Positions 1-64,000 of a stretch of 64,000 nt of DNA are shown in pieces. The notes beneath the pieces were generated by a model. That model searched no databases. It saw only the letters and a list, made by a program, of their open reading frames with translations, and was not told where the DNA came from. Source of the DNA: Dialister hominis (GTDB lineage Bacteria; Bacillota; Negativicutes; Veillonellales; Dialisteraceae); the NCBI RefSeq assembly GCF_007164725.1, contig NZ_AP019697.1:912001-976000 (forward strand), written 5' to 3'. The translations under genes were made by a program, and so were the position numbers. Numbering within the stretch: the stretch's first letter is position 1; each line of letters begins with the position of its first letter.

Positions 1-1356
1 TTCCTGGTTAGAATTGAAGACACAGACTTAAAGAGATCTACGAAAGAATCCGAAGAAAACATAAAGGATTCTCTGAAATGGCTGGGACTTAACTGGGATG
101 AAGGCATCGATGTGGGAGGAGACAATGGCCCATATAGACAGACTGAACGCCTCGATATTTACAATGCAGAAGTTAAGAAACTGATTGACGAAGGAAAAGC
201 CTACTACTGCTACTGCACAGAAGAAGAACTGGAAGAAAGCAGAAAAGAACAGATAGCAGCAGGCAAGACTCCGGTTTATGATGGACATTGCGAACATTTA
301 ACGCAGGAACAGATTGATCAGTATAAGGCTGAAGGTCGCAAACCGGTCGTCCGCCTGAAAGTCAGAAAAGATGGTGTGTTTGCATTTGATGATATGGTCA
401 GAGGCCATGTTGAGTTCCAGGCATCCGGAATCGGTGATTTCATCATTGTAAAATCCGATGGCATTCCGGTGTATAACTTCGCAGTAGTTATCGATGATGC
501 CAAGATGGGGATCACTCACGTTATCCGTGCTGAAGAACACCTTTCCAATACACCCAGACAGTTAGCTATTTATGAAGCGCTGGGTTATGAAGTTCCTAAG
601 TTTGGTCATATTTCTCTGATTCTGGGTGCTGACCATAAGAAGATGAGCAAGAGACATGGCGCTACCTCAGTGACTGAATATAGAAATATGGGATATCTTC
701 CGCAGGCTATGTTCAATTACCTGGCTTTGCTTGGATGGGCTCCGCAGGGAGAACAGGAAATTTTCTCAGTAGATGAATTAGTCAAGCAGTTCTCTATGAA
801 CCGTGTTTCCTCCAATGATGCTGTTTTTGATATTGAAAAGCTGAACTGGATTAATTTCCAGTATATGAAGCAGTTAACACCGGATCAGCTGCTGGAACTG
901 ACTCTGCCATTTATTGAAAAGGCAGGATACGTGCAGGAACCTATCGATGCTGATAAGAAAGAATGGCTCAAAGCAGTCGTGTGGTATGTACGTGATCATT
1001 TGTATTATGGTGCGCAGGCTCCGGAAAATGTTAAGGTTTTCTTTGAAGATCTCCCGGCGCTTCAGGATCCGGAGCTGCTTGCTGTCATGAAGGCTGAAAC
1101 AAGTGCATTGATTATCAAATCCTTTGCAGAAGAACTGAAAAAGCTGGAATCCTTCGATGCTGATTCTATCAAGAGCTGTTTTACCCGCCTGATGAAGGAA
1201 ACAAAAGTCAAAGGAAAAGCTGCATTTGAACCAGTCAGAATTGCTTTGACAGGCGTTACCCATGGACCTGGCCTCTATGATATGATTGCATTATTTGGTA
1301 AAGAAAAGGCCGTCAAACTCTTAGAAGATGCTTTGGCGTATTGTTCTGACAATTAA
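1..1356 (+). CDS. gltX: Glutamyl-tRNA synthetase (5' end outside window)
   Basis: Class I aminoacyl-tRNA synthetase that charges tRNA-Glu with glutamate in the cytoplasm. The frame is open from base 1 and reads RIEDTDLKRST near its beginning, the segment that normally follows the HIGH motif, so the start codon and HIGH motif lie upstream of the window. The KMSKRHG signature is present near base 640, followed by the helical anticodon-binding half typical of the family. The first internal ATG at 112 is not the true start. The gene is followed by an 81-base gap and an unrelated transporter operon. Confidence 0.97.
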   Translation, partial: FLVRIEDTDLKRSTKESEENIKDSLKWLGLNWDEGIDVGGDNGPYRQTERLDIYNAEVKKLIDEGKAYYCYCTEEELEESRKEQIAAGKTPVYDGHCEHLTQEQIDQYKAEGRKPVVRLKVRKDGVFAFDDMVRGHVEFQASGIGDFIIVKSDGIPVYNFAVVIDDAKMGITHVIRAEEHLSNTPRQLAIYEALGYEVPKFGHISLILGADHKKMSKRHGATSVTEYRNMGYLPQAMFNYLALLGWAPQGEQEIFSVDELVKQFSMNRVSSNDAVFDIEKLNWINFQYMKQLTPDQLLELTLPFIEKAGYVQEPIDADKKEWLKAVVWYVRDHLYYGAQAPENVKVFFEDLPALQDPELLAVMKAETSALIIKSFAEELKKLESFDADSIKSCFTRLMKETKVKGKAAFEPVRIALTGVTHGPGLYDMIALFGKEKAVKLLEDALAYCSDN

Positions 1357-1437
1357 GAATTTGGCTAAATCTTAGCTGCCAATTATTGGTGTTGTTTATT
1401 GATGGTCAGATTTAGTCAGATATAAGGAGAAGTCTCG

Positions 1438-2076
1438 ATGGATTTTGAACTTATTGAGCATGCCCTTCCCATACTGCTTCTTGGAGCAGGTGTGACGATT
1501 GAAATCACAGCGGTCAGCGTTGCCATTGGTTTCTTTATTGGCTTGTTTGTGGGCATTGCCAGAATTTCCCAGATGAAAATTTTAAGAATTCTGGCCACTA
1601 TTTACGCTGACTGCATCAGAGGAACTCCTCTGCTGGTGCAAATCTTCCTTATATATTTTGCACTGCCAATTGTTACAGGGCACAGAGTTGAACCTTTTGC
1701 AGCTGCCGTTATTGCCTGCGGTATTAACAGCGGTGCTTATGTTTCTGAAATTTTCAGAGCAGGAATCCAGTCAATCGATATCGGTCAGACCGAAGCAGGA
1801 AGATCTTTGGGATTAACATGGTGGCAGACGATGTACTATGTAATACTGCCGCAGGCGGTCAGAAACATTCTGCCGCCGCTCGGTAATGAATTCATTGCGA
1901 TGCTGAAAGATTCTTCTTTGGTTTCAGTTATTGGATTTGAAGAATTGACAAGAAGAGGACAGTTAATTATTGCTCAGACGTATGGATCCTTTGAAATTTG
2001 GACAACCGTTGCAATTCTTTACCTCATTATGACATTAGCAATTTCTCGAGTAGTTGCCGCTTTGGAAAAGAGATAA
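1438..2076 (+). CDS. Polar amino acid ABC transporter permease
   Basis: Inner-membrane permease (212 aa) of the His/Glu/Gln/Arg/opine ABC importer family. It has several hydrophobic segments and the permease signature region around [21 protein letters not shown], which contacts the ATPase (EAA loop). The start is supported by AAGGAGA about 7 bases upstream. The ATPase gene begins 2 bases after the stop, so the two are one operon. No periplasmic solute-binding protein gene is nearby, so the substrate is supplied by a binding protein encoded elsewhere; the exact amino acid cannot be told from sequence. Confidence 0.93.
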
Positions 2077-2078
2077 TT

Positions 2079-2816
<738 letters not shown>

Positions 2817-2894
2817 ACAATCCTGCCATAATTTATTTTTATACCAAAGCCCAAATTTTTATAATATTTGGACAGCTATATTTCGGCTTTTAGA

Positions 2895-2923
2895 TTGACG
2901 AAATTAAAAAATTATGGTATTGT
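2895..2923 (+). promoter_or_regulatory. Sigma-A type promoter of the cold-shock gene
   Basis: TTGACG at 2895-2900 and TATTGT at 2918-2923 are separated by 17 bases. This leaves a roughly 45-base leader before cspA, in a gap with no other gene. Confidence 0.6.
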
Positions 2924-2974
2924 TAAAACATGCTCAATCTGAGCAATGTAGTAATTTTTTTAGGAGGAATTTCC

Positions 2975-3175
2975 ATGAAAGGTACAGTTAAGTGGTTCAG
3001 TGCAGAAAAGGGCTATGGCTTTATTGAAAGAGAAGAAGGCGGAGATGTTTTTGTTCATTTCTCTGCTATTCAGTCCGATGGCTTCAAGACACTGAATGAA
3101 GGTCAGAAAGTTGATTTCGAAATTATTGATGGTGCAAGAGGACCGCAGGCTGCAAACGTAAAAGTTGAAGGCTGA
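2975..3175 (+). CDS. cspA: Cold-shock protein, CspA family
   Basis: Single cold-shock domain protein of 66 aa that binds single-stranded RNA and DNA and acts as an RNA chaperone. It shows RNP1-like KGYGFIE and RNP2-like VFVHFSAI motifs and the starting MKGTVKWF typical of the family. ATG 2975 follows a strong TAGGAGGA ribosome site; an ATG at 2930 in the same frame would add 15 unrelated residues. It is a monocistronic unit with its own promoter and a clear terminator. Which paralogue of the family it is cannot be resolved. Confidence 0.96.
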
Positions 3176-3217
3176 TCACTTACTGAAGCAATAGAGCGAA
3201 AGTTTCTGAATCAAAGA

Positions 3218-3255
3218 ATGGGAGTAAATCTTTAATGGATTTACTCCCATTTTTC
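3218..3255 (+). terminator. Intrinsic terminator after cspA
   Basis: A perfect 13-bp stem (3218-3230 with 3238-3250), loop TTTAATG, followed by a short T run. Confidence 0.85.
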
Positions 3256-3269
3256 ATTTGTTTCATAAA

Positions 3270-3714
3270 TATAAATTTAGGCTTATAGGACATTTCGTGT
3301 TGTTTTTATAGTCGATGAGCCCCGCGTTTATCGGGCTCCATCGGCATTTTAAGACTTTCAGTAATTCTTAAAGGGTGGACAAAACGTGTTGGTAAAAAGC
3401 CTCAAACCCCTGATAAATACAGGCTAAAATGGGATTTTATCTTTTCAGTGTGAATAATCTTCTGGAAAGATTATCGTTATGAAAAATAGATGCCCTTATT
3501 GTGTCTTTATCTGCTGCTGATGCGGAAAAGTGCGCATTTGAACACAAATCTGGAAGTGCTGAGAATATGGGCGCTTTTACGCTTCCAGCTAATTGTGATG
3601 AGATGGATTACAGTGCAGCTCGGGCGTATTTCAGTATGCCCCGTATTCTGCCCTTAATACAAGCATAATATAAATTTTTACCAACACGTTTTGTCCTATA
3701 ACCCTAAATTTATA
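3270..3714. mobile_element. Small terminal-inverted-repeat element (MITE-like)
   Basis: This 445-base stretch holds no gene. Its ends are imperfect inverted repeats of 33 bases (3270-3302 and 3682-3714, 4 mismatches). A third, internal copy of the repeat core at 3377-3398 is a perfect 22-base inverted match to 3675-3696. Inside, a tiny reading frame at 3479 starts MKNRCPYC, which looks like the zinc ribbon at the start of some transposases but stops at once. The whole looks like a non-autonomous or decayed transposable element. No target-site duplication is obvious, and the family is not identified. Confidence 0.6.
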
Positions 3715-3744
3715 GTATGCTAATTATGATTAAATAATTTTGAT

Positions 3745-3772
3745 TTGAAAAAAATTATAAATATCGTATAAT
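3745..3772 (+). promoter_or_regulatory. Promoter of hpf
   Basis: TTGAAA at 3745-3750 and TATAAT at 3767-3772 with a 16-base spacer, about 50 bases upstream of the hpf start. Confidence 0.6.
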
Positions 3773-3823
3773 AAATACATAAGGATAAGCAATTCAGCTT
3801 ATTAAGGAAAGGGGGATCTTATT

Positions 3824-4363
3824 ATGGAGTTAACAGTAAGAGGCAAAAATCTTGAGATCACCGATGCTTTACATACTTATGTAGAAAAGCATACGGGAAA
3901 GATTCAGAGGTACTTTGATAAACCCATTAAGATCAATGTTTTACTTCGCATTTCCAATATGACGAAAACTTGTGAAGTGACAGTGTTTGTTGATGGCGTA
4001 ATTCTTCGTGGTGTTGAAAAGTCTGACGATATGTACAAATCGATCGACCTTGTTTTTGACAAAGTTGAAAGACAGATTCATAAATATAAGACACGCCTGG
4101 CAAAGAAATTCAAAGAAAGAAACACGCTCAGCAAACAGTTTATGCAGGAAGAAGAAGCTGTACAGCCTGTATCTGAATCTGCTTTTGAAATTGTTAAGAC
4201 CAAACATTTCAACATTACCCCAATGTCTCCGGAAGAAGCAATTCTTCAGATGAATCTTTTAGGACATAGTTTCTTCATGTTCTTCAATTCCGAGACCGAA
4301 GGAATGGCTGTCGTTTATCGCAGAGATGACGGCAAGTATGGTCTGATTGACGCTAACAAATAA
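3824..4363 (+). CDS. hpf: Ribosome hibernation promoting factor, long form
   Basis: Cytoplasmic protein of 179 aa that dimerises 70S ribosomes into inactive 100S particles in stationary phase. The N-terminal ~100 residues form the S30AE/YfiA ribosome-binding domain, starting MELTVRGKNLEITDAL. The C-terminal ~55 residues (from about KTKHFNITPMSPEEAI) are the dimerisation domain found only in long HPF. AAGGAAAGGGGG precedes the start. The gene has its own promoter and terminator. Its position before secA is common in Firmicutes. Confidence 0.96.
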   Translation: MELTVRGKNLEITDALHTYVEKHTGKIQRYFDKPIKINVLLRISNMTKTCEVTVFVDGVILRGVEKSDDMYKSIDLVFDKVERQIHKYKTRLAKKFKERNTLSKQFMQEEEAVQPVSESAFEIVKTKHFNITPMSPEEAILQMNLLGHSFFMFFNSETEGMAVVYRRDDGKYGLIDANK

Positions 4364-4380
4364 ATTAGTAGAGATTAATG

Positions 4381-4411
4381 AAAAAGGGAGCGGAATATTC
4401 CGCTCCCTTTT
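4381..4411 (+). terminator. Intrinsic terminator after hpf
   Basis: GGGAGCGGA pairs with TCCGCTCCC (4386-4394 and 4399-4407), with A-rich and T-rich flanks. Confidence 0.85.
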
Positions 4412-4513
4412 GACTATATGGGGGTATTTTGATAAAATAAACAAGATGTACAGATGAATAGATATGCTGGAAGGATTAGATTCTTGAATCAATTTAAATA
4501 AGGAGCTGCTTCG

Positions 4514-6985
4514 ATGTTTGATAAGTTTTTTGACAGGTTGTTCAATGGTTCAAATGAGAAAGAGATCAAAAAGATCCGCAAGATCGTTGAACAGGAAATA
4601 AATCCTCTTGAAGGTTCAATGAAGAAACTTAGCGATTCCTCGTTGGCAAACAAAACAAATGAATTTAAGGCAAGACTGGCGAAAGGGGAAACTCTTGATG
4701 ATATCCTGCCGGAAGCTTTTGCTGTAATACGAGAAGCATCCCGCCGTGTACTTGGCATGCGTCACTTTGATGTGCAGCTGATTGGCGGTATTATCCTCCA
4801 CAAGGGAAATATTGCTGAAATGTGCACCGGCGAAGGCAAGACCTTGGTTGCAACTGCTCCGGTATATTTGAACGCTCTGGAAGGAAAGGGCGTACACGTC
4901 ATCACTGTCAACGATTATCTTGCTAAGCGTGATAGTGAATGGATGGGCCAGGTTTATAAATTCTTAGGACTTACTGTAGGACTGATTGTACATGATCTTG
5001 ATTTCAACCAGAGAAAGATTGCCTACAACTCAGATATTACCTACGGGACAAACAATGAATTTGGCTTTGATTATCTTAGAGATAATATGGTCACATCATT
5101 GGATCAGATGATACAGCGTCCGCTGCATTTCTGCCTGATCGATGAAGTCGACTCCATTCTGATTGATGAAGCACGTACACCATTGATCATTTCCGGACCG
5201 GGACAGAAATCTACGGATAATTACTACGTAATGGCAAAACTTGTCCCGCAGCTGAAGAAGGATGAAGATTACACAATTGATGAAAAGCAGAAAACTGTTG
5301 CACCGACTGAAGCCGGTGTTGCAAAGATGGAAAAACTGCTTCATGTAGATAATCTTTATGACGCAGAAAATCTGGAATTAAACCATCTCTTCGTTCAGGC
5401 CCTGCGTGCGCAGGCCATGATGGAAAGAGACCGTGACTATGTCGTCAAGGATGGCGAAGTAGTTATTGTTGATGAATTTACCGGCCGACTGATGTATGGC
5501 CGTCGTTACTCTGATGGCCTCCATCAGGCTATTGAAGCAAAAGAGGGACTGGAAGTACAGCGTGAAAGCCAGACTCTGGCAACAATCACCTTCCAGAACT
5601 ACTTCAGAATGTATGCTAAGCTCGCCGGTATGACCGGTACTGCAAAAACGGAAGAACAGGAATTTATCAAGATTTACGGACTTCCTGTACTTCAGGTTCC
5701 AACCAATAAACCGATACTGCGTAAGGATCTCCCCGATGTTGTCTTCAAGACAAAAGCAGGGAAGTACAGAGCGGTTGTCAAGGAAGTTCAGCGCAGACAT
5801 CAGACCGGGCAGCCAATGCTTATTGGTACAACGTCGATCGAACAGTCCGAAGAACTCTCACATCTTTTGACCCAGGCAGGCATTGTCCACAGTGTACTGA
5901 ATGCTAAATATCATGAACGTGAAGCAATGATTGTCGCTCAGGCAGGCCAGAAGGGGCAGGTTACCATCGCAACGAATATGGCAGGCCGTGGTACGGATAT
6001 CCAGCTTGGCGAAGGTGTTGCTGAACTTGGCGGACTTGCGATTATTGGTACTGAACGTCATGAAAGCCGAAGAATTGATAATCAGCTTCGCGGACGTGCC
6101 GGCAGACAGGGCGATCCGGGTTCAAGCCAGTTCTTCCTTTCGCTGGAAGATGATCTTCTCAGAATCTTCGGTGGCGATAATATAAAGAAATTCATGGAAA
6201 AGATGGGCCTTGATGATGATGAACCGATCAACAGCAAGATGGTTTCAAATGCTATCCAGAAGGCCCAGAAACGTGTAGAAGCTCGTAACTTTGATATACG
6301 TAAGTACGTTCTCGAATACGACGATGTCATGAACCAGCAGCGTAAGGTCGTCTATGAACAGAGAAGAAGAATCCTTGAGGGCGAAAACATGAAGGACCAG
6401 ATCCTGAACATGGTCGACACAATCATTGAAAAAGGAATGGAAATTTACGCTGATCCCAAATTATATCCGGAAGAATGGGATTTTGCCGGCCTTCTGAAGT
6501 ATAGTGAAAAGTACTTCCTCTCACCGGGTGAACTTACGGTAGAACAGCTTGAAGAAATGAGCCGTGAAGAAGTAGAAGACAAACTGAAAACATGCGCTCA
6601 TGAAACATATGACTCCAGAGAAAAATCCATTGGATCTCCTATGATGAGAGAACTCGAAAAGGCTGTCATGCTTAAAGTTGTCGATTCCAAATGGATGGAA
6701 CATCTCGATGATATGGACATGCTCAAGGAAGGCATCGGCCTGCGTTCCTATGGTCAAAGAAATCCGATCGTAGAATACAAAGTTGAAGCTTATGACATCT
6801 TTGAGGAAATGCAGCAGGCTATGATGGAGACAATCATTCTCTATCTGTATCACATTCAGATCAGATTTGCTGAAGAGCCTCCGGCTGAAGCTGTAGAACA
6901 GGATGACCATTTGAAAGATGCAACACCTCATTATGTCAATGAAGATTCATCCTATACAGACAATGAAAATGCCAGCAAGAATTAA
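4514..6985 (+). CDS. secA: Preprotein translocase ATPase SecA
   Basis: The motor (823 aa) that pushes unfolded secretory proteins through SecYEG at the inner membrane. It has Walker A GEGKT, a [13 protein letters not shown] Walker B segment, the preprotein cross-linking domain, the [10 protein letters not shown] and RGRAGRQGD helicase motifs of the second nucleotide-binding fold, and the helical scaffold domain. ATG 4514 follows AAGGAG. The C-terminus ends in an acidic, Asn-rich tail without the usual Cys-x-Cys...His-Cys zinc motif that contacts SecB and lipids. That motif is also missing from some other bacterial SecA proteins. Confidence 0.98.
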
Positions 6986-7044
6986 GTCACTTCACATATA
7001 AAGAATACCAAGCATTGAATAAAGAGAGAGAGATGATATATCAG

Positions 7045-8158
7045 ATGTTAGAAGATTTAAAGAAAACACTAACTGATTTACTGAGTCATGAGAGAGAAAT
7101 AAGGGATTCACTTTGACTTACCCAGACTGAAAGAACGAATCAAGAGTTATGACGTCCAGATGAGCGATCCGACATTCTGGAATGATGCTGACAAGGCCAG
7201 AGAAATTTCCCAGAAGGCGACAGAAGCAAAGGATGCTTATGAAACATATACAAATCTGTTTCAGCGTGCAGAAAGCTTGAAGGATATCCTTGACCTGGCA
7301 ATCGAAGAAGATGACCAGGAAATGGAGCCTGAAATTGCAGAAGAATTAGCCGAGGTCAAGGCAATCCTTGATAAAAAGGAAATAGAACTTCTTCTGAGCG
7401 GCCAGTATGACAAGAATAATGCCATTATCACGTTCCATGCCGGTGCTGGCGGTACGGAAGCTCAGGACTGGACAGAGATGCTCATAAGAATGTATATCAA
7501 ATGGGCTGAATCAGAAGGCTTTACGATAGAAGAACTCAATATGCTCCCAGGCGATGAAGCTGGTATAAAGAGTGCGGAATATATGGTCAAGGGAGAGTAT
7601 GCTTACGGTTTCCTGAAATCCGAAAAAGGCGTTCATAGACTTGTCAGAATATCTCCGTTTGACGCTGCCAAACGCCGCCATACTTCATTCTCTGCTGTTG
7701 ATGTAATGCCGGAAATCAGCGATGATGTCCAGGTGGACCTGAATATGGCTGATGTCAGGGTCGATTACTATCGTTCAAGCGGTGCAGGCGGACAGCACAT
7801 TAATAAAACAAGTTCAGCTGTCCGTATGACACATATCCCTACCGGGATTGTGGCAGCCTGCCAAAACGAACGTTCACAGTTCCAGAATAAAGAGCAGTGC
7901 TTAAGACTCCTTCGCGCAAAGCTTTATGAACTAGAATTGAAAAAACGTGAAAACATGACAAAGGAAATTGAAGGCGAGCAGCAGTCGATTGAATGGGGCA
8001 GCCAGATTCGTTCCTATGTTTTCCAGCCGTACACACTGGTAAAAGATAACAGGACTGGTGTAGAAACAGGCAATATCCAGGGTGTCATGGACGGAGATCT
8101 GAATCCATTTATCGAAGGTTACCTGAAGATGAACAAGTTCAACTCCAAGGCACAGTAA
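7045..8158 (+). CDS. prfB: Peptide chain release factor 2 (programmed +1 frameshift)
   Basis: Release factor 2 (about 370 aa) recognises UGA and UAA stops. The first frame opens at ATG 7045 (MLEDLKKTL...) and reaches an in-frame TGA at 7114; the main frame continues as DLPRLKERIKSYDVQMSDPTFWND. Reading across CTT-TGA-C by a +1 shift joins them, the conserved autoregulation of prfB. The GGQ catalytic motif is in SSGAGGQHINKT. An ATG at 7033 is an alternative start in the same first frame; neither has a strong ribosome site. A gene starting at ATG 7160 would lack the N-terminal domain. The next gene begins 12 bases downstream. Confidence 0.95.
7101..7117 (+). promoter_or_regulatory. prfB +1 frameshift site
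   Basis: AAGGGA, acting as an internal Shine-Dalgarno, lies a few bases before CTTTGAC. Slow termination at the UGA by scarce RF2 favours the +1 slip at CTT, so RF2 controls its own synthesis. Confidence 0.9.
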
Positions 8159-8170
8159 AAGGTGGAAATA

Positions 8171-10207
8171 ATGAAAGCTATGCATAGTGGTTTTGTTAAG
8201 GTTTTAACAGTTTTAATATGCATTGGTGCAATTGCTGCAGGGATGATCTCCCTGCAGCGTAATCATGTAGAAACTGCTGCAAGAACCGTAGAAATGGTTT
8301 ATGATTACAATAATATTATCGACAGCGCATCTGTGGAGAAAAAAACACCGGATGAGCTTTTTTCGCTTTATAAGCAAAGTGGGATAACCTCTCTGGCAGT
8401 GTATGATGAAACTCCGGAAAAATTGGTTAATCATAACTATTTGAAGGTTTACCGTGGTTCTGATTTTGCTTTTAGAAATCCTTCTGAAGCAGGCAGGATC
8501 GATAAAGATAAGATTTACATTCAGCAGGGTTCAGAAGATAACAGCGCCGAATATTTCGGCGAAGTAAAAGAGCACCTGAATGCACTTCTTCGTCCTGAAG
8601 ACTTAGAAGAACATCAAATTGCAGGCACCGATACACTTGAAGTGAACGGAGCATATGATAAATTTATGACGATGCCTCTTGGCATATTCAAGCAATCCAT
8701 CAAAAATGCGGCTGCAAAAGGATTCTATGTAGTAGTAAGACCATCCAATATCCCGCATGTAACACAAGATGATGTTCAGCTGTTCTTGGATGCTGTATCG
8801 TCTTCGGATAAAGTGAGTGCTGTTATATTCCAGGGAAAGGAAGCGTTGGGATATAAAAGCCAGCTTAAATATCTTGCCGGCGGGCTCCAGAAACTTAAAA
8901 TCCCCGTTGTTCTTATAGAGGCTCAGAATCAGCTCGGCTTTGAACGCCAGGATGGTATTTTGGATCTTGCAAGATATATGGACTATGATGTCGTCCGTCT
9001 GTATGCCATGTCAAAAGATGAACTGATTAAAATCAGTCCGGATGAAGCTGCATCCAGATTCTATATTTCTGATATTGAACGAAATATAAGGATGAATCTT
9101 TTCCCGTCTTACAAGTTTGCTGCTGATGGCAAGACCTTGTCTGAGACGAATGCAGAATATATTTCTGATGTCAAGCAGAGGCTTGAAGAACATGGTTTCT
9201 CGGTAGGGAAGGCTTCCATCATGGAACCATATTTCCCTAATTCCATAGTACGCGCTATTGCTATGGCAGGTGCTGCATCATTATGCGTACTTGCATTTGT
9301 TCTGATATTCCCTGCCGCATTTAAATTCGGATATGTGATTGAAATCGCTGTGCTCCTACTTACACAGGGCTTATTCTGGCTGACGCATTCCGTCCTGCCT
9401 TTGCAGATGCTTGCCCTTGGATGTGCCGTCTGCACTCCGGTAGTTGTTGTGTCTTTATTCCTTGAATATTGCATCAAGCAGAAGAACAAAGCTTTCTCCG
9501 AAATCGGCTGGGGCAGACTCTTCGTGGAATCCGTCGCTATTCTGTGGATTGCAGGAATTCTTTCCCTTATCGGCGCCCTGTTTATCAGCGGCCTTCTCGG
9601 GGACATCAGATTCTTGCTGGAGATGCAGATTTTCAGAGGTGTAAAAGTAACCTTTTTGCTCCCTATTATCCTGGTATCCATTATCTATATTCAAAAATTC
9701 CCTTTCTTCGGACATGTAGTTGCATCAGACAGAGATTTCGTTCAGTTTGTCAAGAAATTCTGCTCTGTACAGATAAAGCTGGGATTATTGGCCGGGCTTG
9801 GGATTCTTGCAATTGTCGGGTATGTCTTTATAGGCCGCAGCGGTAATAATGGGGCTCCTATACCTGCTTTTGAAATTGCCTTAAGACGTTTCCTGGAAGA
9901 TACCATGTATGCCCGTCCAAGAGAAAAAGAGTTCTTGTTCGGACACCCCGCCATCCTGCTGTCTTTGGCTGCATTATATAGGAAATGGCCGCAGATCCTG
10001 CATTATCTCTTAATTCTTGCGGTAACGATAGGGCAGGGATCCATGGTCGAAACCTTCGCGCATATGCGCAGCCCCTTTATCCTGAGCTTTATCAGGGGAC
10101 TGGATGGTCTGGCCGCTGGTACGCTGTCCATGGTTGCAGCACTTTTGGGTGTAATGATTCTGGCACGAATTACTAAGTTTTTTGGAGAACGATATGGCAA
10201 ATTATAA
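8171..10207 (+). CDS. DUF5693-type multi-pass membrane protein
   Basis: A 678-aa protein with one N-terminal membrane segment (about residues 8-26), a large outside domain of roughly 320 residues, then about eight hydrophobic segments in the C-terminal half. I recognise it as the DUF5693-like family that accompanies csaB in Firmicutes; the function is not established. ATG 8171 has AAAGGTGG 6 bases upstream; a GTG 9 bases earlier is possible. The end overlaps csaB by 14 bases, so the two are translationally coupled, which suggests a role in cell-envelope polymer handling. Confidence 0.75.
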   Translation: MKAMHSGFVKVLTVLICIGAIAAGMISLQRNHVETAARTVEMVYDYNNIIDSASVEKKTPDELFSLYKQSGITSLAVYDETPEKLVNHNYLKVYRGSDFAFRNPSEAGRIDKDKIYIQQGSEDNSAEYFGEVKEHLNALLRPEDLEEHQIAGTDTLEVNGAYDKFMTMPLGIFKQSIKNAAAKGFYVVVRPSNIPHVTQDDVQLFLDAVSSSDKVSAVIFQGKEALGYKSQLKYLAGGLQKLKIPVVLIEAQNQLGFERQDGILDLARYMDYDVVRLYAMSKDELIKISPDEAASRFYISDIERNIRMNLFPSYKFAADGKTLSETNAEYISDVKQRLEEHGFSVGKASIMEPYFPNSIVRAIAMAGAASLCVLAFVLIFPAAFKFGYVIEIAVLLLTQGLFWLTHSVLPLQMLALGCAVCTPVVVVSLFLEYCIKQKNKAFSEIGWGRLFVESVAILWIAGILSLIGALFISGLLGDIRFLLEMQIFRGVKVTFLLPIILVSIIYIQKFPFFGHVVASDRDFVQFVKKFCSVQIKLGLLAGLGILAIVGYVFIGRSGNNGAPIPAFEIALRRFLEDTMYARPREKEFLFGHPAILLSLAALYRKWPQILHYLLILAVTIGQGSMVETFAHMRSPFILSFIRGLDGLAAGTLSMVAALLGVMILARITKFFGERYGKL

Positions 10208-11300
10208 AATCGTAATCTCTGGCTATTATGGTTTTAATAACGCCGGTGACGAAGCCATGCTGTCAGCCATAATACAGTCACTTAGAAGTACTTTTGATAC
10301 TCCGGAGATTACTGTTATTTCTGGTTCTCCAGCCAAGACATCCTGGATTTTTGATGTTAAGGCAATTCCGCGCTTCGGCATGCTTCCTATCATAAAAAGT
10401 ATATTCCGTTCTGATCTCATCATAAGCGGAGGCGGAAGCCTCCTGCAGGATGTGACCAGCTGGAAAAGCATGATTTATTATTTATCCATCATTACGCTGG
10501 GCGTTTTATTCAGGAAACGGGTCTTCCTTTATTCACAGGGGATAGGACCGGTCAGATACCGTGTAATCAGAATTGTACTGAAACATGTCCTTAACCATGT
10601 GGATGTTATAACGGTCAGGGATAAGGAATCAAAAGGTTTTCTTGAAAGACTGGGTGTCAAACGCAGGATATATACAACGGCAGATGCCGTCCTTTCACTG
10701 CATCCCCCGAAGCTGGAACCTGGAAGAGCAATTCTTGATGCAGAAGGGATTCCCGCCGATAAGAAAATCATTGGCGTTGCCATCAGACGCTGGGAGAAAA
10801 AGTATTCCTGGACAAATGATTTGATTTCCTACATTAATAAGATTGCTTCGTTGAAAGATTATGCTGTTGTCTTTATACCGATGCAGTCACCTGATGACAG
10901 AGTGGCTTCCGAAGAAATAGCAGGAAATCTTGCTAAGGAAAATATTTTCCGTCTGCAGGGCGGATATACTCTGGACGAATTAATTTCTATTATCGGCAAT
11001 TGTAATCTGATTGTTGGAATGAGACTGCATGCCTTGATCTTTTCTGCACTGATGAGGGTTCCTTTTATAGGGATTTCCTATGACCCTAAAATAGATAACT
11101 TTTTGAGTTTGATTGGTCTTGAACCGGGTGCTTCTGTGCAACATCTGGATGCAGAAAAGTTGTATAATAAGACATGTCACATCCTTGAACACGGAATGCC
11201 TCCTAAGGTATGGGATTCTGTTCAAGATCTTCAACATTATGCAGGTGAAAATGCTAATATTCTGAGACGCTTTGTTGAAACAAAGGAGGAAACCAGATGA
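10194..11300 (+). CDS. csaB: Polysaccharide pyruvyl transferase
   Basis: Enzyme of 368 aa that adds a ketal pyruvate from phosphoenolpyruvate to a cell-envelope polysaccharide; in Gram-positive relatives this creates the ligand for SLH domains. It shows the family start YGFNNAGDEAML, the glycine-rich IISGGGSLLQD and the C-terminal VGMRLHALIFSAL. ATG 10194 has GGAG 6 bases upstream. The reading frame overlaps both neighbours (ATGA overlap with the transketolase gene). In Negativicutes SLH-bearing OmpM attaches to polyamine-modified peptidoglycan, so the true acceptor here is open. Confidence 0.88.
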   Translation: MANYKIVISGYYGFNNAGDEAMLSAIIQSLRSTFDTPEITVISGSPAKTSWIFDVKAIPRFGMLPIIKSIFRSDLIISGGGSLLQDVTSWKSMIYYLSIITLGVLFRKRVFLYSQGIGPVRYRVIRIVLKHVLNHVDVITVRDKESKGFLERLGVKRRIYTTADAVLSLHPPKLEPGRAILDAEGIPADKKIIGVAIRRWEKKYSWTNDLISYINKIASLKDYAVVFIPMQSPDDRVASEEIAGNLAKENIFRLQGGYTLDELISIIGNCNLIVGMRLHALIFSALMRVPFIGISYDPKIDNFLSLIGLEPGASVQHLDAEKLYNKTCHILEHGMPPKVWDSVQDLQHYAGENANILRRFVETKEETR

Positions 11301-12130
11301 GTCATCTGAGTGAAAGTGAAATTCAGGGCCTGAAGAACAAGGCTAAAAATTTGCGTATTGATATTATAAAAATGATAACTAAAGCAAATTCGGGACATAC
11401 AGGAGGCTCCTTATCTGTCATCGATCTGCTGACTTTATTATTCTTTAAAGAAATGAAAGTGAATCCAGCCCAGCCTCAGGATAAGGAAAGAGACAGATTT
11501 GTCCTCTCCAAGGGTCATGCAGCTCCGGCTCTGTACGCTGTCCTGGCTGATAAAGGATATTTCCCGAAGGAAGAATTGTCTCATTTAAGACAGGCTGGTC
11601 ATATCCTTCAGGGGCATCCGGACATGAAACATATCCCGGGTGTGGATATGACAACAGGTTCTTTAGGCCAGGGAATCAGTGCTGCATGCGGCATGGCTCT
11701 CTGTGCAAAAATAGATAAAGCATCCTGGAGAGTTTATGCAGTTCTCGGCGATGGAGAATTAGAAGAAGGCCAGGTCTGGGAAGCTGCAATGTATGCAGGA
11801 AATTACAAACTGGATAATCTGACTGCATTCGTTGATAACAACGGCCTGCAGATTGACGGACCTATTACAAAGGTCATGTCTCCGCTGCCTATTGCTGATA
11901 AATTCAAAGCTTTTGGATGGAATGTTTTATCAGTCAATGGACATGATATGGCTGAACTTCATGATGCTATTGAAAAAGCAAAAGCCACAAAGGGCAAGCC
12001 GACAATGATAATCATGAAGACTGTCAAGGGCAAGGGAATCCCTGAAATTGAAAATCAGGTTGGCTGGCATGGCAAAGCACCGTCAGAAGAGGAATGTGAA
12101 AGATTTATTAAAGTTCTGGAGGCAGAATAA
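11297..12130 (+). CDS. Transketolase, N-terminal subunit
   Basis: The thiamine diphosphate-binding half (277 aa) of a split transketolase of the non-oxidative pentose phosphate pathway. Key pieces are SGHTGGSLS, LSKGHAAPALYA, GSLGQG and the ThDP motif GDGELEEGQVWEA...NLTAFVDNN. It needs the C-terminal subunit encoded immediately downstream; the two genes overlap by one base (TAATG). The same split is common in Firmicutes and archaea. Start overlaps the csaB stop as ATGA. Confidence 0.95.
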   Translation: MSHLSESEIQGLKNKAKNLRIDIIKMITKANSGHTGGSLSVIDLLTLLFFKEMKVNPAQPQDKERDRFVLSKGHAAPALYAVLADKGYFPKEELSHLRQAGHILQGHPDMKHIPGVDMTTGSLGQGISAACGMALCAKIDKASWRVYAVLGDGELEEGQVWEAAMYAGNYKLDNLTAFVDNNGLQIDGPITKVMSPLPIADKFKAFGWNVLSVNGHDMAELHDAIEKAKATKGKPTMIIMKTVKGKGIPEIENQVGWHGKAPSEEECERFIKVLEAE

Positions 12131-13062
12131 TGGGTAAAGCTACGCGTGACGCTTATGGTGAAGTTTTAAAAGAATTAGGTGGAGAAAATCCGGACATTGT
12201 CGTATTAGATGCTGATTTATCCTCATCAACAAAAACACAGGTATTTGCTAAAGCCTACCCTGATCGTTTTTTCAATACCGGTATTGCCGAAGCAAATATG
12301 ATGGGTGTAGCCGCAGGCTTAGCTGCTGCAGGAAAAATTCCGTTTGCATCCACATTTGCAGTTTTCGGGGCTGGCAGAGCCTATGAACAGATTAGAAACT
12401 CTATCTGCTATCCTAAATTAAACGTTAAAATTGCCGTAACACATTCAGGTCTGACTGTTGGTGAAGATGGTGCTACCCATCAGATGCTCGAGGATATTTC
12501 TCTGATGAGAGCATTGCCTAATATGACTGTAATTGTTCCTGCAGATGGCGAGGAAACAAAAGCTGCAGTTCGCTGGGCAGCTTCCTATCATGGTCCTGTT
12601 TATATCAGAATGGGTCGTGCAAAATGCGAAGACATCACGCCGGAGGGCCATGTCTTTACGCCAGGATGCTGCACCACTTTAAGAGAGGGCAGTGATTTGA
12701 CGATCATCGCCTGCGGAATCATGGTCGAAAAAGCAGTACAGGCCTCTGATGAATTGGCAAAACAGGGAATTTCTGCCAGAGTTCTTAACATGAGCTCTAT
12801 TAAACCGATTGATGAAGCTGCCATTAACAAAGCTGCTTCTGAAACAGGTGCGATTCTTACATGTGAAGAACACACCGTCAAAGGCGGTTTAGGCGGAGCT
12901 GTCGCTGAAGTTCTCTGCCTGAATAAACCGGTTCCCATGTCTATGATTGGTACGAATGACACATTTGGCGAATCTGGCAAAGCAGAAGATTTATTAAAGA
13001 AATACAATCTGACTTCAGAACATATTGTAGAAGAGGCAGTAAAACTTATCACTAGGAAGTGA
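12130..13062 (+). CDS. Transketolase, C-terminal subunit
   Basis: The pyrimidine-binding and C-terminal domains (310 aa) of the split transketolase. It contains FFNTGIAEANMMGVAAGLA with the catalytic Glu, and the C-terminal EEHTVKGGLGGAVAEV segment shared with DXS and the pyruvate dehydrogenase beta chain. It forms the active site with the preceding gene product. ftsE follows 9 bases later, so metabolic and division genes share one transcript here. Confidence 0.95.
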   Translation: MGKATRDAYGEVLKELGGENPDIVVLDADLSSSTKTQVFAKAYPDRFFNTGIAEANMMGVAAGLAAAGKIPFASTFAVFGAGRAYEQIRNSICYPKLNVKIAVTHSGLTVGEDGATHQMLEDISLMRALPNMTVIVPADGEETKAAVRWAASYHGPVYIRMGRAKCEDITPEGHVFTPGCCTTLREGSDLTIIACGIMVEKAVQASDELAKQGISARVLNMSSIKPIDEAAINKAASETGAILTCEEHTVKGGLGGAVAEVLCLNKPVPMSMIGTNDTFGESGKAEDLLKKYNLTSEHIVEEAVKLITRK

Positions 13063-13071
13063 GGATTTTTA

Positions 13072-13758
13072 ATGATTACTTTTGATGATGTGTCATTAAA
13101 TTATGATGCCAGACATACTGCTTTAAGCAATATAAATATACATATCGACAAAGGAGAGTTTGTCTTTATCGTAGGCCCCAGCGGAGCGGGGAAGTCAACC
13201 TTTGTTAAGATACTCACACATGAACTGGTTCCTGAAACCGGTTCTGTCATTGTAAATAACATCAAGATCAATAAGCTCAAACCCAGCAAAGTACCTTATT
13301 ACAGAAGAAGTCTTGGAATTGTATTCCAGGATTTCAGGCTGCTGTCTGAAAAAACAGTTTTTGAAAATATAGCTTTTGTACTGAGGGTTACTGGTACAAA
13401 ATCGAAAGACATCAAGGAAAGAGTCAATAAAGTTCTCGATCTTGTAGGACTTCGTGGAAAGGAAAAAGAGCTTCCGAGCAAATTATCCGGTGGTGAACAG
13501 CAGAGAGTTGCTATTGCGCGTGCTTTAGTTAATCAGCCCACATTACTTATCGCCGACGAACCGACGGGCAATCTGGATCCTAAGACATCCGAAGAAATTA
13601 TGAAGCTTTTTACAGAAATCAATCATATGGGAACAACTATTATCATGGTTACCCATAATAAAGATCTGGTTAATGCTATGCATAAAAGGGTTGTAAATAT
13701 CGAGGAGGGCCATATTGTCAATGATGTGAAGAAAGGTGGCTATGATCTAAATGTTTAG
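13072..13758 (+). CDS. ftsE: Cell division ATP-binding protein FtsE
   Basis: ABC-type ATPase (228 aa) that works with FtsX at the division septum to activate peptidoglycan hydrolases. Walker A GPSGAGKST, signature LSGGEQQR, Walker B LLIADEPTGNLDP. GTGAGGATTTTTA precedes the ATG. It overlaps ftsX by 8 bases, as in most bacteria. Confidence 0.97.
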   Translation: MITFDDVSLNYDARHTALSNINIHIDKGEFVFIVGPSGAGKSTFVKILTHELVPETGSVIVNNIKINKLKPSKVPYYRRSLGIVFQDFRLLSEKTVFENIAFVLRVTGTKSKDIKERVNKVLDLVGLRGKEKELPSKLSGGEQQRVAIARALVNQPTLLIADEPTGNLDPKTSEEIMKLFTEINHMGTTIIMVTHNKDLVNAMHKRVVNIEEGHIVNDVKKGGYDLNV

Positions 13759-14635
13759 TTCTTTATCTTATTTTTGGGGTGAAACATTTAGGTCCCTCTT
13801 AAGAAACAGATTCATGGCTCTGGCTTCCATTCTGACAGTAACGCTTTCCATGTTTATACTCGGGGTATTTCTTGCTGCTGTTCTGAATATTAACCATATG
13901 GCGTCCTATCTGGAAAATCAGGTGGAAATGACGATATATCTTAAGGATGGTCTCACCACCAATCAGGTAATGGATGTTGGCAAACAGTTAAAAACTCTTC
14001 CAGGCCTCAAGGAAATTTCATTCACAAACAAGGATCAGGCCATGGCTGAATTCCGCGAAAGGATGAAGGATCAGCAGGGGCTTCTGGATGCAATCAACGG
14101 CAATCCGCTTCCTGCTTCTTACAAGACATCCTTTACCACTCCGGATCAGCTGAAAGAAGCTGCACAAACGGTAGCAAAATATAATAGTGTCGAAAGTGTG
14201 CAGTATGGACAGGATATTATTGAACAGCTTTATAAAGTTGCTCAGGTAATAAGAATCAGCGGCGTTGTTCTTATTGCATTCCTGGCAGGCGCAGAACTGT
14301 TTATTATTTCCAATACCATCCGCCTTACAGTCTTTGCAAGAAGGCGCGAAATTCAGATTATGAAGTATGTCGGCGCTACTAACGGCTTCATCCGCTGGCC
14401 ATTCCTCTTCGAAGGCATGATTATAGGCCTGATTGGTTCCGGTATTGCTTCTTTCATCTTATGGGAAGGCTATAAACTGGCAATCAATGAAATGACCGGG
14501 GCAGGGCTTGTATTTATCCCTATCATTCCTCTCTGGCCATTCATGATGTATACCACCTTGATCATTTTGGCCATTGGTATAATTATCGGCATACTGGGCA
14601 GTGCAATTTCACTTCGTAAATATATGAAGGTGTAA
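13751..14635 (+). CDS. ftsX: Cell division protein FtsX
   Basis: Inner-membrane partner of FtsE (294 aa), with an N-terminal membrane segment, an outside domain of about 100 residues and three C-terminal membrane segments, the standard FtsX layout. It transmits ATP hydrolysis across the membrane to a coiled-coil hydrolase activator, here most likely the next gene, which starts 3 bases downstream. Confidence 0.96.
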   Translation: MFSSLSYFWGETFRSLLRNRFMALASILTVTLSMFILGVFLAAVLNINHMASYLENQVEMTIYLKDGLTTNQVMDVGKQLKTLPGLKEISFTNKDQAMAEFRERMKDQQGLLDAINGNPLPASYKTSFTTPDQLKEAAQTVAKYNSVESVQYGQDIIEQLYKVAQVIRISGVVLIAFLAGAELFIISNTIRLTVFARRREIQIMKYVGATNGFIRWPFLFEGMIIGLIGSGIASFILWEGYKLAINEMTGAGLVFIPIIPLWPFMMYTTLIILAIGIIIGILGSAISLRKYMKV

Positions 14636-14638
14636 TTA

Positions 14639-15805
14639 ATGAATAGAAAAAATCAATTTGCTTTATCGATTATCATAGCCTGCACCTTAGCCGCGTCATC
14701 TTATCAGGGGACTTTTGCCGATGATCTTGATGATCAATTACAGGATATTCAAGGTCAGATAGATGAATCACATAATTCTCAAGCAAATTGGCAGGAGATT
14801 ATTGACCAGGTAAATGTAAAGCTGAGAGCGATCCAGGTAGATCTAGATGCTGCAAATGCCAGACTCAAAGATATTCAGAATCAGCAGGCACAGATCAATG
14901 CTCAGATAAAACAGACTCAGGAGGAAATCAGAAAGGCACAGGAGCATTTGCTCCAGCATCAGAAGGTCCTGAACCAGAGAGTCCGTTCCATCTACATGCA
15001 TGGCCAGCTGAACTACCTTGAAGTTATAACTGGTGCAAAGAGTTTCAGTGATTTTGCAAACCGGCTGGAACTTTTAAAACGTGTCATCAGGTCAGATTAT
15101 AATTTAATATTGGAAATCCAGAATCAGAAAGCCCAGATTGAAGCTAAAGAAGAACAATTGGAAAAGGATAAGGCAAGATTAGATGCACTCGCTCAGGAAG
15201 CTCAGAAAGCACAGAGTCAGATTGCAGCTAAGAAAGCTGAACAGCAGAAAGTTCTTGATGATGCGAAAGACAATAAGGCTGCAGCTGCTCAGATGGAACA
15301 AGATTTGATTGCTGAATCTAAGCGGGTTCATAACTTGATTCAGGAACGACTCCGCCAGCAGGAAGCTGCCAGACAGGCTGCCTCGCAGTCCGGTGGTGAA
15401 GCGCCATCCTATACGCAGGGCAGCGGTGTTCTCAGCTGGCCATGCAACGGTCCAATCACTTCTCCATATGGCTACCGTGTCCATCCGATATTTGGAACGA
15501 CAATCTATCACTCCGGTATTGATATAGGCGTCGATTATGGAACTCCGATTCATGCCGCTGACAGCGGAACCGTTATTTATGTCGGCTGGATCAGCGGTTA
15601 CGGGAATGCAGTCATCATAGACCATGGAAACGGAATGCAGACACTTTATGGACATAACCAGTCGCTGAATGTTTCTGAAGGTCAGAGCGTTTCAAAGGGC
15701 CAGGTCATTGCCTTTGCCGGTTCCACGGGCAACTCCACAGGGCCTCACTGCCATTTTGAAGTGCAGGTAAACGGTTCAGCCGTTGACCCGATGGGTTACT
15801 TATAA
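14639..15805 (+). CDS. EnvC-like murein hydrolase (coiled coil + M23 peptidase)
   Basis: Exported protein (388 aa): signal peptide (residues 1-27, cleavage near TFADD), about 220 residues of Gln/Lys/Glu-rich coiled coil, a short linker, then an M23 LytM domain. The zinc ligands are intact (YHSGIDIG and GPHCHFEV), so it should be an active peptidoglycan endopeptidase, unlike E. coli EnvC, which has lost them. Its position after ftsEX suggests that FtsEX controls it through the coiled coil at the septum. Confidence 0.93.
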   Translation: MNRKNQFALSIIIACTLAASSYQGTFADDLDDQLQDIQGQIDESHNSQANWQEIIDQVNVKLRAIQVDLDAANARLKDIQNQQAQINAQIKQTQEEIRKAQEHLLQHQKVLNQRVRSIYMHGQLNYLEVITGAKSFSDFANRLELLKRVIRSDYNLILEIQNQKAQIEAKEEQLEKDKARLDALAQEAQKAQSQIAAKKAEQQKVLDDAKDNKAAAAQMEQDLIAESKRVHNLIQERLRQQEAARQAASQSGGEAPSYTQGSGVLSWPCNGPITSPYGYRVHPIFGTTIYHSGIDIGVDYGTPIHAADSGTVIYVGWISGYGNAVIIDHGNGMQTLYGHNQSLNVSEGQSVSKGQVIAFAGSTGNSTGPHCHFEVQVNGSAVDPMGYL

Positions 15806-16956
15806 TGTCTAAGTTCCATATGTCCTGGAAGAACGTATTGCTTCATATTGTTCTTTGCCTGGCACTCTGCATCGTGTTTCTTACAGGTGTGCTGTACTGG
15901 CTTACGGATGATCCTCAGGCATTTATAGGATTCCTTTGCAATTACCGTACGGTAAAGGCGGATTATTATGAGCCTGTATCTGACAGAGTCCTGTTTGAAG
16001 GCGCTGTAAACGGAATGGTGAAATCACTGGGAGATCCCTATTCAACATATCTTACTGGTGAAAAGCTGAATTCCTTCATACAGGGGATAAACGGAGAATA
16101 TCACGGTATCGGCATCATTATCGGTTTTACCATTGATAAAGAACCTGTGATATTATATGTCATTCCCAATAGCCCTGCTGCCTCAGCCGGACTGAAATCC
16201 GGAGATGTCTTGAAATCTGTGGATGGAAAGAGCATCGATGGATGGGAACCGAATGCCATCTCTCAGTCAATTCAGGGAGAATCTGGAACGTCTGTCAAGA
16301 TTGGATATACCAGAGGCAGTGAATCCTATTCTTCGGATATTATACGTTCTGATATTAATATCCCCAGCGTCTCGTCTTCTATGGCAAGCCCTGATACAGG
16401 ATACATTCATATATTCATCTTCGCCAAGAATACACCATCTGAATTCAAGCAGGCATTAGCCGATCTGAAATCAAAGGGCATGCAGAAGCTCATCATTGAT
16501 TTGCGTATGAATCCTGGCGGTTCCATCGAATCCGTTGTGGATATTGCTGATCAGATACTGAGCAAGGGACTCGTTCTAAGTTATATTCCTAAAAATGGAG
16601 CCCCTAAGCAATATGATATAGAGGGAATTTCAAATCCTATGCCGATGGCAATCCTTGTTGACAGGAACAGTGCCAGTGCTTCTGAAATATTGGCTGGTGC
16701 CGTTCAGGCCAGACATGAAGGGCTTATCATCGGTGAAACTACTTTTGGCAAGGGAACCATACAGGATGTCATTTTTGAAAATGATCAGGATGCTGCTTTG
16801 AAGATCTCAATCGGCGAATACAAGACTGCTGACGGCAAAAAGATCAACAAGGTCGGAATTACGCCTGATATAAAGATTTCCCAGGATGGGAAAGCCTTTG
16901 ATGCCGGACATGACTCCGTGTTACAGTTTGCTGTCAAAAAACTTCAGGATACATGA
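15805..16956 (+). CDS. C-terminal processing peptidase (S41)
   Basis: Periplasmic serine protease (383 aa): N-terminal membrane anchor (residues 12-32), PDZ domain (about 95-180, GIGIIIG and VIPNSPAASAGLKSGD), then the S41 core with the Ser region NSASASEI and the Lys in FGKGTIQD. Family members trim or degrade envelope proteins by their C-terminus. The start overlaps the previous stop by one base. It ends the ftsEX operon and is followed by a terminator. A regulatory link to the M23 hydrolase before it is likely from context only. Confidence 0.95.
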   Translation: MSKFHMSWKNVLLHIVLCLALCIVFLTGVLYWLTDDPQAFIGFLCNYRTVKADYYEPVSDRVLFEGAVNGMVKSLGDPYSTYLTGEKLNSFIQGINGEYHGIGIIIGFTIDKEPVILYVIPNSPAASAGLKSGDVLKSVDGKSIDGWEPNAISQSIQGESGTSVKIGYTRGSESYSSDIIRSDINIPSVSSSMASPDTGYIHIFIFAKNTPSEFKQALADLKSKGMQKLIIDLRMNPGGSIESVVDIADQILSKGLVLSYIPKNGAPKQYDIEGISNPMPMAILVDRNSASASEILAGAVQARHEGLIIGETTFGKGTIQDVIFENDQDAALKISIGEYKTADGKKINKVGITPDIKISQDGKAFDAGHDSVLQFAVKKLQDT

Positions 16957-16959
16957 TAA

Positions 16960-16998
16960 AAAAACTGCAGCGATTTTCTTATATCGTTGCAGTTTTTA
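16960..16998 (+). terminator. Intrinsic terminator after the Ctp protease
   Basis: ACTGCAGCGAT pairs with the later ATCGTTGCAGT (one G-T pair), followed by TTTTT. Confidence 0.85.
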
Positions 16999-17080
16999 TA
17001 TATCAGGAAGCTGGATTTTCAAACTCTGCTTTATTTTGAAATTTACCATGCAGAAATTTCTATTATTAAATTATTTAGGC

Positions 17081-17110
17081 ATGACAGATGATATTCAAAT
17101 CAGCTATAAT
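17081..17110 (+). promoter_or_regulatory. Promoter of obgE
   Basis: ATGACA at 17081 and TATAAT at 17105-17110 with an 18-base spacer, 50 bases before obgE. Confidence 0.55.
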
Positions 17111-17159
17111 AGAAGCTGAATGATTATGTGTTTTTATTGAAAGAATCAAGAGGTTTCAT

Positions 17160-18455
17160 ATGTTTATCGATAGAGCAAAAATTATAGTAACGTCAGGTGC
17201 CGGCGGCGACGGAATGGTTTCCTTCCGTCGTGAGAAGTATGTTCCGCGCGGAGGCCCGAGCGGCGGAGACGGCGGCAAAGGCGGTTCCGTCATTGTCGTT
17301 GCAAATCCTGATTTAAATACTCTCGTCAATTTCCGCCGTCACAGGCACTTTACAGCCAATAAGGGTGAAAATGGCGGTGCAAAGGAAATGTTTGGCAAAA
17401 ATGCTGAAGATGTCATCGTCGAAGTTCCTTTGGGAACAATGATTTATGATAATAAAACTGGCGAACTTCTTGCGGATATGACGCAGGAAGGCCAAAGAGC
17501 AGTCATTGTCAAAGGCGGACATGGCGGAAGAGGCAACTCTCATTTTGCAACAAGTGCTGTCCGTGCCCCTACATTTGCTGAAAAAGGGGAACCAGGAGAG
17601 CAGAAAGAAATCAGACTGGAACTTAAGATTTTAGCAGATGTGGGTCTTTTGGGATTCCCAAGTGTCGGCAAGTCCAGTTTCCTTAAGAAAGTTTCCGCTG
17701 CCAAGCCGGAAGTTGCAGCATATCACTTTACTACACTTTCCCCGATCCTTGGCGTGGTAAGTCTTGACGACGAAAGAAATTTCGTTGTTGCAGATATTCC
17801 GGGCCTTATTGAAGGCGCAAGCCAGGGCGTTGGTCTTGGGGATGAATTCCTTCGTCATGTAGAACGCACAAAGGTTTTGATCCATATTCTGGATGCTGCC
17901 GGAAGCGAAGGCAGGGATCCTTTTGATGATTTTAACATTATCAATAATGAGCTCTCGTTGTACAGCCCAAAACTTCTTCAGAAAAAACAGATTGTTGCAG
18001 CCAATAAGATTGATTTGATACAGGATCCTAAAGTGCTTGATGATCTGAGGAGCAAAATCGAAGCGAAAGGTTATGAATTCTTCCCGATCAGTACACTGAC
18101 AGGAGAGGGAATCCGCCCGCTGCTTGAAAGCGTATGGGACCTGCTGCAGGAAATTCCGGATGTCCAGAATGAGGAATCCGAAAAAGTTATTGTTTATGAA
18201 GAACCTAAAGAGGAATTCACTGTCGAAGTCAAGGATGGCGTATTCTACATAACAGGGAAGCGTATTGAAAAGCTCGTAAGCATGACAAACTTTGAGGATT
18301 ACGTTTCTTTGAGACGTTTTGATCGTGCATGGAAATTCATGGGCATCGATAAGCTGCTCAAAAAGAATGGCATTCAGGAAGGCGATACCGTCAACCTTTA
18401 TGGAACTGAATTTACGTTCTCTGACAATAGGAATCAGGAAGAGACAGAAGAATAG
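17160..18455 (+). CDS. obgE: GTPase Obg
   Basis: Ribosome-associated GTPase (431 aa) needed for 50S maturation and stress control. The N-terminal ~158 residues form the glycine-rich Obg fold; the G domain follows with GFPSVGKSS, DIPGLIEGA and NKIDL; the C-terminal ~90 residues are the OCT domain of Gram-positive-type Obg. AAGAGG precedes ATG 17160. It opens an operon that runs through yhbY, proB, nadD, yqeK, LCP, rsfS and cvfB. Confidence 0.97.
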   Translation: MFIDRAKIIVTSGAGGDGMVSFRREKYVPRGGPSGGDGGKGGSVIVVANPDLNTLVNFRRHRHFTANKGENGGAKEMFGKNAEDVIVEVPLGTMIYDNKTGELLADMTQEGQRAVIVKGGHGGRGNSHFATSAVRAPTFAEKGEPGEQKEIRLELKILADVGLLGFPSVGKSSFLKKVSAAKPEVAAYHFTTLSPILGVVSLDDERNFVVADIPGLIEGASQGVGLGDEFLRHVERTKVLIHILDAAGSEGRDPFDDFNIINNELSLYSPKLLQKKQIVAANKIDLIQDPKVLDDLRSKIEAKGYEFFPISTLTGEGIRPLLESVWDLLQEIPDVQNEESEKVIVYEEPKEEFTVEVKDGVFYITGKRIEKLVSMTNFEDYVSLRRFDRAWKFMGIDKLLKKNGIQEGDTVNLYGTEFTFSDNRNQEETEE

Positions 18456-18475
18456 TCTTAGAGGAGTGTCTTAAT

Positions 18476-18766
18476 ATGCTTACCAGCAAACAAAAACAAT
18501 ATTTGAAAGCGCTGGCATCTAAAATGCCGGCAGTTCTTCAGATTGGCAAAGAAGGTAATACTGAAAGCGTCTTAAAGAGTGCGGAAGATGCTTTACTGGC
18601 CCGTGAATTTATTAAAGTTAAAATCAACCAGAATTCAGATGAAGATATAAAGGAAACAGCCTCTTATATTGCAGATAAACTTCAGTGTGATGTTGTCCAG
18701 GTGATTGGAAGGACCTGTGTCCTTTTTAAGCAAAAAGAGAAGAAGTCACATTATGAGCTGCCCTGA
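18476..18766 (+). CDS. yhbY: YhbY-family RNA-binding protein (CRM domain)
   Basis: Small protein (96 aa) made of one CRM domain that binds pre-50S ribosomal RNA. The GxxG loop is seen as QIGKEGN. The order obg-yhbY is common in Firmicutes. It overlaps proB by 14 bases. Confidence 0.93.
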   Translation: MLTSKQKQYLKALASKMPAVLQIGKEGNTESVLKSAEDALLAREFIKVKINQNSDEDIKETASYIADKLQCDVVQVIGRTCVLFKQKEKKSHYELP

Positions 18767-19895
18767 AAATAAACATCGGTCTTTACTTAAGAACAAGAAA
18801 AGAATAGTGATCAAGGTTGGAACCAGTTCAATAACCTATGATAACGGCAAGATCAATCTGCGTTTTATTGATCACCTGGCCCGCCAGATATCCGATTTGA
18901 AAAACAGCGGACTGCAGGTTATTTTAGTTACCTCTGGTGCCATCGGAGTAGGACTTCCCGAGCTCGGCTTTGAGAAAAAACCAGATTACCTGCCATATAA
19001 ACAGGCCGCCGCAGCTGTCGGCCAGGGAATACTTATGAATATTTATGAACATACTTTTCATGAGTATGGCCAGGTTGTGGCACAGATGCTTCTTACCAAG
19101 GGCGATGCGGTAAATTCCAGCAGATACCTGTATATGAAGGGGACATTGGTTTCACTTCTTGAGCTTGGTGCGATCCCTATCATCAATGAAAATGATGCTG
19201 TTACCGCTGATGAGATAAAAATCGGTGACAATGATACGCTGTCGGCGATTGTTGCCAGCATATCTGATGCAGATCTGCTGATTATCTTATCTGATATTGA
19301 CGGGCTTTATGATGCCGATCCGCGTACACATGAAAATGCCAGGATCATTCATGAAGTACCTGAGTTTACCCGCAGCTTATTCAGCATGGCAGGAGGTTCA
19401 GGAACTGCCCGGGGTACAGGCGGAATGTATACGAAGCTGCAGGCTGCTGAAATATGTGTCCGCTCTGGGATTGACATGATTGTGGCCAAGAGTGATGAAC
19501 CTGAAATCCTTTACCGTTTGGTTGAGGGCGAGCAGTTAGGCACGCTTTTCTATGCTGAAAATGTCCACCCGCAGCTGAAGAAGCGCGATATCATTATCGG
19601 TACCGCTGTTAAAGGAAGAATTTATGTGGATAAGGGATGCAGTGAAGCCATCCTCCAAAAGGGATCGAGCCTTCTTCCTGTAGGAATAGTCAGCGTTGAA
19701 GGACAGTTTTCTGATGGGGATACTGTTGCCGTATATTGCGGCGATACAGAATTGGCCCGCGGCATAACGCACTATAATAACGCAGATATAGAAAAGATCA
19801 AAGGCTGCCATTCAGAAAAATTAGAAAGTCTCTTGGGATATGCACCGCCATATGAAACAGTCATTCATCGAGACAATTTGCTGATCATGAGATGA
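18753..19895 (+). CDS. proB: Glutamate 5-kinase
   Basis: First enzyme of proline synthesis: phosphorylates glutamate to gamma-glutamyl phosphate. The amino acid kinase domain (about 1-255) has IVIKVGTSS, VTSGAIGVG and ENDAVTADEIKIGDNDTLSA; the C-terminal ~110 residues are a PUA domain. ATG 18753 (MSCPENKHRS) lies within the end of yhbY with GAGAAG upstream; a TTG 48 bases earlier would be deeper in yhbY. proA is not next to it. Feedback inhibition by proline is typical of the family. Confidence 0.95.
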   Translation: MSCPENKHRSLLKNKKRIVIKVGTSSITYDNGKINLRFIDHLARQISDLKNSGLQVILVTSGAIGVGLPELGFEKKPDYLPYKQAAAAVGQGILMNIYEHTFHEYGQVVAQMLLTKGDAVNSSRYLYMKGTLVSLLELGAIPIINENDAVTADEIKIGDNDTLSAIVASISDADLLIILSDIDGLYDADPRTHENARIIHEVPEFTRSLFSMAGGSGTARGTGGMYTKLQAAEICVRSGIDMIVAKSDEPEILYRLVEGEQLGTLFYAENVHPQLKKRDIIIGTAVKGRIYVDKGCSEAILQKGSSLLPVGIVSVEGQFSDGDTVAVYCGDTELARGITHYNNADIEKIKGCHSEKLESLLGYAPPYETVIHRDNLLIMR

Positions 19896-19899
19896 TAAG

Positions 19900-20055
19900 A
19901 TGAGTATATTCACGAAATCAAAATGGCTTTTGTTTTATTACACGAAGCACCCAAAGGGAAAATTTGAACTGCGCCATATTTTAGAACTAATCATTACATT
20001 GCTGATATTCATTTCACTTTCGGAAGTGGTGTTGTATATATGTCTAAACGCATAG
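19900..20055 (+). CDS. Possible small membrane protein between proB and nadD
   Basis: A 51-codon frame starting 4 bases after the proB stop and ending 13 bases inside nadD. It encodes a basic N-terminus (KSKWLLFYYTKHPKGKFELRH) followed by a single predicted membrane segment (ILELIITLLIFISLSEVVLY). The spacing is that of an operon gene, and without it the gap would be an unusual 144 bases. The ribosome site is weak (GATAAG). Not recognised as a known family. Confidence 0.45.
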   Translation: MSIFTKSKWLLFYYTKHPKGKFELRHILELIITLLIFISLSEVVLYICLNA

Positions 20056-20645
20056 GGATATTCGGCGGCTCTTTCAATCCAATACACATCGGTCATCTTG
20101 TCATAGCAGAAGCTGCATGGCAGGAGTTCGGTCTTGAGAAAGTGCTTTTCATCCCATCTGGTGATACGCCTAACAAAGACATGCACCATATAGATAAACA
20201 TTTAAGATACAACATGGTTCAGAAGGCAATAGAAGGAAATGAGCATTTTGATATTTCTCCTATTGAAAGAGAGCGAGAAGGCCCCTCTTATACGGTAGAT
20301 ACGATCAGGCTGCTGAGGACTTCATTGAGTCATGACTGCCAGATTTTTTTCATTTGCGGCACTGACGCTATAGTCGATCTGCCGAATTGGAAATATAATA
20401 AGGAACTCCTTGATTCATGTGACTTTATCGCTGCGAGCCGGCCGGGGAGCGAGATACAGTTAGAGGAATCAATCCGTTTCTTTGGCGAAACCGGAATAAA
20501 GAAAATTCATCCTTTAAATACGCCTGAACTGGATATTTCCTCTACGAAACTAAGAGAATTAATTGCAAACAAGAAATCAGCCAGATATTTTATACCTGAC
20601 AATGTACTAACTTATATTAAGAAATATCATCTTTATGAGGCATGA
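20040..20645 (+). CDS. nadD: Nicotinate-nucleotide adenylyltransferase
   Basis: Converts nicotinate mononucleotide and ATP to deamido-NAD in NAD synthesis (201 aa). GGSFNPIHIGHL is the nucleotidyltransferase HxGH motif and DISSTKLRELI the C-terminal ISSTxIR motif. It is followed by yqeK and rsfS in the order conserved across Firmicutes. Confidence 0.96.
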   Translation: MSKRIGIFGGSFNPIHIGHLVIAEAAWQEFGLEKVLFIPSGDTPNKDMHHIDKHLRYNMVQKAIEGNEHFDISPIEREREGPSYTVDTIRLLRTSLSHDCQIFFICGTDAIVDLPNWKYNKELLDSCDFIAASRPGSEIQLEESIRFFGETGIKKIHPLNTPELDISSTKLRELIANKKSARYFIPDNVLTYIKKYHLYEA

Positions 20646-20652
20646 GAGGCAT

Positions 20653-21240
20653 ATGGACTTAATAGATATTCAAAAGGACTTAAAAAAAATACTCAGCGCG
20701 AAAAGATATCGTCATTCTGCCGGCGTTGCAGACTCTGCCAGGGCATTGGCCGATAAGTATGGTGCAAATGCTGAGAAGGCATACATAGCCGGTTGGGTTC
20801 ATGACTGTGCAAAGGAATTATCTCTTTCAGAAATGCATGATATAGTCAATGAACATTCACTCAGGCTTGATAAATATGTACTGTCCAGCAAAGCCCTGCT
20901 TCACGGACCCGTCGGCAGTATTTTGTGCGAAACCAAGTATGGAATAGATGATAAGGACATCAAAAGTGCAATTTTTTATCATACGACAGGCCGCACAAAT
21001 ATGACACTTCTGGAAAAGATCATTTTCCTGGCAGATTATATCGAGCCATCCAGAGATTTCCCCGGGGTGGATACTATCAGGAAGCTTGCAGAGAAGGATC
21101 TTAATCAGGCAGTTCTCTCTGCTTACAACTCAACAATCAAGCATTTAATTGATCAGGATGCTTATATATACGATTTAACTTTCCTCGGCAGGAATGATAT
21201 GGTTCTTTTGATAGATGGTGAAAATGATACGGCCAGATAA
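20653..21240 (+). CDS. yqeK: YqeK family HD-domain phosphohydrolase
   Basis: HD-domain protein (195 aa); the family hydrolyses symmetrical Ap4A. Metal ligands are visible as RHSAGV, WVHDCAKEL, HGPVGS and FYHTTGR. I chose ATG 20653 (MDLIDIQKDL), which matches the usual family N-terminus and follows GAGAGG; ATG 20635 in the same frame is possible. It sits in the nadD-yqeK-LCP-rsfS cluster. Confidence 0.92.
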   Translation: MDLIDIQKDLKKILSAKRYRHSAGVADSARALADKYGANAEKAYIAGWVHDCAKELSLSEMHDIVNEHSLRLDKYVLSSKALLHGPVGSILCETKYGIDDKDIKSAIFYHTTGRTNMTLLEKIIFLADYIEPSRDFPGVDTIRKLAEKDLNQAVLSAYNSTIKHLIDQDAYIYDLTFLGRNDMVLLIDGENDTAR

Positions 21241-22105
21241 AAAGAGAAAAGGAAAACTTAAAATAGGGCGCATCCTGCTGGCAGTCCTGCTTTGCATCGC
21301 CTGTATTTTTCTGGGCATATCCGCTTTCAGCAAAATTGGATTTCCTGGCAGGATTTTAGGTCAAAAGGATGCAGGGCCTTCCTATTACCTCGTTATAGGA
21401 ACATATGATAAAGAGAATACCGATGCGGATCTTATACTGCTCGTCGCATGGAATGAAGTGAATAAGAAGGTTTCGTTTATATCAATACCGCCAAACACTC
21501 AGATCGGACGTCCGGAGGGCAAAAGTGTACTTCTGAATAAGACGTATTCAGAAGGCGGTGCTGAGGAAACAAAGAGTGCGATCGAGAACCTGCTTCATAT
21601 CAGGATTGATAAATACGCGGTGTTTAATACTTCTGCTTTTGAAAATCTGGACACTACAGAAAAAGGTGTAAATCTTTACGTTGAAAAGGATATGAGCCAT
21701 TTTGACAAGTACGGCCAGCCGGATATAAACATACGCAAGGGATATCAGAAGCTTGACGGGGACCAGGCACTTGGCTATTTACGTTTCATTGATGCTCAGG
21801 ATGGCGAAATAGGGCGCCTGCAAAGGCAGGAAAGATTGATCAAGGCATATATTGCCTCACTTCAGAATAATCCCTCCTTATACAACTGGGTTGAAGCCAG
21901 ATACCATTGGGACAGCGTTGATAGTGATATAACTTCTTCTGAAATCGCTAAGATTATCTATAAGGTCTCTGGCTATGAATCTTCAGATTTCAAATTTATC
22001 ATTCTTCCAGGAGAAAAACAGACGAAAAACGCTCAAAAAGTCTGGGTTATGAACCCGGTGGAGGCTCAGAAGATCATTGCAATGACCATGGAGCAGGATA
22101 GTTAA
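21215..22105 (+). CDS. LytR-CpsA-Psr (LCP) family protein
   Basis: Membrane-anchored enzyme (296 aa) of the family that attaches lipid-linked glycopolymers to peptidoglycan. Basic N-terminus, one membrane segment (about residues 15-37), then the LCP domain with DADLILLVAWNEVNKKVSFISIP and KLDGDQALGYLRF...IGRLQRQERL. In a diderm the acceptor polymer is not known. It overlaps yqeK by 26 bases; ATG 21224 is an alternative start. The gene sits between yqeK and rsfS, as often in Firmicutes. Confidence 0.9.
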   Translation: MVKMIRPDKKRKGKLKIGRILLAVLLCIACIFLGISAFSKIGFPGRILGQKDAGPSYYLVIGTYDKENTDADLILLVAWNEVNKKVSFISIPPNTQIGRPEGKSVLLNKTYSEGGAEETKSAIENLLHIRIDKYAVFNTSAFENLDTTEKGVNLYVEKDMSHFDKYGQPDINIRKGYQKLDGDQALGYLRFIDAQDGEIGRLQRQERLIKAYIASLQNNPSLYNWVEARYHWDSVDSDITSSEIAKIIYKVSGYESSDFKFIILPGEKQTKNAQKVWVMNPVEAQKIIAMTMEQDS

Positions 22106-22122
22106 TTATATTAAAGGAGATA

Positions 22123-22491
22123 ATGATGAATAACGTTTTACAAACAATATGCGATGCATTGGCAAACAAAAAATGTGTTAATACAAAAGTACTGGATGTA
22201 CGTGAATTGACAACAATTGCAGATTATTTTGTTCTTACTTCTGCCAGAAATAAGAAAAATACACAGGCTGCCGCAGATGAAGTCGAAGAAAAACTTAAGG
22301 AAACAGGAATTATCGCTATAAGAAAAGAAGGCTACAACGAAGGCGACTGGATCCTTCTTGACTTTGGTGATATTCTTGTTCATATCTTTATCGATGATGA
22401 AAGACGCAGATTTGATTTCGATACTTTATGGAAAGATGCACCAGCTGAAGAATTCCATGAAGCAGAAGTGCCAGAAAATGATGCACAGTAA
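22123..22491 (+). CDS. rsfS: Ribosome silencing factor RsfS
   Basis: Protein of 122 aa that binds L14 of the 50S subunit and blocks subunit joining under starvation. The DUF143 core is clear (TTIADYFVLTSA, GDWILLDFGDILVHIF). AAAGGAG lies before paired ATG codons at 22123 and 22126. It is the usual partner of nadD and yqeK. Confidence 0.95.
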   Translation: MMNNVLQTICDALANKKCVNTKVLDVRELTTIADYFVLTSARNKKNTQAAADEVEEKLKETGIIAIRKEGYNEGDWILLDFGDILVHIFIDDERRRFDFDTLWKDAPAEEFHEAEVPENDAQ

Positions 22492-22500
22492 TAAATTGCC

Positions 22501-23379
22501 ATGAGGAATAGTGATTTGAAGGCAATGGGAAACTTAAAAGAAAATACAATTGAAGAACTTACAGTAGTACGTCTTTCAGATATGGGCGCATTTCTGGAAG
22601 CTGGAACCGGTAATACAAGCGATGACATACTGCTGCATAACAATCAGCAGACTCACCCGGTGGAAGTAGGACAGAAAGTTACGGTATTCTTATACCATGA
22701 CCCTCATCACCGTTTGACGGCAAGTATGCATCTTCCGCAGATTCCTCTGGATGGCATAGGTTATGTCTGTGTTCTTTTGACCACCAGATTCGGTGCATTT
22801 GTCGATGTTGGTACGGAACGCGGGATATTCCTTCCGTTCTCGAACATGATTGGACGAGTGGAAAAGGATCAGTATATCTGGGTTAAATTATACAAGGATA
22901 AATCTAACCGTCTCGCTGTGACTATGCATGTAGAAGATGAAATGAGAAGAATCGCACTGCCCTGTCTTGAGTATAAGGTGGGCGATTCCATTACTGGAAC
23001 CATATATAACATGACTCCGGAAGGTGCATTCCTTATCTCCAAAGATCGTCATATCTTATTTTTACATAAATCTGAACTCCGTGATGATATAAAAATGGGA
23101 AGCGAGATCAAAGGAAGAATCGTATTTATCAGGAAAGACGGCCATGTAAACATATCCCTGCGTCCTCAGAAGGAATCTGCAATGGGTACTGATGCCGAAG
23201 CTCTCCTGAAAAAGCTCACGGAAAATGGGGGAGAATTGTTTATCACAGATTCTTCGGATCCACAGGAAATTAAAGATATGCTTGGGATCAGCAAATCTGC
23301 ATTTAAGCGTGCAGTCGGAAATCTGTTAAAGAAGAAATTGATTGATTTAGGTGAAAAATCGATTCGATTAGTAAAATAG
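22501..23379 (+). CDS. cvfB: S1 RNA-binding protein, CvfB type
   Basis: Protein of 292 aa with three S1-like beta-barrel repeats (about residues 10-70, 75-145, 155-220) and a C-terminal winged-helix segment (LGISKSAFKRAVGNLLKKKLI), the arrangement of CvfB, which binds RNA and affects virulence gene expression in staphylococci. Its start has no convincing ribosome site, but it lies 9 bases after rsfS, so coupling is likely. It closes the obg operon and is followed by a strong terminator. Confidence 0.88.
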   Translation: MRNSDLKAMGNLKENTIEELTVVRLSDMGAFLEAGTGNTSDDILLHNNQQTHPVEVGQKVTVFLYHDPHHRLTASMHLPQIPLDGIGYVCVLLTTRFGAFVDVGTERGIFLPFSNMIGRVEKDQYIWVKLYKDKSNRLAVTMHVEDEMRRIALPCLEYKVGDSITGTIYNMTPEGAFLISKDRHILFLHKSELRDDIKMGSEIKGRIVFIRKDGHVNISLRPQKESAMGTDAEALLKKLTENGGELFITDSSDPQEIKDMLGISKSAFKRAVGNLLKKKLIDLGEKSIRLVK

Positions 23380-23395
23380 CATATGCGGCAGCATA

Positions 23396-23450
23396 AAAAG
23401 GGCTGTGACAAAATGATTACACATTTTGCCACAGCCCTTTTGCTTTTGTT
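23396..23450. terminator. Bidirectional terminator between cvfB and lexA
   Basis: A long stem (AAAAGGGCTGTG with CACAGCCCTTTT, extended by CAAAATG/CATTTTG) flanked by A and T runs. It can serve the convergent genes on both sides. Confidence 0.88.
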
Positions 23451-23474
23451 GATTAGTTATGGAAACAGAATGCC

Positions 23475-24113
23475 TTACATGTGTCTGTATAAACCGATAA
23501 CCTTGCCTCTGATGATAACATCCTTGGAAATAATCGGTTTATAAGCATCGTTTTCCGGCTGAAGCCTGATATGATCTGCTTCCCGGTAAAAACGCTTGAC
23601 AGTTGCCTCGTCATTGCCGACGAGTGCAACAACGATATCTCCGTTTCTTGCATCATCCTGTTCGGATACGATCAGATAATCGCCTTCCTTGATACCGGCA
23701 TTAATCATGCTGTCTCCGCGAACGACAAGAATAAAGCAATTATTATCTTTCCCAATAAGTTCAGACGGCATAGGGAAGATCGATTCCAGGTGTTCATCAG
23801 CGACGATTGGTTCACCTGCACGAACAGCTCCGACCAAAGGCATAGGAATCATCTTCTTATGACGCCAGGAAGCATCATTGACAACTTCGATAGCTCTGGA
23901 GCTGGCCGGATCCCTTTTTATAACGCCAAGTTCTTCCAGGCGGGCAAGATATCCATGTACTGTTGAAGTGGAACGTAATCCAACAGCCTGACAAATCTCA
24001 CGAACAGTAGGCGGAAATCCGTCTTCCCAGACTTTTTGTCTGATAAAATCCAATATACTCTGTTCTCTACTTGTCAATTCTCTATCTTTTTTACCGAGTC
24101 TTTTAGCAGCCAC
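23475..24113 (-). CDS. lexA: SOS repressor LexA
   Basis: Transcriptional repressor of the SOS regulon (212 aa). The N-terminal ~70 residues are the LexA winged helix (GFPPTVREICQAVGLRSTSTV). The S24 domain has the self-cleavage site AVRAGEP, catalytic Ser in GDSMINAG and Lys in ATVKRFYRE, so RecA-stimulated autolysis should work. The start is a GTG at 24113 (reads AAKRLGKK). It is transcribed away from the LysM gene at 24388, the same head-to-head arrangement as lexA and yneA in Bacillus. Confidence 0.97.
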   Translation of the reverse strand: MAAKRLGKKDRELTSREQSILDFIRQKVWEDGFPPTVREICQAVGLRSTSTVHGYLARLEELGVIKRDPASSRAIEVVNDASWRHKKMIPMPLVGAVRAGEPIVADEHLESIFPMPSELIGKDNNCFILVVRGDSMINAGIKEGDYLIVSEQDDARNGDIVVALVGNDEATVKRFYREADHIRLQPENDAYKPIISKDVIIRGKVIGLYRHM

Positions 24114-24181
24114 TTTTTATAAACGTCCCTTCTAAAACAAACTTTCTTATTTATATATAATATGAATATTTATTTGCTATT

Positions 24182-24210
24182 ATTATACAATACCATATTT
24201 TCAAAATCAA
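24182..24210 (-). promoter_or_regulatory. Promoter of lexA
   Basis: On the minus strand TTGATT (24205-24210) and TATAAT (24182-24187) are 17 bases apart, leaving a leader of about 65 bases. Confidence 0.55.
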
Positions 24211-24248
24211 ACAAGAGTTCACAGAAACGTCAGAATTCAATATATCTA

Positions 24249-24261
24249 ATGTTCAGAACAT
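24249..24261. promoter_or_regulatory. Candidate LexA operator between lexA and the LysM gene
   Basis: ATGTTC-A-GAACAT is a perfect palindrome around one central base, placed in the shared control region. It contains GTTC and GAAC half sites as in Gram-positive LexA boxes, but the spacing and arm order differ from the Bacillus consensus, so assignment is tentative. Confidence 0.4.
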
Positions 24262-24291
24262 ATTAAAAATTATCTAAATTCTAATTTTATG

Positions 24292-24325
24292 TTCGATTGT
24301 GCGAATTTTTGTTTTGGTGTAGTAT
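24292..24325 (+). promoter_or_regulatory. Promoter of the LysM gene with overlapping dyad
   Basis: TTGTGC (24297-24302) and TAGTAT (24320-24325) have a 17-base spacer. The dyad TTCG-N6-CGAA (24292-24305) covers the -35 box and could be the operator through which LexA controls the LysM gene. Confidence 0.4.
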
Positions 24326-24387
24326 CTTATATAGAAATAACGTTCTAAAGAATAATAGTTTGTTTGTGCTTTTAGGAGGCTGCTATT

Positions 24388-24651
24388 ATGCGTAAGATAA
24401 TGTTCTTGCTAATTACTACCGTATTATTCTGCGGCTGGGGTGTAAATGCCTCGGTTGCTTCGGTTACACCTTTGTATGAGACGGTGACTGTTGAGTCCAA
24501 TGATACTCTTTGGAGTATTGCGGCTTCCAGAACGGATGACAGCAAGGATATAAGAGAAGTCATCTATGATATCCAGCAATTGAATGGAATAAAGGATCCC
24601 GGGCAGATCCAGCCAGGCGATAAAATAAAGGTAAGATCATCCGTTATATAA
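24388..24651 (+). CDS. Secreted LysM protein, YneA-like
   Basis: Small exported protein (87 aa): signal peptide or membrane anchor (residues 1-25), then one LysM domain (YETVTVESNDTLWSIA ... DPGQIQPGDKIKV) that should bind peptidoglycan. Size, architecture and head-to-head position with lexA match YneA of Bacillus, which is induced in the SOS response and delays cell division. That role is inferred, not shown by sequence alone. AGGAGG precedes the ATG, and the gene has its own terminator. The prophage carries a relative at 55675-55980. Confidence 0.8.
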   Translation: MRKIMFLLITTVLFCGWGVNASVASVTPLYETVTVESNDTLWSIAASRTDDSKDIREVIYDIQQLNGIKDPGQIQPGDKIKVRSSVI

Positions 24652-24673
24652 AAATGATACTTCTTTAGAAATT

Positions 24674-24726
24674 AAAACGTCAGTATAGATTCTAGTTGAA
24701 TAGATTCTATACTGACGTTTTTTTAG
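24674..24726 (+). terminator. Intrinsic terminator after the LysM gene
   Basis: A 21-bp stem with one mismatch (24674-24694 and 24700-24720) ending in a run of seven T. Confidence 0.88.
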
Positions 24727-24749
24727 CTGATCAGGCATGTTACTCACAG

Positions 24750-25745
24750 CTATTTTTTATTGAAAATGGCACTGATTGGGTTATTGACGAACAAATCAGC
24801 TTCATTAATATATCTTCTAACCATTTCAACCGAACGGTGCCGCGTCTGCCTCATAATCAATCGTTCTTCAACACCATTCAAAGCAGCATATGTGGCAAAC
24901 CCATGCCTAAGGCTGTGTGCACCATATAAATCAGGATTCAGCCCAATCATTGACACGTACTTTTTTACGATTAGATTAATACTCTTGGAACTAAGCCTGT
25001 TTTTAGAAGCTGTGTTGTTCTTGAGAATCGAGCGGAACAGGGGGCCATCGACTAGATTGGCAGCGGTAATCCACTGTTCGACGGCTTTAACACAGTCAAA
25101 ATCGTCGTCGCTGATGCAAGGGATACCAACTTGCTGGCCCATTTGCTGCTGATCTGTTTTAGACTGTCTGACTGTCACAATAATTCCCTGATGAACTCTT
25201 TTAATATCTGTTACATCTAAACCGGAAATTTCGCTTCGGCGGAATGCACCCATAAATCCCAGCAATAAGACTGCCTTATCTCTTAATCCGCCCAGACCTT
25301 TGGTATCAATGCATTTGATCATATCGCACAGCTGGTCCCAATATATGGGAGTTTTTCCGGTTTGGGCGCCGCCCTTGAGTCTGGTCAGGCCCGTCAAGGC
25401 CTCCTTGACAATCCATTCCCGGCAGGGGTTCTCGACCTTTATGCCAGAAGTAATGGCCGCGTTATAGTTCTCTGAAATGGCACTGACCCTTCTCCTGATG
25501 GTAGCTGTCTTGGCATAATCCGCCAAATCATTGATGTAGTTGACAATTGTTTCAGCAGTTGCGGGGAAGGACGTTTGCTTATGGTATTTGCACCAATCGC
25601 AGAAATCATCCCAATCAGACCTGTATGCATCAATTGTATTCTTAGCCTTTGTACCGGCCAATGAGTTCAAACTTTTTGCAGACAACTCTTCCTGCATGAG
25701 TTTTGATTTTTGAAAATCACTGATATAAAAATTATTGCCATCCAT
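24750..25745 (-). CDS. Lone tyrosine recombinase
   Basis: Site-specific recombinase of 331 aa. N-terminal SAM-like core-binding domain (about 30-120), catalytic domain with Arg in GAFRRSEISGL, HSLRHGF, a second His in TRHRSVEM and the Tyr in VRRYINEA. The usual GHSS motif reads RHRS. It lies outside the prophage repeats, next to a hairpin-rich 400-base gap, and no cargo gene accompanies it. It may be the remnant of another element or a recombinase serving nearby inverted repeats. AAGGAT is 13 bases from the ATG. Confidence 0.85.
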   Translation of the reverse strand: MDGNNFYISDFQKSKLMQEELSAKSLNSLAGTKAKNTIDAYRSDWDDFCDWCKYHKQTSFPATAETIVNYINDLADYAKTATIRRRVSAISENYNAAITSGIKVENPCREWIVKEALTGLTRLKGGAQTGKTPIYWDQLCDMIKCIDTKGLGGLRDKAVLLLGFMGAFRRSEISGLDVTDIKRVHQGIIVTVRQSKTDQQQMGQQVGIPCISDDDFDCVKAVEQWITAANLVDGPLFRSILKNNTASKNRLSSKSINLIVKKYVSMIGLNPDLYGAHSLRHGFATYAALNGVEERLIMRQTRHRSVEMVRRYINEADLFVNNPISAIFNKK

Positions 25746-25786
25746 TTATAATGATCCGATCCTTCCAGTATAAAATGCATATTATT

Positions 25787-25814
25787 ATTATATGCTATCA
25801 CATATCATATTCAA
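25787..25814 (-). promoter_or_regulatory. Promoter of the lone recombinase
   Basis: Minus strand TTGAAT (25809-25814) and TATAAT (25787-25792), 16-base spacer, 42 bases from the start codon. Confidence 0.5.
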
Positions 25815-25945
25815 AAGATATTTAAAAATCGAAAAGCTATTTCTAAATATAAAGAATAGAAATACAGAGGGGTTGTGCAGTACAGATATACAGCGGGAGA
25901 TTCGTTCATGACCTGCATGGACATTCCCGGGATTCAAATCAATAA

Positions 25946-26000
25946 GACTCCAAATTAAATGATCAGCTGATAGATACAGGTGATTATTTAATTTGGAGTC
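25946..26000. repeat. Strong 24-bp hairpin in the recombinase-attL gap
   Basis: Arms 25946-25969 and 25977-26000 pair over 24 positions with 2 mismatches around a 7-base loop. No T run follows on either strand, so it is not a standard terminator. The rest of 25746-26161 shows no gene, RNA or repeat that I can support. Confidence 0.7.
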
Positions 26001-26155
26001 ATTATAAAAAATAGAATTGGTTGTTGTATTTGTAGTATCCAAATAGAGGAAATAGATCCTCAGCCAGTTTTCAGTAATACAATACCAAAAAGAACATATG
26101 AGAGGGGTAAAAGCATTACGAGAGAGACCTGGCTGTTTTAGGGAGAATTTGTAGG

Positions 26156-26184
26156 TTCCGATAATTTAATGTTATCGGAAGTAA
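26156..26184. other. attL of the prophage
   Basis: The 23-base sequence at 26162-26184 (begins TAATTTAATG, ends CGGAAGTAA) is repeated exactly at 59959-59981. Here the host side supplies TTCCGATA (26156-26163), which forms an inverted repeat with TATCGGAA (26173-26180); this looks like the core-type integrase site of the original attB. Confidence 0.85.
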
Positions 26185-26236
26185 TAACGTTCTCATTATC
26201 CCACAGTGTCCTACAGTGTTTCAGAATTCAAGTTTT

Positions 26237-26249
26237 GCTAGATTTTATC
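26237..26249 (+). repeat. Candidate integrase arm site (left)
   Basis: GCTAGATTTTATC occurs here and again at 59934-59946. In the circular phage both copies would flank the att core in the same orientation, as expected of arm-type binding sites. TGTGGCA repeats lie close to both copies (near 26325-26345 and 59900-59920). The rest of 26185-26440 holds no gene. Confidence 0.5.
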
Positions 26250-26440
26250 TATAATTATCAGTGCTCTCATAACGTCAGTGGTGTTCCTCGTACGTTCTCA
26301 GTATTTGGCTGACTTTTTATGATTTTGTGGCAAAAAGTGTGGCAGGATTTTACAGGAAATAATCCGATAAAAACGATATTTTTTGAGAGCCTGTTATATA
26401 TTGACTTCATAGTTTTAATTAGAAGCATTAAAATTATCAG

Positions 26441-26476
26441 CAAAAAGGCCGCCTCACTTCATATGAGACGGCTCTT
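26441..26476 (-). terminator. Terminator of the moron gene at the left prophage end
   Basis: GCCGCCTCA (26448-26456) pairs with TGAGACGGC (26464-26472), one mismatch; on the minus strand it is followed by CTTTTTG, so it ends leftward transcription. Confidence 0.75.
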
Positions 26477-26510
26477 TTATTTTGCTCATTTCTGTCAGAG
26501 CAGAGCGCTT

Positions 26511-27053
26511 TTAAATCTTGCCTGCATAGTAATCATTCATGTAGTCACCCTTATCAGCCGGCTTCTCTTTGATTTCATCATCATGAGTCGGCCAGTCTCC
26601 AAGGCGATAATACTTAATTCCGCTTTTTGTAGTATCAATGGAATCATCAAGAGAATCAATCTTTTCTTTGATAGCCTTTTCGCCTACTTCGCTGTTCAGA
26701 TCCGCATGTTCAAGGCCGGTATCGGTATAAGCTTCATTGTAGTCTTCCAGGCACTTACGGATAACCTTTCCGAAAATTTCTTTATTTTCTTCTGTAGCTT
26801 TTACTCCGTTGAAAGCTGCCAGAATATCAGAGTAGCTGTCATTAGAAGTATCAAGGCAGGCATCGAATAATGCATTGATTGCTTTTTTCATTTTCTTTTC
26901 TTCCTCTCTTAAATCATTTAAAAACTTTTTTACTTTTTCATACTCAGAATCAGTCATTCTGATTCCTCTTGACTTGGTATCTTTATGAACGGATTTTGCT
27001 GGCGCACCGGCTTCCTTTCTTCTTCCGCCCCATCCGTTTGATCTCTCCATCAT
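26511..27053 (-). CDS. Probable moron protein with GGRRxxAGxP N-terminus
   Basis: Protein of about 180 aa, function unknown. Residues 6-50 (GWGGRRKEAGAPAKS... SRGIRMTDSEYEKVKKFL) match the short phage proteins that begin GGKRxGAGRP, one of which is at 48692-48868; the remaining ~120 residues are acidic and helical without a known motif. Adjacent starts at 27053 (ATG) and 27050 (ATG) follow a run of about nine G, which acts as the ribosome site. It has its own promoter and terminator between attL and the lysis genes, the usual place and layout of a lysogenic-conversion gene. Confidence 0.7.
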   Translation of the reverse strand: MMERSNGWGGRRKEAGAPAKSVHKDTKSRGIRMTDSEYEKVKKFLNDLREEEKKMKKAINALFDACLDTSNDSYSDILAAFNGVKATEENKEIFGKVIRKCLEDYNEAYTDTGLEHADLNSEVGEKAIKEKIDSLDDSIDTTKSGIKYYRLGDWPTHDDEIKEKPADKGDYMNDYYAGKI

Positions 27054-27058
27054 CAATT

Positions 27059-27067
27059 CCCCCCCCC
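27059..27067 (-). repeat. Homopolymer tract in the moron ribosome-binding site
   Basis: A run of about nine C on the plus strand (G on the coding strand), 5-6 bases before the start codon. Such tracts can change length by slippage and would then alter spacing or strength of the ribosome site. Confidence 0.6.
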
Positions 27068-27099
27068 TTTTCTTTATTGTCTCTTCATCTCTTGATTAT

Positions 27100-27128
27100 A
27101 TGATAGCACATATTACTTGACTATTCAA
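27100..27128 (-). promoter_or_regulatory. Promoter of the moron gene
   Basis: Minus strand TTGAAT (27123-27128) and TATCAT (27100-27105) with a 17-base spacer, between the lysis-operon terminator and the gene. Confidence 0.6.
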
Positions 27129-27170
27129 TAGCATTTTATCAAGTTTTTTGATTTATTTTGTGATTTGGGC

Positions 27171-27208
27171 AAAAGAAAAAGCGGCCGCATTTCTGCAGTC
27201 GCTTTTAT
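27171..27208 (-). terminator. Terminator of the late/lysis operon
   Basis: AAAAGCG pairs with CGCTTTT with an inner GCA/TGC; on the minus strand a T-rich run (CTTTTTCTTTT) follows. Confidence 0.7.
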
Positions 27209-27211
27209 ATA

Positions 27212-27700
27212 TTACTTGGAAGCTGCCACGCCAATGATCACGCCACCAGAAACGATAAGTGCAATCTTCAGCAGTTTATTTTGCTTTTTCAGTGATTGAT
27301 TCTGCTTTTCGAGATCCTCCACTTGTACTTTCAGCGCTGCTAAGGATTTCTGCAATCCGGTTATTTCGCTCCTGGCATCTGTCAACGATTTTTGTGACAT
27401 CATCAAGTCCAGTTTCAAACTGGCTATCTGACTGTTTAATTTCGTCGACTGTGTTTCCAATTTCTGCGCCTGTTCTGCTGATGTCGTCTGCTGTTTTTTC
27501 AGCGTCTCTAATCGAGTCTGAAGCATCGTCAAGTCGCTCTGCTGTTCTGTCAACAGAGTCTGCAGCTCGCTCCACTGCTCCGCTGACAGAGTTCTCGTTT
27601 CCTGCGCTGGCGTTTCGGATGCCCAGCAAATATCCGACTCCAAAAAAGGCAATAATAAGAGCAATAGCGGCAAAAGCAGCATAGATTTTCTTATCTTCAT
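27212..27700 (-). CDS. Overlapping lysis protein, candidate second spanin (u-spanin-like layout)
   Basis: Frame of 162 aa starting at ATG 27700, 7 bases inside the gene that starts at 27707 but in another frame, and running 64 bases past its end. It has a hydrophobic signal sequence (MLLLPLLLLLLPF), then about 100 residues of Gln/Lys/Ser-rich coiled coil, then a C-terminal membrane segment (LLKIALIVSGGVIIGVAASK). Both ends membrane-directed with a periplasmic coil is the layout of a unimolecular spanin, though there is no convincing lipobox (the only nearby Cys is in ESDICWAS). It lies directly after the endolysin, the normal spanin position. Confidence 0.65.
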   Translation of the reverse strand: MKIRKSMLLLPLLLLLLPFLESDICWASETPAQETRTLSAEQWSELQTLLTEQQSDLTMLQTRLETLKKQQTTSAEQAQKLETQSTKLNSQIASLKLDLMMSQKSLTDARSEITGLQKSLAALKVQVEDLEKQNQSLKKQNKLLKIALIVSGGVIIGVAASK

Positions 27701-27707
27701 TATACAT
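27276..27707 (-). CDS. Rz-like inner-membrane spanin candidate
   Basis: Protein of 143 aa with an N-terminal membrane segment (residues 9-31) and a long polar helical region with heptad-like repeats (VERAADSVDRTAERLDDASD). This N-in, C-out coiled-coil form is that of Rz i-spanins, which fuse inner and outer membranes at lysis. AGGAGGA 5 bases before the ATG makes it the main start of the pair, 9 bases after the endolysin stop. Nearly the whole gene is shared with the other frame at 27212-27700, as in the lambda Rz/Rz1 overlap. Spanins imply a host with an outer membrane. Confidence 0.65.
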   Translation of the reverse strand: MYNEDKKIYAAFAAIALIIAFFGVGYLLGIRNASAGNENSVSGAVERAADSVDRTAERLDDASDSIRDAEKTADDISRTGAEIGNTVDEIKQSDSQFETGLDDVTKIVDRCQERNNRIAEILSSAESTSGGSRKAESITEKAK

Positions 27708-27716
27708 AAATCCTCC

Positions 27717-28295
27717 TCAGAAAGAATAGTTCTTATCAAACTGAGCACCATTGATGAAATAGTTATCCGTGCACTGCCAGATGGCAGCACCATCATAGTC
27801 GCACTGGCTGTTATACTGGGCGCACCATACAGGAACACCTGTAAGGCGGCTCATATCAATGACGTTGGTCAAGTAATCATAGTTGGCATACAAGCCACAA
27901 TGATATCCGGCTTCTTCCAGAGTGTTGATAAATGTGGTGCAGATATCCGTAATTTCTGCCGGATCAGTCAGCCTCTCCGATTTCCAGCTGTCATTTTCTT
28001 CATCAAACCATACGCCCATCTCCAGCATATCCGGAGTGATGCCGGCATCCTGCATGACATAAAGCGCGAAATCTGCTTCTGCACGGGCCTCCGACGCATC
28101 AGTGGCTTCCGAGTAATAATAAACGCCAATTTTAATACCAGCATTTAAAGCTCCATTCACATTGTCATAGAATTTTCCATCCAGGTGGCCCCTTCCGTAT
28201 CCTAGTCGAATGATTGCAAAATCAAAACCGGCATCTTTAACCGCCGGCCAGTTAATATTTCCGTTATTTTCAGAAACATCAATTCCTTTTTTCAT
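27717..28295 (-). CDS. Endolysin, GH25 lysozyme
   Basis: Muramidase of 192 aa that cuts the peptidoglycan glycan strand at lysis. It begins MKKGIDVSENNGNINW with the catalytic-face Asp of GH25, and has RLGYG, GVYYYSEA, GVWFDEEND and the C-terminal AIWQCTDNY segment. There is no signal peptide and no separate wall-binding domain, so release depends on the holin before it. GGGAGGAGG precedes the start. The holin gene overlaps it by 4 bases. Confidence 0.95.
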   Translation of the reverse strand: MKKGIDVSENNGNINWPAVKDAGFDFAIIRLGYGRGHLDGKFYDNVNGALNAGIKIGVYYYSEATDASEARAEADFALYVMQDAGITPDMLEMGVWFDEENDSWKSERLTDPAEITDICTTFINTLEEAGYHCGLYANYDYLTNVIDMSRLTGVPVWCAQYNSQCDYDGAAIWQCTDNYFINGAQFDKNYSF

Positions 28296-28801
28296 CTTAT
28301 CCTCCTCCCTTTAATGAGTTGCACAAGCCCACCTACTGCACTGACCCCAGCATCATTTAGATTTTCTATAATGCTGAGAAGCTCTGAAGCGGCCAGATAA
28401 GACACACAGAGCGGCATTATCATCCCCCCTGTGTGTACATGGGCTGTCATTTCATCTGCAATGCTTCCGGCGATGACAATCACGCAGTACACTATGATCT
28501 TTCCACAGAACTGCGTCTTCATGACTCTACTAGAGATGATTCCTGCTCTATGTGCTGTTGGGATAGCCTTAATTGCATCAATTAAACTCGGTGTATAGTT
28601 TTCTGTTTTTATGTTGTTGTATGAAAGTTCTACCCACTTTGTCGCCAGGTCAATTACAATCAGCAGTGCAAACAGTGTTAGCAGTTCAAGGTGAAATTGT
28701 ACAAGTGCAACAATCCCGCCCACGGCAATTTTAAACGGCCAACCGTCAATTAAACGGCTGACCGCTTTCTGCGTGTAAATAAGCAAGGTGTTAATATCCA
28801 T
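28292..28801 (-). CDS. Phage holin family protein
   Basis: Membrane protein of 169 aa with about four hydrophobic segments (GGIVALVQFHLELLTLFALLIVIDLATKW and IIVYCVIVIAGSIADEM among them), matching the phage holin 4 / toxin-secretion family. It permeabilises the inner membrane to let the endolysin out. ATG 28801 has GTGAGGAC upstream; a longer frame to 28915 overlaps the small gene before it and is unlikely. Charged C-terminus LIKGRRIR. Confidence 0.88.
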   Translation of the reverse strand: MDINTLLIYTQKAVSRLIDGWPFKIAVGGIVALVQFHLELLTLFALLIVIDLATKWVELSYNNIKTENYTPSLIDAIKAIPTAHRAGIISSRVMKTQFCGKIIVYCVIVIAGSIADEMTAHVHTGGMIMPLCVSYLAASELLSIIENLNDAGVSAVGGLVQLIKGRRIR

Positions 28802-28949
28802 CAGGGTTGTCCTCACTCTTCTCTGTCTTTGCTTCATCGGCTGCTTTGGCTTCAGCCATAGCGTCGATGATTGCATTGTGCGGGCATCCATCCCATGGGC
28901 AGCGCCCGTCTTCATTTAAAAGGTTACCGCAATATTCGCAAAATTCCAT
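28791..28949 (-). CDS. Small zinc-ribbon-like protein
   Basis: A 52-aa frame starting MEFCEYCGNLLNEDGRCPWD and containing two CxxC-like pairs (CEYC, CPWDGC), then an Ala/Lys/Glu-rich tail. It lies between the fibre-associated gene and the holin and overlaps the holin start by 11 bases, so it is probably translated with it. GAGGGATAAATC lies upstream of the ATG. Function unknown. Confidence 0.65.
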   Translation of the reverse strand: MEFCEYCGNLLNEDGRCPWDGCPHNAIIDAMAEAKAADEAKTEKSEDNPDGY

Positions 28950-28963
28950 GATTTATCCCTCCT

Positions 28964-29410
28964 CTATGCGTTCTTGATTTCCGTTGCCATGTTGGCAAGG
29001 GTAGTTTTGTACTGGCTGTCAATCTTAGTGGTGTCGGCGCCCAGCATGGCCGCTTTTACCCTAGCTTCTACCAAACTATCCAATGTCGGCTGGTACTTTG
29101 CTTTGATAGTGGCGATGGCGGCCTGCTTTTCCTCGGCTTCGGTCGGCACATAATCCGGTTTCGGAATAAAAGTGTCCCCGCTCAGGATGTATTCTTTACT
29201 TTCTGTATTATTTCCAAGCAGGTTCATGTAATCTTCGGTTGTGACGGCTTTTACTGTCACAATATCGGCATTATCCGCTTTCATCTTTTCTGCTTCGGCT
29301 TCCAGCTTATCCGGATGTTTAATTGGATCAAACATACAAATTTTACCGGCGGCACGGCTACCGTCCGACTTAAAGCCGACGATGTAATAATCAACATTTG
29401 TTGCGTTCAT
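28964..29410 (-). CDS. Phage protein of unknown function, downstream of the fibre locus
   Basis: Protein of 148 aa beginning MNATNVDYYIVGFKSDGSRAAGKICMFDP; the C-terminal half is helical (AAIATIKAKYQPTLDSLVEARVKAAMLG). The position between fibre and lysis genes would suit a fibre chaperone or assembly protein, but I do not recognise the family. GGAGATAA precedes the ATG. Its start is 39 bases from the divergent recombinase gene, so the two share a control region. Confidence 0.7.
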   Translation of the reverse strand: MNATNVDYYIVGFKSDGSRAAGKICMFDPIKHPDKLEAEAEKMKADNADIVTVKAVTTEDYMNLLGNNTESKEYILSGDTFIPKPDYVPTEAEEKQAAIATIKAKYQPTLDSLVEARVKAAMLGADTTKIDSQYKTTLANMATEIKNA

Positions 29411-29449
29411 AAGTTATCTCCTTAACAATAAAAATGAGGTGATTTTAAA

Positions 29450-30475
29450 ATGCGTAAACCAAATGGATATGGTTCAATCAAAAAGCTCTCCGGCAATCGG
29501 AGGAGGCCATTTGTATTTGTTATCAGCGTTCATGGGAAGCAAAAGCCTGTCGAGTACTTTTCCACGCAGGTTGAAGCTGAAATCTTTCAAGCTGACTACA
29601 ATAAATTTCATTTCCATCGCTCCCTTCCAGGTCATCAGATAACGCTTGCTGAGCTCTATTACCGTTGGCTTCCTGCTCATACGGTCAACACCGCACCATC
29701 GCAGTCAACACTTGACAGCTACACCAATTCATTCAAGCACTTGGTTCCTCTTCACTATGAGCCATTCCAAAGTCTAAAATATGCAGACTACCAGAAAATT
29801 CTTGATTCCATGCGAAAGAGCGGGCTGTCTTACAGTTCTCTGAAGAAAGTCCGCTCTTTGATTTCGTTACTTGAAAAATATGCTGTGAAAATTGAGTTGA
29901 TAAATAAATGCTACGCTCCCCTGCTATCAATCGGCAAGAATAAGGCTGTACATCCACACCATCCATTCAGTCGGCAGAAAATTAATCGGCTTTGGGCACA
30001 CTGCGATGAGCCCGGTGTTGATACGGTGCTCATTCTGCTTTACACCGGTATGCGTGTTGGCGAGATGCTGGCACTCCAGAAGAATGATGTGAACCTCCGG
30101 CAGGGATACATGCGTATTACAAAAAGCAAGACCGTTTCCGGCATCAGAACCATCCCCATCCATCATCGGATTTTCCCTCTCATTACAAACCGTATGAAAT
30201 CAATCGGTGTGCATCTGATAGCGGATTCCAAAGGAAAGCAATATGACTACAGTCGCTATTGCCAGCTTTGGCGTGATGTCATGCACTCCATCAAAGCTGA
30301 TGGTCATACAACCCACGACTGCCGCCATACTGTAGCAACACTGCTGGACAATGCAGGAGCCAATGAAACAGCAAAACGGCGTGTATTAGGTCATGCCGGA
30401 GGAGATGTGACTGAAAGGGTTTACACACACAAGGGCTTGCGACAGCTACGAAAATGCATAGAGCTGCTAAAGTAG
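29450..30475 (+). CDS. Tyrosine recombinase of the fibre switch (Rci-like role)
   Basis: Site-specific recombinase of 341 aa. Catalytic pieces are Arg in LYTGMRVGEML, a Lys in RITKSKT, HDCRHTVA, GHAGGDVT and Tyr in ERVYTHKG. It is the only plus-strand gene inside the late operon, far from attL/attR, and directly borders an array of fibre C-terminal cassettes in both orientations. The phage already has its own integrase at 58748. This argues that it inverts the cassettes rather than integrating the phage, as Rci does for the R64 shufflon. GAGGTGAT precedes the ATG. Confidence 0.85.
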   Translation: MRKPNGYGSIKKLSGNRRRPFVFVISVHGKQKPVEYFSTQVEAEIFQADYNKFHFHRSLPGHQITLAELYYRWLPAHTVNTAPSQSTLDSYTNSFKHLVPLHYEPFQSLKYADYQKILDSMRKSGLSYSSLKKVRSLISLLEKYAVKIELINKCYAPLLSIGKNKAVHPHHPFSRQKINRLWAHCDEPGVDTVLILLYTGMRVGEMLALQKNDVNLRQGYMRITKSKTVSGIRTIPIHHRIFPLITNRMKSIGVHLIADSKGKQYDYSRYCQLWRDVMHSIKADGHTTHDCRHTVATLLDNAGANETAKRRVLGHAGGDVTERVYTHKGLRQLRKCIELLK

Positions 30476-30711
30476 TGTTACTAGTACGCTACTCAATCAA
30501 TCGCACGCATTACCGTATTATCTGCATTATCCGTGGCTTGATGGTTGTTACTATTGATACTGGATAAAACAGCCAGATTAGCATATATTTACACTTCTAC
30601 GATTGTAGATATCTGATGTTCTGGCGGGTTTTTCATTGATTTTATTTTTAAAAAATCATGCATACTCTGCTTACTCTAACCTACTTCTCCTGTTTCGTAA
30701 CAATCCCTCTA

Positions 30712-30954
30712 CAGTGGGTAACAACAGATACGTTTCACTTAAACGGCGAACAAATTTTTGATGCCACAATAACTTATCCAGTACAAATGGCACATGCACT
30801 TGCTGTTACAGTCCTCCATCAAGGAGGACCAGTATCCAATCCAGCAAGTTGCGCTTGTACAAACTTTACGGCGACCACCTGCTCTTTACGTATAGGGGTT
30901 AAGGCTCAAACCAATAACGTGACTGGTATATGCCTTATCATCGGCAGTAACTAA
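30712..30954 (+). other. Silent fibre C-terminal cassette 1 (inverted)
   Basis: An 81-codon segment (with stop) that begins CAG TGG GTA (QWV) in an ACAGTGGGTA box and reads ...DATITYPVQMAHALAVTVLHQ... to GICLIIGSN and a stop. No ribosome site. Its orientation is opposite to the fibre gene. The preceding 30476-30711 stretch shows nothing I can support. Confidence 0.75.
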
Positions 30955-30955
30955 A

Positions 30956-31183
30956 CAGTGGGGAAATATCTACACGAGCAGTGATGGATTCGGAGCAGTT
31001 AATTTTCCTCTATCGTATACGCAAAATTGCTTTGGGATTTATGCCATGGCACAAGACACTGCAGAAACGCATGAACATGTTTCGTACTATCAATTGGGAA
31101 AATCTAGTTGTATGTTTTATACAGAAACAAATCAAAGCGGTGGGAAATCGCTGCATTGTTTATACTTTTCTGTCGGATATTAA
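30956..31183 (+). other. Silent fibre C-terminal cassette 2 (inverted)
   Basis: A 76-codon segment beginning QWGNIYTSSDGFGAVNFPLS in an ACAGTGGGGA box one base after the stop of cassette 1, and ending LHCLYFSVGY and a stop. No start codon or ribosome site. Same orientation as cassette 1. Confidence 0.8.
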
Positions 31184-31197
31184 GCCCAGATGTTCAA

Positions 31198-31410
31198 CAG
31201 TGGGGATTTTTATCCAATGGTATGCTAACTGCTTTACCTATTGCTTTTAATAATAACGGATATACGTTAGTCGCCACTGCAAATGGCGAAGTTTCAAATT
31301 CTGGGTCTATCAGAGTAGTAAAAGTGCTATCTCAGAATCAAATCCAAATAATTAGCGATGGCCAGCCTACAGAGTCGAAGGGCAGTTATTGGATTGCTAT
31401 AGGGAAATAG
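31198..31410 (+). other. Silent fibre C-terminal cassette 3 (inverted)
   Basis: A 71-codon segment beginning QWGFLSNGMLTALPIAF in an ACAGTGGGGA box and ending GSYWIAIGK and a stop. It resembles the expressed fibre tip both at its start (QWGF, PIAF) and at its end (IAIGK), though it lies on the opposite strand. Confidence 0.85.
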
Positions 31411-31428
31411 CCATTTAACGTTGTCTAC

Positions 31429-31656
31429 TCAAAAATAAACCAAAATCCATTTTGCCATTACTCCTTTAGTCGAAATGCCATTAGGACGATATGTCGTTAT
31501 CAATATAATGTTTTGGGAGACTAAATCTCCATTCCACACGGCATCACTAGTTCCTGCATCAGATACATTTAGAACTCCTATGCCGTGTGTTGCGGAGATT
31601 GGCAATGTTACATATGTATTTGTATTACCATTAGAATTTACTATACGTCCCCACTG
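31429..31656 (-). other. Silent fibre C-terminal cassette 4 (same orientation)
   Basis: A 76-codon segment on the fibre strand, starting QWGRIVNSNGNTNTYVTLPI in an ACAGTGGGGA box 4 bases after the fibre stop, and ending AKWILVYF and a stop. It has no start codon or ribosome site of its own. It meets cassette 3 tail to tail at 31411-31428. Confidence 0.8.
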
Positions 31657-31660
31657 TCCA

Positions 31661-32704
31661 TTATTTCCCGATTGCTATAACAGCAGCATAAATGTCGCCC
31701 TGTTTAACGTTATCTCTCCAGCCATTCAAGATAAATGATCTATTACTATCATTATCAACCGAAATGATGTAATAATTTGAGTCTGTTGTACTAGCTAACA
31801 CCGACGCCGCAATACAATATGGATTTATGCTAAAAGCTATCGGGTACGATTGACTCGCATTACAAACGTAGAATCCCCACTGTATAATTAGCCCGCCAAA
31901 CAGACTGCCAAAGCATACATACCCATTTGTATCAATTAAATACTTTACTCCGCTAGCATCTAAAAGCAGCTTTATAAGCTTTCCCAGTACTGAATCAGTG
32001 GTAATAGCATCCACTACGGTCCCAAGTGTCTTGCTTGCGAGGCTTGCCATAATTCCAGAGTGCCAGTCGGTAATCTGGGCAGATTCCGTCTCAGGGTGCA
32101 GTGTGTCATAGCTATTCGTTGTCTTATTCCACCGATGAAGAATAGATCTCAGCCCGTCTTTGATTTCCACCCAAAGGCCTTTTTCGTCCATACTTGCCGG
32201 CTTCCCTACCGTAGCGGTCACTTGCAGTCTATCGTCAAGGTCGCTCATGTGAGCGTAAACGATGGAGCCATCCACCAGCACAGCAATATTTGCAGAAGAG
32301 CTTACGATGAGGTTCACAACCAACCTGTTTTCATCTGTCGGTGTGTCCTTGTTTGGGATGTAATCATAATCGTTTCCGGCGTTACTGTATGCGTAGAGTG
32401 TTTCGGCCCCGTCGTCCAGCTTTGCAAACACGCCCAGCTCTCTGGAGACGAATCCTTCTTCAAGAGCCGTGTTTGACGTGTTAAATGTAAGGGAAATCTT
32501 TTCTTTACCCGAATCATCTTTCTTTACCACCGGGAGCTCCATTTTGGGAGCCTTCAAGTCGGTAAATTTGGTAATGTCATCGCTGTCTGTCAGAACGCCG
32601 CTGCCAAGCTTGCCTTTGGTAAAAGTGAGTGTGTGCCCGTTCTGGGACTGAATCAGCATCTTCATGCCTGCTTCGGTAAATGTTAAACTTGGAAATTTAG
32701 CCAT
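31661..32704 (-). CDS. Tail fibre protein with switchable C-terminal tip
   Basis: Collar-type tail fibre (347 aa) that should carry the receptor-binding tip. The constant part (residues 1-273) begins MAKFPSLTFTEAGMKMLIQ, typical of phage tail-collar fibre N-termini that dock on the baseplate. The last 74 residues start at QWGFYVCNASQSYPIAF, follow LFGGLII and end AAVIAIGK; this tip is replaceable by the four silent cassettes. The gene overlaps the preceding baseplate gene by 8 bases, and a run of eight G lies about 10 bases before its ATG as ribosome site. Confidence 0.9.
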   Translation of the reverse strand: MAKFPSLTFTEAGMKMLIQSQNGHTLTFTKGKLGSGVLTDSDDITKFTDLKAPKMELPVVKKDDSGKEKISLTFNTSNTALEEGFVSRELGVFAKLDDGAETLYAYSNAGNDYDYIPNKDTPTDENRLVVNLIVSSSANIAVLVDGSIVYAHMSDLDDRLQVTATVGKPASMDEKGLWVEIKDGLRSILHRWNKTTNSYDTLHPETESAQITDWHSGIMASLASKTLGTVVDAITTDSVLGKLIKLLLDASGVKYLIDTNGYVCFGSLFGGLIIQWGFYVCNASQSYPIAFSINPYCIAASVLASTTDSNYYIISVDNDSNRSFILNGWRDNVKQGDIYAAVIAIGK

Positions 32705-33347
32705 GGTTTAGTACCCCCCCCGAAATAGATAATTTTCTATAATTATGGACTACTTGTCCTGCATAATGGATTGTGGTGTCAGCGGCCTCCAGATGGACAC
32801 TGCTGTCCATATCGACTGTAATCTTTTTATAGTTCTGGACAATTCCGGCTGCATGGAAATATAAATCTCCAGAAGTGAACGTAACCAGTTTGTATCCCAG
32901 ATGCGCCGGTAAATATTCTCTGATTGATTTCCGAAGATTATCATAATCAAGGATCTGCCCACCGTGATATAGGATCTCAATTCTGTATTCGTCTATGTAG
33001 CTTACGATTTCGGCTTTCTTATCAGCAACATAAGCATTGACCAGCCTGTCCATAAAAGGCTCATTGACAACGGATGGAGGAACCATTTTAGCAAGCACAA
33101 CATCACGTCTGCTAATTAGGCTGCTTTTGCTTCTATCCTGATTGATCGCGTACAAGTCTTCCCAGAGATTTATCCCCCAGTCTACTGTTTTGACATTAAA
33201 CTGCTTTTCTATGTCAAGCAGTACAATTCGCATTCTTTCATGCTCTCCGCTTTCCGCATCCAGCCCGGCTTTATATTCGGCACTTTTTGTAAGGAATCCT
33301 GGTAGATATAATGAAATGTCTACCGGCCTACTTCTGATTAAACTCAT
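32697..33347 (-). CDS. Tail/baseplate protein, YmfQ (DUF2313)-like
   Basis: Protein of 216 aa in the place of XkdU of PBSX, between baseplate J and the fibre, so it probably links fibre to baseplate. It begins MSLIRSRPVDISLYLPGFL and has the family's WGINLWEDLYAI segment; the C-terminal part is rich in short beta repeats (VHLEAADTTIHYAGQVVHN). Its last codons contain a G8 run that overlaps the ribosome site of the fibre gene. GGAGG precedes the start. Confidence 0.8.
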   Translation of the reverse strand: MSLIRSRPVDISLYLPGFLTKSAEYKAGLDAESGEHERMRIVLLDIEKQFNVKTVDWGINLWEDLYAINQDRSKSSLISRRDVVLAKMVPPSVVNEPFMDRLVNAYVADKKAEIVSYIDEYRIEILYHGGQILDYDNLRKSIREYLPAHLGYKLVTFTSGDLYFHAAGIVQNYKKITVDMDSSVHLEAADTTIHYAGQVVHNYRKLSISGGVLNHG

Positions 33348-34412
33348 TCATTTTACCTCCAGTGTAAGCGTCCCAAGCCGTGGAACATGGTTATCATCTA
33401 CACTAATGTTGCTGATTCCTCCGTTAATTGTGAGCGATTCATAGTCGCTGATAGCTCCTGTCTCAAGCATTATCTTCCCGATGTGCGCAATGGAAACATA
33501 ATTCGAGTTGAACCCTTCTCTTCTGAAATATTCATTAATGGCTTCCGTAATTTTAGCAACATAATCTTCAGATGCTACAGTAACTTCAGCTGCCACGCTA
33601 ACCTTCAGAATTTCCGGCGTTATAACTGTGACTGAAGCCCCGATTGGCCTTACTGTTTCAATGTAATTCTTTACTGCATTCAGTAACTCATCATTAGCTT
33701 GTTCATTGTTCGCATCCACGATGATAACCTTGACTGTTCCATTCCCATTCCAAAGCGGGATGCACTTTGCAGCACCTACTCCTCCGACAGATTCAGCCCA
33801 GTCAACGTATTCATTCGCATTCCCGGACGTAACCGGATGTCTCAGCCTGAACAGAAGTCTTTCTCTAAGTGAATCGTCCGTCTCCTCGTCATAGCCGTTA
33901 TAAGCGTCTTCTTTATTAGTGACTGCGCTCACACCATAAATGGAAACAGGGATTTTGACGATAGTTCCTGCCTTTACATTCCCTTCTTTCCCAGCCGTCT
34001 GGGCCTCTGCTTTTACAGTGCATAAGCCATCTTCTCCGATAGTGCATGCCTCGGTTGTGATGAAGTTGATTTTCCCGTCTGTCGCAAAAAGTACTCCTGT
34101 GTTCACTTCGGTCCCTGCCGTTCCGGAAAGGGTAAGTACTACCACGGCCTTTGTCGCGGCTCTCCGCTTCATGCCGTTCCCTAGTTCATCTGCTAGAAGG
34201 TCAAGGTATTCCCCCCAGGATGACTGCGGGAACATTGCTTCTATCAGCAGCTCCATTTCTGCCTGGATGTTCTGAAATTCTACGGAGTTGGCCGCCAGGT
34301 CGTCGAATGCAAAAGTGCCTTCCACTTCGCTGGCATTATTCTTTCTGTATTTTTTATAGGCTTCAATGAGCCTTGCCAGGATTACTTCCCGGTCTTCTGC
34401 CTGAAATGCCAT
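33348..34412 (-). CDS. Baseplate J-like protein
   Basis: Structural protein of 354 aa that forms the outer baseplate wedge of contractile tails (XkdT/gpJ). Recognisable features are the SPQ/W-rich N-terminus (MFPQSSWGEYLDLLADELG), the central beta domain and the DDSLRERLLFRLRHPVTSGNANEYVDWAESVGGVGAAKCIPLWNG region split here into shorter motifs such as SLRERLLFR and GNANEYVDWA. GGAGGTG precedes the ATG. Confidence 0.93.
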   Translation of the reverse strand: MAFQAEDREVILARLIEAYKKYRKNNASEVEGTFAFDDLAANSVEFQNIQAEMELLIEAMFPQSSWGEYLDLLADELGNGMKRRAATKAVVVLTLSGTAGTEVNTGVLFATDGKINFITTEACTIGEDGLCTVKAEAQTAGKEGNVKAGTIVKIPVSIYGVSAVTNKEDAYNGYDEETDDSLRERLLFRLRHPVTSGNANEYVDWAESVGGVGAAKCIPLWNGNGTVKVIIVDANNEQANDELLNAVKNYIETVRPIGASVTVITPEILKVSVAAEVTVASEDYVAKITEAINEYFRREGFNSNYVSIAHIGKIMLETGAISDYESLTINGGISNISVDDNHVPRLGTLTLEVK

Positions 34413-34413
34413 T

Positions 34414-34839
34414 TCACACCTCCACTTCTACTGACTGGCTTTCATAATCCGTATCAAGGGAAACGGTCAGCGTGACTTTTTTCTTATCCTGCTTCATGAA
34501 AACATCATTAACTGAACGGATGTGAGGATTTACCTGAAGAGCTTCTTTCACGTAGCGGTAAAGCTCCGTCCCTTCTGTCCCGTCATTCGGTTTCCCGATG
34601 AATTGTTCCAGCTCGGCCCCGTAATCATCGAAATAGGCCCGGTATCTGTACCGTTCTGTCATTAGGCATTTATATATCCACACCTTCAGCGCTGCATTAC
34701 CTTCCAGTATGATGTACTGCCCATTGTCGTCGCGGATGAAATCATTCCTTTCAAAATCCCATGCAAATTCCCGAAATGTCTCATGAGACGCTTTTATAAG
34801 GTTATCACTCTGAGGCCCCGCTATAAATGGATTAGCCAT
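34414..34839 (-). CDS. Baseplate protein, DUF2634 (XkdS)-like
   Basis: Protein of 141 aa in the XkdS/gp25-like wedge position just before baseplate J. It contains the segment NAALKVWIYKCLMTERYRY. Start ATG 34839 (MANPFIAGP) is preceded by GGACGG; a TTG two codons earlier is possible. Confidence 0.82.
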   Translation of the reverse strand: MANPFIAGPQSDNLIKASHETFREFAWDFERNDFIRDDNGQYIILEGNAALKVWIYKCLMTERYRYRAYFDDYGAELEQFIGKPNDGTEGTELYRYVKEALQVNPHIRSVNDVFMKQDKKKVTLTVSLDTDYESQSVEVEV

Positions 34840-34841
34840 AG

Positions 34842-35273
34842 TCAATTACCGTCCAATCTTACCAGTTTGCACAGCACCACAAACTGTGCCGTGGTCTTTT
34901 CATCTTCTGTGGTAATCGGCACCAGAAGAACCTTGTCCCCCGGTTTCCATGTGTCAGTCTTGGTCTGTGTGTCTGTGTAATCGTTGTCTATATCATGGGT
35001 ATGGGAAGCGAATTCAGCATCTCCGCTCCCTCCTGCCCTTGGCTGTGTCTCACTTACAATGTGCCCTTTATGGGTTCTTGTATGTCCCTGCAGCCAATAT
35101 TCATCTATGTAAATGTTCTCTTTATCCAGGATGAATCTATGATAGCTGATTTGGATTCCTGGAGGCGGCGAAATGATTGTCCCTATTCCTGCGGTCGGCT
35201 GCAGAGCCGCTCTTTTGGCTATCCGCCGGTGAAGCTCAATCAGACCTTTGTATGGATCTTCTGTCAGTTTCAT
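34842..35273 (-). CDS. Baseplate protein, DUF2577 (XkdR)-like
   Basis: Protein of 143 aa, in the slot of XkdR in PBSX. It has a conserved core with GDKVLLVPI near the end and a His/Asp-rich tract (EFASHTHDIDNDY). It overlaps the preceding gene by 4 bases. Likely a hub or spike-associated protein. Confidence 0.8.
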   Translation of the reverse strand: MKLTEDPYKGLIELHRRIAKRAALQPTAGIGTIISPPPGIQISYHRFILDKENIYIDEYWLQGHTRTHKGHIVSETQPRAGGSGDAEFASHTHDIDNDYTDTQTKTDTWKPGDKVLLVPITTEDEKTTAQFVVLCKLVRLDGN

Positions 35274-36271
35274 TTCTCAGCCTCCCCGATGTATTCCAAT
35301 GTCAGGTCCATTGTGTGAATCCCGTTTTCAAAATGGTGGGTATCCGATTTGATAGTGAATTTACCTTTGAGCTGTTCTTCCTGAACCGTAATGGCATACC
35401 CTGAAATACACTGGATATCTCCCAGGGCCTTCAAAGAAGATTCTTCCTTTGGCGCTTTGAGGAGAGCTTTTGCGGCAGTTACGTTGTCCACAGATTCACC
35501 GCTCTTCGGCGGCTGGATTTTATAAATCTTCTGGATTGTGCCATACTTTCCGATTTCATCGTCCGTTGTGAAAATCTGCCCCACTGAACCATCATCGTTG
35601 ACTGCCACCACTTTGTCCACCATGTCTTCCAGTGACTCGGAGTGTTCTGCTGAAATCACATTGACGGAGCTGTCAGCGATGTAGTTTTCTATGGTCTCTC
35701 CTCTTTCCACTACTGTGATTTTCCCGCCTATCGAAATTGCCCTGTAGCTTTTCCCCTGTTCCGCTTTGGCTTTATCAAAGAGCATCTGCAGTACTTCGGT
35801 GCCGCTCTTGTCATCTGCAATGAAATTCACTACGGTCGGAATTGACGGAATGTTGTCGGCTGTTTCAAGTCCGATGCTTCCGCAGACCTGCTTCACTGCG
35901 CTGGTAACATCAATGTCTTTGAAGTTAGCCCGGATGTTGCTTTTGGCCAGATAAACCATGGTGTCGTAGCAGGTAAATTCAAATGTGAATGAATCGGATG
36001 CCCGCTTTCTGAAGAAAATTCTTCCGATGAAAATCGGTGTTTCCGTCGTTTCATCTATATCAGATGCTTCAATTGTTCCTCCCAGCAGCAGATTCAGCTG
36101 TACAAATGCAGCATCTTTCTCCGCCGTGTTGTATGCGATAGTGAATTCAAGCTTTCGTGCCGCCTGGTCCGTATCACCACTCCAGGTGACATGAATGACG
36201 TAGTTGGAAATATCTTGGCAACTTACTGCGTTCTCTGTTCCCGGTGGGTCTGTGTAGTACAGTTTCAGCAT
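35270..36271 (-). CDS. Tail hub protein, XkdQ / late control D-like
   Basis: Protein of 333 aa of the gpD/XkdQ type that forms the baseplate hub. The first 200 residues carry the hub beta domains (MLKLYYTDPPGTENAV, VIHVTWSGD), and the C-terminus ends in a barrel (GKFTIKSDTHHFENGIHTMDLTLEYI given in part). ATG 36271 follows GGAGGCTAGC; the frame is open 12 bases further upstream. Confidence 0.85.
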   Translation of the reverse strand: MLKLYYTDPPGTENAVSCQDISNYVIHVTWSGDTDQAARKLEFTIAYNTAEKDAAFVQLNLLLGGTIEASDIDETTETPIFIGRIFFRKRASDSFTFEFTCYDTMVYLAKSNIRANFKDIDVTSAVKQVCGSIGLETADNIPSIPTVVNFIADDKSGTEVLQMLFDKAKAEQGKSYRAISIGGKITVVERGETIENYIADSSVNVISAEHSESLEDMVDKVVAVNDDGSVGQIFTTDDEIGKYGTIQKIYKIQPPKSGESVDNVTAAKALLKAPKEESSLKALGDIQCISGYAITVQEEQLKGKFTIKSDTHHFENGIHTMDLTLEYIGEAEK

Positions 36272-36272
36272 G

Positions 36273-37016
36273 CTAGCCTCCAAACCTCTTGATTAGCTGC
36301 CCGTTCTTCATGACTTCAGATGCTGTGATAGTCAGAACGTCGCCTGCAGTGATGCCGCCGGATTTTACGATGGCCTTATAGGTCTCTATCTGCCGTCTGG
36401 CATTTCCCACCGTCCTGGTTACCTTCTGAATTTTCTGCACGGCCTTCTGGGCAGTTTCCATGGCATCCGTCGAGTAGGCTGTGACGCTTCTGGTCTTCTC
36501 CGCTTCTTCAGTACGGCTCTTCAATCCAGTAACATCATTTATCAAGTCGGAGTCAGGCCGAACATACCGATATTCCTTCAGTTCAATAGAGAAATAAACA
36601 TCTCCGGTTCCATCTTTCTCGGAATAGCTGAAATCATCAATGGTACATGGCATGGAAATAGCTGTTCCCGTGATATTGATTCGACATGGCTGTCCTGCTT
36701 TGGCCATCTGCGCAATTTTCTCCACGTAACCATAGGGGCTCATTGAGTAGTTCAGGGAGAAATCATAATCATTGTTCGGGAAGAAGGCCTGAAACTTTAC
36801 GGATCTGAGGCCCGGCTTCCCCAGCATGTTGATTTCTCCGATGGAGTTTATGGTTACTGTAGAGTTATTGAATTTCTGCGAAACCTCGAAGGAACCCGGA
36901 GTGACAGGAAAAATGACCGCATCTCCTCCGCAGTAAAGTGTGAAAGAGCAGTATGAGCCCAGGGCGTTGAAAACGCTGTTCACCGCCCTCAGTGCGCTTT
37001 CGATAAAGCTTGCCAT
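36273..37016 (-). CDS. Tail protein XkdP-like, connecting tape measure and hub
   Basis: Protein of 247 aa in the XkdP slot. The N-terminal ~170 residues (SFTLYCGGDAVIFPVTPGSF ...) form the beta domain found in these baseplate proteins. PBSX XkdP has a C-terminal LysM; here the C-terminus is a helical linker followed by YKAIVKSGGITAGDVLTIT..., which is LysM-like at best. It overlaps the tape measure stop by one base. Confidence 0.78.
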   Translation of the reverse strand: MASFIESALRAVNSVFNALGSYCSFTLYCGGDAVIFPVTPGSFEVSQKFNNSTVTINSIGEINMLGKPGLRSVKFQAFFPNNDYDFSLNYSMSPYGYVEKIAQMAKAGQPCRINITGTAISMPCTIDDFSYSEKDGTGDVYFSIELKEYRYVRPDSDLINDVTGLKSRTEEAEKTRSVTAYSTDAMETAQKAVQKIQKVTRTVGNARRQIETYKAIVKSGGITAGDVLTITASEVMKNGQLIKRFGG

Positions 37017-39160
37017 TAGACTGCCCCCTCATTCATGTTGATGGAATTCTTCGCCAGTTCGTAGTAAATGCGCTCTGCTATTCTTCTGGCCATTTCATTG
37101 ATATCTCCCTGACTGTTAATCTGCGGATTGTAAATATTTACAGTGATGGAGGCGTTTCCGGAATTAGTTCCGGCCATTCTTCCCTGCCTGTAAGCCTGGT
37201 TCAGAGACTGCTCATGCGGAATCACTCTCGCTCCGGATGGAAGGTCCACCACTTCTCCACCACGGTCGTTGATAACTGCAGGTCCACCTCTCCAGTTTGG
37301 AGTACCGGTATAGAGCATGGGGATATTAAATCCCAAATGACCTCCACCCACTCCAGGCACCCAGTCCGGAATGTCTACGCTGATGCCGTTGATTCCTGAA
37401 ATTACGGAATTGATGGCGCTCTTGATTCCATTCATAACCGAAGAGCACACTTCTTCAATCCCGCTGAAAATTCCGGAGAAGAAACTTACAATTCCATCCC
37501 ACGCCGCATTCCACGCGCTGGCGAATGGCCCATTGATGAAATTCACGATGCCATTGAAAAGGTTTCTGAAATAAGGCCCTATGGCGTCCCAGTTTGCATA
37601 GATTAATGCGGCGGCCGCCGCAATGGTCATAATGGCCCACACCACTGGCCCGCCTGCAATGGCAGCAGTAATAAGTGCCCTTGCAACCGCAAGTATCCCT
37701 CCACTAAGAGCAGTAAGCAGTCGTACAGCTCCGACGATAGCCGAAGATGCTGCGCCTCCCAGCACTTTCACAATGGAAAATAGTCCGGAGCCTACCACCG
37801 GCAGTACCCTGGCAAGTCCTCGCACGGAGTACATAAGGAGCCGGTTTTGGATGGTTCCTCCATGAAGCGCGATACCGATATCTCCATAGACTTTGACCAG
37901 TTCCCCTGCCACTCCGATGGCTTTACCTGCTGCCATGTTGAATGCCACGAATCCTATAACAGCTTTCCCAACATTCAGAATCATCTGCTTCTGGCTATCA
38001 TCCAACCCATTAATCCAGTCGGCGGCACCTTTAATGACATCGGTTATCTGCTTCATTGTTGGCGCCAGTAATCCACCTATGGAAATGGCAAGAGATTCCA
38101 CACTGCCCAGCATGGACATGAACGAGCCCTTGGCAGTTTTATTCATGACGTTGAAAGCCTCTTTGGATGAGCCGCTGGCATTCCGGATGGCATCTTCCAG
38201 TGCTTTGTAGTCCTCTGGAGCAGTCTTTATGAGTGCCAGCAGTCCGGAATAAGCATCTTCGCCGGCAATGGCTTTTGCCAGTGCCACCTGCTGCGTGTTG
38301 CTCATCCCGCTCATAGCAGTCCTCATCTGCCCGATAATATTATCCAGTCCCACGAAGTTCCCTGATGCATCTTTGGTCTTGAGCCCCAGGAGTGCAATGG
38401 CGTTTGCCGCTTCTTTTGGCGGAGAAGCAAGTCTTGAAAGGGTAGATCTAAGAGATGTCCCAATGGTGGATGCTTCAATGCCATTATTAGCCATGATGCC
38501 CATAGCCGCTGCCAGCGATTCGATGTCTACGCCCAGGGCATTTGCCGGAGCTCCGGCATACTGCATAGCAGTCCCAAAAGCAGCCATATCCAGTTTTGAC
38601 CTGTTGGCAGCCATCTGAATAATATCCGCTACCTTGGCGGCGTTGGCACCCATATCTCCTGTCATCATCTTGTATGTTGACATGGCGGATGTAATTACAT
38701 CAGCCGTTGCACCAAGGTCTTCCCCTGATGCCACAGCCGCTGTCACGATTCCCGGCAGAGACGCAGTAGCTTGGTTGGCATTGAGCCCGCTGGCGGCCAA
38801 TCTATCCATGGCCTTGGCAGCGTCATTGGCAGAAATCGGGAAGTCGCGGCCCACTTCAGCCGCCACCTTCCTCATCTGTTCCATTTCTTCTGCTGTAGCT
38901 CCTGCTTTCAGCCCTGCCATAGTGATAGTAGAGTCAAAGTCCGCAAAGGTCTTGAGCGCCAATGCTCCTGCTCCGGCCATTCCTTCAGCCATAGGGAGCA
39001 TGGCCCGGCCAATGTTCTCAATGTTTCTTCCGGTCCGGCTGATTTCTCCGCCCAGACGTCTGTGCATCCGTCCGGTCTCTTCCATCTGTCTTCTGATTCT
39101 ACCCAGTGTACCGGATACCTGGTCCTGCAGTCTCATAATGACATCAATGATTTTTGCCAT
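37016..39160 (-). CDS. Tail tape measure protein
   Basis: Protein of 714 aa that sets tail length and exits through the tail at infection. N-terminal coiled coil, then the TP901-type tape measure domain (FDSTITMAGLKAGATAEEMEQ), several hydrophobic helices in the centre (residues ~400-560), and a C-terminal glycine-rich part. It is short for a myophage, which implies a short tail. GGGGAGGTGAGCTG precedes the ATG. The end of the frameshifted chaperone lies just upstream. Confidence 0.95.
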   Translation of the reverse strand: MAKIIDVIMRLQDQVSGTLGRIRRQMEETGRMHRRLGGEISRTGRNIENIGRAMLPMAEGMAGAGALALKTFADFDSTITMAGLKAGATAEEMEQMRKVAAEVGRDFPISANDAAKAMDRLAASGLNANQATASLPGIVTAAVASGEDLGATADVITSAMSTYKMMTGDMGANAAKVADIIQMAANRSKLDMAAFGTAMQYAGAPANALGVDIESLAAAMGIMANNGIEASTIGTSLRSTLSRLASPPKEAANAIALLGLKTKDASGNFVGLDNIIGQMRTAMSGMSNTQQVALAKAIAGEDAYSGLLALIKTAPEDYKALEDAIRNASGSSKEAFNVMNKTAKGSFMSMLGSVESLAISIGGLLAPTMKQITDVIKGAADWINGLDDSQKQMILNVGKAVIGFVAFNMAAGKAIGVAGELVKVYGDIGIALHGGTIQNRLLMYSVRGLARVLPVVGSGLFSIVKVLGGAASSAIVGAVRLLTALSGGILAVARALITAAIAGGPVVWAIMTIAAAAALIYANWDAIGPYFRNLFNGIVNFINGPFASAWNAAWDGIVSFFSGIFSGIEEVCSSVMNGIKSAINSVISGINGISVDIPDWVPGVGGGHLGFNIPMLYTGTPNWRGGPAVINDRGGEVVDLPSGARVIPHEQSLNQAYRQGRMAGTNSGNASITVNIYNPQINSQGDINEMARRIAERIYYELAKNSINMNEGAV

Positions 39161-39164
39161 CAGC

Positions 39165-39347
39165 TCACCTCCCCATGGTCTTATTCAGCCTTGCCTGTTC
39201 TTTCAAAGTTTCTTCGATTTCTTTTGCATAGAACGCCCGGAGCACTACTTTCTCCCCGAGGTCCATGTTGGCATACACTGACGGGAGAATATGATGTTTG
39301 GCATAGAGCCAGTACATCAGCTGCGTTTCCCCGTCAGTTTCAATCAG
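39165..39347 (-). CDS. Tail assembly chaperone C-terminal extension (made by -1 frameshift)
   Basis: A 60-codon frame without its own start that reads LIETDGETQLMYWLYAKHH... to LNKTMGR and ends 4 bases before the tape measure ATG. A slippery A-AAA-AAC heptamer at 39347-39353, just before the TGA of the upstream frame, lets ribosomes shift -1 and make the 198-aa long form, like lambda gpGT. The upstream frame being in the correct phase supports this. Confidence 0.88.
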   Translation of the reverse strand: MIETDGETQLMYWLYAKHHILPSVYANMDLGEKVVLRAFYAKEIEETLKEQARLNKTMGR

Positions 39348-39760
39348 TTTTTTACTTTATCTTCCTGGTCTTCACCATCATCGAATCCGGAAAGCTTCTG
39401 CACTTCTCCGGAAGCGTCTGAGAGCTCACCGGCATTCAACAGCTTTGCCAGAAGGTCCTTTTTCGTTGCCGCCTTAAAGTGCTTCAGCACTTCCTTGTCC
39501 GCAAATTCCGGATTGGTCACGCCCTCGCATACATACAGCATGTTCATGGCGTATAAATCGCCCTGGCTGAGTTTGCCTTTCCCGTCCATTTCGAATGCAA
39601 GAGACTGGATCTCAGCCACCCTTTTGGGCGGGATTTCCTGTAGATGCAGGATGAACGGAGTCTGGAATTTCTTCGTGAGCCGCGGGATTTCATAGTCCTT
39701 TGTCGCTTCTTCTGTGACGGATGCAACATCCGCCTTCAACAGCGCTTCAGTAAGATTCAT
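39344..39760 (-). CDS. Tail assembly chaperone (short, XkdN-like form)
   Basis: Protein of 138 aa, the unshifted product of the two-part chaperone that loads tail tube protein onto the tape measure. It ends DDGEDQEDKVKN at a TGA. GGAGGGGCC precedes the ATG. Its position between tube and tape measure genes is the standard one. Confidence 0.9.
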   Translation of the reverse strand: MNLTEALLKADVASVTEEATKDYEIPRLTKKFQTPFILHLQEIPPKRVAEIQSLAFEMDGKGKLSQGDLYAMNMLYVCEGVTNPEFADKEVLKHFKAATKKDLLAKLLNAGELSDASGEVQKLSGFDDGEDQEDKVKN

Positions 39761-39768
39761 GGCCCCTC

Positions 39769-40206
39769 CTATTCATCTGCCGTATCCAGCAGGTCGAAAT
39801 CAGTAAAAGTGAAATCATAGTCATCCTGGGCCAGTTTTTTAGCCTCCCAGTCCATGAGAGTCATCTTGTCAAAGGTGGCATCCCTGATGACTACCCGTTC
39901 TGACCCAATGGCATCCGGATCATCCAGTTTTGCTACGATTGTGCAGACAGTCTGATGGGCGTTCTTGATGTTTTCAGCCATAAGGTTCAGGAAGAAGGAG
40001 GACATGTGGTTCATCTTCACGTTGCCTTTTCCTTCCCATCCTGTCACTTTGTACTGTTTAGCCATTTTCTTGACCTGGTTCACTTCTTCCTTGGTCAGAT
40101 TAACTTCTGCCTTGAAAGCAGTAACCTGGGCCATGTATTTGTCGTTAATCCACACTTCACCCTGGGTGCCGGACATGACCTGCTGGCTGTTAAATGCTTC
40201 TGCCAT
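39769..40206 (-). CDS. Tail tube protein, XkdM (DUF2001)-like
   Basis: Protein of 145 aa that builds the inner tail tube. It starts MAEAFNSQQVMSGTQGEVWIN and has a beta-rich tail tube fold with GKGNVKMNHMSS and a C-terminal DYDFTFTDFDLLD. GAGGGAGG precedes the start. It sits between the sheath and the chaperone. Confidence 0.9.
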   Translation of the reverse strand: MAEAFNSQQVMSGTQGEVWINDKYMAQVTAFKAEVNLTKEEVNQVKKMAKQYKVTGWEGKGNVKMNHMSSFFLNLMAENIKNAHQTVCTIVAKLDDPDAIGSERVVIRDATFDKMTLMDWEAKKLAQDDYDFTFTDFDLLDTADE

Positions 40207-40219
40207 TTTCTAACCTCCC

Positions 40220-41380
40220 TCAGATGTTAATTGGAAGTTCAATGTCTTCCATAGCATCCAGAATCTTAATCTTTGCTGTCAGGAATACCTTCTTCTTGGT
40301 ATCCAGCTTCTTGATTTCAAGGTCGCTCATCTTCGCCAGTTCATCCTTGGTATAAAGGCCATGGACAATCTGGTAATTCTTTACCGCATCCACGTCGATA
40401 TCCACCTGAGAATAGTCCTTCTGCAGCAGACGTCCTCTTTCCAATTCAAGGAAATATCCCTGGATAGCGGAAATCAGAAGGCACTTGTTGTCGTAGTCAT
40501 TGGTATATTTACCGATATAGCTGTCCTGCGCGGTCTTCCTGATGTCGTCGTAAATCATATCCATGATATCCACGGTCTTGATGGTCTGATAGGCCTCCAG
40601 CTTTCCCTGAGTGGTGGTTACCAGGGAGTTCATAGCACGGGACATCTTGAATTTTTCTCCGTCGAACCAGATGAAGAATTCGCCCTTGTTGACTTTTTCG
40701 TCGTTTTCATCCAGTGTGTGCCGGTCGCAGTCAATTACTTCAGCGAGCGGCGCATAAGTAGCGGATATGGTCATTGGAGTACCTGCGATGAGTCCCGCGA
40801 TGCGCGCCGTGTATTCCGCCGGTGAATAGGTCTTGGTCTTCGTCTTGATTGATGTATTGCCGAAATCAATAATGCCTTCATAGTCTCCGGCATAGTTTGG
40901 AAGGACTGCCTTCACCTTCTTAAATTTGTTTTCCCGGTTTGTCTTCACCCAAGTGGCCACAGCTTCACACTGGACGTCGGTAATGGTCGGAATGGCCAGA
41001 TAGTCCCAGCGTTCTGTTGCCAATACGGAAAGATCGTCGGCGAATTTATCGGCCTTGGTGTCGTTTTCCGCATTCTTCGCCACCAGCAGCACTTTGACCC
41101 GGTACGGTGTTTTTGTGTAACCGATTAAGCACTTTGTGATGTAGTCCTTGTTTTCGTCAGACAGTTCTGACGGGATATCATCGGTGGTGTAGATTGTAAA
41201 TGGATTTTCAATTGCCTTGACCGTATCGTCTCCCACCGTGTGGTCGGTCTTCAGCTTTGTAATGGTATCAGCAGCTTCTTCCAGAATCAGCGCCACAATG
41301 CCGCGCTGGCTCCTCTGGATAGCTTCAATACCTGCTTCAATGAAGCTGATATTAATACTGGGCATACCAAGTTTCGCCAT
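40220..41380 (-). CDS. Tail sheath protein
   Basis: Contractile sheath subunit (386 aa, XkdK type). It has the N-terminal domain MPSINISFIEAGIEAIQRSQRG and the C-terminal sheath domain with KNYQIVHGLYTKDELAKMS and IKILDAMEDIELPINI. Its presence makes this a contractile-tailed phage. GGAGG lies upstream of the ATG. Confidence 0.94.
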   Translation of the reverse strand: MAKLGMPSINISFIEAGIEAIQRSQRGIVALILEEAADTITKLKTDHTVGDDTVKAIENPFTIYTTDDIPSELSDENKDYITKCLIGYTKTPYRVKVLLVAKNAENDTKADKFADDLSVLATERWDYLAIPTITDVQCEAVATWVKTNRENKFKKVKAVLPNYAGDYEGIIDFGNTSIKTKTKTYSPAEYTARIAGLIAGTPMTISATYAPLAEVIDCDRHTLDENDEKVNKGEFFIWFDGEKFKMSRAMNSLVTTTQGKLEAYQTIKTVDIMDMIYDDIRKTAQDSYIGKYTNDYDNKCLLISAIQGYFLELERGRLLQKDYSQVDIDVDAVKNYQIVHGLYTKDELAKMSDLEIKKLDTKKKVFLTAKIKILDAMEDIELPINI

Positions 41381-41393
41381 GAGTTATTTCCTC

Positions 41394-41879
41394 CTAACTG
41401 TTATTATCAATGAAATCATGGACGGTCTCATCTCCATTGAGCCCGTTCACTTCGATTTCCTCCATCATTTCCGCTCCGGATTCCGACTTCCCTGTCTGTT
41501 CCAGATAGATAATCTCAATGGTTATCTGCAGGATATCCTGTTCTTCCCCCACTCTGTCCGGAGTAACCCGGTCAACATGAAGGAAACGGCCTCCCACCTT
41601 CATTCCCAGAGCAAAATGACTTTGAATTCTGTCAAAAACATCAAGATAATGCACCTCATCCCTCATGCTGTCCTTTGGAAAATAGGTTAGCACGATGGAA
41701 AGGTGTTTCTCCATGAAATTTGTAGTCTGCGGGATGGAAACAGGGATGGCGGCGATAAAGAAACAGGGCTTTTTGAAATTTTCCAATGCTTCATCAGAGT
41801 ACACAGTACACTTGAATTCATCTTTCAGAATCTGCGTCACTGTCTTTACGATATCAATCATCTTTACGATTTCAGCCAA
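41394..41879 (-). CDS. Tail terminator family protein
   Basis: Protein of about 161 aa that caps the tail tube and joins it to the head (DUF6838-like by my recognition). Core motif CFFIAAIPVSIPQTTNFMEK (in part) and beta strands around DILQITIEIIYLEQ. The start is unclear: TTG 41879 follows AGGTG; GTG 41888 and ATG 41861 are in the same frame. It overlaps the gp10-like gene in every case except the last. Confidence 0.78.
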   Translation of the reverse strand: MAEIVKMIDIVKTVTQILKDEFKCTVYSDEALENFKKPCFFIAAIPVSIPQTTNFMEKHLSIVLTYFPKDSMRDEVHYLDVFDRIQSHFALGMKVGGRFLHVDRVTPDRVGEEQDILQITIEIIYLEQTGKSESGAEMMEEIEVNGLNGDETVHDFIDNNS

Positions 41880-42270
41880 GTTCCACACCTACCTTTTCCG
41901 CCAGTCTTCTTCCCATTTCGTCATAAATGCCAGGGCCTTCCGCATTCACGGTCTTTTCCATGAAGTGGGTGCCCTGCTTGTAGCCTTTTATCTTGCCATG
42001 AGGCGTCTTCCATACGTGACCGCGCTCCACCAGGTGGAAGTGAGGAGCCGTGCTGTAGATGTGGGCTTCCAGCGTTTTGGCGGATGTTCCCGCCATTTCC
42101 ATCTTCCAGCTGTTCTTCAGCTTATGAGGATGTTTGGCATGCCCAACCGGGCTCGCGGCTTTGATTTCCCTTCTGAGCTTTTTGGCCCCTCTCTGAAGCT
42201 CCGCTTCGGCTTCCGCCGGAAATTCCTTCTGCACTTTCTCAATGAGTGCGGTGTATTCCTCAATCCTCAT
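41872..42270 (-). CDS. HK97 gp10-like head-tail protein
   Basis: Protein of 132 aa of the gp10/minor capsid family, with a Lys/Glu-rich N-terminal helix, then GHVWKTPHGKIKGYKQGTHF, which is characteristic, and FMEKTVNAEGP. ATG 42270 follows AGAGGTG; a GTG 9 bases earlier is possible. Confidence 0.87.
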   Translation of the reverse strand: MRIEEYTALIEKVQKEFPAEAEAELQRGAKKLRREIKAASPVGHAKHPHKLKNSWKMEMAGTSAKTLEAHIYSTAPHFHLVERGHVWKTPHGKIKGYKQGTHFMEKTVNAEGPGIYDEMGRRLAEKVGVELG

Positions 42271-42613
42271 CTTCCGCACCTCTCTGCAGACGCCGGCACA
42301 TGATTTCCAGTTTCACGTGAGCCATATAGACATCGGAGATGGTCTGGATTTCATACAGCACGCCCTGGTAGTAAATCAGCATGTTCGTGTTAAGGCCTTT
42401 CCTGTAGCGGATAGTGACCTTGATGGTCTCCTGTACCTTGTCCTTAAACTGCTCATAGTATTCTTTCCCACGAAAAGGCTCCATCCTTGCCCAGATGGAA
42501 TGCCCTATGACATCTACTTTCTCTTGGTGCGTCAACCCGTATTCGTCTTCCTTGTCCACATACTGCAGAATGTGAATCTTTTTATCCATGGATCCGATTT
42601 CAGCATTAATCAT
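42260..42613 (-). CDS. Head closure protein
   Basis: Protein of 117 aa of the SPP1 gp16 / HK97 head-tail adaptor type that seals the portal after packaging. Conserved pieces: MDKKIHILQYVDKEDEYGL, IWARMEPFRGKEYYEQ, and YYQGVLYEIQTISDV. It overlaps the preceding gene by 4 bases (ATGA). Confidence 0.88.
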   Translation of the reverse strand: MINAEIGSMDKKIHILQYVDKEDEYGLTHQEKVDVIGHSIWARMEPFRGKEYYEQFKDKVQETIKVTIRYRKGLNTNMLIYYQGVLYEIQTISDVYMAHVKLEIMCRRLQRGAEDED

Positions 42614-42915
42614 GTCTTATCAGCCTCCGGATATGCCTCGCATTGGGCAATGTGTGTAAGAAGCGCCGTGACTGTGTGCGGCAGAACGTTGATGGCCCCG
42701 GGTTTAGAGCTGTATACAGCACGGTTCTCATACCAGTGAGTTACCAGCTGCTTCACACACAGCTCGCAGAGCGGACTCCCGTCCGCCCTCTTCCCGGTGG
42801 TCTTTTCGACGTAATCGCTGGCCGCACTGATCAGGGAGGAAATCAGTTCGTCATCGTCAGTGATATCTTCATCGACTTTGAGATAGTTCTTTGCCTGTTC
42901 CAGTGTTACGGCCAT
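42610..42915 (-). CDS. gp6-like head-tail connector
   Basis: Helical protein of 101 aa that forms the ring under the portal. The family start is clear: MAVTLEQAKNYLKVDED, then DELISSLISAASDYVEKTTG. GGGAGGG precedes the ATG. Confidence 0.92.
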   Translation of the reverse strand: MAVTLEQAKNYLKVDEDITDDDELISSLISAASDYVEKTTGKRADGSPLCELCVKQLVTHWYENRAVYSSKPGAINVLPHTVTALLTHIAQCEAYPEADKT

Positions 42916-42933
42916 GATTTATTCCCTCCCGTC

Positions 42934-44094
42934 TCAGGCGGTAGCATTGCCTGCCAGCATAACCAGAGAATTAAAATCAACCGGTTTACCATCGGCAATC
43001 ATGATTGACTTCCTTACAAGATCGTCGGTGTCATTGTCTTCATATATCTTCATGGCCACGCTGTAGTTGCTGTTGAGTACGTAGTCCTTCATGCGGTAAA
43101 TGAAGGCGAACACGTCGGTTTTATTCAGTGTAGTAGAAAATGCCGGCAGGTAGTCGCAGAGCTCTACGTTGCGGCCCAGGAGGACTCTGGAAGGAACACC
43201 GTTGATACCTGCAGTCACTCTTGCAATGGGCTGGCCGTTGGAGTCGGTCATACCGATAAAAGACATAAAAGTAGCTTTGCTCATTACCCATACAGAACCT
43301 GCTTCATATGCCTGGGGAATGGCGGCTTCTGCCTTAATGAGGGTATTATAATCAAGCTTTGCGGCGTTGATGGTGACGCCCTGAGACTTATCCGCCAGGA
43401 TGCCTGTGGGCTGACCGGAGCCGGTGCCGTTGATAATAGATTCTTCCAGAGCTACCACCATAGCCTCTGCCACATTGTTCACAATGATATCTTCAAATGC
43501 GGAAAGCGTCATGTTCTCGGTTTCAAGGGTTACAGCAACAGCACAGCGCAGTTTGAAATGGCTGAAAGTAATGCTGCCCAGCACCTTTTTCTGCTTTTCG
43601 GAAGTAGCCCCTTCTGCTACCCACTTAGCCACCGGCTTTACGTTGGATGTCGGGATGGCAAGGCCGGTCTTATAGGCCGTGCGGGTTACCAGGGGCAGAA
43701 TATTGCCATAGGTACGAACCTTTTCAATAACGCGGTTCAGGGTAGTCGGCGGAATCAGCGCGGCTGCATCTGTGGTTGTAGCGGCATCGCGGAATTCAGC
43801 AGGAATCGGCGTACCCTTGGTTACATATTCCATGAATGCGGAACGGTATTCGTCGGATTCATATGGATTTTTCTTTACGGCGGCCTGGGGCTTGCTTCTT
43901 TTCTGCACGCCTTCCGGTTCCTTGTCGAACTGAATTCCCTGGGCAATCTTTTCACGCTCTTCGATTTCCTCATGTTCTGCATCCAGTTTTTTCAGTTCTT
44001 CCTGCAGCGCGTTCAGGTTCACCTTACCTTCGCCTTCCAGCGCTTTTCTGATTTCCATTTTTCTTGCTCTAATTTCAAGAAGTCTCTTATTCAT
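42934..44094 (-). CDS. Major capsid protein, HK97 fold
   Basis: Shell protein of 386 aa. The first ~100 residues are a Lys/Glu-rich coiled coil (delta domain), normally removed by the prohead protease, followed by the HK97 core (ATTTDAAALIPPTTLNRVIEK, NGTGSGQPTGIL, RVLLGRNVELCDYLP). AAAAGGAGAG precedes the ATG. Downstream of the protease gene. Confidence 0.96.
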   Translation of the reverse strand: MNKRLLEIRARKMEIRKALEGEGKVNLNALQEELKKLDAEHEEIEEREKIAQGIQFDKEPEGVQKRSKPQAAVKKNPYESDEYRSAFMEYVTKGTPIPAEFRDAATTTDAAALIPPTTLNRVIEKVRTYGNILPLVTRTAYKTGLAIPTSNVKPVAKWVAEGATSEKQKKVLGSITFSHFKLRCAVAVTLETENMTLSAFEDIIVNNVAEAMVVALEESIINGTGSGQPTGILADKSQGVTINAAKLDYNTLIKAEAAIPQAYEAGSVWVMSKATFMSFIGMTDSNGQPIARVTAGINGVPSRVLLGRNVELCDYLPAFSTTLNKTDVFAFIYRMKDYVLNSNYSVAMKIYEDNDTDDLVRKSIMIADGKPVDFNSLVMLAGNATA

Positions 44095-44112
44095 TTTTTC
44101 TCTCCTTTTATT

Positions 44113-44715
44113 TTACAAAAAAGTTTCTATAATGAGCTTCTTTCGAAGTTCTTCACTCTTTTCCTTCTCCTGTAGTTCGGCAATCATGGCATTATGGCCT
44201 CTGGCTTCAATGCTTGTGCCATCGTATGCAGGGAAATCCACCGGACTGACGTCCATGATGAAATCAATGTGATCGATGGTCCTTGTCTGTGTCTTTGCCA
44301 CCGAATCGTTTTCCCAGGAGTCTTTATCACTTGTATAAGCAAATGACATCTTGGAAATGTCTCCCCGCTTAATCAGCTGATAAATGTCCCTTCCTGTCGT
44401 GGTAGGCGCAATGTCCGCATCAATCTTGAGCCCCTTCTCATCCACATTGAGACGCAGGGTTCCGTTGGAAGTCCTTGCCAGGATCAATGCGGAGTCGGAG
44501 TGGTTATACCGCAAGATGACGTCGCTCATGTCCGTATTGGCATCAACGGCCCCAGGAGCGATGACTTCATAGTATTTCGTGCCGGAGTACGGACTCTCCC
44601 ACAGCAGTGTTTTCTGATTGAAAACCAGTGCATAACCCTCGACATGAAGATTCTCCCCATCCGCATCATCAGCCGCCCTGAGCTGCATGCTTCGTACCTT
44701 AATCTTCTTTCTCAT
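44113..44715 (-). CDS. HK97-type prohead protease
   Basis: Serine protease of about 200 aa that trims the capsid scaffold. Motifs: VEGYALVFNQ, RYNHSD with the catalytic His, and ISKMSFAYTSD with the Ser. ATG 44715 (MRKKIKVRSM) follows GGGGGTGATGGGG; the frame is open 9 codons upstream. It overlaps the portal gene by 17 bases. Confidence 0.94.
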   Translation of the reverse strand: MRKKIKVRSMQLRAADDADGENLHVEGYALVFNQKTLLWESPYSGTKYYEVIAPGAVDANTDMSDVILRYNHSDSALILARTSNGTLRLNVDEKGLKIDADIAPTTTGRDIYQLIKRGDISKMSFAYTSDKDSWENDSVAKTQTRTIDHIDFIMDVSPVDFPAYDGTSIEARGHNAMIAELQEKEKSEELRKKLIIETFL

Positions 44716-45952
44716 CCCCATCACCCCCTTTCGAATCATCATCGTCTTTACCCGTCTGGTAAAGCGACTGGTCCTTGGTCTTTACATAATTCAGGCTGAC
44801 CACAATTTCCTCGCCTTCCTTGCCAGGCAGTCCGGCATATCCGAATAGCTCTCGGATTTCATTCCGCTTGATAGCTCCCGCCGGAATCATGGCCTCCGCA
44901 ATCTTTACCTTGGAGGTGGTGCTCATGTATGCCAGGCGGTTCCCCTCGAATACGATTTCATTCCCGAATCCTCTTTCCTTGGGAGTGAAGATTTTTTCCG
45001 TGAATTCCTGTGACAGCTTGATTGCTATCGGGGCAATGACGCTTTCATAGAATGCCTGATACTCTTCTTCCTTAAACTTTCCGGAGACGATTTCTTCGGA
45101 AACTCCGAAGTACTTATACAGATTGTCCCTGGCAAACTTCATCTGTCCCGACTCGAAGGTCTGTGTATCTGTAGTCAGCTGCTGGAACTTGCCTCTGTTA
45201 TCCAGTGAACCGATGCCGGAACCGTTGGACGGCCCTGCAAAGCTGTCCACGAATTTCCGCCACATGCTTTCCTGGTCTTCCGGCCTCACGGTACCAGTCC
45301 ACTGGATGATGCCGCGGAGCTTGTGAAAATTCTTCACCACGTTGATGACTGCCGTCTTCACTGCCTTCAGGAGGTTGATATCCTCCCTCAGAATCTTTCC
45401 TTCTGGATCTCCAAAGACGTCATCCCGATTGAAGTGTCTCCGGATGTGAATCATCTCTTCGTAGGGAACCGTAGCTTGTTCCCCGGTTCCGAATGTGAAA
45501 CGGCAGTAAAGGTTACCCTTCTTGTCCTCAAAAAGCTCCAGATTATTGAAATTCAGCGGCCAAAGAGCCTCCACATTTCCATTCATGTCTCTCTGGATGT
45601 ACACGAAGAGGTTATTGTAGCAGTAATACTGGGCCACAATCTTTTCAATGAACTCCGATGCCGTCATGATCCAGTTCGGCCTGGTAGAAAGGATATACTG
45701 CAGCTTGCTGTCCGCATTTTTCACAATATTTCCGTTCTTCAGGACTATGTGGCGCGGATGGAGCTTTCCGGCATGACGCGCAATGGTATCAATGCAGTTT
45801 CTTCCGGTGGCGTTGTCATAGGCTTCCCCGTCGAAAGGAACGTAGTCATTTGACCATCCGTTTAGCAGCTTTGCCCTGGTAAGTCCATCCTGGCCGCCGG
45901 TGATTCTGCCAAAGATGTTCCGGATCATGCTTCTTAGTTGGATTTTTCTCAA
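44699..45952 (-). CDS. Portal protein, HK97 family
   Basis: Dodecameric DNA gate of the capsid (417 aa). Recognisable motifs are NCIDTIARHAGKL, WPLNFNNLELF and KYFGVSEEIVSG. I prefer a TTG start at 45952 because GGGGGTGA lies 5 bases before it; that places it 14 bases after the terminase stop. A TTG at 45970 is also in frame. Confidence 0.94.
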   Translation of the reverse strand: MRKIQLRSMIRNIFGRITGGQDGLTRAKLLNGWSNDYVPFDGEAYDNATGRNCIDTIARHAGKLHPRHIVLKNGNIVKNADSKLQYILSTRPNWIMTASEFIEKIVAQYYCYNNLFVYIQRDMNGNVEALWPLNFNNLELFEDKKGNLYCRFTFGTGEQATVPYEEMIHIRRHFNRDDVFGDPEGKILREDINLLKAVKTAVINVVKNFHKLRGIIQWTGTVRPEDQESMWRKFVDSFAGPSNGSGIGSLDNRGKFQQLTTDTQTFESGQMKFARDNLYKYFGVSEEIVSGKFKEEEYQAFYESVIAPIAIKLSQEFTEKIFTPKERGFGNEIVFEGNRLAYMSTTSKVKIAEAMIPAGAIKRNEIRELFGYAGLPGKEGEEIVVSLNYVKTKDQSLYQTGKDDDDSKGGDGDEKED

Positions 45953-45966
45953 ATCTTCACCCCCTC

Positions 45967-47631
45967 TCAAATCATGTTCATGTAGTCTTCTTTGTAAGTT
46001 TCATAAGCAGTGTAGGCATCCAGCAGGGAAGCAAAGCCGTCGATGCGCTTTCTTGGGTTGCTTGTCTTGCATGGCTGAATGTTGTCATTTCGGTCCACAT
46101 CCACTGCTACATTGGCCATACACCATTTCAGGATAGGGTTGTTGTTGTAAATCACCCTTTTGGCCTTCAAATCAGCCGCCAGGTTCTTCATCGGCCCGGA
46201 GAGTGTCTTTTTCCCCTGGGCCACAGGCACCATGATATCTTCTCCGAATCGTTCAGTCATGGACTGCACCAGGTACTGGGCAGACCACCGGTCATAGCCG
46301 CACTTGAACAGGTAGATATCATCCTTCTCCATTTCATCCACGAACCACTGCAGGATAAGGCGGTAGTCATTGCGGAAGCCTGGTGAAGTCTGCAGCCACC
46401 CTTTCTTCTTCCATATGTCATATGGCACCTGGTCTTCCCTCACCCGCTTTTCCAGAAGATCTTCCGGTATCCAGTACATCTGCTTCACGTAGATGTTCGG
46501 ATTGTCCTTCACGCAGAAGAAAATAGTGGCGCATGTTAGGTCTGTGGTCTCGGAAAGGTCGAATCCTCCTACCCCGTACCGCGGATGAAGAGACCGGATG
46601 TCATACTTTTCTTCATTGTTCAAATCATCGAATGAGAAGAAAGCTTCGCCGCCGGTCTCACGGATGTTGAAATCCTTGCACAGCAGGTTCTTCACGCGGA
46701 GTGCGTCATGCTGTGCCTGGTATACTTTCTGTGCCAGGGTTTCCTTGTTTTTGATGCTGCCCAGTCCCGGATTGGCTTTCTGCCATTTCGCCGGGTCTGT
46801 CCATTCTTCCCTTTTGTCCAGTTCATAAACGAAGGGAAGAATGGTTTCATCTTTGTACCCTTCCCTATCCTCATAGCCTTTTACGATTCTTTCGCATTCA
46901 TCGTATTTTAGGTCGAAGATGTTATCCCGAACCGTTCCGGCTGTGGATGTGATGATACATACCGGCTGTTCCCTGGCAGTCATACCGTCTATGAGGACGT
47001 CATAGAGGTTCTTGTCCTTCAATGCATGGAGTTCATCTATCAGCGCTCCATGAACGTTTAAGCCATCCAGCTTATCCGAATCACTTCCCAGCGCTTCGAA
47101 TGAACCTTCATTGAACCTTGACCGGATGACGGATACGCGGAGGTCCAGTTTCTTGTGAAGCGCCGGCGACTTCTTCACCATGGCGCACGCTTCCTTCCAG
47201 ATGATCTTCGCCTGGTCCCTCTTCGTGGCGGCGCTGTAGATTTCCGGCCCCGCTTCACCATCCGCAACCAGAAGGTATAGCCCAAGGCAGGATGCGAAAG
47301 TGGATTTACCGTTCTTTCTGGCCACGATAAGGATGAGCTGCTTATATTCACGGAGCCCCGTGTTTTTATCCACAAAACCGAAAAGCGCCGCCGTGATTGC
47401 CTTCTGCCACAGTTCCAGAATGACCGGTTTCCCTGCCCACTGCCCCTTGGAGTGCTTGCAGAATGTCTGTATGAAATCAATCACGTACTGCGCTTTGTCG
47501 TCATCGTAGATGTATTTGGATTTTTTGTCGTGCAGCTTGTCCACCAGGTGCTTCATGACTCGCCGCACCTTATCGGATACCACTACATCTCCGGATAGAA
47601 TCTGCCCATAGTATTTCTCTATGTAGTTCAT
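45967..47631 (-). CDS. Terminase large subunit
   Basis: DNA packaging motor and nuclease (554 aa). The ATPase part has the Walker A-like LIVARKNGKSTFAS and Walker B VHGALIDELHAL; the nuclease part has GVGGFDLSETTDLT with acidic residues. It belongs to the HK97/P27-associated type. It overlaps the small subunit by 4 bases. Confidence 0.96.
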   Translation of the reverse strand: MNYIEKYYGQILSGDVVVSDKVRRVMKHLVDKLHDKKSKYIYDDDKAQYVIDFIQTFCKHSKGQWAGKPVILELWQKAITAALFGFVDKNTGLREYKQLILIVARKNGKSTFASCLGLYLLVADGEAGPEIYSAATKRDQAKIIWKEACAMVKKSPALHKKLDLRVSVIRSRFNEGSFEALGSDSDKLDGLNVHGALIDELHALKDKNLYDVLIDGMTAREQPVCIITSTAGTVRDNIFDLKYDECERIVKGYEDREGYKDETILPFVYELDKREEWTDPAKWQKANPGLGSIKNKETLAQKVYQAQHDALRVKNLLCKDFNIRETGGEAFFSFDDLNNEEKYDIRSLHPRYGVGGFDLSETTDLTCATIFFCVKDNPNIYVKQMYWIPEDLLEKRVREDQVPYDIWKKKGWLQTSPGFRNDYRLILQWFVDEMEKDDIYLFKCGYDRWSAQYLVQSMTERFGEDIMVPVAQGKKTLSGPMKNLAADLKAKRVIYNNNPILKWCMANVAVDVDRNDNIQPCKTSNPRKRIDGFASLLDAYTAYETYKEDYMNMI

Positions 47632-47999
47632 CGCTTCATCCGGCTCCTCAGGAACTCTCCCAGCTCATCCTCTGCTGCAGGCTGTGCAGACTCAGGGAGG
47701 CAGGAAAGCAGTGTTCGGATGACGCCGGTATAGTTTTTTATCATGGTGGAGTAGGCTCTTGACTCCGTAGACTCTTTTCTGCCAGTCTGGTTCTCTCCAT
47801 TGGAATATTCCTCTACGAATCCAACTTTCTCAAGATCTTCATCCAGTTTTCTGAGGTTCACTTCCATGTGTGCCGCGAAATCAATGAGCGGCGTAACCAC
47901 TTTTTTGTGGTCCTCATCCATGGCTGAAAATATGTCATTCAATTCTTTGATTCTTCGTTTAATTTGGTTTTCCGGCTTGATTCTTCTCACTACTTTCAC
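47628..47999 (-). CDS. Terminase small subunit, P27-like
   Basis: DNA-recognising partner (123 aa) of the terminase. Helical, with IDFAAHMEVNLRKLDEDL and ESRAYSTMIKNYTGVIRTLL; the family pairs with the large subunit found next. Start is GTG 47999 after AAAGGGAG; a second GTG is 9 bases later. Confidence 0.88.
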   Translation of the reverse strand: MKVVRRIKPENQIKRRIKELNDIFSAMDEDHKKVVTPLIDFAAHMEVNLRKLDEDLEKVGFVEEYSNGENQTGRKESTESRAYSTMIKNYTGVIRTLLSCLPESAQPAAEDELGEFLRSRMKR

Positions 48000-48149
48000 C
48001 TTCTCCCTTTAGAATTTTATTAAATTTTTAAAACATTATAAGTGCATATTGTTAACTACACCCCCTTCGCGTGCGGCGTTCGTTTTACGCGAAGGCCCGC
48101 CCCCGGAGTACTTTTGTTAACTTTTTACTTCCCAAGGTGGGGGGGGTAG
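48000..48149. other. Non-coding GC-rich region, candidate cos/pac site
   Basis: A 150-base gap between the HNH and small terminase genes. It contains CCTTCGCGT paired with ACGCGAAGG (48064-48072 and 48087-48095), a C-rich box (GGCCCGCCCCCGG), and G8 at 48139-48146. HK97-type phages with HNH beside terminase usually have the packaging site here. Cutting position not visible. Confidence 0.4.
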
Positions 48150-48479
48150 TCATCCGTTGTTATGATTTACGATTCCAATCGGATTCCCATCATCATCAAA
48201 GCGGCACTCACGGTCCAGCCCCTGGCTGTGCACAGCGTTGTGGCAGTAGATGCACAGCAGCTCCAGATTATCCCACCCGTAAACTGTGCTATCGTCCGTC
48301 ACGTTCTCCGGGTTGAGATGTCGTTTGTGATGGACGATGAAATGCGCCGGCTTTCCTGTTCCAGCAAAGGACCGGTTGTGACAGCGCTCGCAAATATAGT
48401 GCTGTGACTCTGCATACGCTCTGGCAACCGCACGCCAACGCCTCGAATTGTAAATACCTTTTGAGAAATCCTTTGCCAT
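48150..48479 (-). CDS. HNH endonuclease next to terminase
   Basis: Protein of 109 aa with the HNH fold: CERCHNRSF zinc half, IVHHKRHL, and DNLELLCIYCHNAVHS. In cos phages this enzyme assists terminase in cutting and packaging DNA. I chose ATG 48479 (MAKDFSKGIYNS), the usual family start; a longer frame to 48563 would run through a terminator hairpin. Confidence 0.93.
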   Translation of the reverse strand: MAKDFSKGIYNSRRWRAVARAYAESQHYICERCHNRSFAGTGKPAHFIVHHKRHLNPENVTDDSTVYGWDNLELLCIYCHNAVHSQGLDRECRFDDDGNPIGIVNHNNG

Positions 48480-48502
48480 TTCCGAATTCCATTTCCAAAA
48501 AG

Positions 48503-48535
48503 AAAAACCATTCCGGAATTCCGAAATGGTTTTTG
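48503..48535 (-). terminator. Leftward terminator before the HNH gene
   Basis: AAACCATTTCGG pairs with CCGGAATGGTTT around a short loop (minus strand), followed by TTTCTTTTT. It separates the early-gene transcript from the packaging and head genes. Confidence 0.75.
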
Positions 48536-48537
48536 AT

Positions 48538-48581
48538 ACGTAAGAGCACGAGCCTATCGACATCAGCTCGTGCTCTTACGT
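48538..48581. repeat. Perfect 16-bp inverted repeat
   Basis: Arms 48538-48553 and 48566-48581 (ACGTAAGAGCACGAGC and its complement) with a 12-base loop. No T run follows, so it is not a terminator; it abuts the terminator on its left and the plus-strand ribosome site on its right. Confidence 0.85.
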
Positions 48582-48613
48582 GAAAACCCTGAATAAAGAA
48601 GGAGGTGACAACC

Positions 48614-48748
48614 GTGTGCGATGAACTCTTCCTTCAATCTCACACTATCATTATACCCTATCATTTACTCTATTTTACTATACTCTTTCAGTCACTCTGT
48701 TTTCATCATCCGTTTGGCCCGCTCCGGATTCCTTTTGACGATTTGTGA
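48614..48748 (+). CDS. Possible plus-strand micropeptide with perfect ribosome site
   Basis: A 44-codon frame starting GTG 48614, five bases after AAGGAGGTGA (48599-48608), a full match to the 16S anti-Shine-Dalgarno sequence. It encodes a short acidic start, a hydrophobic stretch (TIIIPYHLLYFTILFQSLCF) and a polar end. It runs against all surrounding genes and overlaps the 3' end of 48692-48868. No promoter is clear. It could be a small membrane toxin or leader peptide, or chance. Confidence 0.3.
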   Translation: MCDELFLQSHTIIIPYHLLYFTILFQSLCFHHPFGPLRIPFDDL

Positions 48749-48868
48749 AAACTCGCGAATGATTTCCCATTCATCGTCAAAGGCCCGAAGCTGTCTCTGC
48801 TTTCGTACGCCCTTCGCAGAAACGCTGCCCACCGGTCTTCCGGCGCCTTCCCTTTTACCGCCTCTCAC
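48692..48868 (-). CDS. Small GGKRxGAGRP protein
   Basis: A 58-aa frame with a GTG start: RGGKREGAGRPVGSVSAKG, then basic residues, and AFDDEWEIIREFSQIVKR. This belongs to the short phage proteins that start GGxRxGAGRP; the N-terminal half of 26511-27053 is a relative. The function is not known. It overlaps the membrane protein gene before it by 14 bases. Confidence 0.7.
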   Translation of the reverse strand: MRGGKREGAGRPVGSVSAKGVRKQRQLRAFDDEWEIIREFSQIVKRNPERAKRMMKTE

Positions 48869-49046
48869 GTTTCTTCACCACCCATCCGTAGAAATTCACC
48901 GCCGCCAGGACAACCATCGTAATCAGCAGCAGGCAGTCAAGGACATGTAGATTATGGAAATCCACAGTCCTCAGCGCCGCCAGATTGCATGCCAGCAGAA
49001 TGATAAGAAACCATTGCCCCATCGTTTGTCTTGAATCATTACTCAT
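48855..49046 (-). CDS. Small membrane protein, two predicted helices
   Basis: 63 aa with hydrophobic segments QWFLIILLACNLAALR and LHVLDCLLLITMVVLAAVNF and a basic end KKRERR. AAAGGAGAG lies upstream of the ATG. Not recognised; possibilities include an early holin-like or exclusion protein. Confidence 0.65.
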   Translation of the reverse strand: MSNDSRQTMGQWFLIILLACNLAALRTVDFHNLHVLDCLLLITMVVLAAVNFYGWVVKKRERR

Positions 49047-49171
49047 TGACTTAGCTCTCCTTTCTGTATTCTCTATATTATAGCCTTTTATTGTTTCTTT
49101 GTAAATACGTTTTATCTATATTCGTCCAATTTAAAAAGCAGGCTGCCTCACCGCAGTCTGCTTTTCTTATG

Positions 49172-49609
49172 TTAGTTGAAATCGGATTCTCTGAAGAATG
49201 GCTCCAAATCCACCAGTGCTTCCCCATGGATTTTGTAGATGTTCGACTCTGCGAAATTCATTTTCTCTGCAATGTCTCCCCAGCGTTCGCACTGGATATA
49301 CCTTCTTCTGAGAACTGCCCGCCGGACTCCGTCTTCTTCCTTGCTTATGAGCTCTTCTCCCTTGTCCCTTTTCTCGATAAGCTCCAAATAAGCCTTGTTC
49401 ACCTTGGCATGATAGGCCTCCAGTTTTTCCACGATTTCCTCCAGATTGGCGCAATGGCCGCTCTGTACCTTTTCTCCCATCTGGACGCCTCGAAGGTTAT
49501 GTGCCTCAAACTCCAGCCGCCGGAGCTCTTCCTGCAGGGAAAAGTAATCGGCCTGCTGTTTTCGTATAGAGTTCAAAAATCCTTTCAGCTTCTCTATGTC
49601 TCCCCTCAC
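49172..49609 (-). CDS. ArpU/RinA-like late gene regulator (DUF1492 type)
   Basis: Protein of 145 aa: long N-terminal coiled coil, then a sigma-region-4-like helix-turn-helix (LRRRYIQCERWGDIAEKMNFAESNIYKIHGEAL in parts). Its relatives switch on the packaging and late genes in Gram-positive phages, and the gene lies just before the terminase block. GTG 49609 is preceded by AAGGAGGAAAC. The 125 bases after it hold no gene. Confidence 0.8.
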   Translation of the reverse strand: MRGDIEKLKGFLNSIRKQQADYFSLQEELRRLEFEAHNLRGVQMGEKVQSGHCANLEEIVEKLEAYHAKVNKAYLELIEKRDKGEELISKEEDGVRRAVLRRRYIQCERWGDIAEKMNFAESNIYKIHGEALVDLEPFFRESDFN

Positions 49610-49627
49610 CGTTTCCTCCTTCGCAAA

Positions 49628-49723
49628 TTACCGATGCCTGCCATTCACCATGAACATGCACAAGGTGAAAGTCGCCACGATACTCCCTACAAATGCCCCG
49701 AAGATAAACCACACCGCTTCCAT
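49628..49723 (-). CDS. Tiny membrane protein, DUF3789-like
   Basis: 31-aa frame: MEAVWFIFGAFVGSIVATFT, then LCMFMVNGRHR; one membrane helix with small residues. Size and pattern match the tiny DUF3789-type proteins of phages and conjugative elements. Its ATG overlaps the previous TGA (ATGA). Confidence 0.6.
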   Translation of the reverse strand: MEAVWFIFGAFVGSIVATFTLCMFMVNGRHR

Positions 49724-50109
49724 CACTGCGCCGCCTTCCTGGCTCTTGCCCTTGCCTGCGCTGTCCTGCCCCCTTTGGCCCGAAGAGCGTCCAGCTGCTT
49801 TTCTGTCCTTCTGATGGTCGGCGCATCTTCTGCTTTGGCTGCCTGGATTGCGGCAAGTACTTCTTCCATGGTAAGTCCATTCTGTTCCTGCCATCCATCC
49901 TCCATAAACTGCTTCATCAGTTCACGGTGCCTTGCCCTGGCCTCTGCCCATATGTGCTCTATGACCTGGTCATGCCATTTGGTATCCATGATGCCTTTCT
50001 CATCGGATTCAAGCCAGTACACGACTTTCAATGTGCCGCTGTATGGGCCCACGCCTTTGGATGTGATGACTTCCCTTTTCCGGTTCCCTTTGTACAGCCT
50101 TGTAATCAT
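49723..50109 (-). CDS. Phage protein of unknown function
   Basis: 128 aa, starting MITRLYKGNRKREVITSKG; it has a small beta N-terminal part, then a charged helical C-terminus rich in Arg and Ala (AKGGRTAQARARARKAAQ). No recognised family. It is part of the early leftward operon, with 3 bases to the gene before it. Confidence 0.6.
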   Translation of the reverse strand: MITRLYKGNRKREVITSKGVGPYSGTLKVVYWLESDEKGIMDTKWHDQVIEHIWAEARARHRELMKQFMEDGWQEQNGLTMEEVLAAIQAAKAEDAPTIRRTEKQLDALRAKGGRTAQARARARKAAQ

Positions 50110-50112
50110 GGC

Positions 50113-50418
50113 CTACCTCGGCCTCCATTCATCTGCCATCAGGATTTCTATTTCCTTGATTTTCTCCTTGAGCGCATCCATATCAGCGCGGTCGAAGTAG
50201 CCGCCCACCACTGTACCAGTGCCCTCCGTTACCTCACGGAGCCCGTGGATAAAGGTCCCCACATCTGCCCAGCAGTCTTTGATGTGCTCTTTCCGCCGGA
50301 GAATGAAATCATTTTCCGCATTGATTTCATTGGTTCGGTTTTCCAGGCACATCCATGCGGATACGGCACCACAAGCAAAGGATACGGCTATGATTATCAG
50401 CTCATCCATGACGTCCAT
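50113..50418 (-). CDS. Phage membrane-anchored protein of unknown function
   Basis: 101 aa: MDVMDELIIIAVSFACGAVSAW forms one N-terminal membrane helix, followed by a soluble helical domain. ATG 50418 has AGGAGA 8 bases upstream; a GTG at 50442 would lengthen the overlap with the preceding gene. Not recognised. Confidence 0.6.
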   Translation of the reverse strand: MDVMDELIIIAVSFACGAVSAWMCLENRTNEINAENDFILRRKEHIKDCWADVGTFIHGLREVTEGTGTVVGGYFDRADMDALKEKIKEIEILMADEWRPR

Positions 50419-50791
50419 TCGTTCTTCTCTCCTTTTCCGCACGCAGCCGACTCAGCAGCTTTTCCCATTCTTCTTCATCCATGTCCATCCCGTACCCCAG
50501 GTCACTGTGCCCGGTGATATCGTCAATCATGATGTTAATGTATTTCATATCAAGGCTTTTAATCAAAGGGCTGATGTAATCGACCGTAAGGCTTACGATA
50601 TATGTCATCCTGCCTAATGCATAGCGTTCAGCGGAAACAAGCATTTCCTGAAAATCATCGTCCATGGGCACCGACTTGCAACTTGCTTGAGACTGACTTG
50701 AAACTGACTTGCTATAAAGTTCAGACTTGCTTCTGACAACAGGAGTTATTCCAAAGTCCTCCCAGCTCAATGCTCTGTCATCTTTTCTCAT
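50402..50791 (-). CDS. Phage protein of unknown function
   Basis: 129 aa: starts MRKDDRALSWEDFGITPVV, has a Ser/Lys-rich linker, and an acidic patch GYGMDMDEEEWEKLLSRL near the end. No known motif. It overlaps the next gene by 17 bases. Confidence 0.6.
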   Translation of the reverse strand: MRKDDRALSWEDFGITPVVRSKSELYSKSVSSQSQASCKSVPMDDDFQEMLVSAERYALGRMTYIVSLTVDYISPLIKSLDMKYINIMIDDITGHSDLGYGMDMDEEEWEKLLSRLRAEKERRTNGRHG

Positions 50792-50803
50792 GTATGCTCC
50801 TTC

Positions 50804-50998
50804 CTATGTTCGAACGATTCCGCGTTCACGATTCAACACATCTGCCATCTCCTTCGCAAATTCATAATCAGGGTAGATGCCTTTCACAAGAGGTTTCGGG
50901 TCCCAGTTGCAAGCAACTACAAAAAGTCCATTCGGTAACTCGACCGGCACCCACGGCCGCAGCCTATAGAAATCCTCGTCTGTCATGTTGTTCAACAT
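50804..50998 (-). CDS. Small phage protein of unknown function
   Basis: 64 aa, MLNNMTDEDFYRLRPWVPVE then a beta-rich part and a helical end. ATG 50998 follows GAGGGATGG; a TTG at 51016 is in frame. Its start lies inside the tail end of the damaged gene before it. Confidence 0.55.
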   Translation of the reverse strand: MLNNMTDEDFYRLRPWVPVELPNGLFVVACNWDPKPLVKGIYPDYEFAKEMADVLNRERGIVRT

Positions 50999-51000
50999 AT

Positions 51001-51235
51001 CAATGCCATCCCTCAATCTCCACTCCGGCTTCTTCCTTCAGGATTTTTGCCATTTCATCAGGCTTCCGAACTTGTCATGAATCACCATGGCCGGCACAGC
51101 CAGCATGAGGTTGAATGCCATCTTGCATCCTTTTCCTGTGGCCTCTTCTTTTATTCGGTCAATGTCAGACTGCTTTATGTATACCATGGGATCTTTCTTT
51201 TTGATTTCCAGTCTCCGCCTTTCCTGCCTATTCAT
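51001..51235 (-). pseudogene. Phage gene with frame break near its 3' end
   Basis: The first 65 codons (MNRQERRRLEIKKKDPMVYIKQ ... VIHDKFGSL, in part) look like a common small phage protein family that continues for another 30-40 residues. Here the frame ends early at MKWQKS. The other frame directly continues DEMAKILKEEAGVEIEGWH to a stop at 51001, which looks like the family's normal ending. An out-of-frame deletion would explain this. AAAGCAAATGAATAGG contains the start. Confidence 0.5.
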
Positions 51236-51257
51236 TTGCTTTCCCTCGCAATCTCTT

Positions 51258-51512
51258 TTACCGCTTTTCCTTTCTGCTCCTCATATTTCCTGCCTGTTCC
51301 TTTGTAAAAACCATTTCACATGGGCAAAAGCTGGTTTCGCAAGGCAAGAATCCAGGCTCACACCCGTATTCCTTCTTTTCCCTCCGTAGGATGGCAGCAT
51401 TCTTGAACACTCTGTCCAATTCCCATTCCAACCAGCCTGAGCTTTTCTGCTTTCTGGTATAAAGCGTCATTCCTCTTTCTTTACGCAGATTTCTCCACTC
51501 TTCTCTTGTCAT
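51258..51512 (-). CDS. Small Cys-containing phage protein
   Basis: 84 aa with basic N-terminus (MTREEWRNLRKERG) and four Cys late in the chain (YGCEPGFLPCETSFCPCEM), possibly a zinc site. Not recognised. It lies directly after ssb. Confidence 0.55.
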   Translation of the reverse strand: MTREEWRNLRKERGMTLYTRKQKSSGWLEWELDRVFKNAAILRREKKEYGCEPGFLPCETSFCPCEMVFTKEQAGNMRSRKEKR

Positions 51513-51532
51513 TTCTTACCTCAGCTTGTCTC

Positions 51533-52033
51533 TCAATTCCGGAGGCACGCAGCCGGAAAGGGAACATTTCCTTGTCCTAATGGAAGGTTTTCCTGCTCCA
51601 TTGGCGGCTTCTCCGGTCTGGCTTCTCCAAACTGTTCGAAGTCTCCGTGGTTTCCTCCCTGCTGTCCGCCGGAGTACTGTTCATTGCCATAGGACTGCCC
51701 ATTGTTGGAAGGAGCCTGCAGCTGTCTGCAGATGGTTTCTGCCACCACTTCGGTGACATACCGCTTTGTACCATCCTGGGCATCATAGGAACGGGTTGAA
51801 ATACGGCCTGCCACGAAGACGCGGCTTCCTTTCTTGAGCTCACTCCTCACGGCTTCCGCCAGCGTTCCCCATGCCACGATGTTTATCCAGTCTGTGAGCT
51901 CTCTCTGCTCTCCCTGTGGCGTGGTGTAGATGCGGCTCACCGCAATGGAGAAAGACGCTACCGTCCTTCCCGTTCTTGTAGCACGAATGATGGGATCTCT
52001 CTCCAGGTTTCCTAAAAGCTGTACTGCATTCAT
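51533..52033 (-). CDS. ssb: Single-stranded DNA-binding protein
   Basis: OB-fold protein of 166 aa coating ssDNA in phage replication. N-terminal domain is standard: MNAVQLLGNLERDPIIRATR, ISVSRIYTT-like strands, RVFVAGRISTRSYD. A Gly/Gln-rich linker follows. The C-terminal end reads NVPFPAACLRN and lacks the acidic DDDIPF tip that usually recruits partner proteins. GGAGGAAAAATGA lies before the ATG. Confidence 0.95.
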   Translation of the reverse strand: MNAVQLLGNLERDPIIRATRTGRTVASFSIAVSRIYTTPQGEQRELTDWINIVAWGTLAEAVRSELKKGSRVFVAGRISTRSYDAQDGTKRYVTEVVAETICRQLQAPSNNGQSYGNEQYSGGQQGGNHGDFEQFGEARPEKPPMEQENLPLGQGNVPFPAACLRN

Positions 52034-52034
52034 T

Positions 52035-52250
52035 TCATTTTTCCTCCTGCCATGATAAAACTTCCATCAGATTTGCCAGATTGGTCCTCCTTGATTTCGT
52101 CGGCTTCAGCGTACGGCCTCCCAGCATTTCGCTTCCATGGCCATAGATGTACATGAGGGCGATGGCGGCCAGTCTGGCATTGGAAATATTCTTTTCTCTT
52201 TCCGCCGCGTCCTGCACTTTGATTTGTGATTCTTCCCTTTCGATGTTCAT
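52035..52250 (-). CDS. Small phage protein upstream of ssb
   Basis: 71 aa: helical and charged N-terminus (MNIEREESQIKVQDAAEREK), then LAAIALMYIYGHGSEMLGGR. Ends one base before the ssb start. No known family; a second frame over the same bases is a shadow because it lacks this helical pattern and the ribosome-site spacing. Confidence 0.6.
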   Translation of the reverse strand: MNIEREESQIKVQDAAEREKNISNARLAAIALMYIYGHGSEMLGGRTLKPTKSRRTNLANLMEVLSWQEEK

Positions 52251-52267
52251 TTCTCTGCATCCAGTTT

Positions 52268-53077
52268 CTAAATCCGAAGCGGATAATTTCTTCTTACGTT
52301 TGTCCGGATCATGGTGTATGTCTGGTATGGGTAGCCTTCTTTTCCGAAGGTGTCCCGCTGGCTGTCTTTGATGATTTCATAGCCTTTGATAGGCTTCGGG
52401 TTTTCTGACCACCATCCGGCATAGATGATTTCTACTTTTTCCTTTGGTTTTCTCAGGTTACGGCTGGTGGAGTACCGGTGCTTGAAGATGGGTTCTCCTT
52501 TCTCCCTGCCTTCCACTCCGTTCTTCACGATGTAGGCGGCAAGCTGATGCCATTCGTGGGAACGATCAAGGTGTCGGATGTTCACCCGGGGAAACGGGCA
52601 GGCTGCGGTGCCCACGGTGTCCTGCCATGCTTTCTCTATGGCTGCCTCCGCTCCGTCGAAGTCCTTGTTCAGAACCATGTGCAGATGAATTCCACCTTTG
52701 GCCCCGATGGATCCTGTCTTGATACTTTTCACTTCTTTTTCATGCTTCCTGTAGATTCGCTTCACTCTACGCATGAAACGGTCCACGTCCTTCCTCACCT
52801 CTTCTGCTGACTTTCTTGTCTTGGCCGGATAGGTGAAGGTACACCACAGGTCATCGGGATTGAAGTTCTCCTCCAGCAGACCATATACTTTTCTCTCTGC
52901 CCTCTTGTTCTGCCAGCGCATGACCTTTTCTTCTGTGGGATGGATTCTCACTCTGTGCTGGTCCTTTGTCCCTATCCTCCCTGATATGTATTTATCAATC
53001 GTGATGGTAGGTCCTGCTATCATTGTCTTTTTCACGTAAGCAGGTCCTTTTTTGTAATTCGTACTACGTTTCCGCAT
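52268..53077 (-). CDS. Rolling-circle type Rep (HUH endonuclease-like)
   Basis: Protein of 269 aa. The metal-binding HUH motif is GGIHLHMVLN and the likely nicking Tyr with following Lys is in LAAYIVKNG, spaced as in HUH replication initiators. Upstream is a basic N-terminal region; DDLWCTFTYPAK resembles Rep motif 1. It should nick the phage origin and start replication, with SSB encoded two genes later. No helicase or primase gene is visible, so host enzymes are needed. ATG 53077 follows GGGGTGCAGGG; a TTG at 53092 is possible. Confidence 0.78.
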   Translation of the reverse strand: MRKRSTNYKKGPAYVKKTMIAGPTITIDKYISGRIGTKDQHRVRIHPTEEKVMRWQNKRAERKVYGLLEENFNPDDLWCTFTYPAKTRKSAEEVRKDVDRFMRRVKRIYRKHEKEVKSIKTGSIGAKGGIHLHMVLNKDFDGAEAAIEKAWQDTVGTAACPFPRVNIRHLDRSHEWHQLAAYIVKNGVEGREKGEPIFKHRYSTSRNLRKPKEKVEIIYAGWWSENPKPIKGYEIIKDSQRDTFGKEGYPYQTYTMIRTNVRRNYPLRI

Positions 53078-53297
53078 CCCTGCACCCCTCAAACGATTCT
53101 TTTCGATGGTTCTTCATTTTCTCCGATGGCTCCGCAGTATATTTATGCAGAATGTCCTGAAAATGAATACCTTTAACGAGGACGCCAAGACGCCGCATAC
53201 TTCATTTTTTTCGGCCCGGCGTCATGGCTTTTTTATTCTTTTGTTCGGGGTGCGTTAGTGCTATACTATATATAGTGTTGTAGGGTTACACCCCTTT

Positions 53298-53330
53298 GGG
53301 CCCGCGCTTACCAGAGCGCCGGGCCCTTTT
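53298..53330. repeat. GC-rich hairpin at the end of the gene at 53308
   Basis: GGGCCCGCGCT pairs with AGCGCCGGGCCC (one bulge), T-rich only in the plus direction. The gap 53078-53297 shows no gene. It has an AT-rich promoter-like patch (CTATACTATATATAG near 53250) and could be part of the replication origin or a regulatory region. Confidence 0.5.
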
Positions 53331-53658
53331 TATATCTGTACCGGCATGCATAGTATCCTCCGGTCCAGTGTCCATACCTGCATTTTTCGCAGTGCCGATA
53401 GCACACGTTGCCATCTTTCAGCGGGCAGCGTACTCCGCCTCGTATTCCCTGGAAGCAGATACGGCAGATGAGCTCATCCTTTCCGGATGGCACCACCGCA
53501 TCCAGGTCTGCCAGTATGGGCTGTCTCTTTCCTGCCCGAAGCCAGGCGACTCCCGTTTCCTCTTCGGCGCCCTGGATGGTGAGCCCTCTTCCGGTGTCGG
53601 TGATGAATTTCCCTTTCTTTCCTGTCCACTGGATGGCGTCCACCGCCATGAGGCGCAT
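53308..53658 (-). CDS. Cys-rich phage protein, probable zinc binding
   Basis: 116 aa: MRLMAVDAIQWTGKKGKFI, a central part, then a Cys cluster (ICRICFQG, RCPLKDGNVCYRHCEKC, ACRYRYKK). The upstream open frame to 53850 overlaps the HNH gene in a basic, low-complexity stretch, so I prefer the start at 53658 with GAAGGAT upstream (short spacing). Function unknown. Confidence 0.55.
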   Translation of the reverse strand: MRLMAVDAIQWTGKKGKFITDTGRGLTIQGAEEETGVAWLRAGKRQPILADLDAVVPSGKDELICRICFQGIRGGVRCPLKDGNVCYRHCEKCRYGHWTGGYYACRYRYKKGPALW

Positions 53659-53732
53659 ATCCTTCAAGGTATTTCTGATTTCCAATTTCTCCGGAATGAC
53701 TTCCCCATTCCTGCCACTGACTGGGATGGTCT

Positions 53733-54149
53733 TCAGAATGCGGCCCACTTCGGCTTTTTCGGCAGGCAGCCGTTCCGCTTTTTCTTTTCCATTTCTTCTT
53801 CGGCTACCCGGTAAAGAGCTTCCAGCTCTTCCCTGTGCTCGCTTCGCCATTTCTCCACCTCCCCGCAGGAAAGGTAGGACAGGAATTTCGCTTCCAGTTC
53901 CTTTCTTTCCTTCCTGGATGCGCTGTGCACCCTGTCGTGCAGCTGGAAGGAAAGAAGGATCAGGTTATCTTCCCTGTCTCCGCCTCCGTGTGATCTCCAT
54001 TCAACGTGGTGAATCTGCCCGCCGTAGGCCGGCGGGAGTTCTCCGATGATGTTGAAATATTCCCTGGCCCGGGAGATGTATCCTTCCCTGTCCCGCACCA
54101 GGGCTTTCAGTTTTTCGTAATTATTCTTTGAAAGTTTGAACCTCCACAA
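53733..54149 (-). CDS. HNH endonuclease family protein
   Basis: 138 aa with GGQIHHVEWRSHGGGDREDN and LILLSFQLHDRVHS, the HNH core with its second His region. It may be a homing-type or replication-linked nuclease. The start (TTG 54149, reads WRFKLSKNNYEKL) is uncertain. The C-terminal part is Lys/Glu-rich. Confidence 0.75.
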   Translation of the reverse strand: MWRFKLSKNNYEKLKALVRDREGYISRAREYFNIIGELPPAYGGQIHHVEWRSHGGGDREDNLILLSFQLHDRVHSASRKERKELEAKFLSYLSCGEVEKWRSEHREELEALYRVAEEEMEKKKRNGCLPKKPKWAAF

Positions 54150-54174
54150 ACCGGCTCCTCCAATCCCGCATCAT

Positions 54175-54411
54175 TTAGGCCCGCCCCTCCAGATGGAGCT
54201 TTACCAGGCCTTTTCTTTCGGCATACGATTCCAGGTCTTTCTCCGCTTCTTCCGGAGTCATCCTTCTGGGCAGGGAGTTGATGGTTCTCCATTTCCCCTC
54301 TTTGATCTTGTAGCTTCCCCGGTAATAGGCTTCGCCCCCTCTGAACCATTCCTTCACCACATACCTTTTCCCATTGTCCTCTTTCCACATCTGATAAAAC
54401 GGACTTCTCAT
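54175..54411 (-). CDS. Phage protein of unknown function
   Basis: 78 aa, starting MRSPFYQMWKEDNGKRYVV and containing GGEAYYRGSYKIKEGKW, a likely beta sheet, then an acidic helix. ATGA overlap with the preceding gene. A longer frame over the same bases (to 54388) is less plausible as a protein. Confidence 0.6.
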   Translation of the reverse strand: MRSPFYQMWKEDNGKRYVVKEWFRGGEAYYRGSYKIKEGKWRTINSLPRRMTPEEAEKDLESYAERKGLVKLHLEGRA

Positions 54412-54932
54412 GCTTTATCCGGAGTTCCTTTGTTATCAGCTCCTCCGAGTACGTCCGGTTCTGATTCGATGATTTTCAGCACATGGATCCCGACTTCGGC
54501 TTCCATATACCCTATGGCATCCCTTAGGCTTTCGAAGGCCTTGTGAAATATAAGTTTTTCCCATTTCGGCTTTCCTTTTTTCTCGCCGCGAATGTACGGA
54601 GGCACCTGGAAGACTTGGAACCTTCCCCCTTCCAGCTCATTACATCTTTTCGGTGTCAGCAGGTCCGGGTCTTTCCATATCTCTGCCATGGATTCTTTCA
54701 TGTCCCTTCTTATCATCCAACCCGGTTTCGGTGTGTGAAGCAGTACCAGGTAGTATTCCTTACCTGTCATGGCTCTTACCTTCAGCAAGAGTACTTTCCT
54801 CTTCTCGATTTCTACGATTCCCATGTTTCCTCCTTCCTGCCACGTGGGCCGCGCCAGGCATTCTTCTCCCGGCACTATCTCTTTTCCACAGAAGCAACAT
54901 ATGTATGATTTCTTCTTACTTACTTTGCTCAT
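54408..54932 (-). CDS. Phage protein with N-terminal zinc ribbon
   Basis: 174 aa: MSKVSKKKSYICCFCGKEIV then GEECLAR gives a CxxC...C cluster; later parts are mixed helix and strand. Unknown function. Its ribosome site is weak. 81 bases without a gene lie upstream. Confidence 0.6.
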   Translation of the reverse strand: MSKVSKKKSYICCFCGKEIVPGEECLARPTWQEGGNMGIVEIEKRKVLLLKVRAMTGKEYYLVLLHTPKPGWMIRRDMKESMAEIWKDPDLLTPKRCNELEGGRFQVFQVPPYIRGEKKGKPKWEKLIFHKAFESLRDAIGYMEAEVGIHVLKIIESEPDVLGGADNKGTPDKA

Positions 54933-54977
54933 AGGTGTTTTCTTCGTGATATAATAAATAAAACAGTTTTCCTTTAG

Positions 54978-55015
54978 GACTCTGACGTCTGGTACACGTC
55001 AGAGCCCTTTTCTTT
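54978..55015. terminator. Hairpin between early gene groups
   Basis: CTCTGACGT (54980-54988) pairs with ACGTCAGAG (54996-55004), loop of seven. T-rich on the plus strand (CCCTTTTCTTT), weakly so on the minus strand, so its direction of action is unclear. Confidence 0.55.
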
Positions 55016-55253
55016 ACCCCAAATGACCTTTGATAATGATTTCCTTCAGCATGGTAATAGGCGCATCGGATTCCACGCAGATTGTCTGCGGCCCTGAGAA
55101 ATACCGTTGGATGGTAACTGCTACGATGTCCCCGTCCGGGCCTTTCTTCGGTTCGAAGCGGCTTACATCTACGCCGGCTTTGACGCACATGCCCAGTAAC
55201 ATGTCCAGGCAGTACTCTTTTAAGTCGTTGTCCCCTTCAATTTCTTTGTTCAT
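55014..55253 (-). CDS. Small phage protein, paralogue of 55415-55675
   Basis: 79 aa: MNKEIEGDNDLKEYCLDMLL, then GVDVSRFEPKKGPDGDIVAV and KEIIIKGHLG at the end. It aligns over most of its length with the gene at 55415, with matching endings (IIxKGxLG). Function unknown. GGAGGAAGACC precedes the ATG. Confidence 0.65.
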   Translation of the reverse strand: MNKEIEGDNDLKEYCLDMLLGMCVKAGVDVSRFEPKKGPDGDIVAVTIQRYFSGPQTICVESDAPITMLKEIIIKGHLG

Positions 55254-55413
55254 GGTCTTCCTCCAGTTCTTTCAATACTTCGTGAACTATGCTCAGACAG
55301 CCCAGGGCAAAATGATACATCCGGTTATTCCCCAGGGCGTTGTACGTCATGGCGTCTGATTTCAGAGTTTTGTCCCAATCAAGGAGCTTCTCCTTCAGCT
55401 TTTCTTCATCCAT
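55237..55413 (-). CDS. Small phage protein between the two paralogues
   Basis: 58-aa frame, MDEEKLKEKLLDWDKTLKSD, then AMTYNALGNNRMYHFALGC, all helical. It starts 2 bases after the stop of 55415-55675 and overlaps the next gene by 17 bases. GAAGTGAA lies upstream. Not recognised. Confidence 0.6.
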   Translation of the reverse strand: MDEEKLKEKLLDWDKTLKSDAMTYNALGNNRMYHFALGCLSIVHEVLKELEEDHEQRN

Positions 55414-55414
55414 T

Positions 55415-55675
55415 TCACTTCCCTTTCCCCAGGCGTCCTTTGGTAATAATGGCCGCTACCATTTCCATGGCCGACATTCCTTCAAAGCGTACTGTTTTTT
55501 CGCTCCCGTCGACATAGCAGATGATGGCGGCGCCAATGGCTTTGTCCGCTCCGTAGGCAGGGAGAATATCAAACACCTTGACGCCGGATGCATAGCACAT
55601 CTGCAGGAGATGATGTATGCAGTTTTCCTTCTTCCGGTTCTCTACCGCAATGAGTTCATCCTGTTCTTCGGTCAT
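55415..55675 (-). CDS. Small phage protein, paralogue of 55014-55253
   Basis: 86 aa: MTEEQDELIAVENRKKEN, a core CIHHLLQMCYASGVKVFDI and the end AAIITKGRLGKGK. Tandem relative of 55014-55253. Start ATG 55675 overlaps the TGA of the LysM gene, with GAGGGAG upstream. Confidence 0.65.
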   Translation of the reverse strand: MTEEQDELIAVENRKKENCIHHLLQMCYASGVKVFDILPAYGADKAIGAAIICYVDGSEKTVRFEGMSAMEMVAAIITKGRLGKGK

Positions 55676-55980
55676 CACAGCTCCCTCGCTTTCTTCACGT
55701 GGATAATGAGCTCCGTCCCCGGCTGCAGGTGCCCCGGGTCTGAAATCCGGTTGTCATGCATCACCTGCCATGTGAGCTTACTCATATCCTCCTTGTCCGT
55801 GGCCGCTTTTGCCACGATGCCCCATAGCGTGTCACCTTCTTCTACGGTGGCCCGGTACTCCACCAGTTCTGTGTCTAGGCTGTCTCTGTAGCAGCCATAG
55901 CCTACGGCGCCAGCGGCCAGGAGGCCGCAGAGTATGCATCCGATGCGCGCCCAGCGGATTCTTCTGATTAGTGATTTCAT
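55675..55980 (-). CDS. Prophage LysM protein, YneA-like
   Basis: 101 aa: basic N-terminus and one membrane segment (about residues 12-27, IGCILCGLLAAGAVGYG), then a LysM domain (EYRATVEEGDTLWGIV ... ISDPGHLQPGTELII). It has the same architecture and clear similarity to the host LysM gene next to lexA (shared DTLW, DPG, QPG). A LysM protein with a membrane anchor in an early operon could delay division of the infected cell. AAAGGAGAAAGAATC precedes the ATG. Confidence 0.8.
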   Translation of the reverse strand: MKSLIRRIRWARIGCILCGLLAAGAVGYGCYRDSLDTELVEYRATVEEGDTLWGIVAKAATDKEDMSKLTWQVMHDNRISDPGHLQPGTELIIHVKKAREL

Positions 55981-56026
55981 GATTCTTTCTCCTTTTCTAT
56001 GAAATCTTCCTTGCCCTCTCCCTCAT

Positions 56027-56058
56027 CCTCCAGCGGAGGCCATGGCCTCCGCTGGAGG
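56027..56058. repeat. Perfect 32-bp palindrome
   Basis: Begins CCTCCAGCGG, centre CCATGG, ends CCGCTGGAGG. No T run follows on either side. It lies in the 112-base gap between the Xis-like gene and the LysM gene, so it can be an attenuator, a protein-binding site or an mRNA-processing hairpin. Confidence 0.8.
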
Positions 56059-56092
56059 TAAAGTCCGATGAAGAGGATAGCGGTGAATTTCC

Positions 56093-56335
56093 TTATTCTC
56101 CGGTCTGCTTTGCCAGCTCTCGAAGGTCTTGTCCCTCATGATCTGCCAGGAATTTATTGAATGTAACTTTTCTCACAAGCACTCTTCTTCCCATTCTGAG
56201 GCTTGGGAGCTCTTCGCTGTTAATGAGTGCGAAAACTGTTCCCTTATCAACAACGCCCAGTCTCAGCCTTACTTCTTCCGTGTCCATAAGGCGGTCTGTG
56301 TCATCAGGGAACATTTCAAGTTTTTCAGATCTCAT
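56093..56335 (-). CDS. Excisionase-like small DNA-binding protein
   Basis: 80 aa with MerR/Xis-type winged helix: LMDTEEVRLRLGVVDKGTVFALINSEELPSLRMG and RRVLVRKVTFNKFLADHEG (in part). It resembles helix-turn-helix 17 proteins and may help excision or regulate. ATG 56335 follows AAAGGAG by 9 bases; an ATG 9 bases earlier sits too near the ribosome site. Confidence 0.7.
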   Translation of the reverse strand: MRSEKLEMFPDDTDRLMDTEEVRLRLGVVDKGTVFALINSEELPSLRMGRRVLVRKVTFNKFLADHEGQDLRELAKQTGE

Positions 56336-56349
56336 TTTGTTCATCTCCT

Positions 56350-56595
56350 TTATGCATCCTTTGCAGTTTCTTCAGAACGCATAAAACGAATAAACTCGTT
56401 TTTACGACCAAAAAAAATATTATCCGGTGTAATTTTGTAAACAGAAGGGATTGCCTGAATAAAGGAAAATGGAGCATTAGAACTGTCTTCTTCAAGTCGT
56501 GCCAATGTCTGGTAATGAATGCCAAACAGTGCCGCAGCTTCTTTCTGCGTGTACCCGATGTTAATCCTCGCTGCTTCGAGTGTAATCTTTAGCAT
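56350..56595 (-). CDS. Cro-like XRE-family regulator
   Basis: 81 aa with a helix-turn-helix (GYTQKEAAALFGIHYQTLARLEED). First gene of the leftward lytic transcript, divergent from the repressor, so it should be the Cro analogue. ATG 56595 follows GGAGGTGATAG; a GTG at 56604 is less fitting. Its 3' end contains an operator copy. Confidence 0.85.
   Translation of the reverse strand: MLKITLEAARINIGYTQKEAAALFGIHYQTLARLEEDSSNAPFSFIQAIPSVYKITPDNIFFGRKNEFIRFMRSEETAKDA
56384..56401. promoter_or_regulatory. Operator copy inside the cro-like gene
   Basis: AAACGAATAAACTCGTTT, an imperfect dyad (AAACGA-N6-TCGTTT). It is the exact reverse complement of the operator at 56627-56644, 240 bases away, and sits in the codons for NEFIRFM. 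Confidence 0.7.
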
Positions 56596-56621
56596 GTCTA
56601 TCACCTCCGTTCATTGGCTTT

Positions 56622-56650
56622 ATGATAAACGAGTTTATTCGTTTTGTCAA
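56622..56650 (-). promoter_or_regulatory. Lytic (cro) promoter with operator in the spacer
   Basis: Minus strand TTGACA (56645-56650) and TATCAT (56622-56627), 17-base spacer. The operator dyad 56627-56644 occupies the spacer exactly, so repressor binding would block polymerase. Confidence 0.8.
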
Positions 56651-56692
56651 TCCATGAAAACGAATTTCAGTGTTTTAATTTTCTATTTTTTC

Positions 56693-56721
56693 TTGTTTTT
56701 AACGCCTTTATTCGTTATAAT
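56693..56721 (+). promoter_or_regulatory. Repressor (lysogeny) promoter
   Basis: TTGTTT (56693-56698), 17 bases, TATAAT (56716-56721). Half operators AAACGAA (56658-56664) and TTATTCGTTA (56708-56717) lie just upstream and over the -10 box. Confidence 0.65.
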
Positions 56722-56755
56722 GTAGCTAAAGAAGCGCTGGAAAGGGGAATGTAAA

Positions 56756-57217
56756 ATGCCTAGGAACAAGCTTTCAAAGTTTGACAAGAGTCTGCGTGAA
56801 CAGATTTCAACCAACTTAAAAAAATACACCGAAAATTTGACACAGTACCAGTTATCGGACATGACCGGCATCCCGGTTTCCACTTTATCCGGATATTTTG
56901 CGATGAGATCAACTCCATCAGCAGGTAATGTGCAAAAAATCGCTGATGCTCTGCATGTTAAAAAATCAGATATTGATCCACGCTTTTCTTCAGATTTCTT
57001 AAACAGCAATAAAGATTCTGAACTTACAGAGAAAGATGAACGGGAAATTGAGTCCGATTTGGAAGATATGATGAATTCTGTTTCCTCTGCTGCCTATGAA
57101 GATAATGCTGATATTGAGGATATAGAAGCATTCACTGCCACAATTAAAGCTGCAATGATCCAAGCCAAAAAGATTGCTAAAAAGAAATATACGCCTAAAA
57201 AGTACCGAAAGGATTGA
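56756..57217 (+). CDS. XRE-family phage repressor (CI role)
   Basis: 153 aa: N-terminal helix-turn-helix (TQYQLSDMTGIPVSTLSGYFAMRS), then a helical acidic C-terminus; no S24 peptidase domain, so it cannot cleave itself like lambda CI. The ImmA-like protease immediately downstream is the expected route to inactivate it, as in ICEBs1. AAAGGGGAATG lies upstream. Confidence 0.85.
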   Translation: MPRNKLSKFDKSLREQISTNLKKYTENLTQYQLSDMTGIPVSTLSGYFAMRSTPSAGNVQKIADALHVKKSDIDPRFSSDFLNSNKDSELTEKDEREIESDLEDMMNSVSSAAYEDNADIEDIEAFTATIKAAMIQAKKIAKKKYTPKKYRKD

Positions 57218-57222
57218 ATAGT

Positions 57223-57651
57223 ATGGAAATAGAGCGGAAAATCCGCCAGCTAATCCATCAATATAAAACTGATAATCCGTTTGCGCTGGCGGAGGCTAAA
57301 AACATTCATGTTATTTATGGAGATTTAGGCGGTAAACTTGGTAACTACTTAAAATATAAACGGTCAAAATTCATTCTTATTGATGACAAGCGCACTCCCC
57401 AGGATATGCTTAACTTTGTATGTGCACACGAATTAGGTCATGCACTTTGCACTCCAGATGATAATACTCAGTGGTTAAAGACATATACAATGAGCATTAA
57501 TGCAAATAAAGTGGAGCATGTAGCCAATCGTTTTGCTGTGGAATTGCTACTAAATGACGAATACATTTCCAACAATAAAGATCGTTCTCTTTATGACTTA
57601 GCTAAATGTCGTGGAGTACCAGAACAATTTATACAACTGAAAAATGAATAG
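57223..57651 (+). CDS. ImmA/IrrE family metallopeptidase
   Basis: 142 aa with the zinc motif CAHELGHAL and the C-terminal HVANRFAVELLLNDEYI. In related elements this protease cuts the repressor encoded next to it after DNA damage. ATG 57223 follows AAAGGA; an in-frame TTG 9 bases earlier overlaps the ribosome site. Confidence 0.9.
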   Translation: MEIERKIRQLIHQYKTDNPFALAEAKNIHVIYGDLGGKLGNYLKYKRSKFILIDDKRTPQDMLNFVCAHELGHALCTPDDNTQWLKTYTMSINANKVEHVANRFAVELLLNDEYISNNKDRSLYDLAKCRGVPEQFIQLKNE

Positions 57652-57666
57652 TGTGAAAGATGGTGT

Positions 57667-58650
57667 ATGATCATGTCAATTGAAATTTCTTTGAATGGCA
57701 GCTCTGTAATGGAAAATAAACGAAATAAAGGCCGTTCGCTTTTAACACTTCCAAAAGATTACATCGTGGTGGACCTGGAAACTACAGGATTAAATTCTTC
57801 TTTCGATGAAATCATTGAAGTTGCCTGTATTCATTTCGTAGATGGGCATGAAGTTAGCACATTCCACTCTTATGTACAGCCTGAGCCTTTTGATGATGAT
57901 GGAAAAAATGTATATATTGACGATTTCATCAGCGAACTAACTGGCATCACCAATGAAACGCTACAAAATGCACCAAAGTTCAAAGATATTGCAGAGCAAT
58001 TGTTTGACTATCTTGATGGTGCATTTATTATTGGCCATAATGTGAATTTCGATATTAATTTCCTTTATGACAATTTCGCTGCCAGTTTGGGAAAAGAATT
58101 CCATAATGACTATATGGATACAATGCGTCTGGCCAGAATCGTTATGCCGGACCTACAGCACCATCGTCTAAAGGATCTATGCGAAGTTTTCAATATCACA
58201 GAAACGCAGCACAGAGCGATGAATGACTGTGAAATTACCCAGGAAGTTCTCTCCCACCTGTTAGCCATCGTGGAAGGAAAGAAAATAGATTTATCTATCC
58301 ACAAAACACATCATAATGTTTCTCTAGCTTCTTTAAAAGGTAATGTGTCATTAAATGATAAGACGCACCCTTTCTACGGAAAGCATTGTGTCTTTACCGG
58401 TACTCTCAAAAGGTTCCTTCGAAAAGATGCAGCCCAGATTGTGTGCAACATTGGCGGGAAGTGCGATGATAATGTTACTAAAAGAACGAATTTCCTTATC
58501 ATTGGAGGATTGGAAAATAATCCTTCAGTAAAAGGCGGAAAGAGCGGGAAAATGAAAAAAGCAGAATCCTTAATCCTAAAAGGACAGGATCTGCAAATTA
58601 TCAGTGAAGAAACTTTCTATGATTTATTAAGTGATTATATTGATGAATAA
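57667..58650 (+). CDS. DEDDh exonuclease with C-terminal BRCT domain
   Basis: 327 aa. The exonuclease domain (about 28-200) has all acidic motifs: VVDLETTGL, IGHNVNFDINFLY and HRAMNDCEIT, as in DNA polymerase III epsilon. A BRCT domain (about 240-320, GKHCVFTGTLKRFLRKDAAQIV) follows. It lies in the lysogeny cluster, between protease and integrase, a place where phages often keep genes expressed in the lysogen; DNA repair or exclusion of other phages are both possible. ATG 57667 or 57673. Confidence 0.88.
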   Translation: MIMSIEISLNGSSVMENKRNKGRSLLTLPKDYIVVDLETTGLNSSFDEIIEVACIHFVDGHEVSTFHSYVQPEPFDDDGKNVYIDDFISELTGITNETLQNAPKFKDIAEQLFDYLDGAFIIGHNVNFDINFLYDNFAASLGKEFHNDYMDTMRLARIVMPDLQHHRLKDLCEVFNITETQHRAMNDCEITQEVLSHLLAIVEGKKIDLSIHKTHHNVSLASLKGNVSLNDKTHPFYGKHCVFTGTLKRFLRKDAAQIVCNIGGKCDDNVTKRTNFLIIGGLENNPSVKGGKSGKMKKAESLILKGQDLQIISEETFYDLLSDYIDE

Positions 58651-58747
58651 AATATCGCTTTTCTCATGTTCATCTCATAAAAATCGCTTCGAGCTCCTCG
58701 AACTCACCATTTCGACTGTTCAGAGATTCTAAAGGTGGTGAAACGTA

Positions 58748-59863
58748 ATGAATTCAATCCGGAAGCGCGGTTCCAAATATTACTACCATGTTTACGTGCT
58801 GGATGAGAATGGGAAACGTGTTCGGAAGGAATATGCCGGCACATCTGACCGGAATGAAACAATCCGGATCATGCATGCTGCCCAGGCTGAAGCTGACCGG
58901 ATGGGCAAACTTGCCAGCAAAATGACAGTGGAAAAGTTTTTTATGCTCTGGGAATCGGAAGAGCTGTCCGCCGGAAACTATAAAATCAATACTGTCAGAG
59001 CTTACAAATCAGCCATTACTCATTACATTCTGCCATCTCTGGGGAAAGAAGAACTGAAAGATGTAACGCCCAGGGAGCTCCAGAATCTTCTTAATAAGCT
59101 GAGAGATAACAGATTCTCCCGCTCCACAGTGAATACAGTCTGCTCCGTTTTGAAAAAATCCTTTACTTATGCCACAAGTTTTTCCGGCCTCATCCCTTTG
59201 AATCCTTCAAAAGACATTGTTCTCCCCCGCTTCTTTTCCCCTGAGAAACATGAAGAAGCAGTCTGCTTTACTCCGGAAGAAATGGATAAAATCTTTGCGC
59301 ACTTTCCGCCTGGGCATGACTTTTATATGATGATTGCCCTCTCATACTATGCCGGCCTCCGCTTAGGAGAATGCTGCGCTCTTTCATGGAATGACGTAAA
59401 CATGAAAGACATGACCATCCGAATCAGCAGAACACTAGTCCAACAGGGGAAGGAATGGACCTTCCAGGCTCCGAAAACGGAGAATTCCATCCGCACTATC
59501 TACTTTGGCAGTAATCTTTATAAGATTTTTGAGTCCCAGAGATTCCGCCAGCTCCAGAACCGCCTGAAATATGGCCAGTGGTACACCAATAACAATCTGG
59601 TAGCTCCCCATGAAAATGGAGAAATCATGACTCCGGACAGCATGCGCTATTTCGGCAAGTGGTGTCATAAAACATTCGGGAAAGGCACCTTCCATTCTCT
59701 TCGTCACACATATGCATCCCAAATGCTGGAGGCAGGAGCTGATGTTGAACTGGTAAGCAAGCAGCTTGGTCATTCCAGCATCGTCACCACTACAAAGATT
59801 TATTCCCACATCCTGGAAAAGCGCCGGAAGAAGCTTGTTTCTATCATTGATAATGCATTGTAA
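58748..59863 (+). CDS. int: Phage integrase (tyrosine recombinase)
   Basis: 371 aa: N-terminal arm-binding domain (KYYYHVYVLDENGKRVRKE), core-binding domain and catalytic domain with Arg in GLRLGECCALSW, HSLRHTYASQ, LGHSSIVTT and Tyr in KIYSHILE. It is 95 bases from attR, the expected place, so it is the enzyme for integration. GGTGGTGAAACG precedes the ATG. Confidence 0.95.
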   Translation: MNSIRKRGSKYYYHVYVLDENGKRVRKEYAGTSDRNETIRIMHAAQAEADRMGKLASKMTVEKFFMLWESEELSAGNYKINTVRAYKSAITHYILPSLGKEELKDVTPRELQNLLNKLRDNRFSRSTVNTVCSVLKKSFTYATSFSGLIPLNPSKDIVLPRFFSPEKHEEAVCFTPEEMDKIFAHFPPGHDFYMMIALSYYAGLRLGECCALSWNDVNMKDMTIRISRTLVQQGKEWTFQAPKTENSIRTIYFGSNLYKIFESQRFRQLQNRLKYGQWYTNNNLVAPHENGEIMTPDSMRYFGKWCHKTFGKGTFHSLRHTYASQMLEAGADVELVSKQLGHSSIVTTTKIYSHILEKRRKKLVSIIDNAL

Positions 59864-59933
59864 CATGTTCCCCTATCCCCTTTGCCACACTTTTCATGAA
59901 ACTGTGGCAAGATTTGTGGCAATGCTTGATTTA

Positions 59934-59946
59934 GCTAGATTTTATC
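59934..59946 (+). repeat. Candidate integrase arm site (right)
   Basis: GCTAGATTTTATC, same as at 26237-26249; 13 bases before the att core. Confidence 0.5.
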
Positions 59947-59958
59947 GACTATTACAGT

Positions 59959-59981
59959 TAATTTAATGTTATCGGAAGTAA
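59959..59981. other. attR of the prophage
   Basis: Second copy of the 23-base direct repeat, 27 bases downstream of the mtaD stop codon. The phage side here lacks the TTCCGA that completes the inverted repeat at attL. Confidence 0.85.
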
Positions 59982-60008
59982 AGATAAATCTATCCCTACC
60001 CGTCAAAT

Positions 60009-61292
60009 TCAGCCTGCAAACGAAAATAATTTATCCGTAACTCTGGAAACTTCGCGCTTCATCCTTTCAACATCAATGGTGAGCAATTCCTTATGGCGCA
60101 TTACGACTTTGCCATTAATCATTACGGTATCGACATCCATTGAGTTTCCAGAATATACAGCCAGCGAAATGCTGTTGAATCCGGGCATCCAGTTGAAGCC
60201 TTCACGATTTACGAGGATGATATCTGCAAGGCTTCCCGATTCAAGAGTGCCAAGATTGTCATAGCCCATGCATTTAGCACCATCAACAGTAGCCATGTTC
60301 AAAGCTTCCAATGCATTGATGGCTAATGGATCGCTATCCTTCACCTTATGAATGAGTGCTGCCAGACGCATTTCTGCAAACATATCAAGCTTGTTATTGC
60401 TGGAAGCCCCATCGGTTCCGAGCCCCACCGTTATACCTGCAGCCCTCATCTTTGTTACTGGAGCGATTCCTGATGCAAGCTTGAGGTTGCTTGTCGGATT
60501 ATGTGCGACATGTACATCTTTCTCCTTCATGATTCTGATATCGTCGTCATTCACATGTACACAGTGTGCTGCCAGTGTCGGGAGGTCAAATAATCCCAGA
60601 TCATTCATCAATGCGATTGGGGTCTTTCCATACTCCTTCAGGCAATTGTCAACCTCGCCTTGCGTTTCGGACAGATGGATATGAATGGGAATGTTGTATT
60701 TCATGCCTGCATCCCTGACCTTCCTGATGTAATCAGGCGGACAGGTATATGAAGCATGCGGTCCGAGCATAACCTTGAATCTTCCGTCTCCTGCATGATC
60801 CCAGTTTTTAAAGAGCTCAATGTTCTCTGCCAGTCCCTTGTCCCCATTGGGTCCGATTCCTGCCAGTCCTCTGGCCAGGTTCCCTCTCATTCCGGCCAGA
60901 TCGGCAGCTTTTGCACAGGAATCCATGAACATATACATATCGCAGAAAGCTGTTGTTCCCCCGCGGATCATTTCCGCGAAGGCAAGCATGCTTCCCCAGT
61001 ATACAATATCATCATCAAGATGATCTTCAGCCGGCCAGATCTTATTCTGAAGCCAGTCCATCAGTTCCATATCATCAGCATAGCTCCTGAATAAAGTCAT
61101 TGCCACATGAGTATGTGTATTGACAAGACCAGGAAGGCAAAGCATATTATTTCCTTCGATAACTTCATCATAGTCTGCCGGATCAGGATTATCGGGAAAT
61201 TCTTTGATATACTTTCCATCAATCACGATATTCTGGTTTTCCACAATGGAATTGTTCCTAAAAACTGCTGCATTTCTGATAAGTGTTGACAT
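60009..61292 (-). CDS. mtaD: 5-methylthioadenosine / S-adenosylhomocysteine deaminase
   Basis: Amidohydrolase of 427 aa that deaminates methylthioadenosine and adenosylhomocysteine to their inosine forms. Metal ligands: VNTHTHVAMTL, IHLSETQGE region, AAHCVHV, GLGTDGASSNN. It ends the mtnP-mtnA-ahcY-mtaD operon and begins 8 bases after ahcY. The prophage lies just after its stop. Confidence 0.95.
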   Translation of the reverse strand: MSTLIRNAAVFRNNSIVENQNIVIDGKYIKEFPDNPDPADYDEVIEGNNMLCLPGLVNTHTHVAMTLFRSYADDMELMDWLQNKIWPAEDHLDDDIVYWGSMLAFAEMIRGGTTAFCDMYMFMDSCAKAADLAGMRGNLARGLAGIGPNGDKGLAENIELFKNWDHAGDGRFKVMLGPHASYTCPPDYIRKVRDAGMKYNIPIHIHLSETQGEVDNCLKEYGKTPIALMNDLGLFDLPTLAAHCVHVNDDDIRIMKEKDVHVAHNPTSNLKLASGIAPVTKMRAAGITVGLGTDGASSNNKLDMFAEMRLAALIHKVKDSDPLAINALEALNMATVDGAKCMGYDNLGTLESGSLADIILVNREGFNWMPGFNSISLAVYSGNSMDVDTVMINGKVVMRHKELLTIDVERMKREVSRVTDKLFSFAG

Positions 61293-61300
61293 ATTCCCTC

Positions 61301-62545
61301 CTAGTCAAGTCCCAGATATTTTTTCTGTTCTTCAGATAAGCTGTCAATCTTGTAGCCCATTGACTGAAGTTTGATTTGAGCAACTTTGGTATCAAGTTCA
61401 TGAGGAAGTGTATATACTGCCGGTTTCATATCCCTGCCATGGCCTAAAAGGTACCAGACTGCCAATGTCTGCATAGCAAAGGACAGATCCATGATTTCAG
61501 CCGGATGTCCATCGCCGGCTGCCAGATTGACAAGGCGTCCTTCTGCCATTAAGAATACAGTCTTGCCATTTGGCAGTACGTATCCTTCAATATTCTTTCT
61601 GGCTTCATATTTCTTCGTGCAGATGCGCTCAAGGTCAGCACGGCTGACTTCGCAGTCAAAATGGCCTGCATTGGCACAGATAGCGCCATCTTTCATCTGT
61701 ATGAAGTGTCTTTCTGTAATGACATCGATATCGCCGGTTACAGTCAGGAAGATATCCCCTACTTTTGCAGCCTCATCCATCGGCATGATTTCAAAACCAT
61801 CCATGACTGCTTCAATAGCCTTGATCGGGTCGACCTCTGTTACGATGACATGAGCGCCGAGTCCTTTTGAACGCATGGAAACGCCCTTGCCGCACCAGCC
61901 GTATCCGGCAATGACTACAGTTTTGCCGGTAATTGTCAGATTCGTGCTTCTGATAATTCCATCCCAGGCCGACTGTCCTGTCCCGTAACGGTTATCGAAG
62001 AGATATTTGCAGTAAGAATCGTTTACCGCAATCATCGGGAATTCCAGATCGCCAGCCTTTTCAAGGATCTTTAAACGATGGACGCCGGTTGTTGTTTCTT
62101 CCGAGCCGCCGATTAAGTTGACCTGGGCATCCTTGCGGGTCGTATGAAGCAGATGAACAAGATCGCCGCCATCATCGATGATGATATCAGGTTTATGATC
62201 GAGTGCCTTATTTAAGAAAAGCGTATATTCCTCGTCAGTGCAGCCGTGCCATGCATAAACGGTGATTCCGTTATCAACCAAAGCAGCCGCAATAGGATCC
62301 TGTGTTGAGAGCGGATTGCTTCCTGTGCAGATAACATTGGTGCCTGCAGCTTTTAGTGTAAGTGCCAGGTAAGCAGTTTTGGCTTCAAGATGAATGGACA
62401 TGACCACTGTCTTGCCCTTGAAAGATTGATCAGCGGAGAATTCTTCTTTCAGTGTATTCAAAACAGGCATAAATTTCTCTACCCAGGCAATACGCTGTTT
62501 GCCTTCTTCAGCTAAATTAATATCACGTATCATTGATTCATTCAT
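61301..62545 (-). CDS. ahcY: Adenosylhomocysteinase
   Basis: 414 aa enzyme that splits S-adenosylhomocysteine to adenosine and homocysteine in the methyl cycle. NAD-binding motif VVIAGYGWCGKGVSMR, active-site NDSYCKYLFDNRYGTGQS and GHFDCEV. ATG 62545 (MNESMIRDINLAEEG) follows AAGGTT and lies 4 bases after the mtnA stop; a longer frame overlaps mtnA. It is of the shorter, archaeal/Thermotoga-like length. Confidence 0.95.
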   Translation of the reverse strand: MNESMIRDINLAEEGKQRIAWVEKFMPVLNTLKEEFSADQSFKGKTVVMSIHLEAKTAYLALTLKAAGTNVICTGSNPLSTQDPIAAALVDNGITVYAWHGCTDEEYTLFLNKALDHKPDIIIDDGGDLVHLLHTTRKDAQVNLIGGSEETTTGVHRLKILEKAGDLEFPMIAVNDSYCKYLFDNRYGTGQSAWDGIIRSTNLTITGKTVVIAGYGWCGKGVSMRSKGLGAHVIVTEVDPIKAIEAVMDGFEIMPMDEAAKVGDIFLTVTGDIDVITERHFIQMKDGAICANAGHFDCEVSRADLERICTKKYEARKNIEGYVLPNGKTVFLMAEGRLVNLAAGDGHPAEIMDLSFAMQTLAVWYLLGHGRDMKPAVYTLPHELDTKVAQIKLQSMGYKIDSLSEEQKKYLGLD

Positions 62546-62549
62546 TGTT

Positions 62550-63602
62550 TTAACCTTCTTCCTTGTAAAATCTTTTAATATTATCTGTATATGGCGGGAC
62601 AATAACGCCTTTTTCAGTGATAATCCCTGTTATCAGATGATTGGGAGTCACATCGAATGCCGGATTGAATACAGGAACATCCTTGGGGGCCAGCTGGATT
62701 CCCTTGTATGTCCTTACTTCATCCGGATTTCTTTCCTCAATAACTATTTCACCGCCGCTTTTGATAGAGGTATCAAATGTGGAAAACGGTGCAGCCAGAT
62801 AAAATGGTATGTGGTGGTAAGAAGCAAGGACAGCAAGTCCATATGTACCAATTTTATTGGCGCCGTCTCCATTAAGAGCGATCCTGTCAGCTCCGACGAT
62901 AATGGCATCAATATGTCTTGTATTCATGAGCATGGCAGCCATATTATCCGTAATCAGACAGCACGGGATTTCATTTGCCATGAGTTCCGTTGCGGTTAAA
63001 CGTGATCCCTGCAGAAGGGGCCGCGTCTCATCGGCATATACACATGAAATCTGGCCTCTTTCATTAAGCTCCTTGATAACACTGAATGCCGTGCCGTCCC
63101 CCGCCGTAGCAAGTGCACCCGTATTGCAGTGTGTCAGAATGTTAAGGGCAGTTTTGCCTTTAAATAAATCAGCTCCGTGTGAACCAATACGCCTGCACAT
63201 ATCCCGGTCGGAATATTCAATGTCTTTTGCTTTGTTCAGCAGTTCTGCCCCGGCTGTTTCCAGGCTCTCTGAATGAGAATAAACTTCTTTCATTTCAGAA
63301 ATCGCCCAGGACAGATTAACAGCTGTAGGACGAGCTGCTTCAAGTTCATCCAGCGCTGCATAAAAACGTTCCGTCAAACCAGTGTCAGAATATGCCCTGC
63401 ATTCCCTGAAAGCCAGGACAGATGCGTAACCGGCCGCCACGCCAATGGCAGGCGCGCCTCTGACAGCCAGTGTCTTGATGGCAGAGACGACATCCTTATA
63501 CGAATAACAGTCGATATAAACAATTTCATCGGGTAATTTTGTCTGGTCGAGAAGAATCAGGTGATCTTTATCCCATTTCAATGACCAAAGACCTTGCTTC
63601 AT
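62550..63602 (-). CDS. mtnA: 5-methylthioribose-1-phosphate isomerase
   Basis: 350 aa, converts methylthioribose-1-phosphate to methylthioribulose-1-phosphate. Motifs: AVRGAPAIGVAAGY, HCNTGALATAGDGT with the catalytic Cys, and VGADRIALNGDGANKIGTY (in part). The family is related to eIF2B. Start overlaps the mtnP stop as ATGA. Confidence 0.95.
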   Translation of the reverse strand: MKQGLWSLKWDKDHLILLDQTKLPDEIVYIDCYSYKDVVSAIKTLAVRGAPAIGVAAGYASVLAFRECRAYSDTGLTERFYAALDELEAARPTAVNLSWAISEMKEVYSHSESLETAGAELLNKAKDIEYSDRDMCRRIGSHGADLFKGKTALNILTHCNTGALATAGDGTAFSVIKELNERGQISCVYADETRPLLQGSRLTATELMANEIPCCLITDNMAAMLMNTRHIDAIIVGADRIALNGDGANKIGTYGLAVLASYHHIPFYLAAPFSTFDTSIKSGGEIVIEERNPDEVRTYKGIQLAPKDVPVFNPAFDVTPNHLITGIITEKGVIVPPYTDNIKRFYKEEG

Positions 63603-64000
63603 AACTGAAATCCTCCAAAGTCTTTGGCGGCATGTCTGCAGTCGCAGTCAGTATCAGGATCAAATTCCTGAGAAAGGATCGTAATGATCTTAACAAAACT
63701 CTCAATATTCTGATTCATGCATTCAACAACTTCGCGATGCGTCAAAGATTGTTTCGAAATGCCTGCAGCGAAATTTGTTACCATGGAAATGGTAGCGTAG
63801 CACATTTCAGCTTCCCTGGCCAGCTGACACTCCGGCACATTTGTCATACCGACAACATCAGCCCCCCACATCCGGTATGCTTTGATTTCAGCGGGAGTTT
63901 CAAATCTGGGGCCTTCTGTACAGATATAGGTTCCCTCTGGATGGATGACGATTCCCTCACGGTGTGCAGCATCCAGGACAGCAGCACGAAGATGCGGGCA
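63599..64000 (-). CDS. mtnP: 5'-methylthioadenosine phosphorylase (N-terminus outside window)
   Basis: Phosphorolyses methylthioadenosine to adenine and methylthioribose-1-phosphate, the substrate of mtnA. The frame is open to the window edge, reading GTYICTEGPRFETPAEIK, then MWGADVVGMTNVPE and the C-terminal DCDCRHAAKDFG. About 134 C-terminal residues are present. It opens the visible salvage operon. Confidence 0.94.
   Translation of the reverse strand, partial: CPHLRAAVLDAAHREGIVIHPEGTYICTEGPRFETPAEIKAYRMWGADVVGMTNVPECQLAREAEMCYATISMVTNFAAGISKQSLTHREVVECMNQNIESFVKIITILSQEFDPDTDCDCRHAAKDFGGFQL

What the first reader, a model, noticed from the sequence alone, without database searches (positions are those of the whole stretch)
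30476..32704. Shufflon-like array of alternative receptor-binding tips behind the tail fibre gene
The fibre gene ends in a 74-residue tip starting QWGF. Behind it lie four further segments of 71-81 codons with no start or ribosome site. Each opens in frame with QWG or QWV, resembles the tip domain to varying degree (PIAF, IAIGK shared with cassette 3) and carries its own stop. Three are inverted and one is in the same orientation. Inversion between the fibre box and an inverted box would swap the expressed tip without breaking the frame. This predicts a phage that changes host receptor specificity.
Basis: partly seen in the sequence, partly recalled or inferred. Interest (0 to 1): 0.95.

Follow-up and report, generated by a model that had tools for sequence, protein, structure and literature searches.

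The report
Phage tail-tip shuffling array with recombinase
A virus living in the chromosome of a gut bacterium (genus Dialister) carries five interchangeable tips for its host-gripping tail fibre next to its own DNA-flipping enzyme, and a second nearly identical copy of the virus in the same chromosome has the spare tips in a different order, which shows that the array really is reshuffled.

Summary
The fibre gene (31661-32704, minus strand) ends in a 73-residue tip. Behind it lie four tip cassettes without expression signals, each opening with the same 10-bp box ACAGTGGG(G/T)A (5 copies in the window, 0.13 expected). The same chromosome holds a second copy of this prophage (one substitution in about 11.7 kb around the array) whose cassettes differ by at least two inversions, with every breakpoint inside a box. 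The fibre-attached tip is the same in both copies. Another near-identical pair (L071/L072) does differ in the attached tip, and several tips silent in one phage are attached in another. About 35 prophages from Dialister, Allisonella, Acidaminococcus, Megasphaera and unnamed hosts share the layout, with 2-13 tips and four main box types. Tips resemble gp53/R-pyocin lectin-like fibre heads. It works like the Rin shufflon of bifidobacterial prophages but differs in box, tip fold and recombinase (arm-type domain). I call it a new variant of a known kind. The effect on receptor choice is inferred, not shown.

The parts
29450..30475 (+). Tyrosine recombinase (341 aa), the probable shufflon invertase; N-terminal arm-type domain, core-binding domain, catalytic domain with R202 K227 H289 R292 H315 Y325
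   Evidence: PF00589 E 4.7e-18; residues invariant in 32 relatives; model pLDDT 87 with b-b-b-a N-terminal domain; Foldseek to Tn1549 Int and full-length lambda Int
30476..30493 (+). Direct repeats G[AT]TAC[TC] right after the recombinase stop (TGTTACTAGTACGCTACT); candidate arm-type binding site
   Evidence: 71 forward vs 3 reverse occurrences in 37 relatives, shuffle mean 5.5, max 13; alignment; function inferred
30546..30561 (+). Second pair of the same direct repeats (TGTTACTATTGATACT); candidate arm-type binding site
   Evidence: function inferred
30711..30720 (+). Crossover box 1, ACAGTGGGTA
30712..30954 (+). Silent tip cassette 1 (QWVTTDTF..., 80 aa)
30955..30964 (+). Crossover box 2, ACAGTGGGGA (an observed inversion breakpoint)
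30956..31183 (+). Silent tip cassette 2 (QWGNIYTS..., 75 aa)
   Evidence: moved and inverted in the second prophage L009
31197..31206 (+). Crossover box 3, ACAGTGGGGA (an observed breakpoint)
31198..31410 (+). Silent tip cassette 3 (QWGFLSNG..., 70 aa), closest to the attached tip (35%)
31429..31656 (-). Silent tip cassette 4 (QWGRIVNS..., 75 aa), same orientation as the fibre
31648..31657 (-). Crossover box 4, ACAGTGGGGA (an observed breakpoint)
31661..31882 (-). Attached (expressed) tip, QWGFYVCN..., gp53-like receptor-binding domain, 73 aa
   Evidence: PF21882 on the full fibre E 2.9e-6; tip model Foldseek AP22 gp53 and R-pyocin fibre heads
31874..31883 (-). Crossover box 5 inside the fibre gene, ACAGTGGGGA
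31883..32704 (-). Constant part of the tail fibre gene (about 273 aa), ending ...LII before the box
   Evidence: PHROG 7037 tail fibre E 3.6e-37

Best explanation
This is a phage-encoded multiple-inversion system (shufflon) for the tail fibre tip. The recombinase at 29450-30475 exchanges DNA within the first about 7 bp of two oppositely oriented boxes. When one partner is the box inside the fibre gene (31874-31883), a different lectin-like tip is joined in frame to the constant fibre; inversions between the other boxes rearrange the spare cassettes. Each lysogen or burst can so yield particles with different tips, which most likely bind different surface receptors. Shown here: the anatomy, its recurrence in about 35 prophages, and rearrangement at the boxes. 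Inferred: that the adjacent recombinase does it, that the downstream direct repeats are its arm sites, and that receptor specificity changes.
For: Two nearly identical prophages in one chromosome differ by cassette inversions whose breakpoints fall in the 10-bp boxes, with 1 substitution in about 11.7 kb around. L071/L072: 99.98% identical flank, rearranged array, different tip attached. Attached-in-one, silent-in-another tips: L067/L068 99%, L082/L036 97%, L053/L035 94%, L070/L068 91%, L059/L061 84%. Junction table: sequence up to -1 stays with the left flank, variants at box positions 7-9 travel with the cassette. Box codons are fixed at synonymous sites (CAG 66/66 against 24% elsewhere in cassettes). 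Arrays follow the recombinase in nearly all relatives of at least 41% identity and are absent beside 30-35% relatives and unrelated integrases. Catalytic residues invariant. Tips look like receptor-binding fibre heads.
Against: The two prophages of this genome carry the same attached tip. They come from one assembly, where near-identical repeats invite misjoining (though not inversion exactly at boxes). In L071/L072 the recombinase is frameshifted in both genomes and the tip attached in L071 is frameshifted, so that pair is not proof of present activity. No reads, biochemistry or binding data. The box sits on a motif (IIQWG) that also occurs in single-tip fibres without arrays.
Confidence: 0.92

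Rival explanations
1. The cassettes are remnants of duplicated fibre tips, rearranged now and then by homologous recombination; the boxes are alike only because the protein motif IIQWG is conserved.
For: IIQWG gp53-like tips occur in other phages without arrays; tips within an array are only about 22% alike, as expected of old acquisitions.
Against: All 70-80-codon frames are open. Synonymous positions of the box are fixed within each subfamily and differ between subfamilies (CAG/CAA, GGG/GGT). Breakpoints lie in 10 bp, too short for homologous recombination. A recombinase is adjacent in all these arrays.
Confidence: 0.04
2. The recombinase is the phage's integrase and the boxes are decoys or secondary attachment sites.
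For: It has the arm-type domain and direct repeats typical of integrases.
Against: The prophage has a separate integrase at its edge (58748-59863). The array-side recombinase lies between lysis genes and fibre, and both prophages of the genome carry it intact. Its adjacency to box arrays is conserved in about 35 phages.
Confidence: 0.03
3. Different cassette orders are assembly artefacts.
For: Arrays often break assemblies: contigs end within them (L034-L036, L038, L082, L083, L085, L091, L095, L101) or hold Ns from the box on (L037).
Against: Breaks at boxes are what mixed orientations would give. L071/L072 come from separate genome records. The same tips occur attached or silent in different assemblies with 84-99% identity.
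Confidence: 0.04

Closest known systems
Rin shufflon of Bifidobacterium breve/longum prophages (Mavrich et al. 2018, PMC6109161)
   Same: Prophage, tyrosine recombinase next to a constant receptor-binding gene and an array of alternative C-termini, short asymmetric site (11 bp rix) at the start of each, tip swap by inversion, dissimilar tips.
   Different: Rin is described as lacking the arm-type domain, which this recombinase has by model. Site TTCCCTAACCC against ACAGTGGGGA and its variants. Bifidobacterial variable ends resemble the TP901-1 receptor-binding protein; here gp53/pyocin-like tips on a contractile tail. Hosts are Negativicutes. Arrays here reach 13 cassettes.
R64/IncI plasmid shufflon (Rci, sfx sites, PilV; PMC11852207)
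   Same: Tyrosine recombinase, asymmetric sites with a short core and one conserved side, C-terminal adhesin tips swapped by inversion.
   Different: Recombinases align only over about 140 residues of the catalytic domain at 26%. Rci shows no arm-domain match and has its own C-terminal extension. Plasmid pilus, not phage fibre.
Gin/Cin/Min tail-fibre inversion systems of Mu, P1 and p15B
   Same: Phage tail fibre variable ends switched by DNA inversion; Min has several segments.
   Different: They use serine recombinases; here the enzyme is a tyrosine recombinase.

Membership tests
Shufflon (multiple DNA inversion system) | Several alternative C-terminal segments bounded by short repeats in both orientations | tested here: met
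Shufflon (multiple DNA inversion system) | Adjacent site-specific recombinase with intact catalytic residues | tested here: met
Shufflon (multiple DNA inversion system) | Different arrangements among near-identical copies, breakpoints in the repeats | tested here: met
Shufflon (multiple DNA inversion system) | Recombinase shown to invert the segments | not testable with these tools
   needs an experiment
Rin system of bifidoprophages | Phage receptor-binding gene, tyrosine recombinase, array of variable ends | tested here: met
Rin system of bifidoprophages | Recombinase without N-terminal arm-type domain (PMC6109161) | tested here: not met
   Model shows a three-strand plus helix N-terminal domain (residues 9-55) and aligns with full-length lambda Int; no Pfam arm-domain hit, so this rests on the model
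Rin system of bifidoprophages | rix site TTCCCTAACCC | tested here: not met
   Box is ACAGTGGG(G/T)A
Rin system of bifidoprophages | Recombinase sequence relationship to Rin | not tested
   No Rin sequence at hand
R64 Rci/sfx shufflon | Rci-type recombinase with C-terminal extension | tested here: not met
   Only the catalytic domain aligns, 26% over 142 aa
Gin/Cin/Min serine invertases | Serine recombinase | tested here: not met
   PF00589 tyrosine recombinase
Diversity-generating retroelement | Reverse transcriptase and template/variable repeat pair | not tested
   The mechanism seen here is segment inversion; no reverse transcriptase turned up among the neighbours scanned, but no dedicated search was made

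The most novel reading that the evidence does not exclude
One arm-type tyrosine recombinase can serve two separate tip arrays kept apart by different core sequences. In Dialister succinatiphilus the recombinase is flanked on one side by six gp53-like tips with box ACAGGGTGGA and on the other by four Gp10_C collar-type tips with box CCATTGAGGA. The two boxes differ in most of the 7-bp exchange region but share CA and G within it and GGA to its right, so each array would recombine only with itself. Arm sites beside the gene would bias the reaction to inversion.
Probability: 0.3. Interest if true: 0.72.

Novelty: new variant of a known kind. Interest (0 to 1): 0.6.

Why it matters
It extends tyrosine-recombinase tip shuffling from a few bifidobacterial prophages to a widespread family of phages of Negativicutes. 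It gives about 150 distinct receptor-binding tips that phages treat as interchangeable parts. It offers a reason why assemblies of these prophages break behind the fibre gene. It also supplies recombinases with at least four distinct short boxes, which makes the inversion-versus-deletion question for such enzymes directly testable.

Tried and rejected
Named phages: no close relative of the recombinase (best 32%). Those I opened (Butyrivibrio phage Arawn, Fusobacterium phage FNU4, Ruminococcus phage phiRg519T2) have ordinary-looking integrases with no box array. Loci with 30-35% identity (L073, L074) and weaker relatives in the family (L029-L031) also lack arrays. Pattern scan for the fibre junction GGNYTAATTATACAGTGGGG found, besides known arrays, mostly single-tip gp53-like fibres or truncated contigs (one search used a wrong frame and was repeated). 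Scan for cassette 3 in viral contigs gave only the records with the two known prophages. Rfam and tRNA scans of the window gave nothing. The NAR paper I recalled on gene-altering inversions is not held. Paper searches found no description of this family in Negativicutes. Rejected: homology-only, integrase-only and assembly-artefact readings (see rivals).

Full report
What is there. The fibre gene runs on the minus strand from 32704 to 31661 (347 aa). Its first part is a tail fibre of PHROG 7037 (E 3.6e-37) and its end is a Gp53-like_C domain (E 2.9e-6). It lies in a complete contractile-tail prophage: terminase, portal, protease and capsid (42934-47631), sheath, tail tube, tape measure, baseplate J and Mu Gp48-like protein, then the fibre, and beyond the array holin and endolysin. 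Behind the fibre, four segments of 70-80 codons open in frame at a 10-bp box, ACAGTGGG(G/T)A, and end in their own stops; three are inverted and one has the fibre's orientation. The box occurs five times in 64 kb, all here; chance expectation 0.13.

The enzyme. It shows no significant pairwise match to the other recombinase at 24750-25745 and is separate from a third one at 58748-59863 near the far end of the prophage, which I take for the integrase. R202, K227, H289, R292, H315 and Y325 are invariant in 32 relatives. The model (pLDDT 87) has a small three-strand plus helix domain at residues 9-55, then the core-binding and catalytic domains; Foldseek aligns it with Tn1549 integrase and full-length lambda integrase. 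No Pfam model of an arm domain was hit, so the arm domain rests on the model. Right behind the stop codon, relatives carry direct repeats G[AT]TAC[TC] at regular offsets (about +4, +15, +74 and +83): 71 on the forward and 3 on the reverse strand in 37 loci, shuffle mean 5.5. I infer that these are arm-type sites; other subfamilies seem to have other direct repeats in the same place.

The array is reshuffled. The window's own genome (2.4 Mb, one contig; same genus as Dialister succinatiphilus) contains the boxes a second time, at 429.4-430.1 kb, in a second copy of this prophage (L009). Its order is S1, -S3, S2, S4 relative to the window, and the matches overlap by about 10 bp at each junction, exactly the box. 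Around the array there is one substitution in about 11.7 kb, so inversion is faster than point mutation here. The attached tip is the same in both copies. A second near-identical pair from separate genome records, L071 and L072 (99.98% in the flank), differs in order and in the attached tip. That pair needs a caution: the recombinase is frameshifted in both and the tip attached in L071 is frameshifted. Across less related phages, tips attached in one are silent in another at 84-99% identity.

Where the exchange happens. In the table of shared junctions the sequence up to the base before the box stays with the left side, while variants at box positions 7-9 (GGA, GTA, ATA) travel with the cassette. 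The exchange therefore falls in the first 7 bp, ACAGTGG here. The box covers the codons Gln-Trp-Gly, which open the gp53-like tip, so every inversion keeps the frame. The motif IIQWG is also found in single-tip fibres of other phages, so the box sits on a more general protein motif. It is nevertheless held at the DNA level: the Gln codon is CAG in 66 of 66 boxes of this type against 24% CAG elsewhere in the same cassettes, and other subfamilies fix other synonyms (CAA GGG GGA, CAG GGG GGA, CAG GGT GGA).

How widespread. A scan of one genome per species and of viral contigs gave relatives in Acidaminococcus, Allisonella, Megasphaera, Dialister, an uncultured Veillonellaceae and many unnamed phages. 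Nearly all with at least 41% identity have the array straight behind the recombinase, 2-13 cassettes where the contig is long enough. Boxes: ACAGTGGGGA, CCAGGGGGGA, CCAAGGGGGA, ACAGGGTGGA, and rarer variants. Loci with 30-35% identity, ordinary phage integrases and the window's other two recombinases have none.

The tips. 59 of 99 tips match Gp53-like_C. The tip model (pLDDT 77) is a six-strand beta domain whose best structural matches are the AP22 gp53 fibre, R2 and R1 pyocin fibre heads and H-type lectins. The E-values are weak (8e-3 at best); the fold probability is 1.00 for the top three. Tips within an array average 21-29% identity in the eight arrays measured. That they bind different receptors is an inference from this.

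Comparison. The working principle is that of the Rin shufflon of bifidobacterial prophages, reported as the first phage-encoded tyrosine invertase (PMC6109161). Same: constant and variable receptor-binding parts, short asymmetric sites, adjacent tyrosine recombinase, inversions found by comparing copies. Different: box, tip fold, contractile tail, host group, and an arm-type domain that Rin is said to lack. Rci of R64 matches only over the catalytic domain (26%); its sites also have a 7-bp core with one conserved side (PMC11852207). I found no description of this family in the held literature, but most subscription papers are missing there. Hence: new variant of a known kind.

Noticed in passing
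L039 4805-5785 and L028 5859-7444 (Dialister succinatiphilus): A second array on the other side of the same recombinase: four Gp10_C (collar-type) tips with box CCATTGAGGA in both orientations behind a second fibre gene.
   Followed up: partly
window 30476-30561 and the same place in relatives: Strand-biased direct repeats G[AT]TAC[TC] at fixed distances behind the recombinase stop; other subfamilies seem to carry different direct repeats there (TTTAAATCG, TTGCTCA).
   Followed up: partly
L043 6176-6198 and 6826-6848; L066 8661-8683 and 9796-9818: Head-to-head boxes with a 3-bp spacer (TCCCCACTGT TSA ACAGTGGGGA), nearly symmetric double sites that might allow deletion as well as inversion.
   Followed up: no
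L034, L035, L036, L038, L051, L054, L082, L083, L085, L091, L095, L101; L037 9190: Assemblies end or turn into Ns inside or near the array, as expected of mixed orientations in the sequenced culture.
   Followed up: partly
L071 and L072: Recombinase frameshifted in both and the tip attached in L071 frameshifted at its box, so these arrays may be frozen.
   Followed up: partly
L031 1-1208 (genome G010): CRISPR-like array with at least 18 repeats beside a distant tyrosine recombinase relative.
   Followed up: no
window 24750-25745 and 58748-59863: Two further tyrosine recombinases at the two edges of the prophage region, the first near lexA.
   Followed up: no
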